From contig JAUIAH010000032.1 of the NCBI GenBank assembly GCA_030425385.1, forward strand, positions 1-64,000: a stretch of DNA of 64,000 nucleotides. The letters are read 5' to 3'. The translations under genes and the position numbers were made by a program. Positions 1 to 64,000 of the stretch are shown piece after piece. A model generated the notes under the pieces. The model made no database searches, had not been told where the DNA came from, and saw only the letters and a program-made list of their open reading frames with translations. Each line of letters starts with the position of its first letter. Positions within the stretch are counted from its first letter, which is position 1. The stretch is from Verrucomicrobiia bacterium (GTDB lineage: Bacteria; Verrucomicrobiota; Verrucomicrobiia; Verrucomicrobiales; DEV007).

Positions 1-63
1 TCTCAGGAGGTCCACAGCTCCTTCTCGGAACTCTGGTGTGTAGGTCTTTCTTCTCGTTGGCAT
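1..63 (-). CDS. IS3-type transposase OrfA, N-terminal fragment (runs off left edge)
   Basis: The minus strand from 63 reads as an ATG-initiated frame whose first residues, MPTRRKTYTPEFREGAVDLL, match the start of the helix-turn-helix transposase subunit (HTH_Tnp_1) of IS3-family elements, where an R-R-x-Y-T-x-E-F-R/K core followed by A-V-x-L is typical. Only 21 codons lie in the window, so it is impossible to say whether the element is intact. The sequence just upstream of the start (65-89) contains a GGTCTG/CAGACC inverted pair that could lie close to the element's end. The family call rests on this short motif alone, but the motif is distinctive. Confidence 0.72.
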   Translation of the reverse strand, partial: MPTRRKTYTPEFREGAVDLLR

Positions 64-1092
64 GGTCTGTATCAGGTTGTGTCAGACCTGCTCGATCCTG
101 TCCATCGTTTCGGGGGAACTTCACTCCAGCTAATTCCGTTGGAAGATAGCCAACAATCACGCGAAAGCTGTCAATGTCGTCGTCGATATAACTTTTTTGA
201 GGTTTTTAACTGGCTTTAGGAACGGCGCAAGAACAACTTCCGATGTTTCTCTGAGAACGACGCCCGTAGAACCGGACTAGCGGGTTCCTCTCCATATCTA
301 ATAAGTAATTCCTGCGCCGTTCCTTACCGTTCATCAAATGCCCGATCACCAACGCGGTAGCTGAGGGGTTGAACCGAATGATCAGACAAAGACGGAATCT
401 AGCGAGTGGCTATCGGAGCGTGGAATGCTTCAAAGACATCATCTACCTGACACTGGGAGACCTTGATTTGCCTGGGGAAATAACTGTGGACCAGCAACTG
501 GAATGGACATAAAGACATGCATACATCACATTCGCAAGAACATGGCGACGGCGAAAGTGAATATGCCAAGGGATCCCGGAGGGCGCGAAGCGGACGAGGA
601 CAGCCCTTGACACCTTCACTGGAGCTGCTTGATTGTTGCCAGTTCTGAGATGCTGCTTTGCCTTATCAGGGAAGTAGATTTCTTTCTTTTCCTACTGCCC
701 CAATACCGTTTGGAAAACGTCTTAGATATTGGTTCGCCGCTGTACAAGTGACGACCGCAGATCCTCCGATCCCTTTCCCGAGAAATACCGTCTCGAACGC
801 ATTAATCTACTTTGCGAAACTCGAATTTAGCCCATTTTATGACGCTCACTTTATTTGCGATTTCTTCTTGATATTTCTTGAGGCGATGTTAGCCCTTCCG
901 CATTTGAGGAAGTGAGCTCTACTGAGGAGTGCCTTGAATATCTTTCCTTTCCTTTCCGCAGGGCGCTCTGAAGTTCGTCCATGGTTCGGTAGCCGATTCC
1001 AGGCCAACACCATCCGTCTAGGGCTGAGGTATCGATAGCCCCCTCGCCCCGAAGTGCGCCTTGAGCGACCATAGAAGCATGGGCTTAAGGAT
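64..1092. other. About 1 kb without a supportable gene
   Basis: This stretch is less GC-rich than the rest of the window, and no frame in it resembles a protein family I know. A short minus-strand frame (851-1072) and a plus-strand frame (658-915) exist, but neither has a recognisable motif, a convincing start context or normal composition. The region lies between an IS3-type transposase start and a broken DUF1963 gene, so it is probably remnant DNA. An inverted repeat at 218-324 is listed separately. Confidence 0.5.
218..324. repeat. Imperfect inverted repeat enclosing a 107-bp unit
   Basis: The left arm AGGAACGGCGCAAGAA (218-233) is matched by TTCCTGCGCCGTTCCT (309-324), its reverse complement with 15 of 16 positions identical. 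The interior of about 75 bp is not coding. The size and the terminal arms resemble a small non-autonomous element (MITE-like) or a large cruciform or RNA hairpin. No obvious target-site duplication was seen outside the arms. Confidence 0.5.
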
Positions 1093-1851
1093 TTACGGCT
1101 GACATAGAAGTGTTCCTGTTTTCTCCATCCGGCACCAGAACAAAAACGCTTTGCCGCCTTTCAGGCCGAGATTAAGGTGTAGTCCATCTTGCAATTGATA
1201 GAGGAGTTCCATAGGAATCTTGCAACATGGACAGACAGGGCATTCAATGTCTTGTATCCATGCAGGCCATCCGAAGGCCTTATCATCTGGAATATGCAGA
1301 GATTCTAAGTTTTTCAATACGTCATCAGTTAGTTCTTTGCCATCGCGAAAAAGACCGCTCCCCATGTTGCCTGCCCCTCGTTTGAATGGAATCTGCTTCA
1401 ATTCCCCTAAATCAATTAGTTCGATAACACTGGGTTAGTCAGAGATTTGTAGCCAATGCGTCACTAGATGGCTTTCTAACGCTTCAACATCTGGCAATTC
1501 TGATTCTCGATATCGTTCGTTGGTATTTTGGGGGAATATTGCAATATGCGATCCCGCATTGAATGCGTCAAAAATCTCTGCGTTTTCACGCAAAGCGCAC
1601 CGTTCGTCTAAGCATTGGTAAACTTGGACGAGCTCAGAATAATCGGCATTGTTAAGCTCCGCAAGATCAATTTGGAAGAGAAATGAAAGAGGGTGACCAC
1701 ACCCACCACAAGAAGGCCACTCTCCATCTTTGTGGTAATTGGGCCACCCGCCATATTTTGTGCTTGTTGGCTCCAAATTTGTGACGCGAAGACCAATTAT
1801 TGGCAGGAAGGCATCCCGTGCGTGTTTCGTTTGCAGCTTGCTATTTTCCAT
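1093..1851 (-). pseudogene. DUF1963-family protein interrupted by an in-frame TAA
   Basis: The N-terminal piece (1851-1435) contains the YGGWPNY, EWPSCGGCGHPLSFLFQIDL-type signature of DUF1963/YwqG-like proteins, with a C-x-x-C pair and a Q-I-D-L strand. The C-terminal piece contains a second family-like segment, FGWPAWIQDIECPVCPCC. The two are separated by one TAA at 1435-1437, and the frame continues unchanged afterwards (PSVIELIDLGELKQIPF), so the two open frames are one gene of about 252 codons with a single nonsense codon. The only start for the second half would be an internal TTG at 1401. ATG 1851 is preferred over TTG 1854. DUF1963 proteins have no settled biochemical function. No partner is visible; the surroundings are IS debris. 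The gene is probably inactivated unless the stop is suppressed or is a sequence error. Confidence 0.72.
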
Positions 1852-2025
1852 CAAGGAAAGGTGACTTCAAAGGCAAAGGTGATCAAGCGTTTTCTTCAGG
1901 GTGAAGAGCCATCTGGTCCTCCAATTATCAAGCCATTTCTTTTAGCTCCGTAAGCCAATGACGGGTACCCGATGCGAAAGGTCTTGACTTCCGGTTGGGC
2001 AACGCCGGCTCCCCTGAATTCGGCG

Positions 2026-2322
2026 TCAGGCTTCGATCAACTTCGCCTTATAGCTGGCTGGGGTCAGGGTGTGCACCGTTAGGTTCGTTGCCAGTGGCAA
2101 GCGGTCCAGCAGCCAGCTTAGGTAGTCACGAGGATTAATCCCTCGGCGCAGGCAACTTCCCAATAGACTGTAGAGCGTGGCCGCATACTGGCCCGCCCCA
2201 ACGTCACCGATAAACATCCAATTCTTTTTGCCCAGAGCACAGGGGCGGATCGCATTCTCCACGCCGTTGTTGTCGATCTCCAAGTGGCCGTTCTTCTCGC
2301 CGAGATATACCTGTAGGCTCTC
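2026..2322 (-). mobile_element. IS66-family transposase (TnpC), C-terminal remnant
   Basis: The frame reads EIDNNGVENAIRPCALGKKN, then a GD..G...AA.LYSLLGSC segment and RRGINPRDYL, ending LTPASYKAKLIEA before TGA at 2026. This is the very conserved C-terminal end of the IS66 transposase catalytic domain, including the N-G/A-V-E-N motif with the last acidic residue of the DDE triad. Upstream codons back to about 2322 (SLQVYLGEKNGHL) still fit the family, then similarity stops abruptly and the frame joins another gene's coding sequence. No N-terminal part, accessory tnpA/tnpB or terminal repeat was found, so this is an inactive remnant of roughly 95 residues out of about 500. Confidence 0.85.
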
Positions 2323-4181
2323 TTAAGCTATTCTGTAACTGCGCCACTTTCAAATTGATAGCCGATCTCCCATAATCTTCGATTAAGCGTCGCTGATACT
2401 TTGGCAATCGAATCACATGTGTTGGATCTCCAAGAGGATCATATTCTTCCCAATACGTGCTATCGATTACAAAATCAACAGGCAAAAGCCTTAAAGCGCC
2501 TGCGCCTTCGTCGACGTGCACCGTGTTGGAGAATGTTTTATCGTGTTCGTTCCAGATAATGAAACTGCTGTTTGGCCCTAAATTGATTGTTAGCTTTTGA
2601 TTAGGATGGTCCAATGGATTTGAAATTTCGAACCGATATCCCAATCCTTTTTGAAGAAATGCAGTGGCGGGAACCAAATCCTCTTGAACAAGGTTGAGAA
2701 TATGCTGATCGAGTTCGTCCAACAGAGAAAACTTGACATTACTCCCAGGGCTGTAAGTGTCTACAGCCACCGGTTCAAAGATCAATGAGGTGTCGTCATC
2801 CATTGCATTGACGACGCCATCACCATCAATGTCTCCATCACGTTCGTCTGCAGTGCCATCATCGTCTATATCGCTGTTGCCGTGAGAATAAGTTGACCAA
2901 CTGGCTTCACCGCTTGGGTTACCTTCAAAACCCTCGAATCCAGGCACTGCGTTTGCGTCAGCTGCTACCACGGTTGTGTACGCCGACCACCAAAACCCTC
3001 CTGTTTTGAACCAAAATTTATTGTAAAGAGTGATCGCGGTCGTTGGAAGGCCTGATACAGCAATCTGGGATGCGGCCCCAATGGCCGAACTCGCGAAGAG
3101 ATTACTACTTCCATGGCTCGTTCCCACGTGTAGAAGCCATTCTTCGATTTGACCGTTGTTAGGTGTCCAGGTATAGGTGGGAAGATTGTTAGAATTCGTA
3201 GAGAACATTGATCTATCGGGAGGATTTAACAACTGAGGATATCCGCCAACAAACGTGTTGTAATAATAGTCTCGATACTCCCAGGAAGATGAGGTGCCAT
3301 TGAGATGCCGACTCCAAAGTCGAAAGTGGACGATGCGACCATTAGTTGGAATACCTCCCAAAGTATAGGAGGTGCCCTGGGGGTTTTTGTTCTTGATGTC
3401 AAAGGCACCTGGCTCTGAACCAACGTAGAGCCAGTAGTAGAGGGGATTGGAATCGTGAGGATCCCATGAGAATGTATAAGGATCGCCTACCAATAATCCG
3501 CTTGACGGGTTTGTCATAGCGGTATCATTGACGGTTGAATACCTGTAGGTTCTATTCTTCCAAATTCCTTGGCTATTGTAATACCAGAGGGTGACATAGA
3601 TGGAAGCTCCATTACTAATGGGAAGATTCGAGATATTGTGATGGCCTGAAGAACCCGCACCAACGCCATCATTAAAGATTAAAGATGTCTTTCCCGTTGT
3701 ATGATGTGCCTATCCAGAGATGCCAATACTGAACATCCACGCTATTAGAGGTCCACGTGAATTTCGTGCTTTCGCCGGTGAGCACGCCTCCATCACTTGG
3801 CGTGAGCATTTGGGGCTTGTTTTGATTCTGGAAGCAGAAGTCGGAGGAGTGCCAGCTACCGTTCTGTTGGAAGTGGAGACGGATGAAGATTTCGTCCGTG
3901 GTGTAGAGGCTGTAGGTTGTGTGGCTGCTCGTGCTACTGGAGAGTACGCCCGAGTCGAAGAGGATGGTGCTGCCGATGGTGTAACCGCCGGTGAGGCGGT
4001 AGGCGGTGATGCCGCTGGTGCCGCCGTCTGTCCAGTTGAACGTGGCCGTCGTGCCGCCACCGATATTCGTCCATGGGACAGGACTGGTGATGTGCGGTCG
4101 CGCGAGGACGGTGATGATGGTGAATTGGGCCATGGCTACGGTGAAGACCGAGGCACGGATGAACGTGTGTTGCCATTTCAT
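2323..4181 (-). pseudogene. Secreted repeat-module surface protein, frameshifted and truncated by IS66 debris
   Basis: An ATG at 4181 gives MKWQHTFIRASVFTVAMAQ, a plausible signal peptide. The protein then has at least three beta-rich modules of about 100 residues with the pattern L-x-G-x3-F-T-W, YW-L/H-x-V/I-G-T-S, L-P-x-x-G, and a W/Y-rich end (for example YWHLWIGTS, YWLYVGSEP, EWLLHVGTS). These resemble the fibronectin-like repeats of many secreted proteins. A D-rich stretch (DIDDDGTADERDGDIDGDG) near 2800-2900 looks like thrombospondin type-3 calcium loops. The frame changes by one base at the CCC run 3693-3695 (GGG on the coding strand); removing one G restores SYNGKTSLIFNDG and the module pattern. 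The C-terminus ends at about 2322, where IS66 sequence begins. It starts 28 bp after the gene at 4210-4947 and may have been its operon partner. Confidence 0.7.
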
Positions 4182-4209
4182 GATTTCGGCTGGCTGAGTT
4201 TCCTGGCGA

Positions 4210-4947
4210 TTAGCGGGCGGATGGCGCAGGGGCGGGCGGTGTTTTGCGTCCGATGGCGGTGACCTTGTAGAAGCCGTTGGCGTGACGGCGCTTGTCCTTC
4301 CATTTGCCGGCGGGGAAGATGCCGAGGTTTTTCCATTGCTGGCCGTCGCTGGAATAGTGGATTTGGTAACGTTGCCCGCGAGATTCCGGCAAGGGGATGC
4401 TGATCTCGTTGCGGGCTTGATCGAGTTTAGCGCTGTTCGAGATGGAGAGGCCGGAGCCGTGCGTGGCCTCGGGTGGGAGCTTTCCGATGGGGACGATCCG
4501 GGATGGGGCAGATGGGAGACCTTTGATGGTTTTGGCTTTGCCAGTGGCTGGCTGTTGGGGTTCGATCTCGATCCGTTGGACGTTTCCCTTCCCGTCTGCG
4601 ACCCGAACGGCTCGCTGGTCGAAGCCTGAAGGGACATCGATGGCGTAGATGGATTTACCGAAGACCTTTTCGTTTCGCGTGTCCACGGCTCCCGCAGCTT
4701 CGAGCATTTCCTTAGTTGGCGTTGGCTCCGGCCCTTGCTTTTGTGAGTTCAGCGCTGCGCGAGGATCGCGTTTGCGCAACGGTGTGAGGGTAAGTGCGCT
4801 CTTCTTCTCGTTTGGGGCGTCGCTGATGTGCGGTTTGGAGCGATCTTTAATGACCTGAGGCGGTGCCTCAGGGCTTGGAGATTCTTGGGCGATGAGGCAA
4901 GCGAGCGTGCCGACGAGGGTGGCCATGGCGGTGGTGGTGCTTTTCAT
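4210..4947 (-). CDS. Secreted protein of unknown function
   Basis: The start is placed at ATG 4947 because it gives MKSTTTAMATLVGTLACLIA followed by QESPSPEAPPQ, a typical signal peptide and proline-rich mature N-terminus; the open frame upstream of it has no such character. The 245-residue product has a basic, proline-rich middle and a C-terminal segment around residues 185-240 (ISIPLPESRGQRYQIHYSSD, then WKNLGIFPAG and GFYKVTAIG). That segment resembles the beta-sandwich found at the C-terminus of many Verrucomicrobia secreted proteins, with a Y-x-I/V-x-x-S-x-D-x-x-x-W motif. No catalytic residues were recognised. It lies 28 bp upstream of the broken repeat-module gene on the same strand, which suggests joint expression, perhaps as a surface-associated pair. 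Confidence 0.6.
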   Translation of the reverse strand: MKSTTTAMATLVGTLACLIAQESPSPEAPPQVIKDRSKPHISDAPNEKKSALTLTPLRKRDPRAALNSQKQGPEPTPTKEMLEAAGAVDTRNEKVFGKSIYAIDVPSGFDQRAVRVADGKGNVQRIEIEPQQPATGKAKTIKGLPSAPSRIVPIGKLPPEATHGSGLSISNSAKLDQARNEISIPLPESRGQRYQIHYSSDGQQWKNLGIFPAGKWKDKRRHANGFYKVTAIGRKTPPAPAPSAR

Positions 4948-5263
4948 GAGGGTACGGTGATTCTGATAGGTGAATGGGTGCGTATTCCTGCGACGGCGAA
5001 GACAGGACATGATCGGGGCGTTGCGATACCCCAGTGAGAACGACGGTGGACTGCGTGACGGGAAGAGCCTTTTGTTAGGCCTGAACTGTAGGGGCTGGAA
5101 AGCCCCCCCGAACACTATTACTAAAAGGCTTGCAGATGATCCCCACCACACGGAGGCGCTTCTCTTCGAGCAAACGCTCGCCACGCAATCGCAATCGCAT
5201 GATTTCCATTGAGGCGTGTCAGCGGGCCATCTATCGTAGCTTATAAGAATCTGTTAAGATTTT
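4948..5263. other. Intergenic region with a short GC-rich hairpin
   Basis: This 316-bp gap separates two minus-strand genes. It contains a perfect six-pair hairpin GGGGCT-GGAA-AGCCCC at 5091-5106. No T-run follows on either strand, so it is only a weak terminator candidate; it could equally be a leader structure for the gene starting at 4947. A GTTAGG hexamer is present near 5075. No promoter could be placed with confidence. Confidence 0.35.
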
Positions 5264-6433
5264 TCAGGGAAGCGCGCTGATGGCGTGCGAGAAGCGTTTG
5301 AGGCCTTCGGCGAGCATGGCACGCGGACAGCCGAGGTTCCAGCGGACGAAGCCGGGCGCGCCGAAATCGCGTCCGTTGGAAAGTGTGAGGCCGTGTTTCT
5401 GGAAGTGGGCGACAAGGTGGATGTCCGTGCCTAACGGACGCACATCGAGCCAAGCTAGGTAGGTGGCTTCGGCTTTGGTGAGGGGGAGATCGGGATGATG
5501 GGTGGCGAGGTAGTCTGCGAAGAAGGCGTGGTTGTCACGCAGGGTCTCAAGCAGGGCTTGGCGCCAGGGTTCGCCATGGCGGAAGGCGGCGGCGGTAGCG
5601 GTGTAGCCGAAGACATTGACGGGGGCGATCCAGCAGCCCATGGCTTGGCGAAAGGCCACTCGCAGGTTGCCATCGGGGATCACTGCGAAGGCGCAGCCAA
5701 CGCCAGCGATGTTGTAGGTCTTGCTAGCAGCCATGAGGGTAATGATCGATTTCTGCCAGTCGTGATCGAGGTGGAGAGCGCTGATGTGTGGCGTGCGCTC
5801 CTCGTCGAGGATAAGGTCGCAATGGATCTCATCTGAGCATAACAGTAGCTCATGGCGAGCGCAGAAATCGCCTAACCAATCGAGTTCTTCCCGCGTGTAG
5901 ACGCGGCCCACGGGGTTGTGGGGATTGCAGAGGATGAAGAGTCCGGTGTCGGGACGAACGGCTTCTTCGAGCGCTTGTCGATCCCAGGTGAGTCGACCTG
6001 ATTCCTCGACGAGAGGAACCTGCAAGACGTCGAGAGCGCCATCGAGCGGTGCCTTGAGGAAGGGCGGGTAGATCGGGGTGCAGGTGAGGATGGATCGTGC
6101 CCCCTGTGTGCGGGCGACGGCGGCGGTGACGCTCAAGGCCGGGACGAGTCCTGGCAGCCATACCAACCAGGAGCCTTCGGCGTGAATCCGATGCCGCGTA
6201 CGCAGGTAGTGTAGGACGGCTTCTTTCTCTTCAATCGTGGGATAGGCGTAACCAAAGACCCCGTGGGCAGCCCGTTTCTCCAGGGCTGCGACGACTTCTG
6301 GGGGCGATGTGAAGTCCATGTCCGCCACCCAGAAGGGGAGGGCATCGCCTCCATGCAGGTCCCATTTCAACGACCCTGAACCGCGTCGGTCAGGAGCTTG
6401 GTGAAAGTCAACGTCAACATCATTGGCCGCCAT
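5264..6433 (-). CDS. PatB/MalY-type PLP-dependent aminotransferase / cystathionine beta-lyase
   Basis: This is a 389-residue fold-type I PLP enzyme. Visible signatures are the N-terminal LKWDLHGGDALPFWVADMDF segment typical of the MalY/PatB group (residues 22-41), CNPHNPVGR (169-177), SDEIHCDL (200-207) with the cofactor-contacting Asp, and the Schiff-base lysine in AASKTYNIAG (K238). Members of this family cleave cystathionine or cysteine S-conjugates to pyruvate, ammonia and a thiol; some have regulatory roles or act as aminotransferases, so the exact substrate is uncertain. ATG 6433 was chosen because family similarity begins about 20 residues after it and the open frame further upstream lacks family features. 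The gene is 25 bp downstream of the thioredoxin-fold gene (stop 6459) on the same strand and may be co-transcribed with it. Confidence 0.88.
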   Translation of the reverse strand: MAANDVDVDFHQAPDRRGSGSLKWDLHGGDALPFWVADMDFTSPPEVVAALEKRAAHGVFGYAYPTIEEKEAVLHYLRTRHRIHAEGSWLVWLPGLVPALSVTAAVARTQGARSILTCTPIYPPFLKAPLDGALDVLQVPLVEESGRLTWDRQALEEAVRPDTGLFILCNPHNPVGRVYTREELDWLGDFCARHELLLCSDEIHCDLILDEERTPHISALHLDHDWQKSIITLMAASKTYNIAGVGCAFAVIPDGNLRVAFRQAMGCWIAPVNVFGYTATAAAFRHGEPWRQALLETLRDNHAFFADYLATHHPDLPLTKAEATYLAWLDVRPLGTDIHLVAHFQKHGLTLSNGRDFGAPGFVRWNLGCPRAMLAEGLKRFSHAISALP

Positions 6434-6458
6434 GGACCACCCATCGCCATGGGGGGAT

Positions 6459-7523
6459 CTAACGCAAGAAAGTTTCGGCCAGCCAGTCGCGGTCGGGTTT
6501 GGAAAGGAGTACGACGGGATACCGATGCTTCTTGCCATAGGGATCCATGAAGACCACTTCGCGGTCTTCACGAGAGACCTCGACGGCTTTGGCGAAGACC
6601 GCTTCATTCCTATCATTGGTCCAATCACGATAGCCTTTCTCGACAAGACGTTGGTGGCGTTCGCGCTCACGCAAGGCGTGGACTTTCACTTGGTGTTGCA
6701 GTTCATCGAGCACGAGAGGAAAGCGTCCTCGACGATAACCTCGAAAGCGCCACATCTCTTTAGAATCTGGAGAGAAGAGGACGAGGAAGGGGTAACCCAT
6801 GACGTTGAGCTCCTTCTTGACGTGCCGCGTGTAGGGGTGGCTGGCAATGTCAGACTCCGCGAAATCGATCTTTGTCAGGACCATGTAGTCTTTGGCCATG
6901 CGAAGAAAGCGTGTGTGGCGGAAGAGTTCGGTCGCCATGGTCTTCGACGTGCTGCTGCGGACGGAATCGGTCATCCAGAGGAGGAGGAGTTTCCTCTCAG
7001 CACGCGCCTCTCGCATGGCTTGCCGTGGATCGCGTTTCCAACGCCGAAGTTCACTGGGAAGGAGGCCACTATCCACTTGGCCTCCCGTAGGGCTTTCACC
7101 TGATCGCAGTTTCCCAAGGCGCGGCCCCGTGCGTTCGCGTTCTGCCTGGAGGCGCTCCTCTCGCTCACGTCGCTTGTTGCCCCAAGGAAGCCAGGATCGG
7201 CGTGGCTTCTTGGCTTCTGGCAGAGCAGGTGGGGGAGGCGTGCTCGGAGCGGCCTCGGGTGGTGGGGCGATGTTAGTGGGTGGGAGAGTGCTAGAGTCTG
7301 GAATGGTGGTAGGAGGAAGATCTGGCAAGGGATTGACCGGCGCGCGGCTCTCTTCGGGCTCCACCACCACATAGGCGTCCCCAGTGTCGGGGAGGTCGTC
7401 GATAGCGGGACCGAGGTTGTCTCCAAAGAGGGTAGATTCGATCTGGCTCCAACCATGGTTGGCAGGAATCAACGTGATGCTGAGGGTGGCGACCACCAAC
7501 GTAGAGACGGTTCGGAAGCGCAT
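6459..7523 (-). CDS. Secreted thioredoxin-fold protein lacking CxxC, with C-terminal SHD1-like domain
   Basis: ATG 7523 gives a signal peptide (MRFRTVSTLVVATLSITLIP). Residues 60-160 are proline- and charge-rich linker. Residues about 165-285 match the thioredoxin-like fold of DUF255/Thioredoxin_7-type domains (ERKLLLLWMTDS, then a GYPFLVLF strand with the cis-proline), but the active-site CxxC position reads SVRSST (187-192), so dithiol chemistry is not expected. Residues about 298-353 (YRDWTNDRNEAVFAKAVEV ... VVLLSKPDRDWL) fit the SLA1 homology domain 1 pattern R-x-W-T-x-x-x-G/N ... L-S-x-x-D that is common in Planctomycetes and Verrucomicrobia secreted proteins. The likely role is protein-protein binding or scaffolding outside the cytoplasm; this is inferred. 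It precedes the PatB-like gene in the same direction. Confidence 0.7.
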   Translation of the reverse strand: MRFRTVSTLVVATLSITLIPANHGWSQIESTLFGDNLGPAIDDLPDTGDAYVVVEPEESRAPVNPLPDLPPTTIPDSSTLPPTNIAPPPEAAPSTPPPPALPEAKKPRRSWLPWGNKRREREERLQAERERTGPRLGKLRSGESPTGGQVDSGLLPSELRRWKRDPRQAMREARAERKLLLLWMTDSVRSSTSKTMATELFRHTRFLRMAKDYMVLTKIDFAESDIASHPYTRHVKKELNVMGYPFLVLFSPDSKEMWRFRGYRRGRFPLVLDELQHQVKVHALRERERHQRLVEKGYRDWTNDRNEAVFAKAVEVSREDREVVFMDPYGKKHRYPVVLLSKPDRDWLAETFLR

Positions 7524-7671
7524 GGGGAATGTATAGACGCTCTCATGAAACGCGGCAAGCTTAGCGCTTGGACAAATGACACGCTTGTCATGGAGGCGAC
7601 ACGGTTTGGTCATCTGCCCGTGGTTCTATCTCTATGTAACCACTTGAACCCAAACCAGAACAGAATACACC

Positions 7672-8130
7672 ATGAACAAAGCAACCACATCCACCCTAGC
7701 CATCATCGCCCTCAGCGGCGTCCTCGCCTCCAGTCTCGTTGCCCAGGAGAACGGACGACCCAAGCGTCACGGGAAACGTCCTGCCCAGGCACTGATCGAG
7801 AAATTCGATTCGGACGGTGACGGCAAGCTCTCGGAATCGGAGCGAGCCGCCGCGAAAGCCGCCATGGCAGAGCGCCGCGCAGCAGCCGATGCAGATGGTG
7901 ATGGGACCATCACCAAGGAAGAGCGCTTGGCCGCGTTCAAACAGCGTCTGAGCGAGAATGAAGAACTGGCTGCTCGCGTGCTCCAGCGTTTCGATGCGGA
8001 CGAGAACGGCGAGTTGTCCGAAGAGGAACTCGTCAAGGCGGCCAAAGCCGGGAAGCGTCTCCGCGAGCGGGCGAGTGAGCGGAATCGGAAGCCGAAGGGC
8101 CGTCGCGCCAATCGTCGCAATCAAGAGTAG
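7672..8130 (+). CDS. Secreted EF-hand calcium-binding protein
   Basis: The 152-residue product begins with a signal peptide (MNKATTSTLAIIALSGVLASSLVAQ). It carries three EF-hand loops: DSDGDGKLSESE (46-57), DADGDGTITKEE (73-84) and DADENGELSEEE (108-119). Loops one and two have the canonical Asp/Asp/Asp-Gly/Glu pattern; loop three is near-canonical. The C-terminal 30 residues are very basic (RLRERASERNRKPKGRRANR), which could favour binding to nucleic acid or to an acidic polymer. Small EF-hand proteins of this kind are frequent in Verrucomicrobia and Planctomycetes; the specific role is unknown. It is divergent from the thioredoxin-fold gene, with a 148-bp shared upstream region. Confidence 0.85.
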   Translation: MNKATTSTLAIIALSGVLASSLVAQENGRPKRHGKRPAQALIEKFDSDGDGKLSESERAAAKAAMAERRAAADADGDGTITKEERLAAFKQRLSENEELAARVLQRFDADENGELSEEELVKAAKAGKRLRERASERNRKPKGRRANRRNQE

Positions 8131-8263
8131 GCGCCCATTTGCCCCCTCACCTGTACCACACGCCCAACCCAGAGCGGGGCATCTCTATCGAGGTGTCCCG
8201 CTTCTGTTTATCGGACTCTTGAAAGCCGCGATGCAGCCTCAAGCATTGGAGAGATCTTCTAAT

Positions 8264-8277
8264 AATTGTTAACAATT
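8264..8277. promoter_or_regulatory. 14-bp perfect palindrome upstream of the zinc-ribbon gene
   Basis: AATTGTTAACAATT reads identically on both strands and is centred 50 bp before the chosen ATG at 8320. Its position and symmetry suit an operator for a dimeric repressor, but an AT-rich palindrome of this length could also arise by chance, and no cognate regulator is nearby. Confidence 0.4.
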
Positions 8278-8319
8278 GGTTTGCTTGCGGCGCTTGGTGA
8301 ATTTATAGCGTATGTGGAA

Positions 8320-8763
8320 ATGATGAGTGAAAGTGCTCCAGCGGTCCCTGGCTTCCGATCCTTGTCTCAGGCGGGCATCCAACTGCGCGAGCGAGGTGAC
8401 CAGCCGGAGCCTCAGGTGCCATCCTCGCAGGTGGACGCGCATGGTCGACTCCGCGCCGCTGGCAGCGTGGCTGTATTGCCGCGGGAACCAGGCACCAAGC
8501 GACCGCTCCCCAGAGATCGGCAACCCATTCCTCACAGCGTTCCTCCGGGGACTTATGTCGGTCACTTGCCCAGCGTGGAATTCTCGTGTCCCGCGTGCGG
8601 CGTGGTTCTCACGATCACCGAGCCGTCAGCGTATCATGGTCAGGCAGGCCCCTGTCCGCACTGCGCTGCCGTGGTGTTACCGCCGCGAGTCGTTTCGCCC
8701 TTCTCCGAAGCAGAAGCGCCTGCCCCCGACAAGGTGAAGCATTTCTCGGGCTTCGCGATGTGA
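8320..8763 (+). CDS. Small protein with a C-terminal zinc-ribbon-like domain
   Basis: The ATG at 8320 (or 8323) follows GTGGAA at short distance and removes a hydrophobic stretch that would come only from a TTG start at 8266. The 147-residue product has an uninformative, arginine- and proline-rich N-terminal half. A C-terminal zinc ribbon follows: C90-P-A-C93 and C112-P-H-C115, with the intervening segment VVLTITEPSAYHGQAGP. Short proteins of this type, with a C-x2-C ... PCPHC signature, occur repeatedly in Verrucomicrobia, often as small regulatory or membrane-associated proteins. No function is claimed. It stands alone between the EF-hand gene and the secreted gene at 8818. Confidence 0.5.
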   Translation: MMSESAPAVPGFRSLSQAGIQLRERGDQPEPQVPSSQVDAHGRLRAAGSVAVLPREPGTKRPLPRDRQPIPHSVPPGTYVGHLPSVEFSCPACGVVLTITEPSAYHGQAGPCPHCAAVVLPPRVVSPFSEAEAPAPDKVKHFSGFAM

Positions 8764-8817
8764 ACGCATCCCGTGAATGAAGGTGCATGGTCGCCTGCCG
8801 CATGCTAGTCTCGCCTC

Positions 8818-9804
8818 ATGAAACGGCTCTTGTTTGCTGTCGCCGTCCTCTCGCCCGTGGTGGCCTGGGGGGATTCCTCGCCTCTGAAGTTCAAGACGTA
8901 TCGTGACTGGGACCTAGAGTTGCCTGAAGCGGAAGCAAAGCCTCTGAGCGGGCCGATCGTCCTGGAGGGAATGAAGATGGCTTTCAATACGGGTGTCGAG
9001 GGCACGGCCTTGCAGGTCGATAAGGATGGCGATGGCAACTTTGACGTCAAGGTCACGGGCGAATCGGGACTGGTGACTTTGCAAGGGGAGACGCAGCGCT
9101 ACGCGCTCCGGGTAGCCAATCAAGGGACCGGATGGCATGCCATGCCTGGAGGTGCCATGGTGGGCAAAGTGCGAGGGCAGCAAGTGCGCCTGATTGATCA
9201 GAATCTCAATGGACGTTTTGACGATTATGGGGTGGATGCGATGATTGTGGGGCGGGGGAAACATGCTTCCTTTCTTTCCCGAGTGATCAACGTGCGGGGA
9301 GATTTGGTATCGATCGCGGTCGCTCCTGACGGGACGTCCGTGACGTGGGAGCCTTACCAAGGTGAGCGCGGGACGCTCGACTTCGGCACTTCATTTGCCT
9401 CGAAAGGGAAGCTGTTAGGGGCGGTAGTTGTGGAATCCTCCAAACAGCTCTCCTACACCCTGACGAGCCGTGCCATGACTGTGCCCGCGGGAAACTATCA
9501 ATTGCACCAGGGGCGCATTGGTCTCGGTCGCAATGTGGTGAGCTTTGGTCCCGGCAAGATGGGAATGTTGGCCGTGACGGCTGGAGAAACAATGGCGGTT
9601 ACATTGGGAGAACCTGTCACCATTGATTTCAAATACGTGCGGCAACCTGGGCGGGTGATCATGGCGCCACAACTCGTCAGCTACGTGGGCAAGGCAGGTG
9701 AGGTTTACGATCAGTGGACGCCCTTTGGTGGGTCCCCTCAGTTTGAGGTGAAGGACATGGAATCTGGGAAACAACTGGCCATCGCCGTCTTTGGCGGCTG
9801 CTGA
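8818..9804 (+). CDS. Secreted N-terminal module, in frame with the downstream TlpA-like domain across a UGA
   Basis: The 328-residue product begins with a signal peptide (MKRLLFAVAVLSPVVAWG). It contains two Asp/Asn-rich calcium-loop-like segments, DKDGDGNFDV (about 68-77) and DQNLNGRFDDYG (about 126-137), each followed by a short beta-hairpin, and a beta-rich C-terminal half. It ends AVFGGC and TGA at 9802-9804. The same frame then continues GGFAPAAVRVPAAAKITV and runs open through a complete thioredoxin domain to 10371. The combined 517-codon product would be an exported TlpA-type protein with an N-terminal sensor or binding domain, a common architecture in this phylum. The TGA therefore looks internal rather than terminal: selenocysteine, a nonsense mutation or a sequence error. 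Confidence 0.65.
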   Translation: MKRLLFAVAVLSPVVAWGDSSPLKFKTYRDWDLELPEAEAKPLSGPIVLEGMKMAFNTGVEGTALQVDKDGDGNFDVKVTGESGLVTLQGETQRYALRVANQGTGWHAMPGGAMVGKVRGQQVRLIDQNLNGRFDDYGVDAMIVGRGKHASFLSRVINVRGDLVSIAVAPDGTSVTWEPYQGERGTLDFGTSFASKGKLLGAVVVESSKQLSYTLTSRAMTVPAGNYQLHQGRIGLGRNVVSFGPGKMGMLAVTAGETMAVTLGEPVTIDFKYVRQPGRVIMAPQLVSYVGKAGEVYDQWTPFGGSPQFEVKDMESGKQLAIAVFGGC

Positions 9805-9825
9805 GGAGGCTTTGCTCCGGCCGCC
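9793..9825 (+). other. Hairpin surrounding the in-frame UGA
   Basis: GGCGGC (9793-9798) can pair with GCCGCC (9820-9825), and inside it GGAG (9805-9808) pairs with CTCC (9815-9818) around a six-base loop. The UGA at 9802-9804 lies in the internal loop. Bacterial SECIS elements are stem-loops beginning at or just after the UGA, with the apical loop usually farther downstream than here, so this is suggestive but not a textbook match. It could also affect coupling to the GTG at 9826. Confidence 0.3.
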
Positions 9826-10371
9826 GTGCGCGTGCCTGCTGCTGCTAAGATCACTGTGAACGCTACTGCCAAGACCTGGGCCTTTGATAAGATGTCAGGC
9901 GAAGGGGCTCCCCATGGAGACGCCTCGGCGCTCTCGAGTCTGATCGGTCAGGAAGCGCCAGACTTTGAGGTGGGTCTGTTAGGAGGGGAAACGTTCCGTT
10001 TGTCGGATCATCTGGGGAAACGCGTGGTGGTGCTCGATTTCTGGGCGACCTGGTGCGGGCCCTGCATCCAGGCGATGCCGGAGGTGATCGCTGCGGTGGA
10101 GAGCGTGGATCCCACGGAGGTGACTTTCATTGCCGTGAATCAGCAAGAGGCTCCTGACAAAGTGGCGACATTTCTTGGCCGCAAGGGCTGGGAGAAACTC
10201 GTGGTCGCCCTCGATGATGGGGCCGTGCGTGAGAAGTATGAAGTCTCTGGCATTCCCACCACTGTCATTATTTCCAAGACCGGCAAGGTGACCATGGTGC
10301 ATTCAGGCTATCACGAAGGCCTTGAGGAAGATCTCAAGCTCGATCTTCAAGATGCGTTGTCGGCAGAATAG
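9826..10371 (+). CDS. TlpA/ResA-like thioredoxin domain
   Basis: The frame contains a complete AhpC/TSA-Redoxin domain: GQEAPDFEV (41-49), VVVLDFWATWCGPC (67-80) with the redox pair C77/C80, and GIPTTVII with the cis-proline near residue 145. Such proteins reduce or isomerise disulfides in the periplasm, for example during cytochrome c maturation. Taken alone from GTG 9826 it has no signal peptide, which is odd for this family. Its frame is continuous with 8818-9804 except for one UGA, so the natural protein is probably the fusion. The following gene starts 3 bp after the stop, indicating one transcript. Confidence 0.85.
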   Translation: MRVPAAAKITVNATAKTWAFDKMSGEGAPHGDASALSSLIGQEAPDFEVGLLGGETFRLSDHLGKRVVVLDFWATWCGPCIQAMPEVIAAVESVDPTEVTFIAVNQQEAPDKVATFLGRKGWEKLVVALDDGAVREKYEVSGIPTTVIISKTGKVTMVHSGYHEGLEEDLKLDLQDALSAE

Positions 10372-10373
10372 CG

Positions 10374-12806
10374 ATGGTGAAGCTGCGTCTGATTCTCTTA
10401 GCGATCCTGTCGATGACAGGGGTCGTGGTCGCGCAGGTGCAGCCCGCGCAGCTTCTTGGACCTGGGGCTGCCGGTCCCGGTGCGCCTCCGGGCGACCCCT
10501 TTGCGCCCCCTTCGCAGGAGCCCACCGAGCCCTTTGAAGTCGGCGGCGACACCACCGCGACCCATGGTCGGATTCCGGTGAATGTGGTGGGTGGGCGTTT
10601 GGTCGCCCACTGTGAGATTTCCACCATTCACCGCCGCATCCCGGCAAATCTCTTCATCGACCTGGAAAGTCCCTCCGTCTTCCAATTGCACAACAACGCG
10701 GCAGGGCCTCTGAAGGTCGAGAATGAAGCGGGAGAAACGATTCCGATCACCGTGCACTTCCCCGAGTTTCAAGTGGTGCTGCCGCGTCGAGAGGAAGGGC
10801 CCGAAGACGTCTTTGCCGAATTCACGCGACTTTATTCCCGCGAGATCGGGGAGGATGCTGTCGTCGGAGCGTTAGGGGCGCAGTTCTTCAAAGACTACGC
10901 GTTGGTGCTCGATCTGCCCGCTGGATACGTGCACGTGGAGCCTCCCACCGTGGACGAATCTCCCCCGGAGGAAGGGACCTTGCGGGTGCCGGTGTCGACG
11001 ACCGACGACATCATCTGGCTGCCTGTGACATTGCCAGGAGATGAGAAGGCGGCCATGGCGCTCGGCACGGTGGAGGAGGATTCCATGGTGGATGCTGTCT
11101 GGAGTGATGAGTTAGGGCATCCTTATGGCGATCTCGACACGCTTTTGTTAGGCGATGCCAATCTCGCTGAACGCATGGCGTTCCGCCCGGCAGAAATCAA
11201 TTTCGTGCACGAGGACGGGGCCTTTGGCATCATCGGCCTCAGCTTGCTACAGCAAATGCGCGTCGCGATTGATCATGCGCGCACGCGTGCTGATATCGTC
11301 TTCACGGAAGCGCCCGCGTATCCTAAGGAGGAAGCAGCGTTCTACGAAGCACTCGTCGAGGATGATCCAGAACTCTTCATGGCGTTCCTGCAAACCCATG
11401 CGGAGGCGCGTCATCGGCAAGAAGCGGCAGAGCGGCTCTTACATGCGCACCTAGACAGCGATGCGGAGCCGGAACTCATGGAGCAAGCCATTGCATGGCT
11501 CAGTGAAACTTGGAGGAAAGACATCCGCGCCACCCGTGCGCTCGATTTGATGAAAGAACTGAGTGAGGCAGGCTATGCGGACGCTGCCTTGGATGCCGGG
11601 AAGCATGGAGTGGAAGGTGGTCGCGAGGACCGCTATCCCAACGCCGTGCACCAGATTCATGCGCGCATGGGCGAGATCTTGTTAGGCAAAGAAGATCTCA
11701 AGCAGGCTTGGCGCCATCTCCTCTCCGCGGCCTTTGGCTTGCCGGAGGATGGTATGATCAATCTGCATCTGGGGCAATGTTATGAGAAACAAGGGCGATA
11801 TCAGCGGGCGATGTCGCGCTACGTGCAAGCATTGCTCGACGCCGCGAGTGGAGAACAAGCGGTGGACGCTTTGGCTCGAGTGAGTCGATTGATGGGGGAA
11901 GGCGAAGCTCTGACCGTGGATCGGATCGAGCCATTGATTGCCGGAAAGACATACGGGTATAGCGCGGCCACGCGGTATCGACCCACGGAGGAGGAGAAAG
12001 CGGCCAAGCGCGTAGCCTTGGTGGAATTCTTTACCAACGCGCAGCACAAGCACCCTACGCGTGACGAAGGTGCTATTGGAGGAGCGTTAGGGAATGAAGG
12101 CGTGCTGTCGTATTTCCCCCGCACCCATGTCGCCGCGCTCGCCTATCATTTGCCTCACCCGCAACTTGGGATGGATTCGCTCACCAATGAGGTCGCGCAG
12201 GCGCAAGCGGATGTCTATGGAGTGCCGCCAGCCATCCACATCGTCAATGGCGTGGCTCAATTTCCCGGACAAGGCAAGGCACGGGATGCCGAGCAAATTT
12301 ATAAAACGGGACGCGACGTGGTGCGGGAGGCGCTGCGGCAGCCTGCCACGGTGATGTTAGAACTCGACGCGACCCTCGAAGGCAAGGTCTTGAAGGGAGC
12401 GCTGGTCGTGGAAGGTGTCGATGCCCTCGATGCTCGTGTGCATCTCGTTCTCGCTGAGCGCGGAGTCCTCTATCCGGGGCGGAGCAAGGTGATTGTGCAT
12501 CGGATGGTGGCACGCGCCGCCTTGACGCGCTCGGTGATGGGCGAGCCCTATCAGGCAAATGAAGAGGGAAAGATGACTCTCACCTTTCAACGCAATCTCG
12601 CGGAGATTGCCCAGGGAAATCGTTTCTATCTGGAGGAGATTCAGGGCGAGGGTAAAGGCGCTGTGCAGCCCTATGCCACGCGTATGGATCCAAAGCAAAT
12701 CACTCTCGTCGCCTTTGTTCGCGACAACGACACCCGGGAAGTGCTGCAAGCCATTCAGATCGATCCCGTGCTGGTCGACGCCAAGGAAGGAGAGTCCTCT
12801 TCATGA
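10374..12806 (+). CDS. Secreted pseudo-retropepsin / TPR / Omp28-like multidomain protein
   Basis: The product has 810 residues with a signal peptide (MVKLRLILLAILSMTGVVVAQ). Residues about 60-320 look like one or two retropepsin-type beta barrels (PANLFIDLESPS, GALGAQFFKDYALVLDL, GIIGLSLLQQMRVAID), but the catalytic D-T/S-G is absent (DLESPS), so protease activity is unlikely. Residues about 325-520 are helical with TPR-like repeats (INLHLGQCYEKQGRYQRAM). Residues about 550-690 resemble the Omp28/DUF1223 thioredoxin fold (VALVEFFTNAQHKHPTRDEG ... VYGVPPAIHIVNG), with the usual CxxC replaced by NAQH, and a beta-sandwich follows (VIVHRMVARAALT). It is co-transcribed with the TlpA-like gene before it and overlaps the next gene by 4 bp (ATGA). 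It is probably an envelope binding or scaffold protein; the function is unknown. Confidence 0.6.
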   Translation: MVKLRLILLAILSMTGVVVAQVQPAQLLGPGAAGPGAPPGDPFAPPSQEPTEPFEVGGDTTATHGRIPVNVVGGRLVAHCEISTIHRRIPANLFIDLESPSVFQLHNNAAGPLKVENEAGETIPITVHFPEFQVVLPRREEGPEDVFAEFTRLYSREIGEDAVVGALGAQFFKDYALVLDLPAGYVHVEPPTVDESPPEEGTLRVPVSTTDDIIWLPVTLPGDEKAAMALGTVEEDSMVDAVWSDELGHPYGDLDTLLLGDANLAERMAFRPAEINFVHEDGAFGIIGLSLLQQMRVAIDHARTRADIVFTEAPAYPKEEAAFYEALVEDDPELFMAFLQTHAEARHRQEAAERLLHAHLDSDAEPELMEQAIAWLSETWRKDIRATRALDLMKELSEAGYADAALDAGKHGVEGGREDRYPNAVHQIHARMGEILLGKEDLKQAWRHLLSAAFGLPEDGMINLHLGQCYEKQGRYQRAMSRYVQALLDAASGEQAVDALARVSRLMGEGEALTVDRIEPLIAGKTYGYSAATRYRPTEEEKAAKRVALVEFFTNAQHKHPTRDEGAIGGALGNEGVLSYFPRTHVAALAYHLPHPQLGMDSLTNEVAQAQADVYGVPPAIHIVNGVAQFPGQGKARDAEQIYKTGRDVVREALRQPATVMLELDATLEGKVLKGALVVEGVDALDARVHLVLAERGVLYPGRSKVIVHRMVARAALTRSVMGEPYQANEEGKMTLTFQRNLAEIAQGNRFYLEEIQGEGKGAVQPYATRMDPKQITLVAFVRDNDTREVLQAIQIDPVLVDAKEGESSS

Positions 12807-14281
12807 ACACCATCGCCCCTCTGTTAGACCAGGTTGCCGAGAAAGGAGAACGGTGGCTTCTACGATCCCGATTGCGGGACGGAGTGAAGGCGGGTTTGCG
12901 CCCGGCGCTTTTCGGAATGGTGCTCGTCGCGTTCCTCATGCTTCTGGCAGGCCTCGCTCATCGTTATCTCGGAGCCCCAGCCCCCAGGCTGGGTCTTGGC
13001 ACCGCCTGCTGTTTCCTCGTGCCTCTCCTCATTCTTGGGTTCCGTGTGTTGATGAAATTGCGTGAACATCCCACGCGGCAAGAAGGGCTCGCCTTGTTTG
13101 ATGAGCGGCTTGCCTTGCGTGACCGCCTGCGCACGGCAGATGGCTTCATGCAGATCGAGAGACCAACCGCATTCATGCGCGCGGCGATAGCGGATGCCGT
13201 GCCAGCGGCACAACACGCGGCCGAGAAGGAACTGCATTGGGCCTGGAATGAGGGGCCATCGTCCGTCCCGCGTTGGTTGGTGTGTCTGCCATTGCTGGCC
13301 ATCGCGTTGCTCCTCGTCGCATGGTGGATGCCTAAGGCTGCCTTGGTCATCCCGCCGGGCTCATCGGACCCTGAGGGTGGCGCGGCTCCTCAGACAGTGG
13401 TTTCCCAGGCGGAGAAAGAGGATCCTGAAGCAGTCGAGCGCCCAGACCTCCCGCCCAAGCGGCGTCCGGCGGAAACCAAGCCGGTGGCACCCCCGCAAGG
13501 GCCGCCGCCCACGGTGTCCGAGCCGAATGTGTCTGCGAAAGTGGTGGAGGATCAGGAGGTGAAGGAAACCGAAGGGATGACGGAGGGAGGGCAACATTCC
13601 GACGCGCGTTCGTCTGGACGGTCCGATCGGTCGCAGGGAGCTCCTGGCAATCAGTCGCCAGCCTCCAAGCCCGTGGAGCAGAAGAAGCCCGCCAAGAAAT
13701 CCGTGAAGAAAGAGGCGAAAGAACGTGAGCCCTCGCCTCAGAAGAAGAAAGTCAAGGATCGCTCGGGAGCCACCAGTGGACGCGGCAGCTCAAGTGGCTC
13801 GAGTCGTAATCCGGCCTCAACCGATTGGTCTAGCAAAGACCGTGTTGAGGAAAGTGAGGATCAAGACATGGAGCAGGAGGAAGAAGTCGATGACGAGGAA
13901 ACGGAATCGGAAGCTCGCGGTGGCTTGCAGCCCAACTTGAGGGATCGCCGTCCACCGGTGAATCGTGATCTCAGCATCGGTTTCGGCAATCGGAGCAATC
14001 CCGATGCCAATGGCCGTGGAGGCCCCGGGCAGCGAAAGAAATCTCGTGGCGTCGCCTCGCTCGTCCTCGGAGTCCCGGTGCCAGATCACGTCAAAGGCCA
14101 GGTCAATCCAGGGCGGGTCAAGATCACCCAAGAGCGCATTCAACCCAAAGCGGAACAGGCCGAACCCGCCTCCGCGCAGGATCGCGGCACTCGCCAAGCT
14201 CCCATTGGTACGATTCCCCAGCGCTCGCTCGATCCTGAGATGAAACAACTCGTGCGCGAATTCTTCCTCCGCGAAGATTAG
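12803..14281 (+). CDS. Inner-membrane protein with a long charged extracytoplasmic or cytoplasmic tail
   Basis: The 492-residue product has hydrophobic segments at about 36-54 (LFGMVLVAFLMLLAGLAHR), 66-84 (ACCFLVPLLILGFRVLMKL) and 157-174 (WLVCLPLLAIALLLVAWW). A helical segment between the second and third contains FDERLALRDRLRTADGF and FMRAAIADAV, a pattern seen in uncharacterised Verrucomicrobia and Planctomycetes membrane proteins. Residues about 185-400 are low-complexity, rich in Pro, Glu, Lys and Ser, and predicted to be disordered. The end (MKQLVREFFLRED) is helical. It overlaps the preceding gene by 4 bp, with GGAGAG about 10 bp before the ATG, so it is translationally coupled to the pseudo-retropepsin/TPR gene. 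Its role is unknown. Confidence 0.55.
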   Translation: MNTIAPLLDQVAEKGERWLLRSRLRDGVKAGLRPALFGMVLVAFLMLLAGLAHRYLGAPAPRLGLGTACCFLVPLLILGFRVLMKLREHPTRQEGLALFDERLALRDRLRTADGFMQIERPTAFMRAAIADAVPAAQHAAEKELHWAWNEGPSSVPRWLVCLPLLAIALLLVAWWMPKAALVIPPGSSDPEGGAAPQTVVSQAEKEDPEAVERPDLPPKRRPAETKPVAPPQGPPPTVSEPNVSAKVVEDQEVKETEGMTEGGQHSDARSSGRSDRSQGAPGNQSPASKPVEQKKPAKKSVKKEAKEREPSPQKKKVKDRSGATSGRGSSSGSSRNPASTDWSSKDRVEESEDQDMEQEEEVDDEETESEARGGLQPNLRDRRPPVNRDLSIGFGNRSNPDANGRGGPGQRKKSRGVASLVLGVPVPDHVKGQVNPGRVKITQERIQPKAEQAEPASAQDRGTRQAPIGTIPQRSLDPEMKQLVREFFLRED

Positions 14282-14282
14282 A

Positions 14283-14627
14283 ATGCCGACCTATTCGATA
14301 CGTTCGGTGATTCGGTGGCCCAGAATAGAGAACCAGCAAAAGCCATTCGTCTATGAAGAGCGGATCACGCTCTGGAATGCCGCCACGTTTGAAGAGGCAA
14401 TTGATCTCGCAGAGACAGATGCGAAGGCATACGCTCAATCAAAGGGCTTCGAATGTCTGGATCTCTTTCAATCCTATTGGTTGTTTAATAGTCTGGAAGG
14501 ATTGCCACAAGGGCGTGAAGTCTATTCTCTCATCCGCGAAAGTGATCTAGACCCTTCGAGCTACCTGGACGCATTCTTCGACACAGGACTTGAACGGTCG
14601 GGCGATTATGGTGATCAGATGAAATGA
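14283..14627 (+). CDS. DUF4288-family protein
   Basis: The 114-residue cytoplasmic protein matches the DUF4288 pattern: an N-terminal YSIRSVIRW strand, YEERITLWNAATFEEAIDLA (about 24-43), then a YA...G.E.L.L.QSYWLF segment and a C-terminal EVYSLIRESDLDPSSYLDAF plus FFDTGLE. The family is small and its function unknown; members are often found near toxin-immunity or accessory genes. The ATG is 1 bp after the preceding stop, and the gene overlaps the VOC gene by 4 bp, so the three form the end of a translationally coupled run. Confidence 0.75.
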   Translation: MPTYSIRSVIRWPRIENQQKPFVYEERITLWNAATFEEAIDLAETDAKAYAQSKGFECLDLFQSYWLFNSLEGLPQGREVYSLIRESDLDPSSYLDAFFDTGLERSGDYGDQMK

Positions 14628-15013
14628 GAAAGAGTGCGCCGATTAAAGCGGAAAGAGATAGTGCTAGATCCCTCGTGAATCTGGTCGTGATTCGGTCCTC
14701 TGACATGGAAGCGTCGAAAGCATTTTATGAACGAATCGGGCTGACCTTTGCGTCGCATCGTCATGGGAAAGGAGCGCGCCACTACGCGTGCGAGATGGGC
14801 TCGATGGTATTTGAAATCTATCCCCTGCGCGAAGTGACGAGTGCCGGAACGCGCCTTGTTTTTCAAGTGTCTGATGTCGATGCGCTGATGGCGACGTTGT
14901 CAGCCGTGGGCGTGGATGTCCTGTCCACGCCACAAGACTCGCCGTGGGGACGGCGCGCCGTCGTCCGAGATCCGGATGGGCATTCGATCGAGCTGACTGA
15001 GCCAATTAATTGA
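14624..15013 (+). CDS. VOC (glyoxalase/bleomycin-resistance superfamily) protein
   Basis: The 129-residue single-domain protein carries the paired beta-alpha-beta-beta-beta pattern of the vicinal oxygen chelate fold. LVNLVVIRSSDMEASKAFYE (17-36) begins the first half, with SMVFEIYPL carrying a possible metal-ligand Glu. RLVFQVSDVDALM starts the second half, which ends VVRDPDGHSIELTEP. Small VOC proteins act as lyases, dioxygenases or drug-binding proteins, and the substrate cannot be inferred here. It overlaps the DUF4288 stop by 4 bp and is the last gene of the + strand run before the convergent FG-GAP gene. Confidence 0.85.
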   Translation: MRKSAPIKAERDSARSLVNLVVIRSSDMEASKAFYERIGLTFASHRHGKGARHYACEMGSMVFEIYPLREVTSAGTRLVFQVSDVDALMATLSAVGVDVLSTPQDSPWGRRAVVRDPDGHSIELTEPIN

Positions 15014-15076
15014 TAAATGCTTCCTATCGGCTGTGGGGCTGGAGATGGCTCCAATTTCAATTGGTCATGGAGGATA

Positions 15077-16981
15077 CTACGGGCGCTTGAATAGATAGAA
15101 ACGTCCGTCTTCAGCACCGACGAGGAGGTCGCGTCGACCATCGCTATCCCAGTCGACGGTGGTGGGGCTAGTGGTATGGCCAGCGAGGCGGCGTTTTCCC
15201 AAGGGGCCTTGATGCTCCAGCTGGACGATCCCGTCTTCACGTTGCCCCCGATTCAGGTAGAGGTCGACATTGGTTGAATTGACGAACAAGTCGAGCTTTC
15301 CATCTCCATCCCAATCGGTGAAACACAACTTGCGGCGACCGCTCTTGCCAGCGTCTCCTTTGGCGAGTTTGAGAGGGCCATTGGCATCGTGGAAGCGTCG
15401 TTGACCAGGATCGAGCCGCCCATCTTCACGACGTCGGAACCAGGCGAGGTAGCCTTCGTGATCGAGCATGATAATGTCAGGGCGCTTATCGTTATCCCAG
15501 TCCAGCACAACAGGGGAGGTTCGCCACTGCGTGCAGAAGGCATTTCCATCTGGCTGCCACCAATTCCAAGCAGGGTACTTGGGTTCGTCTGTCCAGGCGA
15601 TCTCAATGGGTACGGCCTGGTCTAACATAGGGGCGGTTCGCGTGCCCATGTTGCGGAACCAGACGACTTTGCCCCAGATGGAATTGACGATGAGATCAGG
15701 AAGCTGGTCGCCGTTCCAATCGGCAACATCGAGGGTTGTGTAGCCCCACTTGGCTTCACAGGGACCCTGAATCGATCCTTGTGGACCTGCCAGGATGCGC
15801 AATTCCTCGCCTCCTGCTTTTAACAGAGTCGGCCGTGCCCACCGCGGTGGATTGCCACCATCGAGATTCTCGATGAAGGCGATGTGTCCGGCGGTGTTCC
15901 CGCAAATAAGATCCTCATCGCCATCGCCATCCCAGTCTGTGCTCACTGGCGTGACGAGAGCTCCAAATTTGAGGTCTCGCGCCTGTTGTTGGAAATATCG
16001 GGGATGTGCGAATTTAGGCATGTCCTCGGCGTGTGGCTCGAGATTCTCGACGAGGGCGACTCGTCCATCTTCATCGCCAACCACCAGATCGATATCGCCA
16101 TCGCGGTCCCAGTCGATCGCCACGGGAGTGATCATTTGGACATCCATGGCGATCGCTTTCCCGTCTGGACCGAGAAGGCGCTTGCCTACCGCATAGACGG
16201 GTGCGGTGGCTGTGCCCGTGTTTTCGAAGTAGGTGAAGCCATCGAGAAACTCGCCACAGAGCAGGTCGAGGTCGCCATCGCGATCCCAGTCGGCCATGTT
16301 GGGGCTCGGCATGCCATAGACGTCCACGGGCTTGCCTCCGGCGTGCACTTGCTGGGGTTTAGCGAAGGAGCCGTCTTCTCGTTGGCGGAACCAGTGGACG
16401 TAGCCGTGAAGGGGGCCATTGGTCCATTCGCCCTGGGCATTCCAAGCATCATCCCAGCCGTAGTCGCCCCAGTAGCCGGTGCCCACCACGAGATCGACAC
16501 GGCCATCGCCATCGACATCAGCCCGTTTCCACTGGTCTGCGCGCGTGCGCCCGTCGCCAAATGAGAGCTTTGGGACGTCGATAGGCGTGCTTTCTTGAAA
16601 GCCTTTACCCAAGAAATCGGTCCATTCGCGACCAGGACTCATGACCACGGGGCGATCGTCTACGATCGACAGCTGAACGTTGCGAATGGGATCGCCGACC
16701 CGGACAGGTGGCTTGAAGACCGGCATCTTGGCTTCTGGTCCCTCGGGGTTCTCAAACCAGTAGATGCCGGCGAAAGGGACATCGGGGCATGAAACCACGA
16801 GGTCGAAGTCGCCATCGCCATCCCAATCCATGGGGAGCGGCCAACCCCAGAGGCCGACACCGAGGTCCACCTCGAGCCCTGGATGGTGGTAGCCGACGCG
16901 TTCGAAGTCGGCGCTGACCGTGTGAAGGGCAGCGAGAAGGATGAGAGACGACGACAGCAAGCAACGGTTCATGAAAGCCAT
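15077..16981 (-). CDS. Secreted FG-GAP/VCBS-repeat beta-propeller protein
   Basis: The 634-residue product has a signal peptide (MNRCLLSSSLILLAALHTVSA after MAF). It carries at least eight repeats of the integrin-type FG-GAP/VCBS motif D-W/V-D-G/R-D-G/N-D-x-D-L, for example DWDGDGDFDLVVS, DVDGDGRVDLVVG, DWDRDGDLDLLCG, DWDGDGDEDLICG and DWDSDGRRDLLVG. These calcium-binding loops form a seven- or eight-bladed propeller. Such proteins in Verrucomicrobia and Planctomycetes are extracellular binding proteins, often for polysaccharides. ATG 16972 is an alternative start that keeps the signal peptide. It is divergent from nuoG, and a CRP-type palindrome lies 34-51 bp upstream of its start, so it may be a target of that regulator. 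Confidence 0.87.
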   Translation of the reverse strand: MAFMNRCLLSSSLILLAALHTVSADFERVGYHHPGLEVDLGVGLWGWPLPMDWDGDGDFDLVVSCPDVPFAGIYWFENPEGPEAKMPVFKPPVRVGDPIRNVQLSIVDDRPVVMSPGREWTDFLGKGFQESTPIDVPKLSFGDGRTRADQWKRADVDGDGRVDLVVGTGYWGDYGWDDAWNAQGEWTNGPLHGYVHWFRQREDGSFAKPQQVHAGGKPVDVYGMPSPNMADWDRDGDLDLLCGEFLDGFTYFENTGTATAPVYAVGKRLLGPDGKAIAMDVQMITPVAIDWDRDGDIDLVVGDEDGRVALVENLEPHAEDMPKFAHPRYFQQQARDLKFGALVTPVSTDWDGDGDEDLICGNTAGHIAFIENLDGGNPPRWARPTLLKAGGEELRILAGPQGSIQGPCEAKWGYTTLDVADWNGDQLPDLIVNSIWGKVVWFRNMGTRTAPMLDQAVPIEIAWTDEPKYPAWNWWQPDGNAFCTQWRTSPVVLDWDNDKRPDIIMLDHEGYLAWFRRREDGRLDPGQRRFHDANGPLKLAKGDAGKSGRRKLCFTDWDGDGKLDLFVNSTNVDLYLNRGQREDGIVQLEHQGPLGKRRLAGHTTSPTTVDWDSDGRRDLLVGAEDGRFYLFKRP

Positions 16982-17014
16982 GCCAGAAGGGTAGGGAAAT
17001 GAGCGTAGATGAGC

Positions 17015-17032
17015 TTGTGAAATTTTTCACAA
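17015..17032. promoter_or_regulatory. CRP/FNR-type operator palindrome
   Basis: TTGTGAAATTTTTCACAA is an inverted repeat with two 8-base arms around TT, and it contains the exact CRP consensus layout TGTGA-N6-TCACA (17016-17031). It sits in the 167-bp divergent region between the FG-GAP gene (start 16981, centre 42.5 bp upstream) and nuoG (start 17149, centre 125.5 bp upstream). The spacing suits activation of the FG-GAP gene if its promoter lies close to its start, or control of the nuo operon. No regulator gene is in the window. Confidence 0.65.
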
Positions 17033-17148
17033 ATTCGCCTTGCTGGGAATTTCTCCGTTCGCAATAGTGCGCACAAGGGTGCGACCCGCCTCATTCTGAG
17101 CGGTATACGCCTGTAGCTGCTGCAATTTCTGACCCCAATCCTGCCACT

Positions 17149-18858
17149 GTGAGCGAATCGAATGACGTGGAGATGGTGAACGTCCAGATCGATGGGACCT
17201 GGATGCAATTCCCCAAGGGTACGCGTATGATCGAGGCCTGTCGGCAGGCGGGCGTGGAGGTGCCGCATTACTGCTACCATCCGAAGCTCACGTCTCCGGG
17301 CAATTGCCGCATGTGCCTCGTGCAGATGGGCATGCCGCCGCGCCTGGCACCAGGTCAGGAGCCGGAGAAAGACGAGGATGGACGCACGAAGATCCAGTGG
17401 ATGCCGCGGCCGGCGATTGCTTGCGCCAATACGGTGGCGGACGGCATGGGGATTCGGACCGGAGGCGAGTTGGTCGACGAGTGTCGGCGTGGGGTGATGG
17501 AATTTCTCCTCATCAACCACCCGCTGGACTGTCCCATCTGCGATCAGGCGGGGGAATGCCGCTTGCAGGAATTCAGTGTCGAACATGGTAACGGCGTCTC
17601 CCGTTTTGTGGACAACAAGGTGAAGAAGCCGAAGAACGTGGACATCGGTCCGCGGATTCGGCTGGATGACGAGCGTTGCATCATGTGCTCGCGCTGCATT
17701 CGCTTCTGCCAGGAGATTCCCGAGGATGACGTGCTCGGCTTCACGGACCGGGGTAGCCACACGGTGCTCACCACGCATCCGGGGAAGAAGTTGGCCAATG
17801 ACTACAGTCTGAACACCGTGGACATCTGTCCGGTGGGGGCGCTGACTTCCAATGACTTTCGGTTCCAAATGCGCGTGTGGTTCCTCAAGGAAACGCCCAG
17901 TATCTGCACGGGCTGCGGTCGGGGATGCAATACGATCTTGGGAAGCCGTGAAGACGAGATGTATCGGATCACACCGCGAGAGAATGATGCGGTCAATAGC
18001 TCGTGGATGTGTGATCATGGGCGGCAAGAGTTTCAGCTTCTGAGCAATGAGCGGCGCTTGACCGATCCTTTGGTGCTGGGGGATCAGGGCCACCGTTTGA
18101 GTTCTTGGAGCGAGGCGCATCAAACGGCGGCCGCTGGCCTGAAGCTCTTAGGTCCCGAAGAGATCGCCATTGTGGCCTCGGCCCGGATGACGAATGAGGA
18201 GCTCTACATGGTTCGCCGCTTGGCTGCTCATCTGAAGACGGAATGGGTCGATGTGGTCCCGCGCTCGCAGGAAGGGGATGATCTCCTGATTGCTGAAGAT
18301 GCCAACCCCAACTCTCTTGGAGCCAAGCTGGTGCTCGGGCTGGAGAATCCGGGAGCGAAGCTGGCCGACATCAAGGCAGGTGTGGAGAAGGGAACGATCA
18401 AGGCGGTGCTGGCATTCGATGAGAATTTGATCGGGGCAGGTTTTGAAGAGGCGAGCTTGAAGAAATTGGCCTTCTTGCTGAACACCCATCTTCTGGCTAA
18501 TCCGACTGCGGATGTGGCCCAAGTGGTCTATCCGTCCGCAGGCTTCGCAGAGAAACGGGGGTCCATGATCAATGTGACGGGGCGCCTGCAACGGCTCAAT
18601 CAGGCGGTTCAGCCTCCCGGCCAAGTGATGGAGAATTGGGAGGTCTTGCGCGACCTGATTCAGGCGCTGACGGGATCCAATGGCCTCTACATGATCGAGG
18701 ATGTCTTTAAACTGATGGCTGGTGAGATTGCGGCTTTCAAAGGGTTAAGTCTTACCAAGATCGGTGATCTGGGGGTGGCGCTCCTTGAGACGGAAGAGAA
18801 AGTGCCGCTTCTTGAGAAAGAACGTGAACGCGTGGCGAAAGGGTTGATTGTCGGGTAA
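17149..18858 (+). CDS. nuoG: NADH-quinone oxidoreductase subunit G
   Basis: This is the iron-sulfur subunit of the peripheral arm of complex I. The N-terminal 2Fe-2S ligands are C42, C53, C56 and C92. The N5 cluster site is H124, C128, C131 and C137 (NHPLDCPICDQAGEC), and the N4 site is C177, C180, C183 and C227. A further set, C253, C256, C260 and C288 (CTGCGRGC ... WMCDHG), matches the N7-type cluster of the molybdopterin-oxidoreductase-like domain. At 569 residues it is shorter than the 690-900 usual in proteobacteria, lacking much of the C-terminal domain. The GTG at 17149 is used; ATG 17173 is an alternative. It is the first gene of an eight-gene nuo operon that lacks nuoA-F. A CRP-type site lies upstream. 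Confidence 0.96.
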   Translation: MSESNDVEMVNVQIDGTWMQFPKGTRMIEACRQAGVEVPHYCYHPKLTSPGNCRMCLVQMGMPPRLAPGQEPEKDEDGRTKIQWMPRPAIACANTVADGMGIRTGGELVDECRRGVMEFLLINHPLDCPICDQAGECRLQEFSVEHGNGVSRFVDNKVKKPKNVDIGPRIRLDDERCIMCSRCIRFCQEIPEDDVLGFTDRGSHTVLTTHPGKKLANDYSLNTVDICPVGALTSNDFRFQMRVWFLKETPSICTGCGRGCNTILGSREDEMYRITPRENDAVNSSWMCDHGRQEFQLLSNERRLTDPLVLGDQGHRLSSWSEAHQTAAAGLKLLGPEEIAIVASARMTNEELYMVRRLAAHLKTEWVDVVPRSQEGDDLLIAEDANPNSLGAKLVLGLENPGAKLADIKAGVEKGTIKAVLAFDENLIGAGFEEASLKKLAFLLNTHLLANPTADVAQVVYPSAGFAEKRGSMINVTGRLQRLNQAVQPPGQVMENWEVLRDLIQALTGSNGLYMIEDVFKLMAGEIAAFKGLSLTKIGDLGVALLETEEKVPLLEKERERVAKGLIVG

Positions 18859-18875
18859 TCGGGAAACGGAGCCGT

Positions 18876-20015
18876 ATGTTAGAATTCTTCAGTCAACTGA
18901 CAGGCCTCATCGAGCCGACGATTAAGATCGTGGGACTGGTCTTTCTCGTCATTCTGCCCATGGTCGCCTATTCTGTGTATGCGGAGCGGCGTTTCAGCGC
19001 GATCTTGCAAGACCGCGTGGGTCCCAATCGTGTGGGGATTCCGTTTACGAAGGTGAGTTTGGCTGGTTTGGGACAACCCATGGCGGATGGGCTGAAGTTT
19101 ATTCTCAAAGAGGACTTCACGCCGGATCACGTGCGCAAAGTGTATTACTGGCTCGCGCCCGCATTGACGATGGTGCCAGCTCTCTTGACCTGTGCTGTCT
19201 TGCCCTTTGGCGGTTATCTCAAACTGCCCTTTGTCGACGATCCCTTCAAATTGGTGATCGCGGATTTAGACGTGGGCATTCTCTTTGTCTTCGCCATTGC
19301 CTCGCTGGGCGTTTATGGGATTGTGTTAGCAGGATGGGCGTCGAATTCTAAGTATCCCTTTCTGGGTGGGGTGCGTTCGAGTAGTCAGATGATTTCCTAT
19401 GAGATCTCGCTCGGGCTTTCCGTGATTCCCATTCTCATGATCTACGGCGATCTCAATTTGAGCAATATCGTTCAGCAGCAGCATGAGCAGGGATGGGCGC
19501 TGCTGCCGATCACTTTGGATGGTTTCAAGCCTGTCGTGAGCATGCGTGATTTGCTCCTGTTGATCCCGCTCTTCATTTCGTTCATTATCTTTGTCACGTC
19601 GTTGTTTGCGGAGACGAATCGTTTGCCGTTTGATCTGCCGGAATGTGAGACGGAGTTGGTGGCGGGGTATCACACGGAATACAGCTCGATGAAATTTGCC
19701 CTCTTCTTTCTTGGCGAGTATGCGGCGATGATCATTGGCTCGGGCTTTGCCGTGACGTTGTTCCTGGGTGGCTGGTCGTTGCCCTTTGGTTGGGGCACGA
19801 ATGGAGAGGATTCGCTCTTCTGGGGGCTCGTCAATGTGGGCACTTTCTTCACCAAGGTCATTGCGTTTATCCTCTTCTTCATCTGGGTTCGCTGGTCGAT
19901 TCCACGTTTCCGTTATGACCAGCTGATGCGGCTCGGTTGGGTCTTCTTCTTTGAAATCGCGCTAGTTAACATCCTGTTGACGGCCGCCATCCTCATGCTG
20001 TTTCGCCAAGGCTAA
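18876..20015 (+). CDS. nuoH: NADH-quinone oxidoreductase subunit H
   Basis: This 379-residue membrane subunit joins the peripheral and membrane arms and forms the quinone-chamber floor. It has about eight to nine transmembrane helices. Conserved sequences are LQDRVGPNRVG with the following AGLGQPMADGLKF (near 50-85) and the diagnostic ETNRLPFDLPECETELVAGY (about 248-267) with its charged quinone-site loop, followed by YSSMKFALFFLGEY. Length and motifs are normal for the family. GGAG is 4 bp before the ATG, one of the few clear Shine-Dalgarno sequences here. It lies 17 bp after nuoG. Confidence 0.97.
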   Translation: MLEFFSQLTGLIEPTIKIVGLVFLVILPMVAYSVYAERRFSAILQDRVGPNRVGIPFTKVSLAGLGQPMADGLKFILKEDFTPDHVRKVYYWLAPALTMVPALLTCAVLPFGGYLKLPFVDDPFKLVIADLDVGILFVFAIASLGVYGIVLAGWASNSKYPFLGGVRSSSQMISYEISLGLSVIPILMIYGDLNLSNIVQQQHEQGWALLPITLDGFKPVVSMRDLLLLIPLFISFIIFVTSLFAETNRLPFDLPECETELVAGYHTEYSSMKFALFFLGEYAAMIIGSGFAVTLFLGGWSLPFGWGTNGEDSLFWGLVNVGTFFTKVIAFILFFIWVRWSIPRFRYDQLMRLGWVFFFEIALVNILLTAAILMLFRQG

Positions 20016-20036
20016 CCAATTCTCTCCTCTATCCCC

Positions 20037-20567
20037 ATGGCTATCGTCGTTAAGAGACCCAAGCTGAGCATCTTCGAAAAGATGTATCTGCCAGCTATTG
20101 GTAAGGGCCTATTGATCACGCTGAGTCATGCGATCAAGATCTTGCGGGGTAAGAAGAAAGTGACGATGCAGTATCCCGAAGAGAAATGGGATGCCAACAT
20201 GCCTGAGCACTACCGGGGAGCGCCAGCGCTGGTCAAAGATGAGCAGGGCCGTGAGCGTTGTGTGTCTTGTCAGTTGTGTGAATTCATCTGCCCGCCGCGT
20301 GCGATCAAGATTGTGCCGGGAGAGATTCCTTCGGATGATCCGTGGGCTAAAGTGGAGAAACGGCCCAAGGAATTCGATATCGATATGATTCGCTGCATTT
20401 ATTGCGGCATGTGTGAGGAGGTTTGCCCAGAGCAAGCCATCTACCTTCGTAAGGATTACGCCATTACTGGTCTATCCCGCGAGGAGATGGTGCATGACAA
20501 GGAACGGCTTTATGAAATTGGTGGTGTGCGGGAAGGGCTCGTGAACAAGTGGAATGAATTGAAGTAG
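20037..20567 (+). CDS. nuoI: NADH-quinone oxidoreductase subunit I
   Basis: This 176-residue ferredoxin-like subunit carries the two 4Fe-4S clusters N6a and N6b that pass electrons toward N2. Ligands are visible as C75-x2-C78-x2-C81-x3-C85 (CVSCQLCEFIC) and C120-x2-C123-x2-C126-x3-C130 (CIYCGMCEEVC), with each last Cys followed by proline. The N-terminal amphipathic helix (LITLSHAIKILRG) is the membrane-anchoring element of the family. The ATG is preceded by a pyrimidine-rich run and no Shine-Dalgarno sequence. It lies 21 bp after nuoH and 7 bp before nuoJ. Confidence 0.97.
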   Translation: MAIVVKRPKLSIFEKMYLPAIGKGLLITLSHAIKILRGKKKVTMQYPEEKWDANMPEHYRGAPALVKDEQGRERCVSCQLCEFICPPRAIKIVPGEIPSDDPWAKVEKRPKEFDIDMIRCIYCGMCEEVCPEQAIYLRKDYAITGLSREEMVHDKERLYEIGGVREGLVNKWNELK

Positions 20568-20574
20568 CGGGCGC

Positions 20575-21138
20575 ATGGAACTTCTCTTCTATCTCTTCTC
20601 AGCCGTCATGATCCTTTTCGGATTGGGCGTGGTCGTGAGTCGGAATCCGGTGACGTCAGCGCTTTGTCTGGTGATGTCCTTTGTTGGACTGGCGTGTCTC
20701 TTTATCCAATTGGATGCTTTCTTCATCGGAATCATCCAAATCCTTGTCTACGCAGGGGCCGTGATGGTGTTGTTCCTCTTCATTATCATGCTGCTCGATT
20801 TGAAAGCGGAGGAAGGGCGCCAGATCAATTATCTCGCCCTGGCTGGCGGATTGATCCTGTGTCTGGTCTTTGTGGTGCAACTGGGTTCAGTGCTCACGTC
20901 GTTTGAGGCGGGAGACGTTGGAAAGACGCCCCAACAGCCTGAGATGACGACAGATAAGAATCCCGAGGGCTTATCTGAATTGGCCATGGAACGCATGGCT
21001 GAGAAGAAGCTTCCTGACGTGCATTTGGTGGGGTGGACCCTCTTCACAAAGTATAATTTCCCGCTGCAGGTGGTAGCGGTCTTGCTGCTCGTCTCAACGA
21101 TTGGTGTGGTGCTCTTAAGTAAACGGAAACTGACCTAG
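20575..21138 (+). CDS. nuoJ: NADH-quinone oxidoreductase subunit J
   Basis: This 187-residue integral membrane subunit has about five transmembrane helices. Family marks are the N-terminal FSAVMILFGLGVVVSRNPVT (about 8-27), FFIGIIQILVYAGAVMVLFL with its pi-bulge helix (about 49-68), and VVAVLLLVSTIGVVLLSKRK at the C-terminus. A loop of about 50 residues before the last helix (DVGKTPQQPEMTTDKNPEGL region) is hydrophilic, longer than in E. coli. It contributes to the proton path at the interface with NuoK and NuoH. No Shine-Dalgarno sequence is seen. Confidence 0.95.
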   Translation: MELLFYLFSAVMILFGLGVVVSRNPVTSALCLVMSFVGLACLFIQLDAFFIGIIQILVYAGAVMVLFLFIIMLLDLKAEEGRQINYLALAGGLILCLVFVVQLGSVLTSFEAGDVGKTPQQPEMTTDKNPEGLSELAMERMAEKKLPDVHLVGWTLFTKYNFPLQVVAVLLLVSTIGVVLLSKRKLT

Positions 21139-21144
21139 GCAGCC

Positions 21145-21462
21145 ATGATTACTCTCAATCATTACCTCTTTGTCAGTGGACTCCTGTTTGCCCTCGGTCT
21201 GAGTGGGGTGATCTTGCGTCGGAGCCTGATCGTCATCTTCATGAGTCTTGAGATGATGCTGAGTGCGGCGAATCTTTCATTGGTCGCGTTTTCCCGGTTT
21301 CATTTGGTGGATGGGTTGCCCAATTACAATGGGCAGGCTCTGGTCTTCTTTATCATCACGGTCGCAGCGGCGGAAGTGGCGGTGGGCTTGGCCATCATCG
21401 TGGCTCTCTTCCGCGCGCGGCAAACGACCTCGGTGGATGACATCACCAGCATGAAATACTGA
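21145..21462 (+). CDS. nuoK: NADH-quinone oxidoreductase subunit K
   Basis: This 105-residue protein has three transmembrane helices and normal length. The conserved membrane glutamates used in proton transfer are visible in [16 protein letters not shown] (about 30-45) and in [20 protein letters not shown] (about 70-89). It is homologous to MrpC antiporter subunits. It starts 6 bp after the nuoJ stop and precedes nuoL by 25 bp. Confidence 0.96.
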
Positions 21463-21487
21463 TTCTCTATTGATCCTTTAAAAACTG

Positions 21488-23272
21488 ATGCCCTGGCTCT
21501 TACTCATCCTGCCTCTTGTTGCCGCACTGGTCACCGCGCTGATCACGCGGAAGAACGGCACGTTGAGCGCCTTCATCTCGCTCGGATCCGTTGGGGCGAC
21601 TTTGGCGATCAGCTTATTGATGGTGTTGCGGAAGGACGACGCGTCGCCTGCATTCACATGGATTGCTGCGGGTGATTTCACCTTGGAGATTGGACTGACC
21701 CTCGATGCGCTCAGTCGGGGCATGATGGTCATCGTGACCGTGATTGGCACCCTGGTACATGTCTTTTCGTTAGGCTACATGGAGAAGGATGAGAGCAAAG
21801 GTCGCTATTTCGCGTGCTTGTCGCTCTTCATGTTCTCCATGACGGGCATTGTGTTAGCGAACAACTTCGCCATGATGTTCATCTTTTGGGAGTTGGTGGG
21901 GGTGAGTTCTTATCTGCTGATTGGTCATTGGTTCACCAAGAATGATCCGGTTGAGGCTGCCAAGAAAGCGTTCCTCACCAATCGGATTGGGGACTTTGGA
22001 TTCATGATCGGCATCCTCATGTTGTGGGGAATGACGGGATCCATCGTCTTCAGTGAAATGGAGGGAGGAGCGGCCGAGGCTGCGGCGGGGCATGGCAAGA
22101 TGTTTGGTATTGCCGTCCTCTGTTTGTTCTGCGGTGCGGTGGGCAAGTCGGCGCAAATGCCTCTCCATGTGTGGTTGCCTGATGCGATGGAAGGACCGAC
22201 GCCGGTTTCTGCATTGATTCACGCGGCGACCATGGTGGCGGCGGGTGTTTACATGTTAGCGCGCGTTTCCTTTCTGCTTTCGCTGACCGATGCCGCACAA
22301 GTGATCGCCTGGGTAGGAGCCATCACGGCTCTCTTTGCTGCGGTGGTAGCCACCCAGCAGAATGACATCAAGAAGATCTTGGCCTACTCGACCTTGTCGC
22401 AATTGGGTTACATGGTGATGGCGGCGGGCTTGGGCGACACGAATGTCGCCATGTTTCATCTTTACACCCATGCAGCGTTCAAGGCGCTTCTCTTCCTAGG
22501 GGCAGGGGCGATTATCTATGCGTGTCATCACGAACAGGATATTTGGCAAATGGGCGGCCTGGCGAAGAAGATGCCCGTCACGTTCCTTACTTTTGCTATC
22601 GGAACGGCGGCGCTTGTTGCCGTGCCGTTCACGAGCGGTTTCTTCAGTAAAGAGATGATCTTGTTAACGGCCTACGAGGGCAACAAGACGCTCTTTGTCA
22701 TCGCAGCCATCGTGGCCTTTCTCACGCCGTTTTATATGATGCGGCTTTTCACAGTCGTGTTCTTTGGGGAAGGGCGTTCCCATCACGCAAAGGATGCCAA
22801 AGAAGTGGAGAGTGTGATGAAGTTGCCCTTGCTGGTTCTCGCGGCGCTTTCGGTGATCGCTGGATATGGATTTGTCGCGGGCTTGGTCTTCGGCGATCTC
22901 GTGCCGCACGAACAGGTGCCGTCGATTGTCCTCGTCACGTCGTTAGGGACGTTGGCTGCGGGCGCGTTGTTGGGATTCATCCTTTACAAGGGGAAGACCC
23001 AAGAGGTGACGCCTATCGGATTCATACGGGAGAAATTCTTTCTTGATGAACTCTACATCGTTCTCGTCCGCTTGTTCCAAGATGCGGTGGGTTTGCTAGC
23101 CAAGATGCTCGATACCCACGTGGTTGATAACATTGCAAGCAAGGGCACGGCGAGTACGGTCGCGGGATTGGGGTCCCTTTTCCGCCGTATACAGGTGGGT
23201 AATTTGCAGGCCTACGCCTTCCTCTTCGGCGTGGGGGTCATTCTGGTGGTGTATCTCCTTGTGTTTGCCTGA
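21488..23272 (+). CDS. nuoL: NADH-quinone oxidoreductase subunit L
   Basis: This is the distal antiporter-like proton-pumping subunit, 594 residues, close to the usual 600-620. Conserved parts are FWELVGVSSYLLIGHW (about 136-151) with the key helix-5 Glu, KSAQMPLHVWLPDAMEGPTP with PVSALIHAATMVAAGVYM (about 220-260), and QNDIKKILAYSTLSQLGYMV (about 293-312). A long C-terminal amphipathic segment and final transmembrane helix are present. It starts with ATG at 21488 after an AT-rich gap without a Shine-Dalgarno sequence. Confidence 0.97.
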   Translation: MPWLLLILPLVAALVTALITRKNGTLSAFISLGSVGATLAISLLMVLRKDDASPAFTWIAAGDFTLEIGLTLDALSRGMMVIVTVIGTLVHVFSLGYMEKDESKGRYFACLSLFMFSMTGIVLANNFAMMFIFWELVGVSSYLLIGHWFTKNDPVEAAKKAFLTNRIGDFGFMIGILMLWGMTGSIVFSEMEGGAAEAAAGHGKMFGIAVLCLFCGAVGKSAQMPLHVWLPDAMEGPTPVSALIHAATMVAAGVYMLARVSFLLSLTDAAQVIAWVGAITALFAAVVATQQNDIKKILAYSTLSQLGYMVMAAGLGDTNVAMFHLYTHAAFKALLFLGAGAIIYACHHEQDIWQMGGLAKKMPVTFLTFAIGTAALVAVPFTSGFFSKEMILLTAYEGNKTLFVIAAIVAFLTPFYMMRLFTVVFFGEGRSHHAKDAKEVESVMKLPLLVLAALSVIAGYGFVAGLVFGDLVPHEQVPSIVLVTSLGTLAAGALLGFILYKGKTQEVTPIGFIREKFFLDELYIVLVRLFQDAVGLLAKMLDTHVVDNIASKGTASTVAGLGSLFRRIQVGNLQAYAFLFGVGVILVVYLLVFA

Positions 23273-23301
23273 GCCCTTCAATCACGACACATCCTGCTAT
23301 T

Positions 23302-24771
23302 GTGAGTATTCTCGATTTGATCATCTTCCTGCCTTTATTAGGCGTCGCTGCGATTGCCTTTGGGGCGCCCGCTCGGACGACTGCGAAGGCGGTGACAGGG
23401 GTGAATTTATTGTTAGGCTTAGCGGCTTGGTATCTGTTTGATGGGTCCAAGGACGGCTTTCAACTCACCGCTTCGCGTCCGCTCATCCCCGTTCCCGAGA
23501 TCGCGTACGCGGTGGGAATCGATGGGCTGAGTTTGATCATGCTGTTGTTGAGTGTGATTGTCGCTTTCTGCGCGATGTGGATGGCTCCCGCTGTGGAACG
23601 TCATGAGAAGATGTATTTCATTTCACTCTTGCTCATCGCTGCGGGTGCTATCGGCGCCTTCTGTTCCACGGACATTTTCTTCTTTTATGCGTTTCACGAG
23701 TTGGCGTTGATTCCAACCTTCCTGATGATCGGCATTTGGGGGAAAGGTGAGGATCGCTCGGCGGTGGCTTGGAAGATCACCATCTATCTTGCGGTTGGCA
23801 GCATCATTCTGCTGGCCGGTCTGATCGCTCTCCAGGCCCAATTGAGCAATGGCGGCTTGACCTTTGATTTCGAAGCGTGGCAGCAACGGGCGGCGAATGA
23901 TGGCATCGCTTCGGCAGCGCAGGGATGGATCTTCCTCACCTTGTTGATTGGATTTGGGATTCTGGTATCGCTCTTTCCTTTCCATGCGTGGGCGGCACCT
24001 GCCTACGCCTCGGCACCTTCACCCACGAGCATGTTGCACGCGGGTGTCTTGAAGAAATTTGGCCTCTACGGGTTGCTCCGGTTCACGCCGATGCTTCCCG
24101 AGGGCTTGGAGACGTGGCGGAACTTGCTCATCGTCCTCTTGCTCGGAAACATTCTTTTCATGGGATTCGTGACCATCGCGCAGCGGAATTTGGATTCAAT
24201 GTTAGGGTGTTCCAGTGTCATGCACATGGGATACATCTTTCTTGGGCTGGCCAGTTGGAATATTGTGGCCGGAGGTGACCCCATTGGCTACACCGGAGCC
24301 GTGCTCTTGATGTTCGGTCATGGCATTTCCATAGCCTTGCTCTTTGGTCTATGTGGGAGGCTTCGTGAGCGCGTGTCCACCTTGGAGATGGATCGGCTTG
24401 GCGGATTGGGTAAGCAGGTGCCTGTCTTCTCATTTCTCTTTGGACTGGCGGCGTTTGCTTCGGCTGGTCTTCCCGGCTTTGCCAATTTCAGTGGCGAAGT
24501 CATGGTGTTCTTTGGAGGCTTTCAAGGCTACGAAGGGGGGAGCCTGAGCCGATTGCAATGGGCGACGGTGTTGGCTCTTTGGGGCGTGGTGATATCGGCG
24601 GTATATATGCTACGCGCTTATCGAAACATCTTTCTGGGGGAACAACCAGATGGGCTTAAAGTTCCGAGTGAACTCGCCATCGATCAGCGCCTGCCGTGCG
24701 CCTTGCTGGTGGTTGCCCTGTTAGTCATTGGGTTCTACCCGAAACTCTTTAGCGATCTCCTTCCTCTTTAA
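23302..24771 (+). CDS. nuoM: NADH-quinone oxidoreductase subunit M
   Basis: This 489-residue antiporter-like proton-pumping subunit has normal length. The signatures are AFHELALIPTFLMIGIWG (about 130-147) with the helix-5 Glu, FPFHAWAAPAYASAPSPTSM with LHAGVLKKFGLYGLLRF (about 227-263), and a lysine-bearing helix 12. It begins with GTG at 23302; no ATG fits the family N-terminus better. It is separated from nuoL by 29 bp and from nuoN by only 3 bp. Confidence 0.96.
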   Translation: MSILDLIIFLPLLGVAAIAFGAPARTTAKAVTGVNLLLGLAAWYLFDGSKDGFQLTASRPLIPVPEIAYAVGIDGLSLIMLLLSVIVAFCAMWMAPAVERHEKMYFISLLLIAAGAIGAFCSTDIFFFYAFHELALIPTFLMIGIWGKGEDRSAVAWKITIYLAVGSIILLAGLIALQAQLSNGGLTFDFEAWQQRAANDGIASAAQGWIFLTLLIGFGILVSLFPFHAWAAPAYASAPSPTSMLHAGVLKKFGLYGLLRFTPMLPEGLETWRNLLIVLLLGNILFMGFVTIAQRNLDSMLGCSSVMHMGYIFLGLASWNIVAGGDPIGYTGAVLLMFGHGISIALLFGLCGRLRERVSTLEMDRLGGLGKQVPVFSFLFGLAAFASAGLPGFANFSGEVMVFFGGFQGYEGGSLSRLQWATVLALWGVVISAVYMLRAYRNIFLGEQPDGLKVPSELAIDQRLPCALLVVALLVIGFYPKLFSDLLPL

Positions 24772-24774
24772 TTC

Positions 24775-26250
24775 ATGATGCCAGCCTATTATCTCGAAGC
24801 CGCCGTGGTCATCCTCGGCCTCGTTCTGATGGTGATGGAAGCCTTCGTGGAGAAGGCGGACAAAAGCCTCATTGCGAAGATGGGCATCGTGGGCTTGCTC
24901 GTGGTCCTCGTGAGTTTGTTCTTTGTGAGTGGTCCCGCGGAGGGCGATGACGCACCCATTTGGAGTTTCTATGCCGTGGATCCCATGGCGTTGTTTTATA
25001 AAGGGTTTGCTTTGGTGACAACGATTCTCGTCCTCATCATGAGTCTCGATTACCGGAGTGTGTTGCAGCACTACATGGGGGCGGATCAAGAGAAGCCCGG
25101 TGCGGGGATTGGGGAGTTTCATTATTTGCCGCTCTTCACCTGCGCGGGCTTGATGTGGATGGCTTCAGCGAAGGATATTGTCAGTATCTTTGTCGCCCTG
25201 GAGTTGGTGACCATTTCTTTCTACGTGCTGGTAGCATTCATGCGGCGCAATGTGGGTTCATTGGAAGCAGGGGTGAAGTATCTGATTCTGGGAGCACTCT
25301 CGACAGGTTTCTTTGTCTATGGGCTCACCTGGCTCTTTGGCCTGAGCGGTGAGACGGAGCTTTCGAAGATTGCGGCTGCGCTCGGGAACGATGATTCTGC
25401 CATGGTGCGTTACCCCAAGGCGCTGCTCTTCTCCTTGGCCATGATCTTGGTGGGATTGGGTTTTAAGATCGCTGCCGTGCCCTTCCAGATCTGGGTGCCT
25501 GATGTGTATCAAGGAGCCCCGACCCCGATCACAGCGTTTCTTTCGGTCGGGTCGAAGGCGGCAGGCTTCGTGGTGGGTTATCGCATCATGGAACCCTTCT
25601 TTGCCAATCACGTCGCCCCGCAGTTGGTGACCTTGATTCTCGCGATCTCTGGAGCGACGATCTTGTTAGGCAATTTGGCGGCTGTGGCGCAGGAGAATTT
25701 CAAGCGGCTGCTCGCTTACTCAAGCATTTCCCATGCGGGCTTCCTTCTCCTGGCCTTGGGCTGTTCAAGTAGCACCACGTCTCCCGTGAACGTTGAAGGG
25801 GTGATGGCGTTGTATCTGGGTGGTTATCTGGCGATGACGCTTGTGGCGTTTCATGTGATGTGCTTGGTCCGTGCTCAGTTGGGAAGCGAAGATTTGTCGG
25901 CCTACAAAGGGCTTTCGAAGCGTTCGCCCTTCTTGGCGGGTGTCCTGTTGGTTGCCATGATCTCGCTCGCTGGAGTGCCATTCACTGCCGGATTCATTGG
26001 CAAGATGTATGTGTTCCTGATGGCCTTGCAGAGCCGGTACTTCGTCATTATTGCTCTGGCTGTCGTAGGCGTGGGCGCCGGATTCTACTACTATCTGAAG
26101 GTGGTGCGGGCCATGTATTGGGATGATGCGGCCGATGATCAGTCGGTGCAGATTTCCACCCTGTCCAAAGTGGCGATGCTCACAATGGTTGCCCTGATCG
26201 TCATCCTGGGAATTTATCCCACGCCGATCTTGAATTTGTTTGCGGCCTAG
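24775..26250 (+). CDS. nuoN: NADH-quinone oxidoreductase subunit N
   Basis: This 491-residue antiporter-like subunit is the last gene of the operon. The conserved helix-5 region reads DIVSIFVALELVTISFYVLV (about 138-157). The core has AAVPFQIWVPDVYQGAPTPI and AFLSVGSKAAGF (about 233-265), then NFKRLLAYSSISHAGFLLLA (about 307-326). Fourteen hydrophobic helices are compatible with the profile. It starts 3 bp after nuoM. The next gene, 87 bp downstream on the same strand, is unrelated, so the operon probably ends near here, although no hairpin terminator was found in the gap. Confidence 0.96.
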   Translation: MMPAYYLEAAVVILGLVLMVMEAFVEKADKSLIAKMGIVGLLVVLVSLFFVSGPAEGDDAPIWSFYAVDPMALFYKGFALVTTILVLIMSLDYRSVLQHYMGADQEKPGAGIGEFHYLPLFTCAGLMWMASAKDIVSIFVALELVTISFYVLVAFMRRNVGSLEAGVKYLILGALSTGFFVYGLTWLFGLSGETELSKIAAALGNDDSAMVRYPKALLFSLAMILVGLGFKIAAVPFQIWVPDVYQGAPTPITAFLSVGSKAAGFVVGYRIMEPFFANHVAPQLVTLILAISGATILLGNLAAVAQENFKRLLAYSSISHAGFLLLALGCSSSTTSPVNVEGVMALYLGGYLAMTLVAFHVMCLVRAQLGSEDLSAYKGLSKRSPFLAGVLLVAMISLAGVPFTAGFIGKMYVFLMALQSRYFVIIALAVVGVGAGFYYYLKVVRAMYWDDAADDQSVQISTLSKVAMLTMVALIVILGIYPTPILNLFAA

Positions 26251-26337
26251 TCGGTTCTTCGTTGAGGCGAGAGAAATTCCGACTGTTTCGGAACGCGCCG
26301 TCGTTTAACGTGAGAACCTCTTACCTAGCTTCTTGCC

Positions 26338-29300
26338 ATGAAACGACCCCGAATCGCGTTCCTTGCGCTCTTCATCCTGCTGCCCGTCTCCCTCAGGGCT
26401 GAATCGTTCAATCCCGCTGATGCGGAGCCGCTCCTTGAGGATCGAGCCCTGCTCGTGAAACTGGCGGAAGGAACCCGACAGGTGCGTTTGCAGGTGAAGG
26501 ACGCCGAGGGGAATTGGGAGGTCTTCTCCGTCGCCCACTTGGCGGGTGATGAAGGCTTTCTCAAGCTCCGGATCCCGGACGACGTGGCCTTGGAAGACTG
26601 TCGAGCCGAGGTCAACATGAGCGACCCATTTCCCTATAGTGTCTACGAGCAGGAGACCAACCATGAGCAACTGGTGTCGGGCGGAAACCTGATTGGTGGT
26701 CCCGAGGTGGCATTCGACGCTGCGGGTGGCGGCGGCGAGGAGGATGGAGACGCCCCTGATGAGGTGCAAGAATCCGACCTCTGGCAATGGCGTGGCGATA
26801 CCCTCTACTTCTTCAATCAAAGTCGTGGATTGCAGGTCTTTGATGTCAGTGATCCCGAGATGCCTGTGAAACAAGCGTCGCTGAGGATGCCGGCGGTGGG
26901 TGATCAGATGTATGTGCTAGACGATGAGCATGTGCTCTTGCTAGCCAACTACGTCAACTACTCCTACTACGGGTGGTACGAGGATATCTTGCCCGTGAGT
27001 TCCGCTCAGCAAACGGAGGCCATTGTGGTCAAGCATTCCGGCGAGGATTTAGAAGTGGTCACACGCGTGACCATTGAGGGGGATTTCTTGGAAAGTCGCA
27101 TGGTGGGCGAGCGCCTCTATGTCGTCACGCGTCTGCATCAGCCCCGTGAGGATGAGGAAGGCGGCGTTTATTGGCGACAAGGATTGGTCGTGAATAGTGT
27201 CGATCTCAGTGATCCCGCGAACCCGGTGAAGCGCGAGCCTTTGGAACTCATTGACGACAATGGATGGTATTGGAATGCCGTGGTGACCGCTTCGCCTGAT
27301 CACTTGTTAGTCACGACGTCGACCTATGATAGTGAACGTCGTCTGACCTACTCCACTGTGCACGTGATTCCTATCGGCCGAGACCTCACCAGCATGGAAG
27401 TGGCCCATCGCGTCGATCTCAAGGCGCATTTGCCTGACAAGTTCAAATTGCGAGTGAAGGACGACCGGCTGATCACGGTGTCTCAGCGAAACGTCTGGCG
27501 GGAAGAATTGACGACCTATGTCGAGAGTTTTGACTTGAGTGGTGAGAAAGCTCAGAAATTGGATGAACTGATCTTGGCTCCGCAAGAACGGTTGCATGCC
27601 ACTCGCTTCGACGGTGATCGCCTTTACGTGGTGACGTTCTTTGTCGAGCTGCGCAAAGATCCGCTCTTCGTGATCGATATCTCAAATCCTGACAATCTTA
27701 AATCGCTCGGTGAATTGGAGATTCCCGGGTGGTCGACTTACCTCGTGCCAGAGGGCGATCGCTTGCTATCGGTCGGCTTGGAAGAAGGCCGCGTGGCCGT
27801 TTCTCTGTTTGATGTGGGAAATCCAGAAGAGCCTTCTTTGGTCAAGCGCGTGTATCCTAGCGAGGGGCGCTCCTGGAGCGAAGCCAACTGGGACGAGAAA
27901 GCGGTCGGCTATCTGACGGAGCAGGATCTTCTGCTCTTGCCAGTGCAGACACAAGTGAAGACAGAAGACGGCTATCAATACCACATGCTGATGCAATTGA
28001 TCGATGTGACCCACGATGACCTAGCCGTGCGCGGCCACATTGAGCATGAGGTGCAAGGGCGACGTGCGACGGCGTTGGGCGATTATGTGGTGTCCATTTC
28101 TGGCCAAGAATTGCTGGCAGTTGATGCCACAGATCGAGATGCCCCCGTGGTCGTTTCGGAGTTGCCCCTTGCCTGGCAAACGGATCATGTCGTCGAAGTG
28201 GGAGATTACCTTTGGCAAATTGGTGGCGGACAGTCCTGGGAGGATGGCGTGCCCAGTCGAGTACGTGTGACTTCCAAGAGCGATCCTGACACGTTGTTGC
28301 ATTCATTTGATCTTGAGCCGGGAGCCATTGCTGGATGGGTGCGCGACGGTGAGCGCCTCTACCTTGGGCGGTATCGTCAGTGGAACGAATTAACGCGTGT
28401 GGCTGCGGAGGAGCCCAAGGAGCGCCCTGAGGGCGAGGAAGAACCGGCAGATGGTGAGGTGGACTGGGTCGAGCGCTGGGTGAATCATTTCGCCTTTGCA
28501 ACGGATATCCTTGATCTCACGGATCCCATGGATCCCGTCTTGTTAGGCTCTACGGAGCATGAGGTCGAAGGGGACTATTCTGGCTATGGGCTGAATCAAG
28601 TGAAAGGCCAGTTGGCTGGGGAACATCTCATCTGGTATCCTCAGGTGGAGACGAATTCTTGGGGTTGGTACTATCCCATCGATATTGCTTTTGATGTGGT
28701 GGGAGGAGCCGATTTCTGGGGGTGGGATGGTTACGGCTGGCAAGACAAGCTCGCCATTCTTAGTGTCGACGTGAGTGATCCTGCAGCGCCCGCACTCGTC
28801 TCTGAGACCTTGATCGATCCCAAGAATACGGTGGAATTTGGTCCCGTGGTCCCTCATGGAAACAATCTCTTGGTGAGCTATAAGGATGCCTATTGGAATG
28901 ATGATTCGAACTACGAAGTGCGCCACTATGAGATGCATGAGATCTCATTGGACGATCCTAGCAAACCACACGTTTCGGAAGCCGTGCGGCTTCCGGGACT
29001 ATTGCAAGGTGTCCATACCCAACTGGATGGGGGCGTGGTGCTCTTCACGACCGCGGTCAAGCTTCAAGAATCAGAGGTGGACGGCGAAGGCCGCGAGAAA
29101 GTCATTTACTGGTATCCCACGGGGGACGCGATTGTTCAGGCTTCTGTCTATGACGGCGCTCACGCCTATCTCGTGAGCGAGGTGGTTGTGCCGAATGGCC
29201 ATTATCAGTCCACGGTGGTGGTTGGCGATCGGATCTATAAGCCGATTATCGAAGAGAAGAAGCCCGGTGTGGGGGCGTGGCGATGGCAGGTCACTGAGGA

Positions 29301-30093
29301 TGGTGGCGAACTTGCTAGGGATGGCTTTGTTGAACTCACCGCCATGCCGAATGCGATGACCTTGCATGAGGGGCTGCTCTTTGCCGATCACCAGCAGTCC
29401 GTGACGGTGGTCAACGGCGGGGAGTCCATTACAAGCACACTGTCAGGCCCCGTTTACACGCAGCGGTTGCGAGCGATCGACGTGGCCGACAATGGTGAAC
29501 AAGCCTGGTTGGCGGTGGGAGCCTACGGGGTCGAGACACTCGACCTTGGTGACTTGCTTTCTGTGACGCTTCCAGCGCTCAGGCTCGCGGCATTGGCTGA
29601 AGGTTGGCACCTCCTGGAAAAGGAACGGATCAACTATGTCCATGCGGGTGGTGAAGATTTCGTGGGTCCGTTAGGGGGAACGCAGTCGTGGGCCTTCCGT
29701 CGCCTGGATAACCTCCAACGCTATGAAGATTGGGCCCGAGCACATTTCAATCCGACGGGTGACACCCCTTGGACGATGACGGATCCCAACGGAGATGACG
29801 ACGGCGATGGCGTGAGTAATGTCGTGGAATTTGTCTATGGAACCGCTCCCCAAGTTCGGGATTCGGTGAAACGTCCTCGCATCGCGATTGAGGCGAACGC
29901 CGAGGGGCGCCTGACGTTGGCCACCGATGCGGACGCCATGATCGGAGAGAAAGACGTCGAAACCATCATCGAGTTCTCAGAAGACCTTGAAGAATGGCGC
30001 CGCAGCTCAGAAGCTGAGGCCGAGGCCACGCTTGAGAATGCGCCTGCTGGATTCTTCCGCTACCGATTGCAGGTCCTCACGCAACCAGAATGA
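26338..30093 (+). CDS. Large secreted beta-propeller (LVIVD/Beta_propel-like) protein
   Basis: The 1251-residue product has a signal peptide (MKRPRIAFLALFILLPVSLRA). From about residue 140 to 1100 it carries repeated strands of the form V-x-D-V/L-S-D-P-x-x-P-V, for example VFDVSDPEMPVKQ, SVDLSDPANPVKR, VIDISNPDNLKSL, DILDLTDPMDPVLL and SVDVSDPAAPALV. Each is followed by hydrophobic, Gly-rich blades (GDRLLSVG, GDYVVSISG). This matches the secreted beta-propeller families (LVIVD repeats, or the C-terminal beta-propeller domain family). Near the C-terminus DPNGDDDGDGVSNVVEFVYG (about 1160) is the calcium-loop motif common at the end of Verrucomicrobia exported proteins, followed by a small beta domain. 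The function is unknown, probably extracellular. It is followed by a strong terminator. Confidence 0.8.
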   Translation: MKRPRIAFLALFILLPVSLRAESFNPADAEPLLEDRALLVKLAEGTRQVRLQVKDAEGNWEVFSVAHLAGDEGFLKLRIPDDVALEDCRAEVNMSDPFPYSVYEQETNHEQLVSGGNLIGGPEVAFDAAGGGGEEDGDAPDEVQESDLWQWRGDTLYFFNQSRGLQVFDVSDPEMPVKQASLRMPAVGDQMYVLDDEHVLLLANYVNYSYYGWYEDILPVSSAQQTEAIVVKHSGEDLEVVTRVTIEGDFLESRMVGERLYVVTRLHQPREDEEGGVYWRQGLVVNSVDLSDPANPVKREPLELIDDNGWYWNAVVTASPDHLLVTTSTYDSERRLTYSTVHVIPIGRDLTSMEVAHRVDLKAHLPDKFKLRVKDDRLITVSQRNVWREELTTYVESFDLSGEKAQKLDELILAPQERLHATRFDGDRLYVVTFFVELRKDPLFVIDISNPDNLKSLGELEIPGWSTYLVPEGDRLLSVGLEEGRVAVSLFDVGNPEEPSLVKRVYPSEGRSWSEANWDEKAVGYLTEQDLLLLPVQTQVKTEDGYQYHMLMQLIDVTHDDLAVRGHIEHEVQGRRATALGDYVVSISGQELLAVDATDRDAPVVVSELPLAWQTDHVVEVGDYLWQIGGGQSWEDGVPSRVRVTSKSDPDTLLHSFDLEPGAIAGWVRDGERLYLGRYRQWNELTRVAAEEPKERPEGEEEPADGEVDWVERWVNHFAFATDILDLTDPMDPVLLGSTEHEVEGDYSGYGLNQVKGQLAGEHLIWYPQVETNSWGWYYPIDIAFDVVGGADFWGWDGYGWQDKLAILSVDVSDPAAPALVSETLIDPKNTVEFGPVVPHGNNLLVSYKDAYWNDDSNYEVRHYEMHEISLDDPSKPHVSEAVRLPGLLQGVHTQLDGGVVLFTTAVKLQESEVDGEGREKVIYWYPTGDAIVQASVYDGAHAYLVSEVVVPNGHYQSTVVVGDRIYKPIIEEKKPGVGAWRWQVTEDGGELARDGFVELTAMPNAMTLHEGLLFADHQQSVTVVNGGESITSTLSGPVYTQRLRAIDVADNGEQAWLAVGAYGVETLDLGDLLSVTLPALRLAALAEGWHLLEKERINYVHAGGEDFVGPLGGTQSWAFRRLDNLQRYEDWARAHFNPTGDTPWTMTDPNGDDDGDGVSNVVEFVYGTAPQVRDSVKRPRIAIEANAEGRLTLATDADAMIGEKDVETIIEFSEDLEEWRRSSEAEAEATLENAPAGFFRYRLQVLTQPE

Positions 30094-30149
30094 TCAAGGG
30101 ATCATCGCCTGACCACAGACCGCCAACTTCATTGGATTGATTAATAACA

Positions 30150-30179
30150 AAGGCGCAAGCTCTCACGAGCTTGCGCCTT
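30150..30179. terminator. Bidirectional hairpin terminator between the beta-propeller gene and nrdA
   Basis: AAGGCGCAAGCTC (30150-30162) and GAGCTTGCGCCTT (30167-30179) are perfect 13-base arms around a TCAC loop. The + strand flank is AT-rich (TTAATAACA before, CGTCTTGT after), so it can serve both converging transcripts: 57 bp after the beta-propeller stop and 67 bp after the nrdA stop. Confidence 0.82.
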
Positions 30180-30245
30180 CGTCTTGTCTGGATGGAGTTG
30201 CTAGAGAAATGAAAGGATTCCTACGAGCGGGATGATTCTATGATA

Positions 30246-33200
30246 TTATTGGCATGCTTCGCAGGTGCCCCCGTTGATCATGGCGTCAATGCTACAAGCT
30301 TGCTTCTCTTGAGGGGTGAATTCGCGCTTCTCGTCTTTGGGCGCGTTCGCTTCAGCGCCGACGAGGCCGCGGGTTTCTTTCTGCACCTGGACCGTTGCTT
30401 TCTCAATATTTGAGGCACCCAGGGAGCGAAGGTAATAGGTGGTCTTGAGGCCGCAACGCCAGGCTGCGCGATACATGTGAGACATCGTTTTCATATCTGC
30501 TGTGGCGAGGAATAGATTCACAGACTGCGACTGATCGATCCATTTCTGACGCCGTGCCGCTGCTTTAATAAAGAACTCGAATGGAATGCTGAACGCCGTC
30601 GCATATTTCTTCTTCAGATCTTCCGGGATGACATTGATGTCCGCCAATTCACCGTCGAAATACTTCAATTGGTCGATCATCGATTGATCCCAGAGATCAC
30701 GAGTCTTGAGATCGCGTACGAGATGCTGATTGAGCACGATGAAGTCTCCTGAAAGATTGCTCTTCACATACAAATTACGGTAGGCGGGCTCGATGCACGG
30801 GAGGCTACCCATGATATTGGATATGGTCGCGGTGGGGGCAATGGCGAGCACATTGCTATTCCGCATCCCATGTTCCTTGATGTGGGCCCTGAGAGGTTTC
30901 CAATCCATCTTACCACCTCGAGGAACGTCTATTTCCACATCGCGCTCGTTCTCCAACAATTCGAGGGTGTCTTGTGGAAGAAGACCACGGTCCCACTTGG
31001 ATCCTTTGTAGGTGGAGTACGTCCCGCGTTGCTTCGCCAATTTGCTTGAAGCCTCATAGGCGTAGTAAGCGATGGCTTCCATCATCTCGTCATTGAAATC
31101 GACCGCTTCATCTGAGGCGAAGGGAATCCCTTTCATATAAAGGGCGTTTTGAAGACCCATGACGCCGAGGCCGATGGGGCGGTGGCGCATATTGGCATTG
31201 CGTGCGGGTTCCGTGGGATAGAAATTGATATCAATCACGTTATCCAGAGCCTCGACAGCGACACGGATGGTTTCACGCAGCTTCGCATGGTCAATTTGCC
31301 CATCATCGGTGAGGTGAGATTCGATGACAACGGAACCGAGGTTGCAGACGGCTGTCTCGTCCTCCCCTGTATTCAGCGTGATCTCCGTGCAGAGATTGGA
31401 ACTGTGGATGACGCCGACGTGGTCTTGGGGGCTACGAACATTGCAGGCGTCTTTGAAGGTGATCCATGGATGCCCTGTTTCGAAGAGCATCTTGAGCATT
31501 GCTTTCCAAAGTTCGATGGCGGGTACCTCTTTCGCATAGATTTCGCCTCGTTTGCCCATGGCCTCGTATTCGACATAACGTTCTTCGAATGCCTTGCCGT
31601 AAAGCTCGTGGAGGTCTTTGGCCTCGTTGCTTCGGAAAAGAGTCCAATGCTGGCGGGCTTCCATCCGTTTCATGAACAAATCAGGAATCCAATTGGCCGT
31701 GTTCATGTCATGCGTGCGACGGCGATCGTCACCGGTGTTCTTACGCAATTCCAGGAAATCAAAGATGTCGTTGTGCCAGGATTCCAGATAGGCGCAACCG
31801 GATCCACGTCGTTTGCCTCCTTGATTCACGGCCACCAATTGATCATTATGAAGCTTCAAGAAGGGGATCACGCCTTGGCTCTCTCCATTTGTACCTTGAA
31901 TATAGCTCCCAGTGCCGCGAACCGCCGTCCAACTGCCGCCAAGGCCGCCCGCCCATTTCGAGAGATAGGCATTCTCCGCAATGCCACGGGCCATGATGGA
32001 TTCGATACTGTCGCCGACTTGGTAGAGATAGCAGGAAGAAAGCTGCGAATGCAGAGTGCCGGAATTGAAGAGGGTTGGGGTGGAGGAGCAGAATCGGCGG
32101 CTCTTGTATAACCGGTAAAGCGCAACGATACGGTTCTCTGGATTCTCCTTCTCATTCACGAAGAGCCCCATGGAGACCCGCATCCAGAAAAGCTGAGGCG
32201 TTTCTAAACGTGGCTGAGATTTCTGCTTCTTATCGACAATGAGGTAGCGATCATAGAGGGTCTGGATCCCGAGATAGTCGAAGGCCAGATCAGCCACAGG
32301 ATCGATTTCGTGGGCAAGACGATCCAGATCGTATTCGAGCAAGCGCGGATGAATACGATCAATCTCGACCCCACGCCGCAATTTCTCCTTAAAGGCGCGG
32401 GCATGGAACTCACGAAGACGATCAATGCCATGATCGACAATGCTCCACCCAAGCACCTCTTCATAAATGTAGGAGAGGAGGATGCGTCCTGCGAACTTGG
32501 CGAAATCGGCATCCTTCTCGATCAGACTTTTCGCGTTGAGCACCACCGTCTTGCGGAGGTCTTCCGAACGCATCTCCGAATAGAATGAGCGTCTCAGTTC
32601 CTTCTCAATCTGATCTTTGGATAGAGAAAGTGTGAGGCCAATGCAGGCAAACTCGATCCGCTTGCGGAGTTCGCTCCCATCCCAGAGGAAGGTTTCGCCG
32701 TCAGGCCGCTTGATGATAATGAGCGAATCTTGTTGGTCATCCGTTTGTTGAGCGTCTTCGACCGCAACTTGGTCGCGGAACTCACTCCGGTGTGCTCGAT
32801 AGAGAATATAAGCCTCGGCGGCTTTGAAATAGCCGCGCCGCATCAGAATCTCTTGCACGAGGTCTTGCACTTTCTCCATGTGGATGAATTCCTGATGGAT
32901 CTCCTCCACGCGATGAGTGACGTCCTCGGCGATGGACTTTGCAGGTGCTGGATCGAGTTCGATCGAGAGAAAGGCCTTGCTAACAGCCACCTCGATCTTG
33001 GCCGGATTCCATGGGACCACATGGCCGTTGCGGCGAATCAGTTTGGTGCGCGTGTTGCGACTATAACCATTGAGCCCATGAAAGGGAGAACTCTCAGGAC
33101 GCTGCCGTTGGATAAAGCTTTTGGCAATGTCATAGGCATCCTGGCTGACCAGGACTCTTTCGATGGAACGCGAGATCTCTTCGCGAGCGACAGGGGTCTG

Positions 33201-33530
33201 TCCTCCCTCGCCGTCTTGGGCATGCTCTAACAACTCTGCCATGACAGAGTCAACGAGAGAAGCGACCAAGGTGCGATTCTTGGGACTGTAGATATCTTCC
33301 TCGTCCTGGGCGCGTAGGACGTCGGTGAGTGCCTGTCCCAATTCATCCGCGAGGTCTTGTCGATTGAAGACAATCTGGCGACCGTCACATTCCAATTCAA
33401 CTTGGGTAGGACGGTTGATATCATCGGTCTCCATCGCGGCCCAATTGTATCGATAACGGTCATCCGTTTCTGGTACCGTGGCGAGCCGTTTGAGGTGGAG
33501 ATCGCGTTCAACGAATTCTTTATTGATCAT
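30246..33530 (-). CDS. nrdA: Ribonucleoside-diphosphate reductase alpha chain with three ATP cones
   Basis: This class I large subunit has 1094 residues against about 760 in E. coli. The extra length is N-terminal: three consecutive ATP-cone-like segments at about 44-145, 163-250 (KLIRRNGHVVPWNPAKIEVA) and 270-358 (IIKRPDGETFLWDGSELRKR). The catalytic core has SSCYLYQVGDSIESI (active-site Cys), SSNLCTEITLNTG (radical Cys and Glu), AVCNLGS (second active-site Cys), KTTYYLRSLGAS (radical-transfer tyrosine pair) and a C-terminal CEACQ redox tail. The triple-cone layout resembles the Chlamydia enzyme. It is transcribed after nrdB across a 75-bp gap. dATP/ATP control through the cones is expected from the family. 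Confidence 0.96.
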   Translation of the reverse strand: MINKEFVERDLHLKRLATVPETDDRYRYNWAAMETDDINRPTQVELECDGRQIVFNRQDLADELGQALTDVLRAQDEEDIYSPKNRTLVASLVDSVMAELLEHAQDGEGGQTPVAREEISRSIERVLVSQDAYDIAKSFIQRQRPESSPFHGLNGYSRNTRTKLIRRNGHVVPWNPAKIEVAVSKAFLSIELDPAPAKSIAEDVTHRVEEIHQEFIHMEKVQDLVQEILMRRGYFKAAEAYILYRAHRSEFRDQVAVEDAQQTDDQQDSLIIIKRPDGETFLWDGSELRKRIEFACIGLTLSLSKDQIEKELRRSFYSEMRSEDLRKTVVLNAKSLIEKDADFAKFAGRILLSYIYEEVLGWSIVDHGIDRLREFHARAFKEKLRRGVEIDRIHPRLLEYDLDRLAHEIDPVADLAFDYLGIQTLYDRYLIVDKKQKSQPRLETPQLFWMRVSMGLFVNEKENPENRIVALYRLYKSRRFCSSTPTLFNSGTLHSQLSSCYLYQVGDSIESIMARGIAENAYLSKWAGGLGGSWTAVRGTGSYIQGTNGESQGVIPFLKLHNDQLVAVNQGGKRRGSGCAYLESWHNDIFDFLELRKNTGDDRRRTHDMNTANWIPDLFMKRMEARQHWTLFRSNEAKDLHELYGKAFEERYVEYEAMGKRGEIYAKEVPAIELWKAMLKMLFETGHPWITFKDACNVRSPQDHVGVIHSSNLCTEITLNTGEDETAVCNLGSVVIESHLTDDGQIDHAKLRETIRVAVEALDNVIDINFYPTEPARNANMRHRPIGLGVMGLQNALYMKGIPFASDEAVDFNDEMMEAIAYYAYEASSKLAKQRGTYSTYKGSKWDRGLLPQDTLELLENERDVEIDVPRGGKMDWKPLRAHIKEHGMRNSNVLAIAPTATISNIMGSLPCIEPAYRNLYVKSNLSGDFIVLNQHLVRDLKTRDLWDQSMIDQLKYFDGELADINVIPEDLKKKYATAFSIPFEFFIKAAARRQKWIDQSQSVNLFLATADMKTMSHMYRAAWRCGLKTTYYLRSLGASNIEKATVQVQKETRGLVGAEANAPKDEKREFTPQEKQACSIDAMINGGTCEACQ

Positions 33531-33605
33531 GACGATGGAGGGGAATGGAGTACGCAGTGGTGCTGAATGATGGTGAAGAGGGAGTGTGGAATCGTGAGGT
33601 TTGGA

Positions 33606-34688
33606 TTACAGATCGTCGTCGCTCACGGCTTCCAAAGAGGACGCTTTCTGATATTCGGTCACACGTCCTTCGAAGAAATTCTGCTCTTTGCTGATATCCA
33701 TGAGTTCGGCCAGCCAGGGCAGGGGATTATCGACTCCCGCATTGAGGGGCTGTAATCCCACGCCAGTGAGACGGCGGTCTGCAATGTAGTCGATGTATTG
33801 GGTGAATTCCTGGGCACTCAGACCCACAGCATTGGTGGGCAGACAGTCTTGAATGAAGGCCTTCTCAAGGCGCACCGCCTCAGCCATCAATTCGCGCAGT
33901 TCTTCGCGGAACTCATCTGTCCAGATTTCCTGGTTCTCTTCCACCAGATCCATGAAGAGGTTGCGAAGCAACTCGATATGATTGGATTCATCGCGGAGCG
34001 TGTAGCGGAACATTTGCCCGATCCCGGGAAATTTGTTCTGCCGATACAGACTCAGAATCATGCCGAAGAGACCGTAGAACTGCGTCCCCTCCATGCACTG
34101 ACCGAAGACGAAGATGTTCTTCGCTAACAGTCTCTTATTGGCGGGATCGGTCAGGTCAGTGTCGCGACGCAAGCTGTGGGAGACACGCGTCACGAATTCA
34201 TTCTTGCGCAGAATGGTAGGGATTTGCTCGAACATCGCCTCGCATTCGTGAGGATTGATTCCCAGCGAACTGATCATGTAGAGAAGGCTATCCGCATGGA
34301 TATTCTCCTCATGGGCGTGCCGTCCGAGGACCAGCTTCAGCTCGGGGGCCGTCACCATCTCCCGGATCACATGCATGATGTTGTCGCCCACGATACCTTC
34401 GGCGGCAGAGAAGTAGCCGATGCCCATGCGGATGATCCAGCGCTCTTGGTCCGTGAGGTCGTTGGAGCGCCATTGCTCCACGTCCTTCTGCATGGGAATG
34501 TCTTCTGGTTCCCAGTGATTGGCCTTCATGGTTCGGTAGGTTTCGTAGGCCCACTGGTAGCGAAGGGGCAGAAGATTGAAGGCCATGGTCTGCCGCCCAT
34601 TGATGACCCGTTTGGCGGCGAAAGCTTCCTCTGCTTTGGCTTGGTCGAGAACGAACTGTTTGTTACCGATTTGGAAGGTTTTATCCAT
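33606..34688 (-). CDS. nrdB: Ribonucleoside-diphosphate reductase beta chain, tyrosine-less class Ic type
   Basis: The 360-residue R2 ferritin-fold subunit has metal ligands readable as E97 (YFSAAEGIVGDN), E128 and H131 (HAHEENIHADSLL), E200 (CMEGTQFY), and E234 and H237 (RDESNHIEL). The residue four after H131, the radical tyrosine in E. coli (Y122), is L135. The first ligand is Glu rather than Asp. Both traits mark the chlamydial class Ic group, in which a Mn/Fe centre replaces the tyrosyl radical; leucine variants of this group are known. The C-terminal tail keeps a tyrosine (VTEYQKAS) for radical transfer. It starts the nrdBA operon, behind two NrdR-box-like sites. Confidence 0.95.
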   Translation of the reverse strand: MDKTFQIGNKQFVLDQAKAEEAFAAKRVINGRQTMAFNLLPLRYQWAYETYRTMKANHWEPEDIPMQKDVEQWRSNDLTDQERWIIRMGIGYFSAAEGIVGDNIMHVIREMVTAPELKLVLGRHAHEENIHADSLLYMISSLGINPHECEAMFEQIPTILRKNEFVTRVSHSLRRDTDLTDPANKRLLAKNIFVFGQCMEGTQFYGLFGMILSLYRQNKFPGIGQMFRYTLRDESNHIELLRNLFMDLVEENQEIWTDEFREELRELMAEAVRLEKAFIQDCLPTNAVGLSAQEFTQYIDYIADRRLTGVGLQPLNAGVDNPLPWLAELMDISKEQNFFEGRVTEYQKASSLEAVSDDDL

Positions 34689-34750
34689 GTGTACGAGGAG
34701 ATTTGACGAAGTGAAGGAATTAAAGACGGCTGTCAGTCACGCTAGCCCAA

Positions 34751-34807
34751 CCACTAGATATGGGGTGAATTCGGGCAATTTCCGCGAATGAACCCCATAT
34801 ATTGTGT
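34751..34807 (-). promoter_or_regulatory. Pair of NrdR-box-like sites upstream of nrdB
   Basis: ACCCCATATATTGTGT (34792-34807) fits the NrdR box ACACAATATATTGTGT at 14 of 16 positions, and CCACTAGATATGGGGT (34751-34766) is a weaker second copy. The starts are 41 bp apart, close to four helical turns, as expected for cooperative NrdR binding. They lie 63-119 bp before the nrdB ATG. NrdR represses ribonucleotide reductase genes in most bacteria. Confidence 0.7.
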
Positions 34808-34864
34808 TTCTTTGGGAAATGGGAAGTGAAAAGTGATGCCAAATTTCCAGCACTTTGTTAAGAT

Positions 34865-34906
34865 CCCTTAAATACAAGGGTATCCTAAGTTATAGGAATT
34901 TCCTAT
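34865..34906 (-). other. Two short inverted repeats between the NfeD-type gene and nrdB
   Basis: CCCTT-AAATAC-AAGGG (34865-34880) and ATAGGAA-T-TTCCTAT (34892-34906) follow the stop codon of the upstream protease gene. They may act together as a weak terminator separating it from the nrd promoter, but neither is followed by a T-run on the minus strand. Confidence 0.3.
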
Positions 34907-37104
34907 CAGCTGTTGGCACCTGGACGAGGCTTCACGACCACCCGAGAACCCTCCACCGTGGTCACTTCGACCGCGGCACCTTTGGCTAGATACTCCCCAT
35001 CGGAGACCACGTCGAGCACATCATTTCCAAACATCGCGGTTCCGGCTGGGCGCAGGGGTGTGAGCGCCTCTCCGCGGCGCCCGATGAGACTCGATTCCGC
35101 TCTTTCGATGCTGGTGGATTCGGTCTGCGGTGCCAGGTCGGGCAAGGAAGGCCCGGCGGGCGCTGAAGCCGATTGAAGGACCAGGCGCTTGAAGAGCGGG
35201 CTTTCGGGGAAGAAACGGGCTGTGAGGATCCCAATGATAACGGCGCCGCCCAGGGCAACTGTCAGGTTCCAAAGGGCATCTCCAACGCTATTCCCGTCGA
35301 GTTTCCAAGGGGAAAGCTCTCCCGAAGGCAAGACGACGCCGTCCGCCATCGTGTAGATGAGGGCGACGAGGATACAGACGAATCCCAGGAGTCCAGAGAC
35401 GAGGGTGCCTGGGAAGAAGACGAACTCGACAATGATGAGGACAATGCCAAGAACGAAGAGAGCGACCATTTCAAACCCAATCAGTTTCCCTGCGGCGTAG
35501 TGCCCAAAGAAGAAGAGGGCGAAGAGACCGAGTGAAAGAAATCCAAAGACACCAAATCCCGGCATGCGCAACTCTGCTTGCGCCGCGAGGAAGGCTACCA
35601 ACAGAATGATGGCGGAGAAACGAGTCACCCACTGTGCCAGCAATTCGAACCCGAGGGGCTCAGCCAACACGACCTCGCCATCAAGCGACTCCTTCTCCAT
35701 CAGTTCTTCCAGGGACTTGGCGATGCCTGCCGCCAAGGGCGCCGCTTCCCGCCAGGGGTCGACGGCTTCAGTCGCTGCGAGGCTGAGGAGATCGCCCACA
35801 TCACCTTCTTTCTTCTTCTTGAGGCGATAAGTCCCATCGTCCTGCTCCTCGACTACAAGGTCCGTCTCTTCCAAGGAATCGCCTGATTTCTCCTCACCCT
35901 CGGCTTTCTCCGGGATCATGAACTTCGTGGCGTAGAGTGGATCATGTCCGTTGGCGCGAGCCACTGACCGGCATAGGGGAACGAGGATGGCGTTGATCTT
36001 CCGACTCACATCATCCGAAAGATCGCCGAACGGCGTAACCACGGCTGCAGCCCCAATGGCACTCACCGGGCTCATGTAGATCTTATCGGTAGCCAGGGCG
36101 ATCAGGGCTCCTGCGGAGACGGCCGAGGGATTCACGTAGGCGTAGGTGGGCGTTTCCATCTTGCCGAGCGTCCGCATCATCAGTTCGCCGGTGTGCCAGG
36201 CCAGTCCGCCGGGTGTGTTTAGATCGAGGATGACCGCTTGCGCTTTCTCGTGCTCTGCGCGCTCTAACACCCGTCGCATGTAGTCAAAGCGAGCGCTATT
36301 CACGAGGTCATTCTTCCCGATCTCGATCACGACCACGCGGTCTTGGAACGACGTCTCCCGCATCTTCACGGAATCCAAGGGTGAGTCTTTCAGGTAGGCC
36401 CGCGGATCGTCTGCGTTGGTGAAACGTAAGGTTCCCTCAAGCCCCGCCATTTCTTTCAGGGCGTAGACGTCACGGGCAAGGCCCTCGGCGATGAAGCGTT
36501 TCCCTTCTTGCTCGGAGACGGCGTCTTGAGCTTCGACCATGAGCGTATCGCCTTTCTTGGAAATGATCTTCTCGCCCCAGGTCACCTCCAGGTCTTCGTT
36601 CCAGATGGCCTCGACCAGCTTGGGATCCCGTCCTTTGCTCATGGCGACCGCGCGCGCAGTGGCGAGATTGAACGACTCCATCTTGGCTTTCATGTTCCCG
36701 TCGCCCAGGATGGGACTTCCCCCGATGATACTTGCCGGCGCCATGTAGATCGTGTCCGTGGAGAAGGCGAGGAGGGCCCCCGCATCCACGGCCATCGAGT
36801 CGACAAAGGCGTAGGTGGGAATGCCTTCGAGCTGGCCAAGCCCGCCCATGATGAGATTGATCTCATCCCAATTGGTGTCCATGAGACAGTGAATCTGGAG
36901 GATCAGCGCAGCCGTTTGGTTAGGATCCAGCTCCTCGATGATCTCGAAGGCCTCTTTCGCATTGCTCTTGTTCAAGCCATTCGTCACATTGACGACCACG
37001 ATCTCTTTGCTGGCTGTGCTAGGGGATTGGGGGACGATTTCTTGGGCCCATGCCATTCCAGACACCAAGAGAAGCAAGAGAAGTTGACGCATCGGGGTAG
37101 TCAT
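34906..37104 (-). CDS. NfeD-type membrane serine protease with duplicated ClpP-like domain
   Basis: From ATG 37104 the product is 732 residues with a signal peptide (MTTPMRQLLLLLLVSGMAWAQ). Two ClpP/SppA-like domains follow. In the second (about 255-370), DLNTPGG and AVSAGALIALATDKIYMSP supply the oxyanion Gly pair and the nucleophile Ser (S330), as in NfeD/1510-N proteases. In the first (about 35-160), the equivalent segment reads AVDAGALLAFSTDTIYMAP, with Asp (D107) at the Ser position and no PGG, so this copy is probably inactive. Five or so membrane helices (about 500-640) precede a C-terminal OB-fold NfeD domain (about 660-732). Such proteins cleave stomatin partners, but no stomatin gene is adjacent. 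It is divergent from dnaG across 64 bp. Confidence 0.85.
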   Translation of the reverse strand: MTTPMRQLLLLLLVSGMAWAQEIVPQSPSTASKEIVVVNVTNGLNKSNAKEAFEIIEELDPNQTAALILQIHCLMDTNWDEINLIMGGLGQLEGIPTYAFVDSMAVDAGALLAFSTDTIYMAPASIIGGSPILGDGNMKAKMESFNLATARAVAMSKGRDPKLVEAIWNEDLEVTWGEKIISKKGDTLMVEAQDAVSEQEGKRFIAEGLARDVYALKEMAGLEGTLRFTNADDPRAYLKDSPLDSVKMRETSFQDRVVVIEIGKNDLVNSARFDYMRRVLERAEHEKAQAVILDLNTPGGLAWHTGELMMRTLGKMETPTYAYVNPSAVSAGALIALATDKIYMSPVSAIGAAAVVTPFGDLSDDVSRKINAILVPLCRSVARANGHDPLYATKFMIPEKAEGEEKSGDSLEETDLVVEEQDDGTYRLKKKKEGDVGDLLSLAATEAVDPWREAAPLAAGIAKSLEELMEKESLDGEVVLAEPLGFELLAQWVTRFSAIILLVAFLAAQAELRMPGFGVFGFLSLGLFALFFFGHYAAGKLIGFEMVALFVLGIVLIIVEFVFFPGTLVSGLLGFVCILVALIYTMADGVVLPSGELSPWKLDGNSVGDALWNLTVALGGAVIIGILTARFFPESPLFKRLVLQSASAPAGPSLPDLAPQTESTSIERAESSLIGRRGEALTPLRPAGTAMFGNDVLDVVSDGEYLAKGAAVEVTTVEGSRVVVKPRPGANS

Positions 37105-37168
37105 GTGGGAGAATCGAGGCGAGAGGTCGTTCCGAATGGATGCTAACATGAGAGTCTAGATTGCGCTG

Positions 37169-38965
37169 ATGATTTCTGAAGAAACGGTCGAACGCGTGCT
37201 TGGCAGCACGGACATCGTGGAACTCGTCCAGTCCTACTTTCCCCTGCGGCGAGTGGGGACGGATTACACGGCGCTGTGTCCCTTTCACAGTGAGAAGACC
37301 CCGTCATTCACCGTCAGCCCGTCGCGCCAGATGTTCTACTGCTTCGGCTGTGGTGCGGGGGGCGGAGCGGCGCGATTTCTCATGGAGCGGGAGAGCATCG
37401 ACTTTCCCACCGCCATTCGCCGCCTGGGTGAGCGCGCGGGCATTCCGATCGTAGAAGAAGCCGTCTCCGCGGAAGAAGCGGCCAAGCATCAGCAGAAAGC
37501 CTCATTGCTGGCCGTGCATCAAGAAGTGGCGCGGTGGTTTCACCTCAATCTACTCAAGAAACCCTATGCGGACCATGCCCGGGAGTATCTCAAGAAACGG
37601 GCCTTGGGCATCGAGATCGCGCGGGACTGGCAGCTCGGCTACGCGCCAGCCGATACGCGGATGTTCTTCGAATGGGCGCGCTCCAAAGGATACAACACCC
37701 AGACGCTCATTGACGCAGGATTGGCGGCAGAACGAGAGGGGCCCACGGGGGGAACACGGATCACCTGCCGCTTTCGAGATCGCTTGATGTTCCCCGTTTG
37801 CAATGACTTTGGAGAGGTCATCGCCTTCAGCGGGCGCACGCTGGATCCCGAGGCTAGTGTTGCCAAATATCTGAACTCGCCTGAGACCTCACTCTTCAGC
37901 AAGAAGAAGACGCTCTTTGGCTTGCACCGGAGCAAGCGCCCCATTCTCAAGCAGGGCAACGCTGTCATCTGCGAGGGGCAGATTGACCTCATCACCTGTT
38001 TCGCCAACGGGATCGAGAACTTCGTGGCGCCCCTCGGTACGGCGTTCACGGCAGAGCACGCCAGGATGCTCAAGCGCCTCACGCAAGAAGTCATCGTCTG
38101 CTTCGATGCGGACGCGGCAGGGTTCAAAGCCGCCCAGCGAACCTTCAAGGCATTGGCCGAGGCGAGTGTCTTCGTCAAGGCGGTGGAAATGCCTGCTGGC
38201 GAAGATCCCGATTCCTTCATCAAGCAGTATGGGGCGGCGGCTTTTCGTGAACTTCTCGACCGCGCAGAGGATTTCCTGGACTATCACATCAACCATCGCG
38301 CTCAGGGCGAAGATCTGAATTCGCCCCGAGTGCAGCACGAAGTCGCCCGTGAGCTTTCGGACAACATCGCCCTCATCGGGGACAAGCTCATGCAGGATGC
38401 GATGATCCACGGTGCCGCCTCGCGCTTGGGACTCTCGCACGATGAATTCCGGCGGTCCGTCTTCAATGCGCAGAAACGCCACGCCAAACAGAAGGAAAGG
38501 GAAGCACGCTGGGCGGAGAACGAGGACGTGTTTCAAGAAATCTTTACGTTTCAAGACAGCACCGCCCGCCTCTTGTGTCAGATGGCCCTGATCGATAGCG
38601 AAGCCAAGCAATGGCTCGCAGCACAAGTTCAAGATTTCCAAGATATCCAGTATCTTCCAGATGGATCGGTGATTTCCAAAGTTGCTTTAGCGACCTTCAA
38701 TCCCGCAGAGCCGCATGCCGTTACGGCATTTATAGCCAGTCAAGATGGGGCTATGGAGAATGCACTGTCTCAATTAACTATAAAGCCTCCTGAAGGGAAC
38801 CATTTGCGGGCAGCTCAAGACGCATGGAATGGCCTAACCAAAGGACTGGTAAAACGTCGGCTGCAGGAAGTGGAAGGACGGCTTCGCAGCGGATCCTTAC
38901 AATCTGATGAAATGGTGGCATTGTTAGGAGAGATGCAGAGGCTGAAAGAATCACTTGACCGTTAA
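37169..38965 (+). CDS. dnaG: DNA primase
   Basis: The 598-residue primase starts with the zinc-binding domain (C37, H40, C58, C61 in ALCPFHSEKTPSF and FYCFGCGAGG). The RNA-polymerase core (about 120-250) follows, then the TOPRIM domain with NAVICEGQIDLI (catalytic Glu) and VIVCFDADAAG (Asp pair) at about 265-320. The C-terminal part is helical and probably the helicase-interaction domain. It synthesises primers for lagging-strand replication. The last 280 bp are visibly more AT-rich than the rest. It is followed after 79 bp by rpoD, giving the dnaG-rpoD core of the classic macromolecular synthesis operon without rpsU. Confidence 0.97.
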   Translation: MISEETVERVLGSTDIVELVQSYFPLRRVGTDYTALCPFHSEKTPSFTVSPSRQMFYCFGCGAGGGAARFLMERESIDFPTAIRRLGERAGIPIVEEAVSAEEAAKHQQKASLLAVHQEVARWFHLNLLKKPYADHAREYLKKRALGIEIARDWQLGYAPADTRMFFEWARSKGYNTQTLIDAGLAAEREGPTGGTRITCRFRDRLMFPVCNDFGEVIAFSGRTLDPEASVAKYLNSPETSLFSKKKTLFGLHRSKRPILKQGNAVICEGQIDLITCFANGIENFVAPLGTAFTAEHARMLKRLTQEVIVCFDADAAGFKAAQRTFKALAEASVFVKAVEMPAGEDPDSFIKQYGAAAFRELLDRAEDFLDYHINHRAQGEDLNSPRVQHEVARELSDNIALIGDKLMQDAMIHGAASRLGLSHDEFRRSVFNAQKRHAKQKEREARWAENEDVFQEIFTFQDSTARLLCQMALIDSEAKQWLAAQVQDFQDIQYLPDGSVISKVALATFNPAEPHAVTAFIASQDGAMENALSQLTIKPPEGNHLRAAQDAWNGLTKGLVKRRLQEVEGRLRSGSLQSDEMVALLGEMQRLKESLDR

Positions 38966-39044
38966 TCGTGCGCCTCCGATGTTCTCCCGCTTTCAGTTAG
39001 AAACTCCCACCTCCTGAAGGCGCTCCTCAACAGCACCCTCTCTT

Positions 39045-40799
39045 ATGGCACAAAGTAGGTCGACCAATCGCAGGATATCCAAACCACTCACCATCTCTAA
39101 ACTCAAACCTTCCCGTCGCCGTGAGCGCTCCCGTTCCGTCGACAACGGCAAGCAGAAGCCCAAGGAACCTGCCACTGTCGTCGCCCCTCCTGATGGCATC
39201 CAGGCCGTCGATTCTCCCGCAGTTCAGGAGAAAGTCCGTGAGCTGATCAAGCTCGCCAAAGAGCAAGGTCATCTCACTTTTGATGACATCAATGATGCTC
39301 TCCCGACATCGCTCATCTCTCCAGATGGACTCGAAGAAGTCCTCCGACGACTCCAGAATATGGAGTTTGATATCGTGGATGCCTCAGAAGTGGATCGTCC
39401 CCGCGAAGCCACGAAAGAACGTGAAGAGTCCAAGGCGGAAGCGCCCAAGTATGATTCGCTTGATGATCCTGTTAGAATGTATCTCAAGCAGATGGGTCAG
39501 GTGCCACTCCTCACCCGTGAGCAAGAAGTTGAGATTTCGAAGCGGATCGAGAAAGCGGAGAGCACGGCGCACAAGTTCCTCTTCGGTTTCGGATGCACGC
39601 CTAACACCTTCTTGGAATTGGCTCAGAAATTGTTAGATGGTGCCGAGCGTTTCGACAAAGTCATCATCGATAAGAAGATCGAGAGCCGGGAGCGCTATCT
39701 GAAGGCGTTGCCACGTTTGTGTGATCGCCTTCGTGACCAGAGTGCGGAGATGGAGCGGCTTCACGCGCGCCGCATCAGCCTGGTGGAGAGTGAGAAGGAG
39801 ATTCCCGCTGCGCTCGAGGAGGAGATCAAGAAGCTCACCACGACCCTCACGCGCACCTACAATCGATTCTACTTCAAGAACAAGGTTATCGAAGAGTTTG
39901 TCACGACGATTGATAGTGCCGAGAATGCACTGAGCCGCTTGTGGTCCCGCCCAAAGACCGCGCAAGTGAAAGAAGAAATCGCGCGACAGCAAGAGCTTAG
40001 CTGGCTGACAAAGGATGAGTTCAAGCATCACTACGCCGAGCTGAAGCAGTGGATGCAGGCAGCGCTGCAAGCCAAGACGGAGATGGTCGAAGCCAACCTC
40101 CGTCTTGTCATTTCGATTGCCAAGAAATACACCAACCGCGGTCTCTCGTTCCTTGATCTTATACAAGAAGGCAACATGGGCCTGATGAAGGCGGTGGAGA
40201 AATTTGAGTATCGTCGTGGTTATAAGTTTTCGACTTACGCCACCTGGTGGATTCGCCAGGCGATCACCCGTTCCATTGCAGACCAGGCGCGGACGATCCG
40301 CATCCCGGTGCACATGATCGAGACAATCAACAAACTCATGCGGGTGCAGAAACAGCTCGTTCAAGAGTATGGCCGTGAGCCTAGCCCCGATGAGATCGCG
40401 GAAGAGATTCACTTGCCGGTGGAGCGTGTTCGGGCCGTCCTCCGCATGGCGCAGCAACCCATCTCTCTGCAAGCGCCCGTAGGTGAAAGTGACGACACCA
40501 GCTTTGGTGACTTCATCGAAGACAAAGCTGCCGAGAATCCCATGGAAATGACAGGTTTCTCGATGTTGCGCGATAAGATCAAGGACGTGCTCGATACCCT
40601 TACGGATCGGGAGCGCCAAGTCTTGGAACAGCGTTTCGGCCTCGTCGATGGATACAGCCGCACTTTGGAAGAGGTCGGCCGCCAATTCCAGGTGACTCGG
40701 GAGCGGATCCGTCAGATCGAGGCGAAGGCCTTGCGCAAGATGCGTCACCCGACGCGGATTCGGAAGCTGGAAGGCTTCATCGAAATGTCCCAAATCTAA
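39045..40799 (+). CDS. rpoD: RNA polymerase primary sigma factor
   Basis: This is a 584-residue group 1 sigma-70. Region 1.1 is recognisable at about 58-100 ([20 protein letters not shown]), region 1.2 at about 137-170 ([20 protein letters not shown]), then a nonconserved spacer. Regions 2.1-2.4 run at about 345-425 ([40 protein letters not shown]), region 3 at about 430-500, and region 4.2 ends with [18 protein letters not shown]. The helix-turn-helix and the -10-melting tryptophans are intact, so it is the housekeeping sigma. The N-terminal 50 residues are basic and low complexity. No Shine-Dalgarno sequence is visible; the start is preceded by a pyrimidine tract (CCCTCTCTT). Confidence 0.97.
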
Positions 40800-40808
40800 C
40801 ATCACAAG

Positions 40809-43235
40809 ATGTTTGAGAGCGAGGCTCCTCCTCGTGCGCGCACCAAGGTAGCGCTCGTTCTCACCCTTGGAATTACTTTTAGCCCCATGGGTTGGCGTAT
40901 GTCTGCTCATGGGGCTTCTCCATCTCTAGCAGAAGCCGATCGCTTATGGCGGTCAGGGCAATCCGCCGCGTCGCGGGAAGCGTTGGTGGCGTTGTTAGAG
41001 AGCGATGCCCGCCAAGAGGCGTTGAAACGCCTTACCGAGATCGATTTGCGCGGTGAGAACTACGAATCGGCTGCTCGATGGCTTGAGGCGGGCACCTGGG
41101 AGGGGAAACCCTTTTGGGAAGCGCAGCTTGCAATTGGGCAAGGGGACCGAGAGCGCGGCATGCGCATCCTTCGAGATGTGGTCGAGCAGGAAGAGGAGCC
41201 GTTGCTTGAGGCGCGCCTCACCCTGGCAGCACTGTTCCTGGAGTCCATGCAAGTTGAGCAAGCTGCTGCGATGCTGAATCCCCTGGAGCGCTCGGATGGG
41301 GTCCGGGTCGACTTCTTGAAAGCGCGGCTGTCCTTTCTCACTGGCAAATCCGAAGACGCCTTCAATCGCTATGAACGCCTGAGGCAGAATGGTGCTGGCC
41401 TCTCTGAGACAATGATAGAGCAAGTTTATTTGGATCTCGCCAAGCTTCGAGCGGCAAATGGGCAATTTGAAAGTGTTGAGGAAGTTCTCAAGCGCTACTT
41501 CGAGTCCTTCCCAAACTCACCGCATCATCGCAGAGCGGTGGAATTGTTAGAGCTGCATCCTGAACTGATGGCTGATGGCAAGCATGGCGCCTGGTTAGCC
41601 TGGGCCAAGAAGCTTGGGGGATCCATCGAGGCTCTCATGGTGCTTCACGTCGCCCGTCTGCAGGCGAGTGAAGAGCGATTCCAGGAAGCACTGGCTCGTC
41701 TTGAAACGATGCGCGATGTCCAGGGCAAGCTGGCTGATGAGTATTTGGTAGAGCAAGCGCGCTGGCTGCTGGCAAGTGGACAAGCAAGTGCTTGTTTGGA
41801 GGTCTTGCCATCGGCGCGTTTGGCTGCCGTCGAGAATGAATCGAGGCGGCACGATCTCCATTTCCTGCGTGGACTAGCTCTCTTTCAAACCGGCCAGATC
41901 GCCCAGGCGCATGCCACTTTCGAGCAGGTGCGCGGCCAAGTGTCAGAGGTTTCTAAGGCCCTCGCATTCACTTATAATGCGGTGGTCACCGCTACAGCTC
42001 CTGAAGATACTGAAGACCTCAAGAGAGGTTTGGCCTCCATCGCCGCCCTCGCAGATAATGATCACCATGTGCGGGGTGACGCTGAGTATGGAAAGCTCAT
42101 GATCCTCGCGCGTTCTCCGGACGACGGAGAGTTATTGCTCCAGGCCTTCAATCGTTATCTGGCAGATTACCCAAGTCATCACCATGCGATCGATGTCCAC
42201 CTGGCGCGAGCTGAGTGGTCCCTGCGTGCCTGGCAACCCAGGGTGGAGCTGGCCTCAATGAGTGTTGCTGCGTTAGGTGGCGACTTTGTGGAATCCATGG
42301 ACGACGCGCAGAGACAGAGAGCGGATTACCTAGCGCTTTGGTTGGCGAAAGTGAAAGGTAATTGGGAGGAGTGTCGACAGCGAAGCAAAGAATTCCTGAG
42401 CGAAAGGCCGGATTCGCCTTGGCTGCCTCATGTCCACCTCCGCATGGCGGAAGCCTGGCTCGCACAAGGGGATCCCGAGAAAGCCATGACGGAGCTGGAT
42501 CAGGTCTCTCCAGGGATGAATGGCGGCCGAGACGATTTGCAGGTAGCGTTTCTCAAGACCCAGATCCTTCAGCGGCAGGGGCACTTGGAAGAGGCAATCG
42601 CCGCCTGGGGCGACTTGATTGATCGGAGCACGGGAGATCAGCAATGGGTGGCGCGCCATCAGCAAGCCTTGGCGTTCTATCAGAAAGGTGATGTGGATTT
42701 GGCGGAAGCGCAATGGAATGCGGTGATCGATGGGGCGCCACCTTCCCCGATCCTCTTTCGTTCGCTGATTGCCAAGGTAGAGATGCTTACCGTGCGTGCG
42801 CAGCAAGACCCGACTTGGAATGCGCCAGCCCTTGAACTGCTCCGCCGTGTTCTCGAGCATCCCGAGGCGACTTTTGAATGGAAGCAAGAAGTGCGTTATC
42901 GTCAGGGCATGATTCATCAGCAAGCGGGAGATGCGCCCATGGCCCTGGTGACGCTTCAAGAGGTGGTCACGCGTCATCAGGAACGGCTGGATGAAATCGA
43001 GGCTGCCATCGAGAAAGCGCCGCCTTCGCCATCACCTGAATGGTTCTACCTCGCGGGCTTCGAGGCCGTCATGCTGCTGGAAAAGCGTGAGTATTGGAAA
43101 GAAGCCGCACGACTAGCAGACATCTTGGCGCGAGTGCCAGGACCGCGAGCCGAGGAAGCCTCGCTCCGCGCTCGTCGAATCCGGGTGGAACGCTGGTCTT
43201 TCTACGATGACGATGAGGAACCAGCACTCCGGTAG
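40809..43235 (+). CDS. Exported TPR-repeat protein
   Basis: The 808-residue product has an N-terminal hydrophobic segment (KVALVLTLGITFSPMGW) that can serve as a signal peptide after a charged start, with cleavage plausible near AHGA. Almost the whole remainder is helical repeats with TPR-type spacing, for example ALVALLESDARQEALKRLTE, LRGLALFQTGQIAQAHATFE, VHLRMAEAWLAQGDPEKAM, AFLKTQILQRQGHLEEAI and YRQGMIHQQAGDAPMALVTL. This layout resembles periplasmic TPR scaffolds such as the YbgF/outer-lipoprotein type, but no partner genes are adjacent. It begins 9 bp after the rpoD stop and may be transcribed with it. It ends 6 bp from the convergent L,D-transpeptidase gene. Confidence 0.78.
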   Translation: MFESEAPPRARTKVALVLTLGITFSPMGWRMSAHGASPSLAEADRLWRSGQSAASREALVALLESDARQEALKRLTEIDLRGENYESAARWLEAGTWEGKPFWEAQLAIGQGDRERGMRILRDVVEQEEEPLLEARLTLAALFLESMQVEQAAAMLNPLERSDGVRVDFLKARLSFLTGKSEDAFNRYERLRQNGAGLSETMIEQVYLDLAKLRAANGQFESVEEVLKRYFESFPNSPHHRRAVELLELHPELMADGKHGAWLAWAKKLGGSIEALMVLHVARLQASEERFQEALARLETMRDVQGKLADEYLVEQARWLLASGQASACLEVLPSARLAAVENESRRHDLHFLRGLALFQTGQIAQAHATFEQVRGQVSEVSKALAFTYNAVVTATAPEDTEDLKRGLASIAALADNDHHVRGDAEYGKLMILARSPDDGELLLQAFNRYLADYPSHHHAIDVHLARAEWSLRAWQPRVELASMSVAALGGDFVESMDDAQRQRADYLALWLAKVKGNWEECRQRSKEFLSERPDSPWLPHVHLRMAEAWLAQGDPEKAMTELDQVSPGMNGGRDDLQVAFLKTQILQRQGHLEEAIAAWGDLIDRSTGDQQWVARHQQALAFYQKGDVDLAEAQWNAVIDGAPPSPILFRSLIAKVEMLTVRAQQDPTWNAPALELLRRVLEHPEATFEWKQEVRYRQGMIHQQAGDAPMALVTLQEVVTRHQERLDEIEAAIEKAPPSPSPEWFYLAGFEAVMLLEKREYWKEAARLADILARVPGPRAEEASLRARRIRVERWSFYDDDEEPALR

Positions 43236-43241
43236 CCATTG

Positions 43242-44015
43242 CTATGGAAGTTGCCAAGCTGTCCGGAGTGAGCGGTATTGTTTCTCTGGCAGTTGCACCA
43301 AATGCGGCTGCTTGCGCCGATCTAGCCATCGGGTGAGCTTAACCATGTGCGGCACAGACATGGCCGTACAACCAGCCGTGCCTACTTTGGGGCCTCTCCA
43401 GATGTGCAAGAAGATGCACGAACCTTTGGCATGGTAGGGCAGGGCATTGTGGGCAACGACCACTCCCCAATCATACAAAGGATCATCACGCAGCATGATC
43501 TCGGCACTGCTCCAATCGGGTTTGGCAATGTCTCTGAGATCAACGAGGCGGTTGTAATGACGTGAGTCAGGATCGTCGACACCACGCAGGGTTGGCACAA
43601 GTGGGCGATAGGGAAACCGTGTGATGCCTGCATCTGGTGGAGATGCCTTGCCAAAGGCTTCTGTTAGGGTGAAAGTGCCCGCCGGGCCGCAGCCGTCGCC
43701 TTCTTGTTTGATGGGATCGGATGAATGGGCTGGTGGACCTCCATGAACACCGATGCCCCATCCCAAACCGCTTCGCCCGACGACGACTGGCCACGAATCT
43801 ACCATCTGCCATCCGTGATTCGTTTCATCCCTTGCAAAGCGTCGAAGCGTGCCAGTGACAGCGCGCCACTCTTCCGTGGTGACCAGCAGTAGTTGCCGAC
43901 AGTGTTCAAGCATTCGGGCTTGGCCTTTGGTATCAAAGGGAGGCGCCTTGGACTCGTTGGCGAAAGTGTTCATGAGAGTCATCAAGAACGCGAGAAAGAT
44001 GGAGGATAGCTTCAC
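43242..44015 (-). CDS. L,D-transpeptidase-family (YkuD) protein
   Basis: GTG 44015 is chosen as the start because it lies 7 bp after the stop of the upstream CotH gene and gives a signal peptide (VKLSSIFLAFLMTLMNTFANE). The 257-residue product carries the YkuD catalytic core: HAKGSCIFLHIW (about 195-206) with the conserved His, then GTAGCTAMS (about 212-220) with nucleophile C216 in the S/T-x-G-C pattern. The upstream GIGVHGG and GDGCGPAGTFTLTEAFG segments are typical of the long-form family of this enzyme (E. coli YafK/ErfK-like). It forms or remodels 3-3 peptidoglycan cross-links or attaches proteins to the wall. It is co-directional with the CotH gene. Confidence 0.85.
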   Translation of the reverse strand: MKLSSIFLAFLMTLMNTFANESKAPPFDTKGQARMLEHCRQLLLVTTEEWRAVTGTLRRFARDETNHGWQMVDSWPVVVGRSGLGWGIGVHGGPPAHSSDPIKQEGDGCGPAGTFTLTEAFGKASPPDAGITRFPYRPLVPTLRGVDDPDSRHYNRLVDLRDIAKPDWSSAEIMLRDDPLYDWGVVVAHNALPYHAKGSCIFLHIWRGPKVGTAGCTAMSVPHMVKLTRWLDRRKQPHLVQLPEKQYRSLRTAWQLP

Positions 44016-44022
44016 GGGGATG

Positions 44023-46677
44023 TTAGGGCTCGAGATGCGCGCGCACGCGGAAATAGCGGCTATCGGTGCGGGGAAGGTCCACACGCATCTGTTGCAGGCC
44101 CTCTTCGTCAGAAGCCCCATCTGGATGATGGGGGACATCAAGGGCCGTCCAAGACTCTAAATCAGGCGACGCTTCCACTTCGTATCGGAGATCGATTGCA
44201 TCCGCGCGCCGTGTGTAATGGAGGGCGAAGGTCTCAGGAATGACGTCGACCGTTTGATCCCCAAAGGCGTAGGAGTCAAAAGTAGGCTCAGGCGTTTGAG
44301 CACTCATCCAGGACGCAAAGGTGGTTCCGTTAGGCCCAAAGGTGAATTCCGCAGCAAGGCGACCGTCGGAAGCGTGAATCTGGAGGGTCTCCCCTTCGTT
44401 AGCGAGTTTGCCAGAGTAATTGCCCACCACGAAGTGGCCCTGATCGCCGTGCGGGGTCCTTTCCCGATCTCGAAAGGCACGCACATTGGCAACCACGTAG
44501 AGGTGGCCGTTCTCCGGTCGGAAAAGGGTGCCTTTGCGCGGCAGGACGGTGCCAGGAGGAAAGGTGAAACGCACGGCACCGCTGACCGTCCACCCTGACA
44601 AATCAATGCCCTCAGCATGAGGATTCGTGAGACGGAAATACTCTTCCTCGGCATTGCTTGGCGAAGGATCAATCTGATCAATCTCAAGATTCAGGCCAGG
44701 CGTGGCGCTATTGGGAATAAGGTCCTTCCCAAAGGTCTCTAGGAGTTCACGACGGCGTAGGGAAAGGGCATTCTCTTGAATAATCCGCACACCTTCCGCA
44801 GCTGGACCGGTATTCCAAGCAAGGCGATCCGCCTCAGCGATTGATGCTATTGCCGCCAGGCGTTGATTCGATTCCTCGATGAAATAGGTGGATTCAGGAT
44901 CAAGGTAGGTGTCGATCAAGGTTCGTAGCCGGCGCAGATACATCTGCCGGGTAGGTTGATAGTCCAGAATGACATCGAGAAGGAAGTTTTGATAGATGGG
45001 CTGTCCGGGAGCCTGGGTGTGCTCAGAGTCTCCATACAGAGGACTAGCATAGTTCTCAGTGGATAAGTTAGAGCTAGTGCTGAAGGCGCCATCCATGTCC
45101 CAGGGGAAACGTTGCCAAAGATCCGTGTTGGGATCCCGATACATGTAGTAATTCTTGGTGAGGCGATCGGCATTGCGGATCACGGATTGCCCCGCCATCT
45201 CATTGACCATGGCAGGAATGTTGACATGATCCATGAGATAGTGGAAACGCGAGACTTCATTGATCCCCTCTGCGAACGCTTCCAGATCGTCGTAGGGCTC
45301 GTCTTTGCGTGTCTCTTTCTGATAGAGTGCCGGGGTCACCACACGGGCAAGTGTCGAGGGGAATCCATTTGCCTTATACATGGCACCGTCAGGATCGAGA
45401 CCTTGTTGGCGGAGGAAATCCTCATCGATCTGCTCCACGAAGGAGAAGAGGCCGTAGAATTCACCATTCTGACGAACATGCCAATGACGCGTGTCCGCGG
45501 CGGGAGTTCCAATATGATTGAAGAATGCAAAGGCCAGATTCTCCCGCATGAGGGAAGCGTCTTGGTAGTGGGATTGTAGATTGAACTCCTCCACGCGGCG
45601 GCGATCGGGGTCGTAGCGGAAATGGTCTTGAGGGTTGAAGTCGAACTTGAGTTTGGACTTGGGCCACTGGATGGCGCCAAATTGCCCGCGACGCCTCACA
45701 AAGAGGTTATCGTAGAATTGGCCCCCAAAGTAGAGGGAACATCGGCTGCCCGTTTCAGTGATGGCTCCGTCTGGATCTTCGGGATACCAATGGAGCACAG
45801 GAAGTGATGTGTCGATGTTAGGGTCTTCGATGATGGTGCCGAAGTATTCGGGCTGATCAGTCATTTCGGGATCAAGGGCAGGCAAGCGAGCCACTTGGCC
45901 TTCACTGTCCACCGCCTCGAAAGCCCAGCGCACCATCTCGCCCGCCTTGTAGCGACTGCCAAAGAGTGTCATTGCGGAAATGACGCCAGTGAAGCGACCA
46001 TCATTGGCAACAGCATCTGGTAGCACCCCGTCATCTCTTAGTCGCGTTTGCGATTCCTGTTTATGAAGCACGCGATAGACCGCACGCACCGTGTCGATGG
46101 GGTGACTGTTAGCATCGGCTTGAACCGAAATCACGTAATCCTCGCCTTCATGAGCCAGGGATTGCTCTGCAGCAGGATTCGAGAGGTAAGGTCCAAGAGT
46201 GGACGGCTCTTGATTGAGGAAACCTGGCGTAGGGATGCGCCAGAAACGTGCGTTCCCTTCGGCATCTAATCCAAAAGCCTGATCGCGCGCCAGACTTGGG
46301 AAAGTGAAGACATTCACTGAAGTTCCTTCCTCATCGGAAAGAGTGAGTATCTCGCCGTCCGCGTCGAGCTTGAAGTTGGTATGGATTTCCTCCGCGATCA
46401 GGTTGTCCTCGCCACTGGCGAAAAGTACGAGGTAACTGCGACCAGGTATGGAAATGTCTGGAAACGCCCATTTCGTAGGATCGTCAGGATCATCGCTCAA
46501 GTGCCATCCTGATAGAGCAAGAGGATCGTCGCCGGAGTGATAGAGTTCAATCCAGTCCCAGTGATTCCCTTCACCATCTGTCCATCCAGAGCGATTGGAA
46601 GCCACGACTTCATTCACCCGAAGATTCCCCCAACAGAGTGGGGTCAGAAGCATCGTTAGGAGGAGGGGGCAACGCAT
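44023..46677 (-). CDS. Secreted CotH-kinase-family protein flanked by lamin-tail domains
   Basis: From ATG 46677 the product has 884 residues and a signal peptide (MRCPLLLTMLLTPLCWG). The N-terminal lamin-tail domain is at about 18-120 (LRVNEVVASNRSGWTDGEGN, WIELYHSGDDPLALSGWHLS). A CotH-like atypical kinase domain spans about 320-620 (KLKFDFNPQDHF, LLDVILDYQPTRQMYLRRLR, plus DLWQRFPWDMDGAF with the metal-binding DMD-type motif). A second lamin-tail domain lies near 680-790 (EEYFRLTNPHAEGIDLSGWT), and the C-terminus is a small beta domain. CotH phosphorylates spore-coat proteins in Bacillus; secreted relatives in this phylum have unknown substrates. An ATG 10 codons upstream is possible, but the signal peptide favours 46677. 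Confidence 0.82.
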   Translation of the reverse strand: MRCPLLLTMLLTPLCWGNLRVNEVVASNRSGWTDGEGNHWDWIELYHSGDDPLALSGWHLSDDPDDPTKWAFPDISIPGRSYLVLFASGEDNLIAEEIHTNFKLDADGEILTLSDEEGTSVNVFTFPSLARDQAFGLDAEGNARFWRIPTPGFLNQEPSTLGPYLSNPAAEQSLAHEGEDYVISVQADANSHPIDTVRAVYRVLHKQESQTRLRDDGVLPDAVANDGRFTGVISAMTLFGSRYKAGEMVRWAFEAVDSEGQVARLPALDPEMTDQPEYFGTIIEDPNIDTSLPVLHWYPEDPDGAITETGSRCSLYFGGQFYDNLFVRRRGQFGAIQWPKSKLKFDFNPQDHFRYDPDRRRVEEFNLQSHYQDASLMRENLAFAFFNHIGTPAADTRHWHVRQNGEFYGLFSFVEQIDEDFLRQQGLDPDGAMYKANGFPSTLARVVTPALYQKETRKDEPYDDLEAFAEGINEVSRFHYLMDHVNIPAMVNEMAGQSVIRNADRLTKNYYMYRDPNTDLWQRFPWDMDGAFSTSSNLSTENYASPLYGDSEHTQAPGQPIYQNFLLDVILDYQPTRQMYLRRLRTLIDTYLDPESTYFIEESNQRLAAIASIAEADRLAWNTGPAAEGVRIIQENALSLRRRELLETFGKDLIPNSATPGLNLEIDQIDPSPSNAEEEYFRLTNPHAEGIDLSGWTVSGAVRFTFPPGTVLPRKGTLFRPENGHLYVVANVRAFRDRERTPHGDQGHFVVGNYSGKLANEGETLQIHASDGRLAAEFTFGPNGTTFASWMSAQTPEPTFDSYAFGDQTVDVIPETFALHYTRRADAIDLRYEVEASPDLESWTALDVPHHPDGASDEEGLQQMRVDLPRTDSRYFRVRAHLEP

Positions 46678-46752
46678 GAGGAACCCTTCAACGGACCTCG
46701 TGGGCATGCAATCGGGGTTTGCGGCTTCTGAAGGGCTGTGATTTCTTTCGTC

Positions 46753-47316
46753 ATGCGAATCGTTCTAGTATGTGCGCTATGTCTCACGTGCCACGTGGTT
46801 GCGTCTCCTCTGGAGACGGCAAAGAGCTTGGCGGCGACGGATTTTAAGGGGTGGAGCTACGGGTCGAAAGCATCCGCGAAGCAAGTTGATTGCGTCCAGT
46901 TCATGTCAGCAGTGGTAGAGAAGGAAGTGAAGCGCCCGCTGACCCAAGCCGAGCGCCGCGCTATTCACATTCACCATGGTTGGAGCGCCGAGGAGGTACA
47001 AGTGAAGGCAGAGGAGGGGACAGACCCCAAGCTCTCAGGAGTCGTGCATGCGCTGGTCGATCTCATGGCGGTGGGAACACGCGTTCCTCTAGCAGAAGCG
47101 CGTCCCGGCGACTTTGTGCAGTATTGGATCAAGAAAGAGAATGGCCAATGGTTTGGGCACGCGTCGATTCTGGCCACCGTCGAGGACGGGCATGCCGTGA
47201 TCTACGGTTCTCACAAGTCCACCGACGGCATCGCTCTCAGCACCTTCAAACTCAATCTCCAGGGCAAGAATCGCCACGTCTATCTGGCACGGTTGAAGGA
47301 CACCTATGGAAGTTAG
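46753..47316 (+). CDS. Secreted NlpC/P60-like cysteine peptidase or amidase
   Basis: ATG 46753 gives a signal peptide (MRIVLVCALCLTCHVVAS); an upstream GTG at 46738 is less likely. The 187-residue product has a small papain-like domain: the nucleophile in KQVDCVQFMSAVV (C47), the His in WFGHASILATV (H136), and a third polar residue, probably in AVIYGSHKSTDG. ARPGDFVQYWIK before the His strand is the typical R-x-G-D-x-V element. Such enzymes cut peptidoglycan peptides or related amides. The gene is divergent from the CotH gene (75 bp apart) and convergent with the repeat-protein gene ending at 47320, next to an L,D-transpeptidase, so a wall-remodelling context is plausible. Confidence 0.8.
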   Translation: MRIVLVCALCLTCHVVASPLETAKSLAATDFKGWSYGSKASAKQVDCVQFMSAVVEKEVKRPLTQAERRAIHIHHGWSAEEVQVKAEEGTDPKLSGVVHALVDLMAVGTRVPLAEARPGDFVQYWIKKENGQWFGHASILATVEDGHAVIYGSHKSTDGIALSTFKLNLQGKNRHVYLARLKDTYGS

Positions 47317-47319
47317 GAA

Positions 47320-49065
47320 TCAATGGCTTCTGTCGTTGATGGAGGCCTGAAGACGTGCGGTCTCCATCGGGGAGAGTTGCAGTTCGATGAGTGCTTCCTT
47401 GGCGGCGGTGGGATCGGTCTCGTTCCATACTCTCAAGACCTCTCGGCGTATGGCGAATTGCATAGTGGTATCAGGCGTGTTGTGGGCGAGTGTGAGGGCT
47501 TGCTGGTAGTTGCCATGGTAGGTTAGCGGGCCAATGAGGGCCATGGTCCGTGTGGTTGATGCCTGGGCCCAGGCAACGGCTCCGTCTGGATCGGTGAATC
47601 CCCACTGATTGACAAGGGCTTGTTGGAGGTCGTCGCGCTCAGGGTGCTCCGTGAGTCTCTCAAGCCATGCGGCCGCCGCGTGAGGCTCGTGCGCAGCCCA
47701 GCTTTCCATGAGTTCACGGGCAGCGTAGGAAGAGAAAGTGTCAGGGGAGGACTCGATTTGCTCGGCAAGCCATGTGGGATCTGTCTCTGCGAGGTGGGAC
47801 ACCGTTCCTTGACTCAAGGCTTCTCCTGTGAACTGCGCCAGATCCGTGAGGAGATTGCTCTCTTTCAAGACTGCAGGCTCTAATGATCGGACCAAGCTCT
47901 CAACGCGTTGGGAGAGAGAGCGATCATCCGTGGGGCCCATGGCCATGGCTTCTTCTGCTAGGGCACGCTGTTGGGTGGGATCCTCTACTGCCTGAGCGAT
48001 TCCCAGGAGACCTGCTTGGTGAAGGGGAGGGGTATCAAGAGAGCGGACCCAATCGAGGGCAGCACTTGGGTCGTGGCTTGCCCAGGACTCGGCAACGATT
48101 GCGTGTGAAGTGCTAGAGTCAGAAAGCGAAGGCTGAGATTCTAACAGAGAAACGGCAACGTTGGCGTGTCCCGCATGGACCAGAGGCTGCAGGAGATTGC
48201 CGATAAGAGGTTTAGGGTGAGGGTGATCCTGGACCCACGCCAGAGCTGCCAGAGGATCGTCTCGCGCCCATGTGTGAACGATCGAGCGCTCGAGCGATGC
48301 GCCAGAGGTGTGGCCAATCGATTGAAAGAGGTCCATTTGCTCTAGAGCTGCCCGGGGATCCGTCTTGGCGGCGTGGTCCACGAGAATCTGCCCGAGACCA
48401 GAACGCAGTCGCCCCTGCTTCAACGACTCCACCCATTGAGTAGCCGCTTGAGGATCGTCTGCAAGCCATGTCTGTAAGACGTGATAGCCGCCATTGCGCC
48501 GCTCACTTGGAGGCAAGCGCAAGCAGAGCTCCGCCGCATACGCAGGGTCACTCTCCGCAAGCCGCCTGATCACCCGCACGCCGTTTGGGATCTTTGCGAG
48601 GATGGCGGCTGGATCACCACTGCCCAACAGTTGGTCTTGCCATGGTAAGAGCATAGGAGGTGTGCTTGCCTCAGATCCATATGCCTTTGATAGAAGAAAT
48701 GAGGCGATGGCGGGAGAGGAGTCAGCGTTGCGGCGTTGATTGGGATCGATCCGTTCCCATTGGCTCTGAATCAGGGCCATCGCCAAGGTGCGCTGAGGCG
48801 TGGGCCAATGGTCTAATGCTTTCTCCCAGCGTTTTAACGCGGACGAGGACGCAAGTGGCAAGCGTTGCTGAAGCTTCAGAAGGGCTGCAAAGGTGTCACC
48901 TTGCCTAGGAGGCGATAGGCTTGTGTGCGTCCGGAAGAGATGCAATGGCCTGGGCGTACTGCCTGGATTAACGGATCGAAGATCCTGGGGCGTCCTTTCC
49001 CATCGTCCTAGCAGAAACGCGAGTATGACTAGAGTGATTTGGAGATGGAGCGAGCGCGGTTTCAT
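47320..49065 (-). CDS. Exported W-DP-AA helical-repeat protein (second paralog)
   Basis: The 581-residue product has an N-terminal hydrophobic segment (LQITLVILAFLLGRW) that could be a signal anchor. The body is a chain of about 13 helical repeats with the core W-x3-D-P-x-A-A-x-x-W-V, for example TWLADDPQAATQWVESL, TWARDDPLAALAWVQ, SWASHDPSAALDWVRSL and SWAAHEPHAAAAWLERL. This resembles TPR/HEAT-type solenoids and is a recurrent but uncharacterised exported family in Verrucomicrobia. Its start overlaps the stop of the paralog at 49062 by 4 bp (ATGA), so the two are translationally coupled. No enzyme motif is seen; a binding or scaffold role is inferred. Confidence 0.65.
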   Translation of the reverse strand: MKPRSLHLQITLVILAFLLGRWERTPQDLRSVNPGSTPRPLHLFRTHTSLSPPRQGDTFAALLKLQQRLPLASSSALKRWEKALDHWPTPQRTLAMALIQSQWERIDPNQRRNADSSPAIASFLLSKAYGSEASTPPMLLPWQDQLLGSGDPAAILAKIPNGVRVIRRLAESDPAYAAELCLRLPPSERRNGGYHVLQTWLADDPQAATQWVESLKQGRLRSGLGQILVDHAAKTDPRAALEQMDLFQSIGHTSGASLERSIVHTWARDDPLAALAWVQDHPHPKPLIGNLLQPLVHAGHANVAVSLLESQPSLSDSSTSHAIVAESWASHDPSAALDWVRSLDTPPLHQAGLLGIAQAVEDPTQQRALAEEAMAMGPTDDRSLSQRVESLVRSLEPAVLKESNLLTDLAQFTGEALSQGTVSHLAETDPTWLAEQIESSPDTFSSYAARELMESWAAHEPHAAAAWLERLTEHPERDDLQQALVNQWGFTDPDGAVAWAQASTTRTMALIGPLTYHGNYQQALTLAHNTPDTTMQFAIRREVLRVWNETDPTAAKEALIELQLSPMETARLQASINDRSH

Positions 49066-50975
49066 GGTTCAAAGAGCGCCTCCAACGCACTTCGTGTCTG
49101 GTCTTCGATCGAAGATTCCTGCAGGGCAGCGCGAGCAGCCTCGGGATCTGCGAAGCGCCATATGGAGAGGGTGTCGTGCAGGCGTTGATCTCTGATGGCA
49201 GGATCGTCAATGAGTTTCGCCCAGTGAAAGGCGCCAGCATGATCAATGTTAGGGCCGCCTAATCGCTCACCAGCGATCACACGAAGGAAACTGGAGATCG
49301 CGCGATCACGGTCGCGTCCAACAGGAAGCCTGGCGAGCCATTTCGATGTGGCGTGAGGGGCTTCGTGGCCGTTATGATAGGCCACGGAATCATATAGTGG
49401 TGCTTGCTGATCTTGGGGAAGAGATTCGAGCATCTCAAAACGAGCGTCGGCGGGCAGGTGGACTTGTGAAAGGAGTCGCCTAGTCGTGGCTTGTTTCAAG
49501 CCCTCGCCAGCGTCCATGCCTCGCCAATAGGCCACGGCTTCGCTCGGTGCTTGCTGCGCTAGCCGAGCAACAATATCGTTATGGATCTCTTCTCTCATCA
49601 ATGAAGGCAGTGTGAGGCTCCATTCAGCAAGAGCGCTAGGATCGGGTCCATGTTTGCTGAGCAAGGCAGCGCTTTGACGAAGGAGCGCCTCGTCGCCGAG
49701 TGATGAGGCGAACGGTAACGCTTCATCGGGGGCCTGCTGGCACCAGCGTTCCATCGCTGCGGCAAAAGCGCTTTGTTTGAATGATGAGTTCTTGAGGGTT
49801 AGGATGGTCTCGGCGGCGACTCTCGGATCCGGGGCGACGGTTTCAAGCCAGGGCGCATGCATGTGAGAGCTCAGCCTAGCGAGAGATCTGAGAGCCCTCG
49901 CGAGGTCCGCGGTAGCCCATGGCTGGAGCGCTTCATAGAAACGGTCCCTATCTTGCGGGTCCAGTCGATCAAGCCGGATGGCGTGTTCTCCAGCAAAGTC
50001 AAGCGCTCGCTGAGGAGACTGTGAAGCGAGATGCGGAAGCACGCCTCCATAGCCTTTCAAGCGCTCTCCCTGTGTCGGCAAGGAATCGACCCACTCGAGG
50101 GCCCGGTCGACGTCATGACGTGCCATGATGGCAGCAAACTTTCCTGCTACCTGGGTGCGCGATTTGCCTGGAGGAAGGTCCTCGAAGTGACTGAGAGCAC
50201 TGTCAGGATCATGGCGATACTGCTCTTCCAGCACAGCGACCAGGGACGCGTGGCGCTTGCGAATATCGTCTCGTGACTGTGCCCAAATGAGCGCTGCTTT
50301 GGGATCATGTGAGGCCCACGCCGCCGCGACGGCAACGGTGTCCTCGATCTTGTGGCTTGCGTCACTCCATTGCGCTAGGATGGGAAAGCCGTCGGGAGGC
50401 ACCTGATTAAGATGGGCGATCATGGCTTTCAGCATCCAGAAGTTCCCTTCGTCCCCATGGAGATGCTGAGCGATTTCATCGGGATGATTCGCTACATATT
50501 CCGCGATCATTTGTTGCTCTAACGGCTCCCTCTCTTCCTCTGCGAGTGCTGCGCGTGCAGCCTTGATGTCCATGCCTCCCCAGACTTTGAAATAGCCCGC
50601 GCGCCATGACCAGTCATCGATGGCGCGAACCGCAGCCAAGCCTCCATGTGGATCGGCCTCGGCCCAGTGAACGAATAGGAGTTCACGCAGGTGTGGGCGT
50701 GGGTGCCTCGCCAAGCGATGGAGGAATGCAAGCCTGTCGTCGTGATCTGCCTCATCCAAGTAGTGTAATGATAGAGACCACATGATGTTGGCATCAGAGG
50801 TCGCGAAGATGGCGTCCAGCGAGGGTGATGCGGAGGCGATGATGCTGGAGGAACACCCCCTTTGCTCTAGAGATGACGGCCCCTTCCCATAATGATCTCT
50901 TTCAGGTACTCGTCCCTTCCCTAGCATCCATGCCACAGAAGCTAGGAGGAGGGCTACTATCCAGGATCTCGTCAT
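49062..50975 (-). CDS. Exported W-DP-AA helical-repeat protein (first paralog)
   Basis: From ATG 50975 the 637-residue product has a signal peptide (MTRSWIVALLLASVAWMLG). The repeats are more diverged than in the downstream paralog: HWAEADPHGGLAAVRAID, AWASHDPKAALIWAQS, IMARHDVDRALEWVDSL and RWCQQAPDEALPFASSL. Length and organisation point to a duplication. Start 50975 is preferred over 50996 because it begins at the signal peptide. The gene begins 21 bp after the esterase/aminoacylase/beta-lactamase fusion and is coupled to the next paralog, forming the tail of a five-gene minus-strand block. Its function is unknown. Confidence 0.65.
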   Translation of the reverse strand: MTRSWIVALLLASVAWMLGKGRVPERDHYGKGPSSLEQRGCSSSIIASASPSLDAIFATSDANIMWSLSLHYLDEADHDDRLAFLHRLARHPRPHLRELLFVHWAEADPHGGLAAVRAIDDWSWRAGYFKVWGGMDIKAARAALAEEEREPLEQQMIAEYVANHPDEIAQHLHGDEGNFWMLKAMIAHLNQVPPDGFPILAQWSDASHKIEDTVAVAAAWASHDPKAALIWAQSRDDIRKRHASLVAVLEEQYRHDPDSALSHFEDLPPGKSRTQVAGKFAAIMARHDVDRALEWVDSLPTQGERLKGYGGVLPHLASQSPQRALDFAGEHAIRLDRLDPQDRDRFYEALQPWATADLARALRSLARLSSHMHAPWLETVAPDPRVAAETILTLKNSSFKQSAFAAAMERWCQQAPDEALPFASSLGDEALLRQSAALLSKHGPDPSALAEWSLTLPSLMREEIHNDIVARLAQQAPSEAVAYWRGMDAGEGLKQATTRRLLSQVHLPADARFEMLESLPQDQQAPLYDSVAYHNGHEAPHATSKWLARLPVGRDRDRAISSFLRVIAGERLGGPNIDHAGAFHWAKLIDDPAIRDQRLHDTLSIWRFADPEAARAALQESSIEDQTRSALEALFEP

Positions 50976-50996
50976 GCTCGGCGGGATCTTCGTCAA

Positions 50997-53900
50997 TCAC
51001 TCCTGGAAGTGGGTGAAGAGGTCGTGGGCCGGCCAAGGCTCGATGGTGTCCAACACGGCATTCATCCCTGACATCATGGCGGTGGCAGGGCTGAAAGTGT
51101 GAGGGCTGGTGCGCGTATTGATCAGGACGACCCAGTTGCGTCCATCCGGGCGCTTGACGAGCAGCGTGGACGTTCCTGCGAGAGAGCCACTATGACTGAA
51201 GATGGGGCCGTGGTCCGTTTCCCAGCGTGCCCACCCAGCCGTGTAACGGTGAGGCCAGCCGGTGCTTTCGGCTGGCGCAAACATGGTCTCCAACGATTGT
51301 TTCGAGAGCAGGGGGGCATCCCCGTCAAATGCCGCTGCAAAGCGGGCCAAGTCGATTGACGAGGCGATCCAGGCGCCGTGAGAGTCCATGGCTTCAAGAT
51401 GCCATCCACCGTAGGGGTAAGGCACCCGTTTCCCTAACGTATCGGCGAAGACAGAAGGGCCTCGGAAGGGGGAATAGTAAAGCACCTCCCCAGCTTTTCG
51501 TGATGCCTTGAGGGAATGCCCCAGGGTCATTGTGCGTGCACTGATTGGACTCAAAACATGTTGCTGAACATAGGTCTCGTAATCGGTGCCTGACAGTTTG
51601 GCGATCACGCGACCGAGTAGAGAGTAGCCGAAGTTGGAGTAAGATTGTTGCGAACCTGGATCGAAGTCGAGCGGTTGCGCGAGCATGTTGCGGATGACGG
51701 CATCAGGGTCCGCAGGGGAAGGGACGCCTAAGGCTTTGGCGAAATCAACCGAGCGGAACATGGCATCAAAAGACTTGTTCCGGTCCCACCCTCCCGTGTG
51801 TTGCAAGCAATGGCGGACCGTGATCTCAGCCAATCGGGGGTCTATCTCTGCGTCTTCGGTGGGAGGTTCATAGCCATCGAGCAGATCGAAGATCTTGTCG
51901 TCTAGAGAGAGCTTTCCATTCTCAATCAAATGAAAGATGGCTGTAGCCGTGATGGGTTTGGTGATGCTCGCAATACGGTAAAGGCTTTCCGGCATGGCCT
52001 GCTCCCGCGCAGCGACGTCGGCGTATCCAAAGGCTCGTGCGTAAACGAGCCTTCCGGCATCGGTGATAGAGACGGAGATGGAGGGAGAACGGTGCTTTCT
52101 CAGAAAGGTGCGAATGTAAGTGTCGACCGAAGCGAGCTCAGGGACGATCTGGCCAGTGCTCACATTCCATGCGGCGGCTTCAGGGCGATACCCCGGTCCA
52201 CGAAGCACGCGTCCGGGTCTACTTCTCTCTAGCAACTTGCCATCCTCAAGGACCAATTCGCCATTCACAAGAACATGGCGCACACCCTCCGAATGCGCAT
52301 GAGGATTGGCGAAATCGGCGTGGTCGATGAGCTTTTGATAGTCGAAGAGGATGATGTCCGCCGCGAGGCCTTCCGCTAGTCGCCCGCGATCTCGAGTAAG
52401 GATGGCATTGGCAGCCACCGCCGTTGCCTGGGCAATGGCGCGTTCGAGCGAGATCGTCTCATCATCTCGGATATAGCGTGCCATCAGACGGGGAAAGGAG
52501 CCATACGCGCGTGGGTGAGAGGCAATGCCAGAGCCCCCTGCAGGCCCCACATCTGTGCAGAAACTCACAAATTCCTCACGAATGAGCCGTTTCTTGTTCT
52601 CCCGACTCATGGTTTCTGGCAGGACGAATGCGCCGGTCTTGACTAACTGAAAGAAGAGATCCCAAGGATCCATCTTGAGGTCCTCGGCCATGAGTCCGAG
52701 ACTCTTTCCTGATTGATCCATGTAGCGCGGACTAAACGCTCGCCCGACGACAAGCCTATCCCAATCGCGGCCCATATGCTTAAACCAATTCTCCCATCCA
52801 CCGCCATCAGTCTCCATTTCCCGGCGAATGGTCGCGCGGATGGCTGGATCCTCTACCTTGGTGAGGAAGGCATCACGTCCATTGGCGAAGTGGCGAGGGT
52901 GCACCAGCGCCTCGATCCCGAGTCCGTTGTTGATATAGGGATAAATGTCAGCAGTGACCTCTTGTCCGGCAGCACGGGCCGCTTTGATCTTGGCAATGGC
53001 TTGAGCCATCTTGGGCCAATTGCCTTGGCCAGCGGCCTTTAAATGAAAGATGTGCACGGGTGTGCCTCCCTTGCGCCCGATCTCTAACGCCTCATCAATA
53101 GCCTCTAACAATTGATCGCCTTCGTTGCGCATGTGGGTGAAATAGCGTCCACCGTATTCGCCAGCCACAGCGGCCAGCGCGCCAATCTCATCGGTATCCG
53201 CGTAGACCGCCGGGGGATAGATGAGAGCGGTGGAGAGCCCGATGGCACCGGCCTCCATGGCCTCGCGCACATGAGCTTTCATTTGTGCCAATTCCTCCTC
53301 ATTAGGGTTGCAATCGACCTCGCCCATGACCAACCTACGCACCTGCGTGTGCCCCACTGTTTGGGCGACATTCACGGGGAGGCCACGCAGATCGAGGATC
53401 TGGAAATACTCCGCCATCGTTTGCCAGCCCTCTGACGAAGCGTCGTCTCCGGTCAACGGCGCCGCCGAGTAGCCTTCACCCGCATTGATCGTGGTGACGC
53501 CCTGGGTGAGCAGGTTCAACGCGGTGTCCGCGTCGCCTAACATCGGAGAGGCCGTTTGCCCCATCATGTCGATAAAGCCAGGGGCCACGACGAGCCCTTC
53601 AGCGTCAATGCGTTTGCTCGCAGGAACTCCCTCTAGTTGCCCGATCCTAGCAATCTTCCCATCCTTGATCGCGATGTCAGCGACATACCATGGAGCGCCG
53701 GTGCCGTCGATGACACGTCCCCCAGCTATAAGGAGATCGACCTTCTCGTGATGAGTCACGTGAGCCGAGCGCAGGCGTGCTCCGATGAAGCGCGCCATGG
53801 TCTCGCCGCTTCGCTCGTAGTAGTGTCCAAGGTTGTGCTTTGTATTCTCTAACACCACCACTCGATGAGGAATCGCGTGGTTGGAGAATTGCTCAATCAG

Positions 53901-54581
53901 CGGAGCGAACCCGTCTGGACGGTCGTGCTCGCCATTGATCAGCAAGGCACTGAACCCGCTGGTCTGAAGACGTTCATGGTCGCGGTCTACGGCAGCCAGC
54001 GCTTCCTCTTCCATCCGCCACAAGGCTCCCCCCCAACTCGCGGCGAAACCAAACACAGTCGGGTAGTTCAATGACAACCAGATGGCTCCCGCGCCTCCCA
54101 TGGAGAAGCCTGCCACTCCGCGTGCGCTGACATGGTCTATAGTGCGATACGTGGCATCAATGTGAGGAATGAGCTCTTTGCGAATCATCGCCTCTACCTC
54201 GTTTCGATATCCACTTCGGCCACCGTTGGGGAAGACCGCAATCACGGGTGGCGACCAACCTCTGGCGATCGCTTGTCCTAACAAGGATGCAAAGCCCCCA
54301 GCGTCAGCGCTTTCGTGGCCGCCCATTCCATGGAGGAAATACACGACTGGAAAGCGTGTCTCTGGCTGATCGTGGTAGGCTGGTGGTGTCCACACGGCGT
54401 AGCCGACATCGTGTCCCAGCGCATCGCTCTCAAGGAGGTGATGGGACAGACCAGGAATGGAGGGGATCTTGGGATTGACCCAGGAAATGGGCTTTTCAAA
54501 TTCCTGCGCATGAGCGGGTGAGGCCGTGAAGAGGATTAGCGTTAGGGCGAAGCCAAGAGCTGCCAGAGAGGGCACATTCAT
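50997..54581 (-). CDS. Exported triple fusion: esterase, D-aminoacylase and class C beta-lactamase-like domains
   Basis: From ATG 54581 (signal peptide MNVPSLAALGFALTLILFTA) the product has 1194 residues. Domain 1 (about 35-270) is an esterase D-type alpha/beta hydrolase with GVAGFSMGGAGA (nucleophile S160) and a GEHDRPDGF Asp loop. Domain 2 (about 280-770) is an N-acyl-D-amino-acid deacylase of the amidohydrolase superfamily (VDLLIAGGRVIDGTGAPWYV, VVAPGFIDMMGQTASPML, AIGLSTALIYPPAVYAD); the first metal-binding HxH is replaced by MGQ, a variant known in this family. Domain 3 (about 815-1190) is a serine hydrolase with SITK (near 870), YSN (near 985) and HSG (near 1129), the beta-lactamase/DD-peptidase triad. 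Peptide or ester degradation, perhaps of D-amino-acid-containing material, is inferred. Confidence 0.85.
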   Translation of the reverse strand: MNVPSLAALGFALTLILFTASPAHAQEFEKPISWVNPKIPSIPGLSHHLLESDALGHDVGYAVWTPPAYHDQPETRFPVVYFLHGMGGHESADAGGFASLLGQAIARGWSPPVIAVFPNGGRSGYRNEVEAMIRKELIPHIDATYRTIDHVSARGVAGFSMGGAGAIWLSLNYPTVFGFAASWGGALWRMEEEALAAVDRDHERLQTSGFSALLINGEHDRPDGFAPLIEQFSNHAIPHRVVVLENTKHNLGHYYERSGETMARFIGARLRSAHVTHHEKVDLLIAGGRVIDGTGAPWYVADIAIKDGKIARIGQLEGVPASKRIDAEGLVVAPGFIDMMGQTASPMLGDADTALNLLTQGVTTINAGEGYSAAPLTGDDASSEGWQTMAEYFQILDLRGLPVNVAQTVGHTQVRRLVMGEVDCNPNEEELAQMKAHVREAMEAGAIGLSTALIYPPAVYADTDEIGALAAVAGEYGGRYFTHMRNEGDQLLEAIDEALEIGRKGGTPVHIFHLKAAGQGNWPKMAQAIAKIKAARAAGQEVTADIYPYINNGLGIEALVHPRHFANGRDAFLTKVEDPAIRATIRREMETDGGGWENWFKHMGRDWDRLVVGRAFSPRYMDQSGKSLGLMAEDLKMDPWDLFFQLVKTGAFVLPETMSRENKKRLIREEFVSFCTDVGPAGGSGIASHPRAYGSFPRLMARYIRDDETISLERAIAQATAVAANAILTRDRGRLAEGLAADIILFDYQKLIDHADFANPHAHSEGVRHVLVNGELVLEDGKLLERSRPGRVLRGPGYRPEAAAWNVSTGQIVPELASVDTYIRTFLRKHRSPSISVSITDAGRLVYARAFGYADVAAREQAMPESLYRIASITKPITATAIFHLIENGKLSLDDKIFDLLDGYEPPTEDAEIDPRLAEITVRHCLQHTGGWDRNKSFDAMFRSVDFAKALGVPSPADPDAVIRNMLAQPLDFDPGSQQSYSNFGYSLLGRVIAKLSGTDYETYVQQHVLSPISARTMTLGHSLKASRKAGEVLYYSPFRGPSVFADTLGKRVPYPYGGWHLEAMDSHGAWIASSIDLARFAAAFDGDAPLLSKQSLETMFAPAESTGWPHRYTAGWARWETDHGPIFSHSGSLAGTSTLLVKRPDGRNWVVLINTRTSPHTFSPATAMMSGMNAVLDTIEPWPAHDLFTHFQE

Positions 54582-54619
54582 GGAGCAACCTTGAGGCATT
54601 CATGCCCCCGTGGCAATGG

Positions 54620-56206
54620 CTACTCCACACGACGCCAACGAAACCACGGAGTGGGGGAATCGGTTGGAAGCATCCAGGGAGGATGGATGCGTTGACCGTC
54701 GGCATCGAGCTGAATGTGCCAGGTTTCGGGTCGCAAATGGGAACTGGCTTCAAGAATCCATTCTTCTGGAGTCATGGCTCCTCGAGTGCTTAGTGTGAGG
54801 ATGGCGCGGCCGTCGATCCATTGCCAACCTGCGGTTCCTAGGCGATCCGATTCGATCGCGATTGCCCCGTCTTCGGTGCTCGCATCCTGAGGAGTCCAGC
54901 GCACGATCACCTCGGCAGCGTGCAACCACTGGTCACCCTGCATGGCATAGCGGAATCGCGCTTCCGTTGGCGTTCCGTTCGCGTTGGGAGTGAGGCGCAA
55001 TTGCCCATCAGCGTCGATGGCCAAGTGTGCGGCTCCGAGCGGGGCAATAGGGCTCACCTCAGTGAGAGTAAGCCGCTCGTTGGGCTGGCCATGACGAACC
55101 ACGCGCTGATCATTCTCTAACACGTTCAGTAGAAATGGTGAGGCAGTTGCCTCGATCTCGTCTGGTTCTGCAAAGGGCATCTCTCCAGGATGTCGCCAGG
55201 GAAGGTCGGGTGTTTCTAACATCGTCACGGCGCGGTCGTAGATGGCCCTGGCCGCTGTGGTGCCGGTGCTGACGTCGGTGAAGAAGCTCTCGCTCCGAGC
55301 GGTCGAGGCTGTGGCGTGCATCATCCCGCCACGCGAATGATGAGAGCCTAACACATGACCGATCTCATGCGCCATCGTTGTCCAGTCGGCATCTGGACGC
55401 AGCACGCAGACACCGGTCTCCCGTCCTACCCGTCCAATGTAGGCTTGTCCGAGGGTCGTGCCTGACAAGCCCGCGCCGCGCTTGCAGGCGACGTCCCATT
55501 CTGCGTCTTGGTCGCTGAGCCAGACGCGGAAATCGGCCAGCGCGCTGGCGTGGGGAATGTCAGCGATTTCCGGATCGTCAGGTGTCAAGTGAAGGGCCGC
55601 TAGGGTGACATTCAGGCCCAACTGACGCTCGTAGTTGCGAGCCACGCGCTCGACGAGCAGGAGTTGCTGGGCTGTGACGAGCGCCAGATTCGCTTCTGTG
55701 TGAGGTCCGGTGGCCGCTTTGTCCAGCGCCAGATAGAGACGGAGTGGCACGAGCGTTTTCTCATATTCCGGCAAGGGCGGGCGCGGATGGAGCGTGCCCT
55801 CTTCTTCTAACATCGCGTCGAGATCAGCTTCGTCAGCGGCAGATTCGAGCGGTTCCCATGGGGAGGGTGCCTGGTGACTTTGCGTCGTGGCGAGGGGGCG
55901 CACGGGATCACATTGGCACGTGTCGTAGCTGGTCAGGTAACGTTGCTCCCAGCGACCCTCCAGACGACGCACCAAGCGGTCGCCGATGAATCCTGTCACT
56001 TGTTCATGCACACGCACCAGTTGGGCCGTTCCCGATCGATACCAACGCACGTCGGGTTCCCACGTGGTTCCTGCTACGTGAATCGGTACGTTTGGCGGCG
56101 ATGACGATGGCGTGGGGCCGGCGGCTGGCGGCCGGTGCAACGACGGCATCAATCCTCCCAAGGGGGAGGCGATGAGGCAAGCGATGAGGATCAAGCGCAA
56201 AGTCAT
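54620..56206 (-). CDS. Exported metzincin zinc protease
   Basis: From ATG 56206 the product has 528 residues with a signal peptide (MTLRLILIACLIASPLGG). The zinc-site motif is MAHEIGHVLGSHHS, giving H280, E281, H284 and third ligand H290 in the HExxHxxGxxH layout, with the methionine turn of metzincins in GGMMHATAS just after. The domain before it (about 150-275) has the reprolysin/adamalysin-like helical pattern. The C-terminal part after about 360 is beta-rich with a cadherin-like FLLNVLENDQRV segment and ends in RWRRVE, like several exported proteins here. It starts 2 bp after the giant protein's stop, so the two are co-expressed. The substrate is unknown. Confidence 0.83.
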   Translation of the reverse strand: MTLRLILIACLIASPLGGLMPSLHRPPAAGPTPSSSPPNVPIHVAGTTWEPDVRWYRSGTAQLVRVHEQVTGFIGDRLVRRLEGRWEQRYLTSYDTCQCDPVRPLATTQSHQAPSPWEPLESAADEADLDAMLEEEGTLHPRPPLPEYEKTLVPLRLYLALDKAATGPHTEANLALVTAQQLLLVERVARNYERQLGLNVTLAALHLTPDDPEIADIPHASALADFRVWLSDQDAEWDVACKRGAGLSGTTLGQAYIGRVGRETGVCVLRPDADWTTMAHEIGHVLGSHHSRGGMMHATASTARSESFFTDVSTGTTAARAIYDRAVTMLETPDLPWRHPGEMPFAEPDEIEATASPFLLNVLENDQRVVRHGQPNERLTLTEVSPIAPLGAAHLAIDADGQLRLTPNANGTPTEARFRYAMQGDQWLHAAEVIVRWTPQDASTEDGAIAIESDRLGTAGWQWIDGRAILTLSTRGAMTPEEWILEASSHLRPETWHIQLDADGQRIHPPWMLPTDSPTPWFRWRRVE

Positions 56207-56208
56207 GA

Positions 56209-59200
56209 TCAGGGAGAGCTCAGACTGAAGTAGCCGGGATCGCAATCGTCCAAAGTCTCGTCGTCCTCATCACAGAAGACATGGCGGAAGCGTCCGCCGC
56301 TGGCACCAAACTCCACGCCGAAGTGATTGCCCAGCGTTTGTGTCAATCCAGCGAAAGGATACGCCGGGCGGGCACTATCATAGCTCAAACTCACCTCAGC
56401 GATTTCCACCGTGCCGAAGACCGGGGTGTCTACTTTCACTGTGCCGTCGAAGAATCCCGCAAGCGTGCCAGCCGAGTTGATGTCGAATCCAAGGTTCATG
56501 GTGCCGAGGAAGAAGGCCTGTTGATCCCTCACACTCATTCCAAGGGTGCCAGCGGATCGGTAGAAGCGCAGGTAGCGATTGGGAGTTTGACCACTATTGA
56601 GGCCAATGCCAGCGAGCGCGAAAGCTGGCAGGGGAATCGTTTCGTCAAAGTTGCCCGAGGTATCGATGCGGAATCCTGGAAAGTTGATTCCCGCTGAGGG
56701 CCATTCTGTGATGCCAGGCGCCCGCAGGGTCGTCGACGGCAAATCCACCACCATGGATGCCGCTGAGACATCCCAAGAAACCGCCGCTCCTGAGGTGGCA
56801 CTCAATCGGAAGGGGCCTAACTGAAACGGAGAGGTTGGAGCCTGTGTGGTGAAGGTGAAGGCATCGTTTACCAACGTGAGTTGATTGATAGGGCCCACGG
56901 ATTGTCCTAGTAGAATCACATTAACATTCCGAAGGCTTAGCGAGAACCCATTCGCGTCGCTCAGACTCATCTCAATCCGCGTGTTGCTGCGTTTGCGGAT
57001 GTCGATGACGTTGTTGGCAAAGAGGGAGGTAGGGAGGGCATCTGCCAGCAGCGTGTAGGTGAACGGCAGCACCCCGGCTGACAAGGAGACTTGGTGTTCG
57101 AACGCAAAGCTACCATTGGGTTGAGGGAAAAGCCGCAGCGGGCCGCTCAGTTGCAGATTGGTGGAGCCATTGCTACGGATCAGCGAGAAGCTGCCGGGTC
57201 CCAGTTCCCCGATACCAGGAATCAATGGCAGTGAATCGCTGGTCGCCGCGCCTAACAAGTAGTCGCCATTGGCAAAGAACTGGATGGTGAGGTTGCCGGG
57301 CGGCGTGATCGGCGTTTCGAGCAGTGATAGACCAGGCGCTTGTGCCGTCATGCGGAAATGCTGATTGCGTTCCCAGTCGAACGCCCACGAACCGGCGGTC
57401 AATTCCAAGGCATGAAAGGCGTTGGGATCGGCTGGGATCTGTAGGGAAGAAGCTTCGACCGCGCCTTTGATCGAGGTTGTGCTCAGGAAGAGAGAGCCCT
57501 GCACTGCGAAGTCGCCCAGACCGGGCGCCGTGAGGGTCGCCTCAGTCACTCGCATCCAGGGGCCTGTGGGCAAATCGTCAGGATGACCCTCTTCGTGATC
57601 GCTGGCCACCAAGAGGCGTTCCTCCGCGTAATGGGCCGTGAGCCGCATGGAGGTCGCAGGCACGGTGAAGGTGAATGTCTGCTCCCGACTGGGTTGCCAT
57701 TGGCTAAAGTGGTAGGGAAGGCCATTGATATCGACCTCGTCCACGGCGGCGATCGTGATTTCTTCTCCTGGGGCGAGACCACCCTCACCGACCTTCAAAG
57801 CCACCGGCGTGCGGGTCGGTTGCCCATCAATGGTGACCATCACGCCGGATGGTTGGCTGTCGATGGTGAGAATGGCCGGTGGCGTGATCGATCTCCCTTG
57901 TAGGCTGGTCCGGAGGATGCCCGCGTTGGTTTCTACCAGGAGCGTGTTTTCGAAGTCACCACTTTCGGGCGGATGAAACGTCACCGTTAGGTCGGCTGGC
58001 TTGTCAGCGTTGAGCAGAAAGGACTCCTCCTTGACGGTGAAGGCGGGAAGCATCCGGCCGGGATCGATCCGCACCCGGACGATTTCCAAGGTCCCGTCAC
58101 CCAGGTTCGCAACTGGCACAGGCAGAGTCACTGTATCGCCGACCACTACCTCGCCGAAATCAATGGCGATCGGTGTGTGACCCAGCGGTGCCTTCGACCT
58201 GAGCAAGCGATCACGCTTCCAAAGACCACCTTGCGTGCCCCCCGCATAGACGACGCCGTCTGCTTCGTCCACTGTCAGGACATTGCCACCTTGCAGGATA
58301 AAGTCCGCCTCCCAAGTCTCCCCACCTTGGTTTGTGTGATAGACAATGCTGCGTCCCGCAGTTTGGATCGCGCCGTTGGTGGCACACCAGCCTTCGGTAG
58401 TACTCACAAAGTGCACATCATTGACGGTGGCTGCGGTGAATAGGGGAACAGAGGACCAGGTAGGGCGCAACGCATCGGCATTGTTGGCCTTTCGGAAGAG
58501 GCCATTGTTACCCCCTAACCACGCGTCCGAGCTGCCAGACATGGTCACGTCGGTGATGGGGAAGGCCCCTCCAAAGGCGAGCGTCTCCTCCCAGGTCCGT
58601 GCCGCGTCCACGGTGCGATAGAGCGTGCCACCAGACGCCGTGTAGAGACTACTCGCATCCCACGCAGCAAGCGCGGAACCATTGAAGGTGCTGCTCGGAC
58701 TGCTGAGCGTCCGCCATTCACCCCCACCGTTGGTGGTTCGGAGTAGGACGCCGTTGGCTTGGGGATTGGAAGTGATGCGACTGCCCAGGGCGTAGGCCGT
58801 GTTGCCGCCGCCGGGAGGGAAGCTGAGCGCATTGATAGGATTGCGCAATCCGTTAGGCAAGCTCGTGGGAAACCAGCGACTACCGTCATCCGTCGTGCGA
58901 TAGATGAATGGGGCCCCGGTATCGCCGCCACCGACAAAGGTAGTGGTGGAGTTGGTGAATGCTAACGTTCGTATGGGACCTGGAAAGGTGACATTCATCA
59001 GGCTCCAACTCTCCCCACCATCCGTCGTACGGTAGAGTTGATCATCGACTGCGAGCAGGCCGACCTCCGCGTTGGCAAAGCGAAGATGACGGACATTCTC
59101 CGTGCTCGGGCTAGGCAAAGCACGCCACCCGTTCTGCACCGCGCGCGCCCGGACGAGGAGGAAACTTTCGGACGAACGATCAGGTCTTTCAATGCGGATA

Positions 59201-62200
59201 TTGCCGTTGGTGTGATAGGGAGCGACGGAGCGCGTTTGCGTAGGGCGATAGGTGAATCGGACGACCCGCTGCCCGCCGGAAGCGATCTCGAAATGGCTAT
59301 CGGACGCCACGATCTCCGCTGTGAAAGGCGTGAGTTCGCCGATGCGAATGGGGCCGGTGCCTTGATTGCGAAAGGTGACCGTCTGGAACGCGGTTTCCCC
59401 CAAAGCGACGGTGCCGAAGTCGAGCAAGCCGGGATCGATCGCGAGCTTGCCACTTCGCAAAGGTGTGAGGGGGCGGTGATCGATACGCCCACTTTGTCCC
59501 ACGGCCCACAGACGACCATCGGCTTCGCTGATGCTTTGATAGGCTCCGGAACCGCCGGTCCCCTCCGCTGACCAACTCCGACCAGCGTCAGTGGAGCGAA
59601 GGTAGGTCGCATTCAGCCCGACGGCGTAGAAGCTCGTCCCGCTAGCAATCACTTTCGTCAGTTCCCCATTGGACGCACTGTGATTCACTCGGCTCCAAGA
59701 GGCGCCTGCATTGGAACTGCGGAGGATGGTGCCTCCCTGCCCTACGATGATCCCCACATTGTTGCTACCGAAGGCAACGCTGTTGAGTCGCAAACCAGCA
59801 AGATTGACGCCACTCACCCTAGGCGTGGTCGGCCAGGTCGCCCCGCGGTTGGTCGATCGCCGAATGACCCCATTCTCACCCACAAGCACCCCGCTAGTGC
59901 CGGTGTAGTCGATGCCTAACAAGTGGTTGAGAAGATCGTTGGGAGCCACGTTGTTGAAGACGTTCGCTGAGAACTGCTTCACAATCCTGCCAGAATCACC
60001 CACTAAGGTGACCAGACCGCTGCTATCGACCCCGATCGCGTTCCACTGATTGCCACCGCTGCCAATCACATCGCTATCCGTGATTGGTGTCCACTGGGCG
60101 AACTGCGCGTCATTGCTTCTTAACAAAGTGCCACTCCGTCCTGCCGCCCAGAGTGTGTTGCCGTGAGCAGCAGCTGCCCGCAATTCAATGTTGGTGAGGG
60201 GGTGAGCCACCCAATTGCCTAACGTCAGGGGTGTGAATCGGAGGAGCGCGCCGCTTTGACCCACGGCCACCCCCGTGCCGCTGTTCAGCATGGCGATGTC
60301 AAGCAACTGAGAGCCTCCCTGGCGCTCTCGATACCAATGCTGCTCGCTGGCGGTGCCCCGCAGTTGGATGAAATGAGCACCCACACCGTCATTTGTGCGC
60401 AAGGCGAGGGGAAAGTCCACGGTGCCGATCTCGGTAGGCGCATAGCGGAGAAAGAGTCTCCGTTCTTCTCCTGGTGCCAAGGTAAGCGAGGTGGGCGAGG
60501 CACTGAACGGCGATCCGTTAGGCAATGCCTGGATGTCGATGGCAAGGGGGGCTTGTCCCAGGTTGGCAACGCTCACGAGACGCTGGGCGCCACCCCCGAC
60601 GGCGTGCGAACCAAAGTCGACCAGTTCGTCAGAGGCGAAGTAGAGGGGCACTGCCTGACCACTTCCGGCGAGCGGGATGAGCCGAGGGCTGTCGTTCCCA
60701 TTGTATTGCAGTCGCAGCGTGCCCGCGGCCGCTTCCGGCGACGTGGGGAGATAGCGTACACGCAGCTCTCGAGTGTCGCCAGGGGGCACCGCCACGGCGT
60801 TAGGTTCCACGATGAAATCAGCGTCGCCCTCGGCACTGGCATAGAGAGTGAGTTGCGTTTGGCCGTCGTTTGCGATCTGCACGGTGCGAGTGCTAGGCGT
60901 GTGCAGAGGAACATTGCCAAAGTTTACTGCCCTGACAGAGGTGCGAAACTGAGCCGTGCGTGCATTGGGTTCATAGCCGAACTCCAAGCGGCCTCCAATG
61001 CTCAAGAGTCCTGGCAGCTCGATGCCTTCATGGGTGCCCGTGTCGAAATAGAGCCGTCCGTTAGAGTCAAGCTCTAGAGTTGCGGCGGCTCCTGAATTCG
61101 AACCGATGGTCAGCGTGTGGGCGTGAGCCTTGCCAGGGAAGGTCGTCACGGCGACGCCCGTGGGAATGGTGAGTTGGACGGACACGTTCTCCAGGCCATC
61201 ACCGCCGATGGTTCCGGTGAGTGCTTGTCCCGATGAACCAATGGTCACCAGTGCTTCCCCATTGGCATCGCGCAAGGTAAGGGCTCCTTGCAAAGTCACC
61301 CCGGCATCCCAGCGCGCTTCAGTGGAGAAGGCAAAGCGGTCATTGATGCCATTGCCATGCACGATCAACGCGAGATCATCGCCCAAGATTGGCGAGGTGA
61401 TCCGAGCAGGGGCTAGCGCAATGCTAGCAGATGGCGTGTCGCTAGCACTGCGAAGGGCCTGGAAGGAGCCTTGCAACCGCGGCACCGAAGGATCGAGGGG
61501 GCGTAGATTGAGCAACGATCCCAACGTGATCGGATCGACCGCACCATCGAAGCTTAGATACGGTTGACCGATCGCGGGTTCGCTTTGGAAAGAGGCGCTA
61601 ATGTCGCGGAAGGTGAGTCCATTGGTGGCAACCAACGGTGCCTCTAACAGGCCGGTCAAAGCGGGAAGGGCACCATCACCCGGCGTGATGCCAAGGGCTG
61701 CCCGCTCGATGGTGACGAGATCCAAGAAGCGTAGGTTGGCCTCAAGGGCGAGACCACCACGGCGTTTCGCCAATGCTAGGGGACTGGTGCCTTCTGCTGA
61801 AGGATCGTAACAGGGCGAGTAGGCAACGAGACGACCTGAGGTGTTGCCATCAAGCGCAATGAGCGATTCCAAGCCCTCTGGCACTTGGAGATTGTTCACT
61901 TCAAGCTCGAAGGAAACCTTTGGCATTTCCACATCAAAGCTGCTTTCGATCGTCTGCAAGAAGGCGGTCATCACGCTTGGACTGGCATTCTGCGAGAGCA
62001 GCGTGGCGAGTTCGTTTGCGAGTCGTTGGAAACGCACTTCAATCGGTTCCGAGGGCGCTTGTTTGATGATGAACTCCAAGTCTGCCGAGTCCACGAACCC
62101 TTTCATCCACGAGTCTTCTGGAATGGACGAGCGCACTTCAAAGCAACCCGGTGTGCCGCGTGTGGGATCGGGCGGGACGGCTTCGACTTCCGCGTCTGCG

Positions 62201-64000
62201 ATGGGGATGCCTAACAAACGCCCGGATATCTGGCCGGACAGAAAGGTTTCCTCCAACGGATAGAGGCTGCCCGCGGTGAAGGCATCGCCATCGAACTGCA
62301 TGAGCGCGGTTAACAGGTCGCCGGGAGGCAGGGATTGACCGGTGTCGGGATGGGTGAAAGTGGGAGGATTCGGAGCTGGCGTGTAGAAGGCCATGGTGCC
62401 CATCTCACGCGTTTGCAGGAGATAGTCGTTGAGGAACGCCAATCCTGCGGTGAGGCGATCGAGCGGGTCCTGCGTGTCGTCTAACAAGACGAAGAGCGAT
62501 GCGGGTGGAGCGTCGACAATGGCTGCAGGCATGCTCAAGCGGGCGGCCCCGACGATGCCGCCATGGGGGAAATAGTCGGCCTGGAAGGTACGACCAGACA
62601 CGGCGGCGCGTTCGGCAGAACCTTCCGGGAAGGCGAGTCCCAAGGCGGTGCCTTCATCATCAGCGCCATTGCCCGTCCAGAGCGGGTTGGCCAAGAGACC
62701 TGCTTCCAGCGCGCCTAGCAGAACATCTTTCCTGGAAGGCAATCCCAGTTCGCTCGGTCGCCGCCAGGTGCTCTCTGGATGTGCTGGATGATCCGTGAGA
62801 TGCGGCATCAAGACGCGGGCCTCGGCATTCAGGCCCTTGAAGCCAAACGGCTCGAATGCATACCCGATGGTGTAAGTTGCATTGGCCAAGACGTGATCCA
62901 GGCCTTCCCTGGCAAAGACAGCCAGAGCCTGGGGATCGGTTAGGCGGCCTTCAATGCCCGCCGCCAGGATCGCATCGGGGCTGGGCACGCCGACCCCGAA
63001 TCCGAAGGTGGCCCGATCTGAGGCGGTCGGCGGGAACAGCGGCACGTAGCTGGAGATGAGATAGGATGGAGAGAACGCAAAGGCAGCGGCAAAGCCCTCC
63101 TTATCGGCCGCCGCTTGCACCTCGACGAGACTCCCGCCGAGATCGAGTCCAAAGATCTTTGGCTGGACGGCACCGCACAGGGTGAGTTGGGGGTTGAGAC
63201 TGCCAACGCTCGTTTGCAGAAAGGCGACGAAGCAATCGCGCAGCCCCGGGAGATTCGGCGGGTCACTGAAGATTTCGGCGAGGATGCCAGCCTTCTGTGT
63301 TTCTGATAGGAAGAAGATGCCATTGCTTCCAAGACCAACCAGATCGGGCGCCACCTTGGCGTAGAGTTCGTTCACCACCTCATCGCCCACGCATTCAGCA
63401 AAGCTCGCAAAGGCCTCGAAGAGCCCCGTGACGCATCCATCACATTCATACAGCGCCTTGAGAGCTCCGAGTTCGAGCGGCCCCACTGCGACGCGCACCT
63501 CGCCGCAGACGGAGGGATTGGGATCGCCAAACTCATCTGTGGCAGCCACGAAGGCGGCTAGAGTGCCCACCGGAATCCCGACGAGGTTCACCGAGCCGAC
63601 GATGCCCGCAGACCCCGCGGTGGAGAGCACCGCGCCCACCGTGCCGCTAAGGAAGCTGGAGACCGATGCATGGGAAAATGTTCCTGTCACTTTCACCGTA
63701 GCATCGAAACAGGGAACGCCCGCATAAGCCGCTGCGAGGATGGCTTCGTAGACGCTATCGTTGTCACCAAGGGCGGCTTGCACGCCTGAAGCCACGGTTC
63801 CGGCAAACGTCATTTCCACCGTGTCCAAGGTGTCCTCGATCACCGCGTTCAACGCCGCACCATTCGGGACGATGGTTTCATCCAAGCGCGGCGTGACGGT
63901 GTCAATAGCCTGTCGAAACGCATTCGCCACGGTGTCGCCGATCTCGGCAGGGGTGTTCAGCTGGCTGGACTCCAGATAGTCGCGAATCGTGGTCTCCTGA
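56209..64000 (-). CDS. Giant exported choice-of-anchor-D / BNR-repeat protein (5' end beyond the window)
   Basis: The frame is open from the stop at 56209 to the right edge and continues past it (a GTG at 63930 is not the real start, since the codons upstream stay open). About 2597 codons are visible. The first 950 or so residues are unclassified. Two choice-of-anchor D (ASPM-SPD2-Hydin-type) domains lie near 1000-1190 (FGNVPLHTPSTRTVQI, DFGSHAVGGGAQRLVSVANL). A BNR/photosystem-stability-type propeller follows near 1200-1490 (AVGQSGALLR, AAGRSGTLLRSND, IVGQGGTILRSSNAGASW), then another anchor-D domain (LDFGTVALGETAF), more BNR blades (YRTTDGGESW, LRTTNGGGEW), a third anchor-D (IDFGEVVVGD), a PEGA-like stretch near 2015 and a long beta-rich tail. 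It is probably an extracellular adhesin or structural protein; this is inferred. Confidence 0.8.
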   Translation of the reverse strand, partial: QETTIRDYLESSQLNTPAEIGDTVANAFRQAIDTVTPRLDETIVPNGAALNAVIEDTLDTVEMTFAGTVASGVQAALGDNDSVYEAILAAAYAGVPCFDATVKVTGTFSHASVSSFLSGTVGAVLSTAGSAGIVGSVNLVGIPVGTLAAFVAATDEFGDPNPSVCGEVRVAVGPLELGALKALYECDGCVTGLFEAFASFAECVGDEVVNELYAKVAPDLVGLGSNGIFFLSETQKAGILAEIFSDPPNLPGLRDCFVAFLQTSVGSLNPQLTLCGAVQPKIFGLDLGGSLVEVQAAADKEGFAAAFAFSPSYLISSYVPLFPPTASDRATFGFGVGVPSPDAILAAGIEGRLTDPQALAVFAREGLDHVLANATYTIGYAFEPFGFKGLNAEARVLMPHLTDHPAHPESTWRRPSELGLPSRKDVLLGALEAGLLANPLWTGNGADDEGTALGLAFPEGSAERAAVSGRTFQADYFPHGGIVGAARLSMPAAIVDAPPASLFVLLDDTQDPLDRLTAGLAFLNDYLLQTREMGTMAFYTPAPNPPTFTHPDTGQSLPPGDLLTALMQFDGDAFTAGSLYPLEETFLSGQISGRLLGIPIADAEVEAVPPDPTRGTPGCFEVRSSIPEDSWMKGFVDSADLEFIIKQAPSEPIEVRFQRLANELATLLSQNASPSVMTAFLQTIESSFDVEMPKVSFELEVNNLQVPEGLESLIALDGNTSGRLVAYSPCYDPSAEGTSPLALAKRRGGLALEANLRFLDLVTIERAALGITPGDGALPALTGLLEAPLVATNGLTFRDISASFQSEPAIGQPYLSFDGAVDPITLGSLLNLRPLDPSVPRLQGSFQALRSASDTPSASIALAPARITSPILGDDLALIVHGNGINDRFAFSTEARWDAGVTLQGALTLRDANGEALVTIGSSGQALTGTIGGDGLENVSVQLTIPTGVAVTTFPGKAHAHTLTIGSNSGAAATLELDSNGRLYFDTGTHEGIELPGLLSIGGRLEFGYEPNARTAQFRTSVRAVNFGNVPLHTPSTRTVQIANDGQTQLTLYASAEGDADFIVEPNAVAVPPGDTRELRVRYLPTSPEAAAGTLRLQYNGNDSPRLIPLAGSGQAVPLYFASDELVDFGSHAVGGGAQRLVSVANLGQAPLAIDIQALPNGSPFSASPTSLTLAPGEERRLFLRYAPTEIGTVDFPLALRTNDGVGAHFIQLRGTASEQHWYRERQGGSQLLDIAMLNSGTGVAVGQSGALLRFTPLTLGNWVAHPLTNIELRAAAAHGNTLWAAGRSGTLLRSNDAQFAQWTPITDSDVIGSGGNQWNAIGVDSSGLVTLVGDSGRIVKQFSANVFNNVAPNDLLNHLLGIDYTGTSGVLVGENGVIRRSTNRGATWPTTPRVSGVNLAGLRLNSVAFGSNNVGIIVGQGGTILRSSNAGASWSRVNHSASNGELTKVIASGTSFYAVGLNATYLRSTDAGRSWSAEGTGGSGAYQSISEADGRLWAVGQSGRIDHRPLTPLRSGKLAIDPGLLDFGTVALGETAFQTVTFRNQGTGPIRIGELTPFTAEIVASDSHFEIASGGQRVVRFTYRPTQTRSVAPYHTNGNIRIERPDRSSESFLLVRARAVQNGWRALPSPSTENVRHLRFANAEVGLLAVDDQLYRTTDGGESWSLMNVTFPGPIRTLAFTNSTTTFVGGGDTGAPFIYRTTDDGSRWFPTSLPNGLRNPINALSFPPGGGNTAYALGSRITSNPQANGVLLRTTNGGGEWRTLSSPSSTFNGSALAAWDASSLYTASGGTLYRTVDAARTWEETLAFGGAFPITDVTMSGSSDAWLGGNNGLFRKANNADALRPTWSSVPLFTAATVNDVHFVSTTEGWCATNGAIQTAGRSIVYHTNQGGETWEADFILQGGNVLTVDEADGVVYAGGTQGGLWKRDRLLRSKAPLGHTPIAIDFGEVVVGDTVTLPVPVANLGDGTLEIVRVRIDPGRMLPAFTVKEESFLLNADKPADLTVTFHPPESGDFENTLLVETNAGILRTSLQGRSITPPAILTIDSQPSGVMVTIDGQPTRTPVALKVGEGGLAPGEEITIAAVDEVDINGLPYHFSQWQPSREQTFTFTVPATSMRLTAHYAEERLLVASDHEEGHPDDLPTGPWMRVTEATLTAPGLGDFAVQGSLFLSTTSIKGAVEASSLQIPADPNAFHALELTAGSWAFDWERNQHFRMTAQAPGLSLLETPITPPGNLTIQFFANGDYLLGAATSDSLPLIPGIGELGPGSFSLIRSNGSTNLQLSGPLRLFPQPNGSFAFEHQVSLSAGVLPFTYTLLADALPTSLFANNVIDIRKRSNTRIEMSLSDANGFSLSLRNVNVILLGQSVGPINQLTLVNDAFTFTTQAPTSPFQLGPFRLSATSGAAVSWDVSAASMVVDLPSTTLRAPGITEWPSAGINFPGFRIDTSGNFDETIPLPAFALAGIGLNSGQTPNRYLRFYRSAGTLGMSVRDQQAFFLGTMNLGFDINSAGTLAGFFDGTVKVDTPVFGTVEIAEVSLSYDSARPAYPFAGLTQTLGNHFGVEFGASGGRFRHVFCDEDDETLDDCDPGYFSLSSP

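Follow-up and report, generated by a model that had tools for sequence, protein, structure and literature searches.

The closest described systems are the UGC/UxxC-type TlpA selenoproteins (cd02966, NF041054, PMC13188914), which are exported TlpA-type proteins with one selenocysteine (Sec) decoded from UGA. In those proteins, the Sec forms part of the thioredoxin active site, whereas in the gene described here that site is CGPC and the putative Sec is in a separate N-terminal beta-sandwich. NF041054 scored our protein at 30 bits against a cut-off of 300, and the Sec does not fall within the thioredoxin site. The 2026 catalogue of 119 prokaryotic selenoprotein families and subfamilies lists the UGC-type TlpA together with a GUxG hypothetical protein, DG (PMC13188914). 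DG (NF049953, from deep-Sep; PMC12013277) shares Gly-Sec-x-Gly with our gene and is also a computationally predicted bacterial selenoprotein with no known domain, but many Cys homologs have been reported for it (PMC12013277), and we set it apart from our family by description. NF049953 had no match among our 16 family members in NCBIfam release 20.0, a copy whose inclusion of NF049953 is unconfirmed.

The remaining relatives are the TlpA/ResA proteins (PF00578, PF08534; Bacillus subtilis ResA structures). The C-terminal CGPC domain of our protein resembles these by both Pfam and PDB matches and is an AhpC-TSA/Redoxin domain with CxxC (PF00578, 65.0 bits versus a cut-off of 26). It differs from them in being fused behind a Sec-bearing domain.

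A UGA-interrupted reading frame and its homologs

We analyzed a 64,000-nucleotide stretch of a Verrucomicrobiia genome, here called the window. On the forward strand, a single frame runs from an ATG at 8818 to a TAG at 10369-10371. Its sole internal stop, a TGA at 9802-9804, comes right after GGC-GGC-TGC (Gly-Gly-Cys), and 188 sense codons lie beyond it. An open run of this length after a random stop has a chance of p ~8e-4 at the local base composition. Codon-position composition is equal on the two sides of the UGA, with GC1/2/3 of.63/.44/.66 upstream and.66/.45/.64 downstream. The downstream part contains an intact TlpA/AhpC-TSA domain with C413-G-P-C416 and without an export signal of its own. 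A preliminary description had reported the lone in-frame UGA and the leaderless CGPC domain, and both observations were borne out by the frame, the translation, and the domain matches. It had offered two explanations for the UGA, Sec or a recent nonsense mutation. Features of the gene are collected in Table 1.

Table 1. Features of the putative selenoprotein gene in the window
Feature	Positions	Strand	Basis
Complete CDS, 517-residue putative selenoprotein (leader, N-terminal region, Sec domain, TlpA domain)	8818..10371	+	Frame and full-length same-genus ortholog
Probable signal peptide MKRLLFAVAVLSPVVAWGD	8818..8874, end approximate	+	Hydrophobic leader seen by inspecting the translation
Sec-bearing, likely Ig/FN3-like domain, residues ~266-358	9613..9891	+	16-row alignment, AlphaFold2 model, structural comparison (Z 5-7)
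Cys328 codon immediately 5' of Sec; restricted to the window's genus	9799..9801	+	Alignments
UGA predicted to be read as Sec329	9802..9804	+	UGA at the same column in 16/16 homologs
15-codon block, -4 to +10 around UGA; 14 identical in ortholog	9790..9834	+	44% background; permutation p 0.0018
Predicted bacterial SECIS hairpin	9819..9836	+	RNAalifold, covariation counts, covariance model from other genera, energy
TlpA/ResA-type thioredoxin-fold domain, residues ~376-500	9943..10317	+	PF08534 and PF00578 far over cut-off; PDB relatives including ResA
CGPC active site, Cys413 and Cys416	10054..10065	+	Translation

Downstream of this gene, an 810-codon open reading frame (10374-12806) with a leader-like N terminus begins 2 nt past the stop, and the two are probably cotranscribed.

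A first scan of genome contigs with the full protein returned no relative, and neither did searches of plasmids. In a second scan of genome contigs, the only match was an ortholog in a same-genus assembly (G003; contig JANQJH010000020.1, Verrucomicrobiales MAG PL25a_bin.108). This ortholog is full-length, is 71% identical, and keeps the UGA and its context (FGGC-U-GGFAPAAVRVPA). Differences between the two genes at codon positions 1/2/3 number 91/47/191 on the 5' side of the UGA and 45/24/95 on the 3' side, indicating that both parts evolve as protein. Overall, 44% of the codons for identical residues are themselves identical, whereas from -4 to +10 around the UGA 14 of all 15 codons are. This block is the most conserved 15-codon window of the gene and is unmatched elsewhere in it (permutation p = 0.0018). 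Such conservation would be expected of a coding stretch that also carries a cis-acting RNA signal.

For more distant relatives, we used an N-terminal profile without the TlpA domain. The profiles carried Cys at the UGA column, so Cys forms would have been favored. This profile recovered a G263 gene of 24% identity, whose frame contains a TGA at the corresponding position (EYG-U-GGLCSNSVRIPAEFK). A first iteration added two genes in G473 (FEYG-U-GGTC), and further iteration added genes in G106 (two), G229, G260, G263 (another), G282, G332, G391, G415, and G418 (two). Counting the window gene and its ortholog, 16 genes reach the motif, from 12 genomes, 10 genera, and 9 families. At the motif column, all 16 show TGA with a Gly codon next, and none has Cys, UAA, or UAG. 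A final search of 387 phylum genomes with the 16-row profile returned the same 10 genomes, each match with one TGA. That search gave no match with a Cys codon at the Sec column, an absence that applies to Verrucomicrobiota as sampled. Alignment of homologs at the UGA, as proposed in the preliminary description, thus recovered UGA throughout but yielded no Cys homolog for a Cys/Sec pair. The C-U-G-G context described there held in part: Gly follows the UGA in every member, but the preceding Cys is confined to the window's genus.

The family consensus is FEYG-U-GGxC-YSWRVP, and the usual motif is YG-U-GGxC. In the alignment of the Sec domain, the columns that never vary hold three prolines, the UGA, and the Gly next to it. 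Many members have U-G-G-x-C, whereas the window gene instead has Cys directly before the Sec, and the presumed resolving Cys is missing in several members. On inspection of the translations, the architectures vary: some members are exported proteins ending soon after the Sec, those of G106, G418, G391, G332, G415, and G282 have likely membrane segments, and those of the window's genus have the TlpA fusion. Tandem paralogous pairs of Sec-domain genes occur at G106:C7:305242-308132 and G418:C143:131-2766, with motifs UGGSC/UGGTC and UGFSC, the first carrying long hydrophobic C-terminal segments. A further copy of the N-terminal region (L043/L048/L060, G263:C115) stops short of the motif because the contig ends there.

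Selenocysteine machinery and a hairpin downstream of the UGA

The genome that carries the window encodes SelA (TIGR00474, 490.8 bits; cut-off, 267.9), SelB (TIGR00475, 284.5; cut-off, 242.25), and a tRNA-Sec with anticodon tca (RF01852, 65.1; cut-off, 47). The tRNA-Sec gene is directly upstream of a gene for a TIGR03169 Nterm_to_SelD-type oxidoreductase. Of the Sec genes named in the preliminary description, the analysis covered selA, selB, and the tRNA, and all three were found. SelB is also present in the same-genus assembly and in G473; the same-genus tRNA-Sec scores 45, just below the cut-off of 47. Across the phylum, the SelB wing domain was detected in 26 of 387 genomes, namely, 9 of the 10 family-positive genomes and 17 of the other 377 (Fisher p ~6e-11, a value inflated by shared ancestry, though many families are involved). 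G418, the one family-positive genome with no SelB match, is represented by a fragmented assembly that is 90% complete. In G473 (L083, G473:C386), the UGA gene (686-1969, minus strand) adjoins selA (2343-3785) and selB (3760-5706). The distance from the family gene to selB and selA is ~6.5 kb in G415.

In G003 (L085:1498-1842) and G001 (L086, L087), both of the window's genus, we also observed TlpA genes in which UGA takes the place of the first active-site cysteine codon (WUGPC). They belong to the known UxxC type, which has Sec in the thioredoxin site, and indicate that the genus uses Sec elsewhere. Genes of the same type are present in G006 (L088), G011 (L089), G024 (L090), and G009 (L091), with W-U-GPC in most.

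Local folding placed a hairpin in 16/16 sequences, with the apical loop 16 to 21 nt past the UGA. For the 14 gap-free sequences, RNAalifold returned one helix only, pairing columns 18-23 with 29-34 around a 5-nt loop. Four of the six pairs show double compensatory changes, and 91.7% of cells pair. The covariation score was 0.548, compared to 0.184 for shuffled alignments (0/500), and sliding the partners gave no more than 0.176. In the window, the hairpin consists of GGCCGC (9819-9824), the loop CGUGC (9825-9829), and GCGuGCC (9830-9836), where the bulged U is 9833. Without a gap, two of the six columns (GG, CU) are unpaired in this hairpin, and the bulge restores pairing. The 6-bp stem with its 5-nt loop starts ~14 nt past the UGA, the SECIS spacing is 20 nt, and the folding energy lies between -7.4 and -8.8 kcal/mol. 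In loop, stem, and spacing, the hairpin agrees with the published bacterial SECIS model of bSECISearch (apical loop of 5 nt, with U following a G at position 2; 6-bp stem; 20 nt). The window's genus differs from this model in the bulged U on the 3' side, and the energy of the window's own hairpin is borderline for it (PMC13188914). A covariance model built from the 12 sequences outside the window's genus was run against both strands of the 64-kb window; its top-ranked position was 9802-9852, at a modest E of 0.055, and it found the site in the same-genus ortholog at an E of 0.003.

The preliminary description had drawn a different hairpin, 9793-9825, enclosing the UGA. That hairpin folds, but it is no more stable than shuffled sequences (z = +1.8), and we rejected it as the shared element in favor of the covarying 9819-9836. 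General folding of 9795-9870 was likewise not better than shuffles, and a search of the gene's surroundings against Rfam at a relaxed threshold gave only chance matches.

Fold and family status of the Sec domain

The Sec domain had no significant match to Pfam or NCBIfam for the 16 members, and a PDB profile search with it returned nothing significant. An AlphaFold2 model from the 16-row alignment gave block-mean pLDDT values of 81 to 95 across model residues 121-160 and put the Sec on a loop that connects beta-sandwich strands. Matches to solved structures were of the generic Ig/FN3/MG type (VIA Z 5-7 over ~75-90 residues; Foldseek E of at least 8e-3). Based on this model, the Sec domain likely belongs to the Ig/FN3-like sandwich fold class rather than to the thioredoxin fold, a class assignment for which specific homology is unproven. 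Prediction of the full-length structure had a mean pLDDT of 47, too poor to judge the proximity of Sec to CGPC.

In the 119-family catalogue (PMC13188914), we found nothing recognizable as the Sec domain, and literature searches on the motif and for surveys of Verrucomicrobiota selenoproteins turned up no description of the family. Measured against Pfam, NCBIfam 20.0, and the literature searched, with unpublished annotation set aside, we regard this selenoprotein family as new. Cys/Sec pairs underlie much of the computational discovery of selenoproteins, and a family lacking Cys homologs may escape deep-Sep, as its authors acknowledge (PMC12013277); this would explain why the present family is missing from catalogues. 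With no Cys form in the genomes searched, no catalogue entry, and no Pfam or NCBIfam model, the Sec-domain genes are probably annotated as truncated proteins.

Competing readings of the UGA and a proposed function

A lone stop in an otherwise clean frame would also arise if the gene of an ordinary TlpA-type protein had recently acquired a nonsense mutation or had been missequenced. The same UGA is, however, present in an independent assembly of the genus at 71% identity and in 14 further genes from other genera, and its surroundings are the most conserved stretch of the gene. We regard this reading, the second option of the preliminary description, as contradicted and as exceedingly unlikely. 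A genuine conserved stop, with the upstream domain as the product and the downstream frame as a separate gene or untranslated, would fit the 38 to 51 codons that follow the UGA in most relatives and the GTG start downstream at 9826. Against it, residues past the UGA are kept as protein, the VRVP/WRVP proline is invariant, and divergence from codon +11 on is coding-like by codon position. An ordinary stop would be expected to appear as UAA or UAG in some lineages, yet neither occurs at the site across 9 families. The family also tracks SelB, and the downstream TlpA domain lacks a leader of its own, which together make a conserved stop very unlikely.

Since sequence alone does not identify the inserted residue, a suppressor or leaky decoding could also place another residue, e.g., Trp or Cys, at the UGA. 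Here, the association with SelB (9/10 versus 17/377), the G473 gene adjoining selAB, and the hairpin with bacterial SECIS spacing and loop all argue for Sec, and no homolog has a Trp or Cys codon at the site. We consider readthrough with another residue extremely unlikely. The Sec option is strongly supported by the UGA kept in the ortholog and all distant homologs, the machinery, and the covarying hairpin. The gene seemingly broken by a stop thus almost certainly encodes, to judge from these sequence comparisons, one exported selenocysteine redox protein. The conserved UGA, the covarying hairpin, the Sec machinery, the family, and the TlpA fusion are all present in the sequences, and we are highly confident in the explanation as a whole, i.e., one exported Sec protein made with the cell's own machinery and the SECIS at 9819-9836, with the Sec domain and CGPC acting in redox chemistry.

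In our model, the predicted SECIS hairpin would direct the ribosome to insert Sec at UGA 9802-9804, with tRNA-Sec, SelA, and SelB all supplied by the same genome. The Sec would sit in a loop of the Ig/FN3-like beta-sandwich domain that appears to define this Verrucomicrobiota family and, in the window's genus, would be joined to a C-terminal TlpA domain with its CGPC active site. From the features above, we infer Sec incorporation, the fold, a periplasmic location, the substrate, and the electron path. The most likely function would be extracytoplasmic thiol/selenol redox chemistry in the periplasm or at the cell surface, a role suggested by the TlpA fusion and known Sec chemistry only. As a reactive selenol, Sec329 might attack an oxidant or a protein disulfide and possibly form a selenylsulfide with Cys328. 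The fused CGPC domain could then supply electrons and re-reduce Sec329.

In this arrangement, the domain that carries Sec is not modeled as a thioredoxin fold, and its location is probably extracytoplasmic. Lineages of the phylum without Sec machinery far outnumber those with it, and still no Cys form was found. We give an even chance to the proposal that Sec is obligate here, with no cysteine form of the family in existence, and that this Sec is carried outside the cytoplasm by an Ig/FN3-like beta-sandwich to which, in some members, a dedicated TlpA reductase is attached. Such a family would be an extracytoplasmic selenoenzyme of a new type, in which cysteine could not take over the chemistry. 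The family also gives a direct test of which reactions strictly depend on selenium.

Upstream of the Sec domain, the N-terminal region contains Asp/Asn-rich motifs resembling calcium-binding loops, DKDGDGNFD and DQNLNGRFDDYG (window ~9019-9048 and ~9199-9237). These motifs are largely kept in the distant members.
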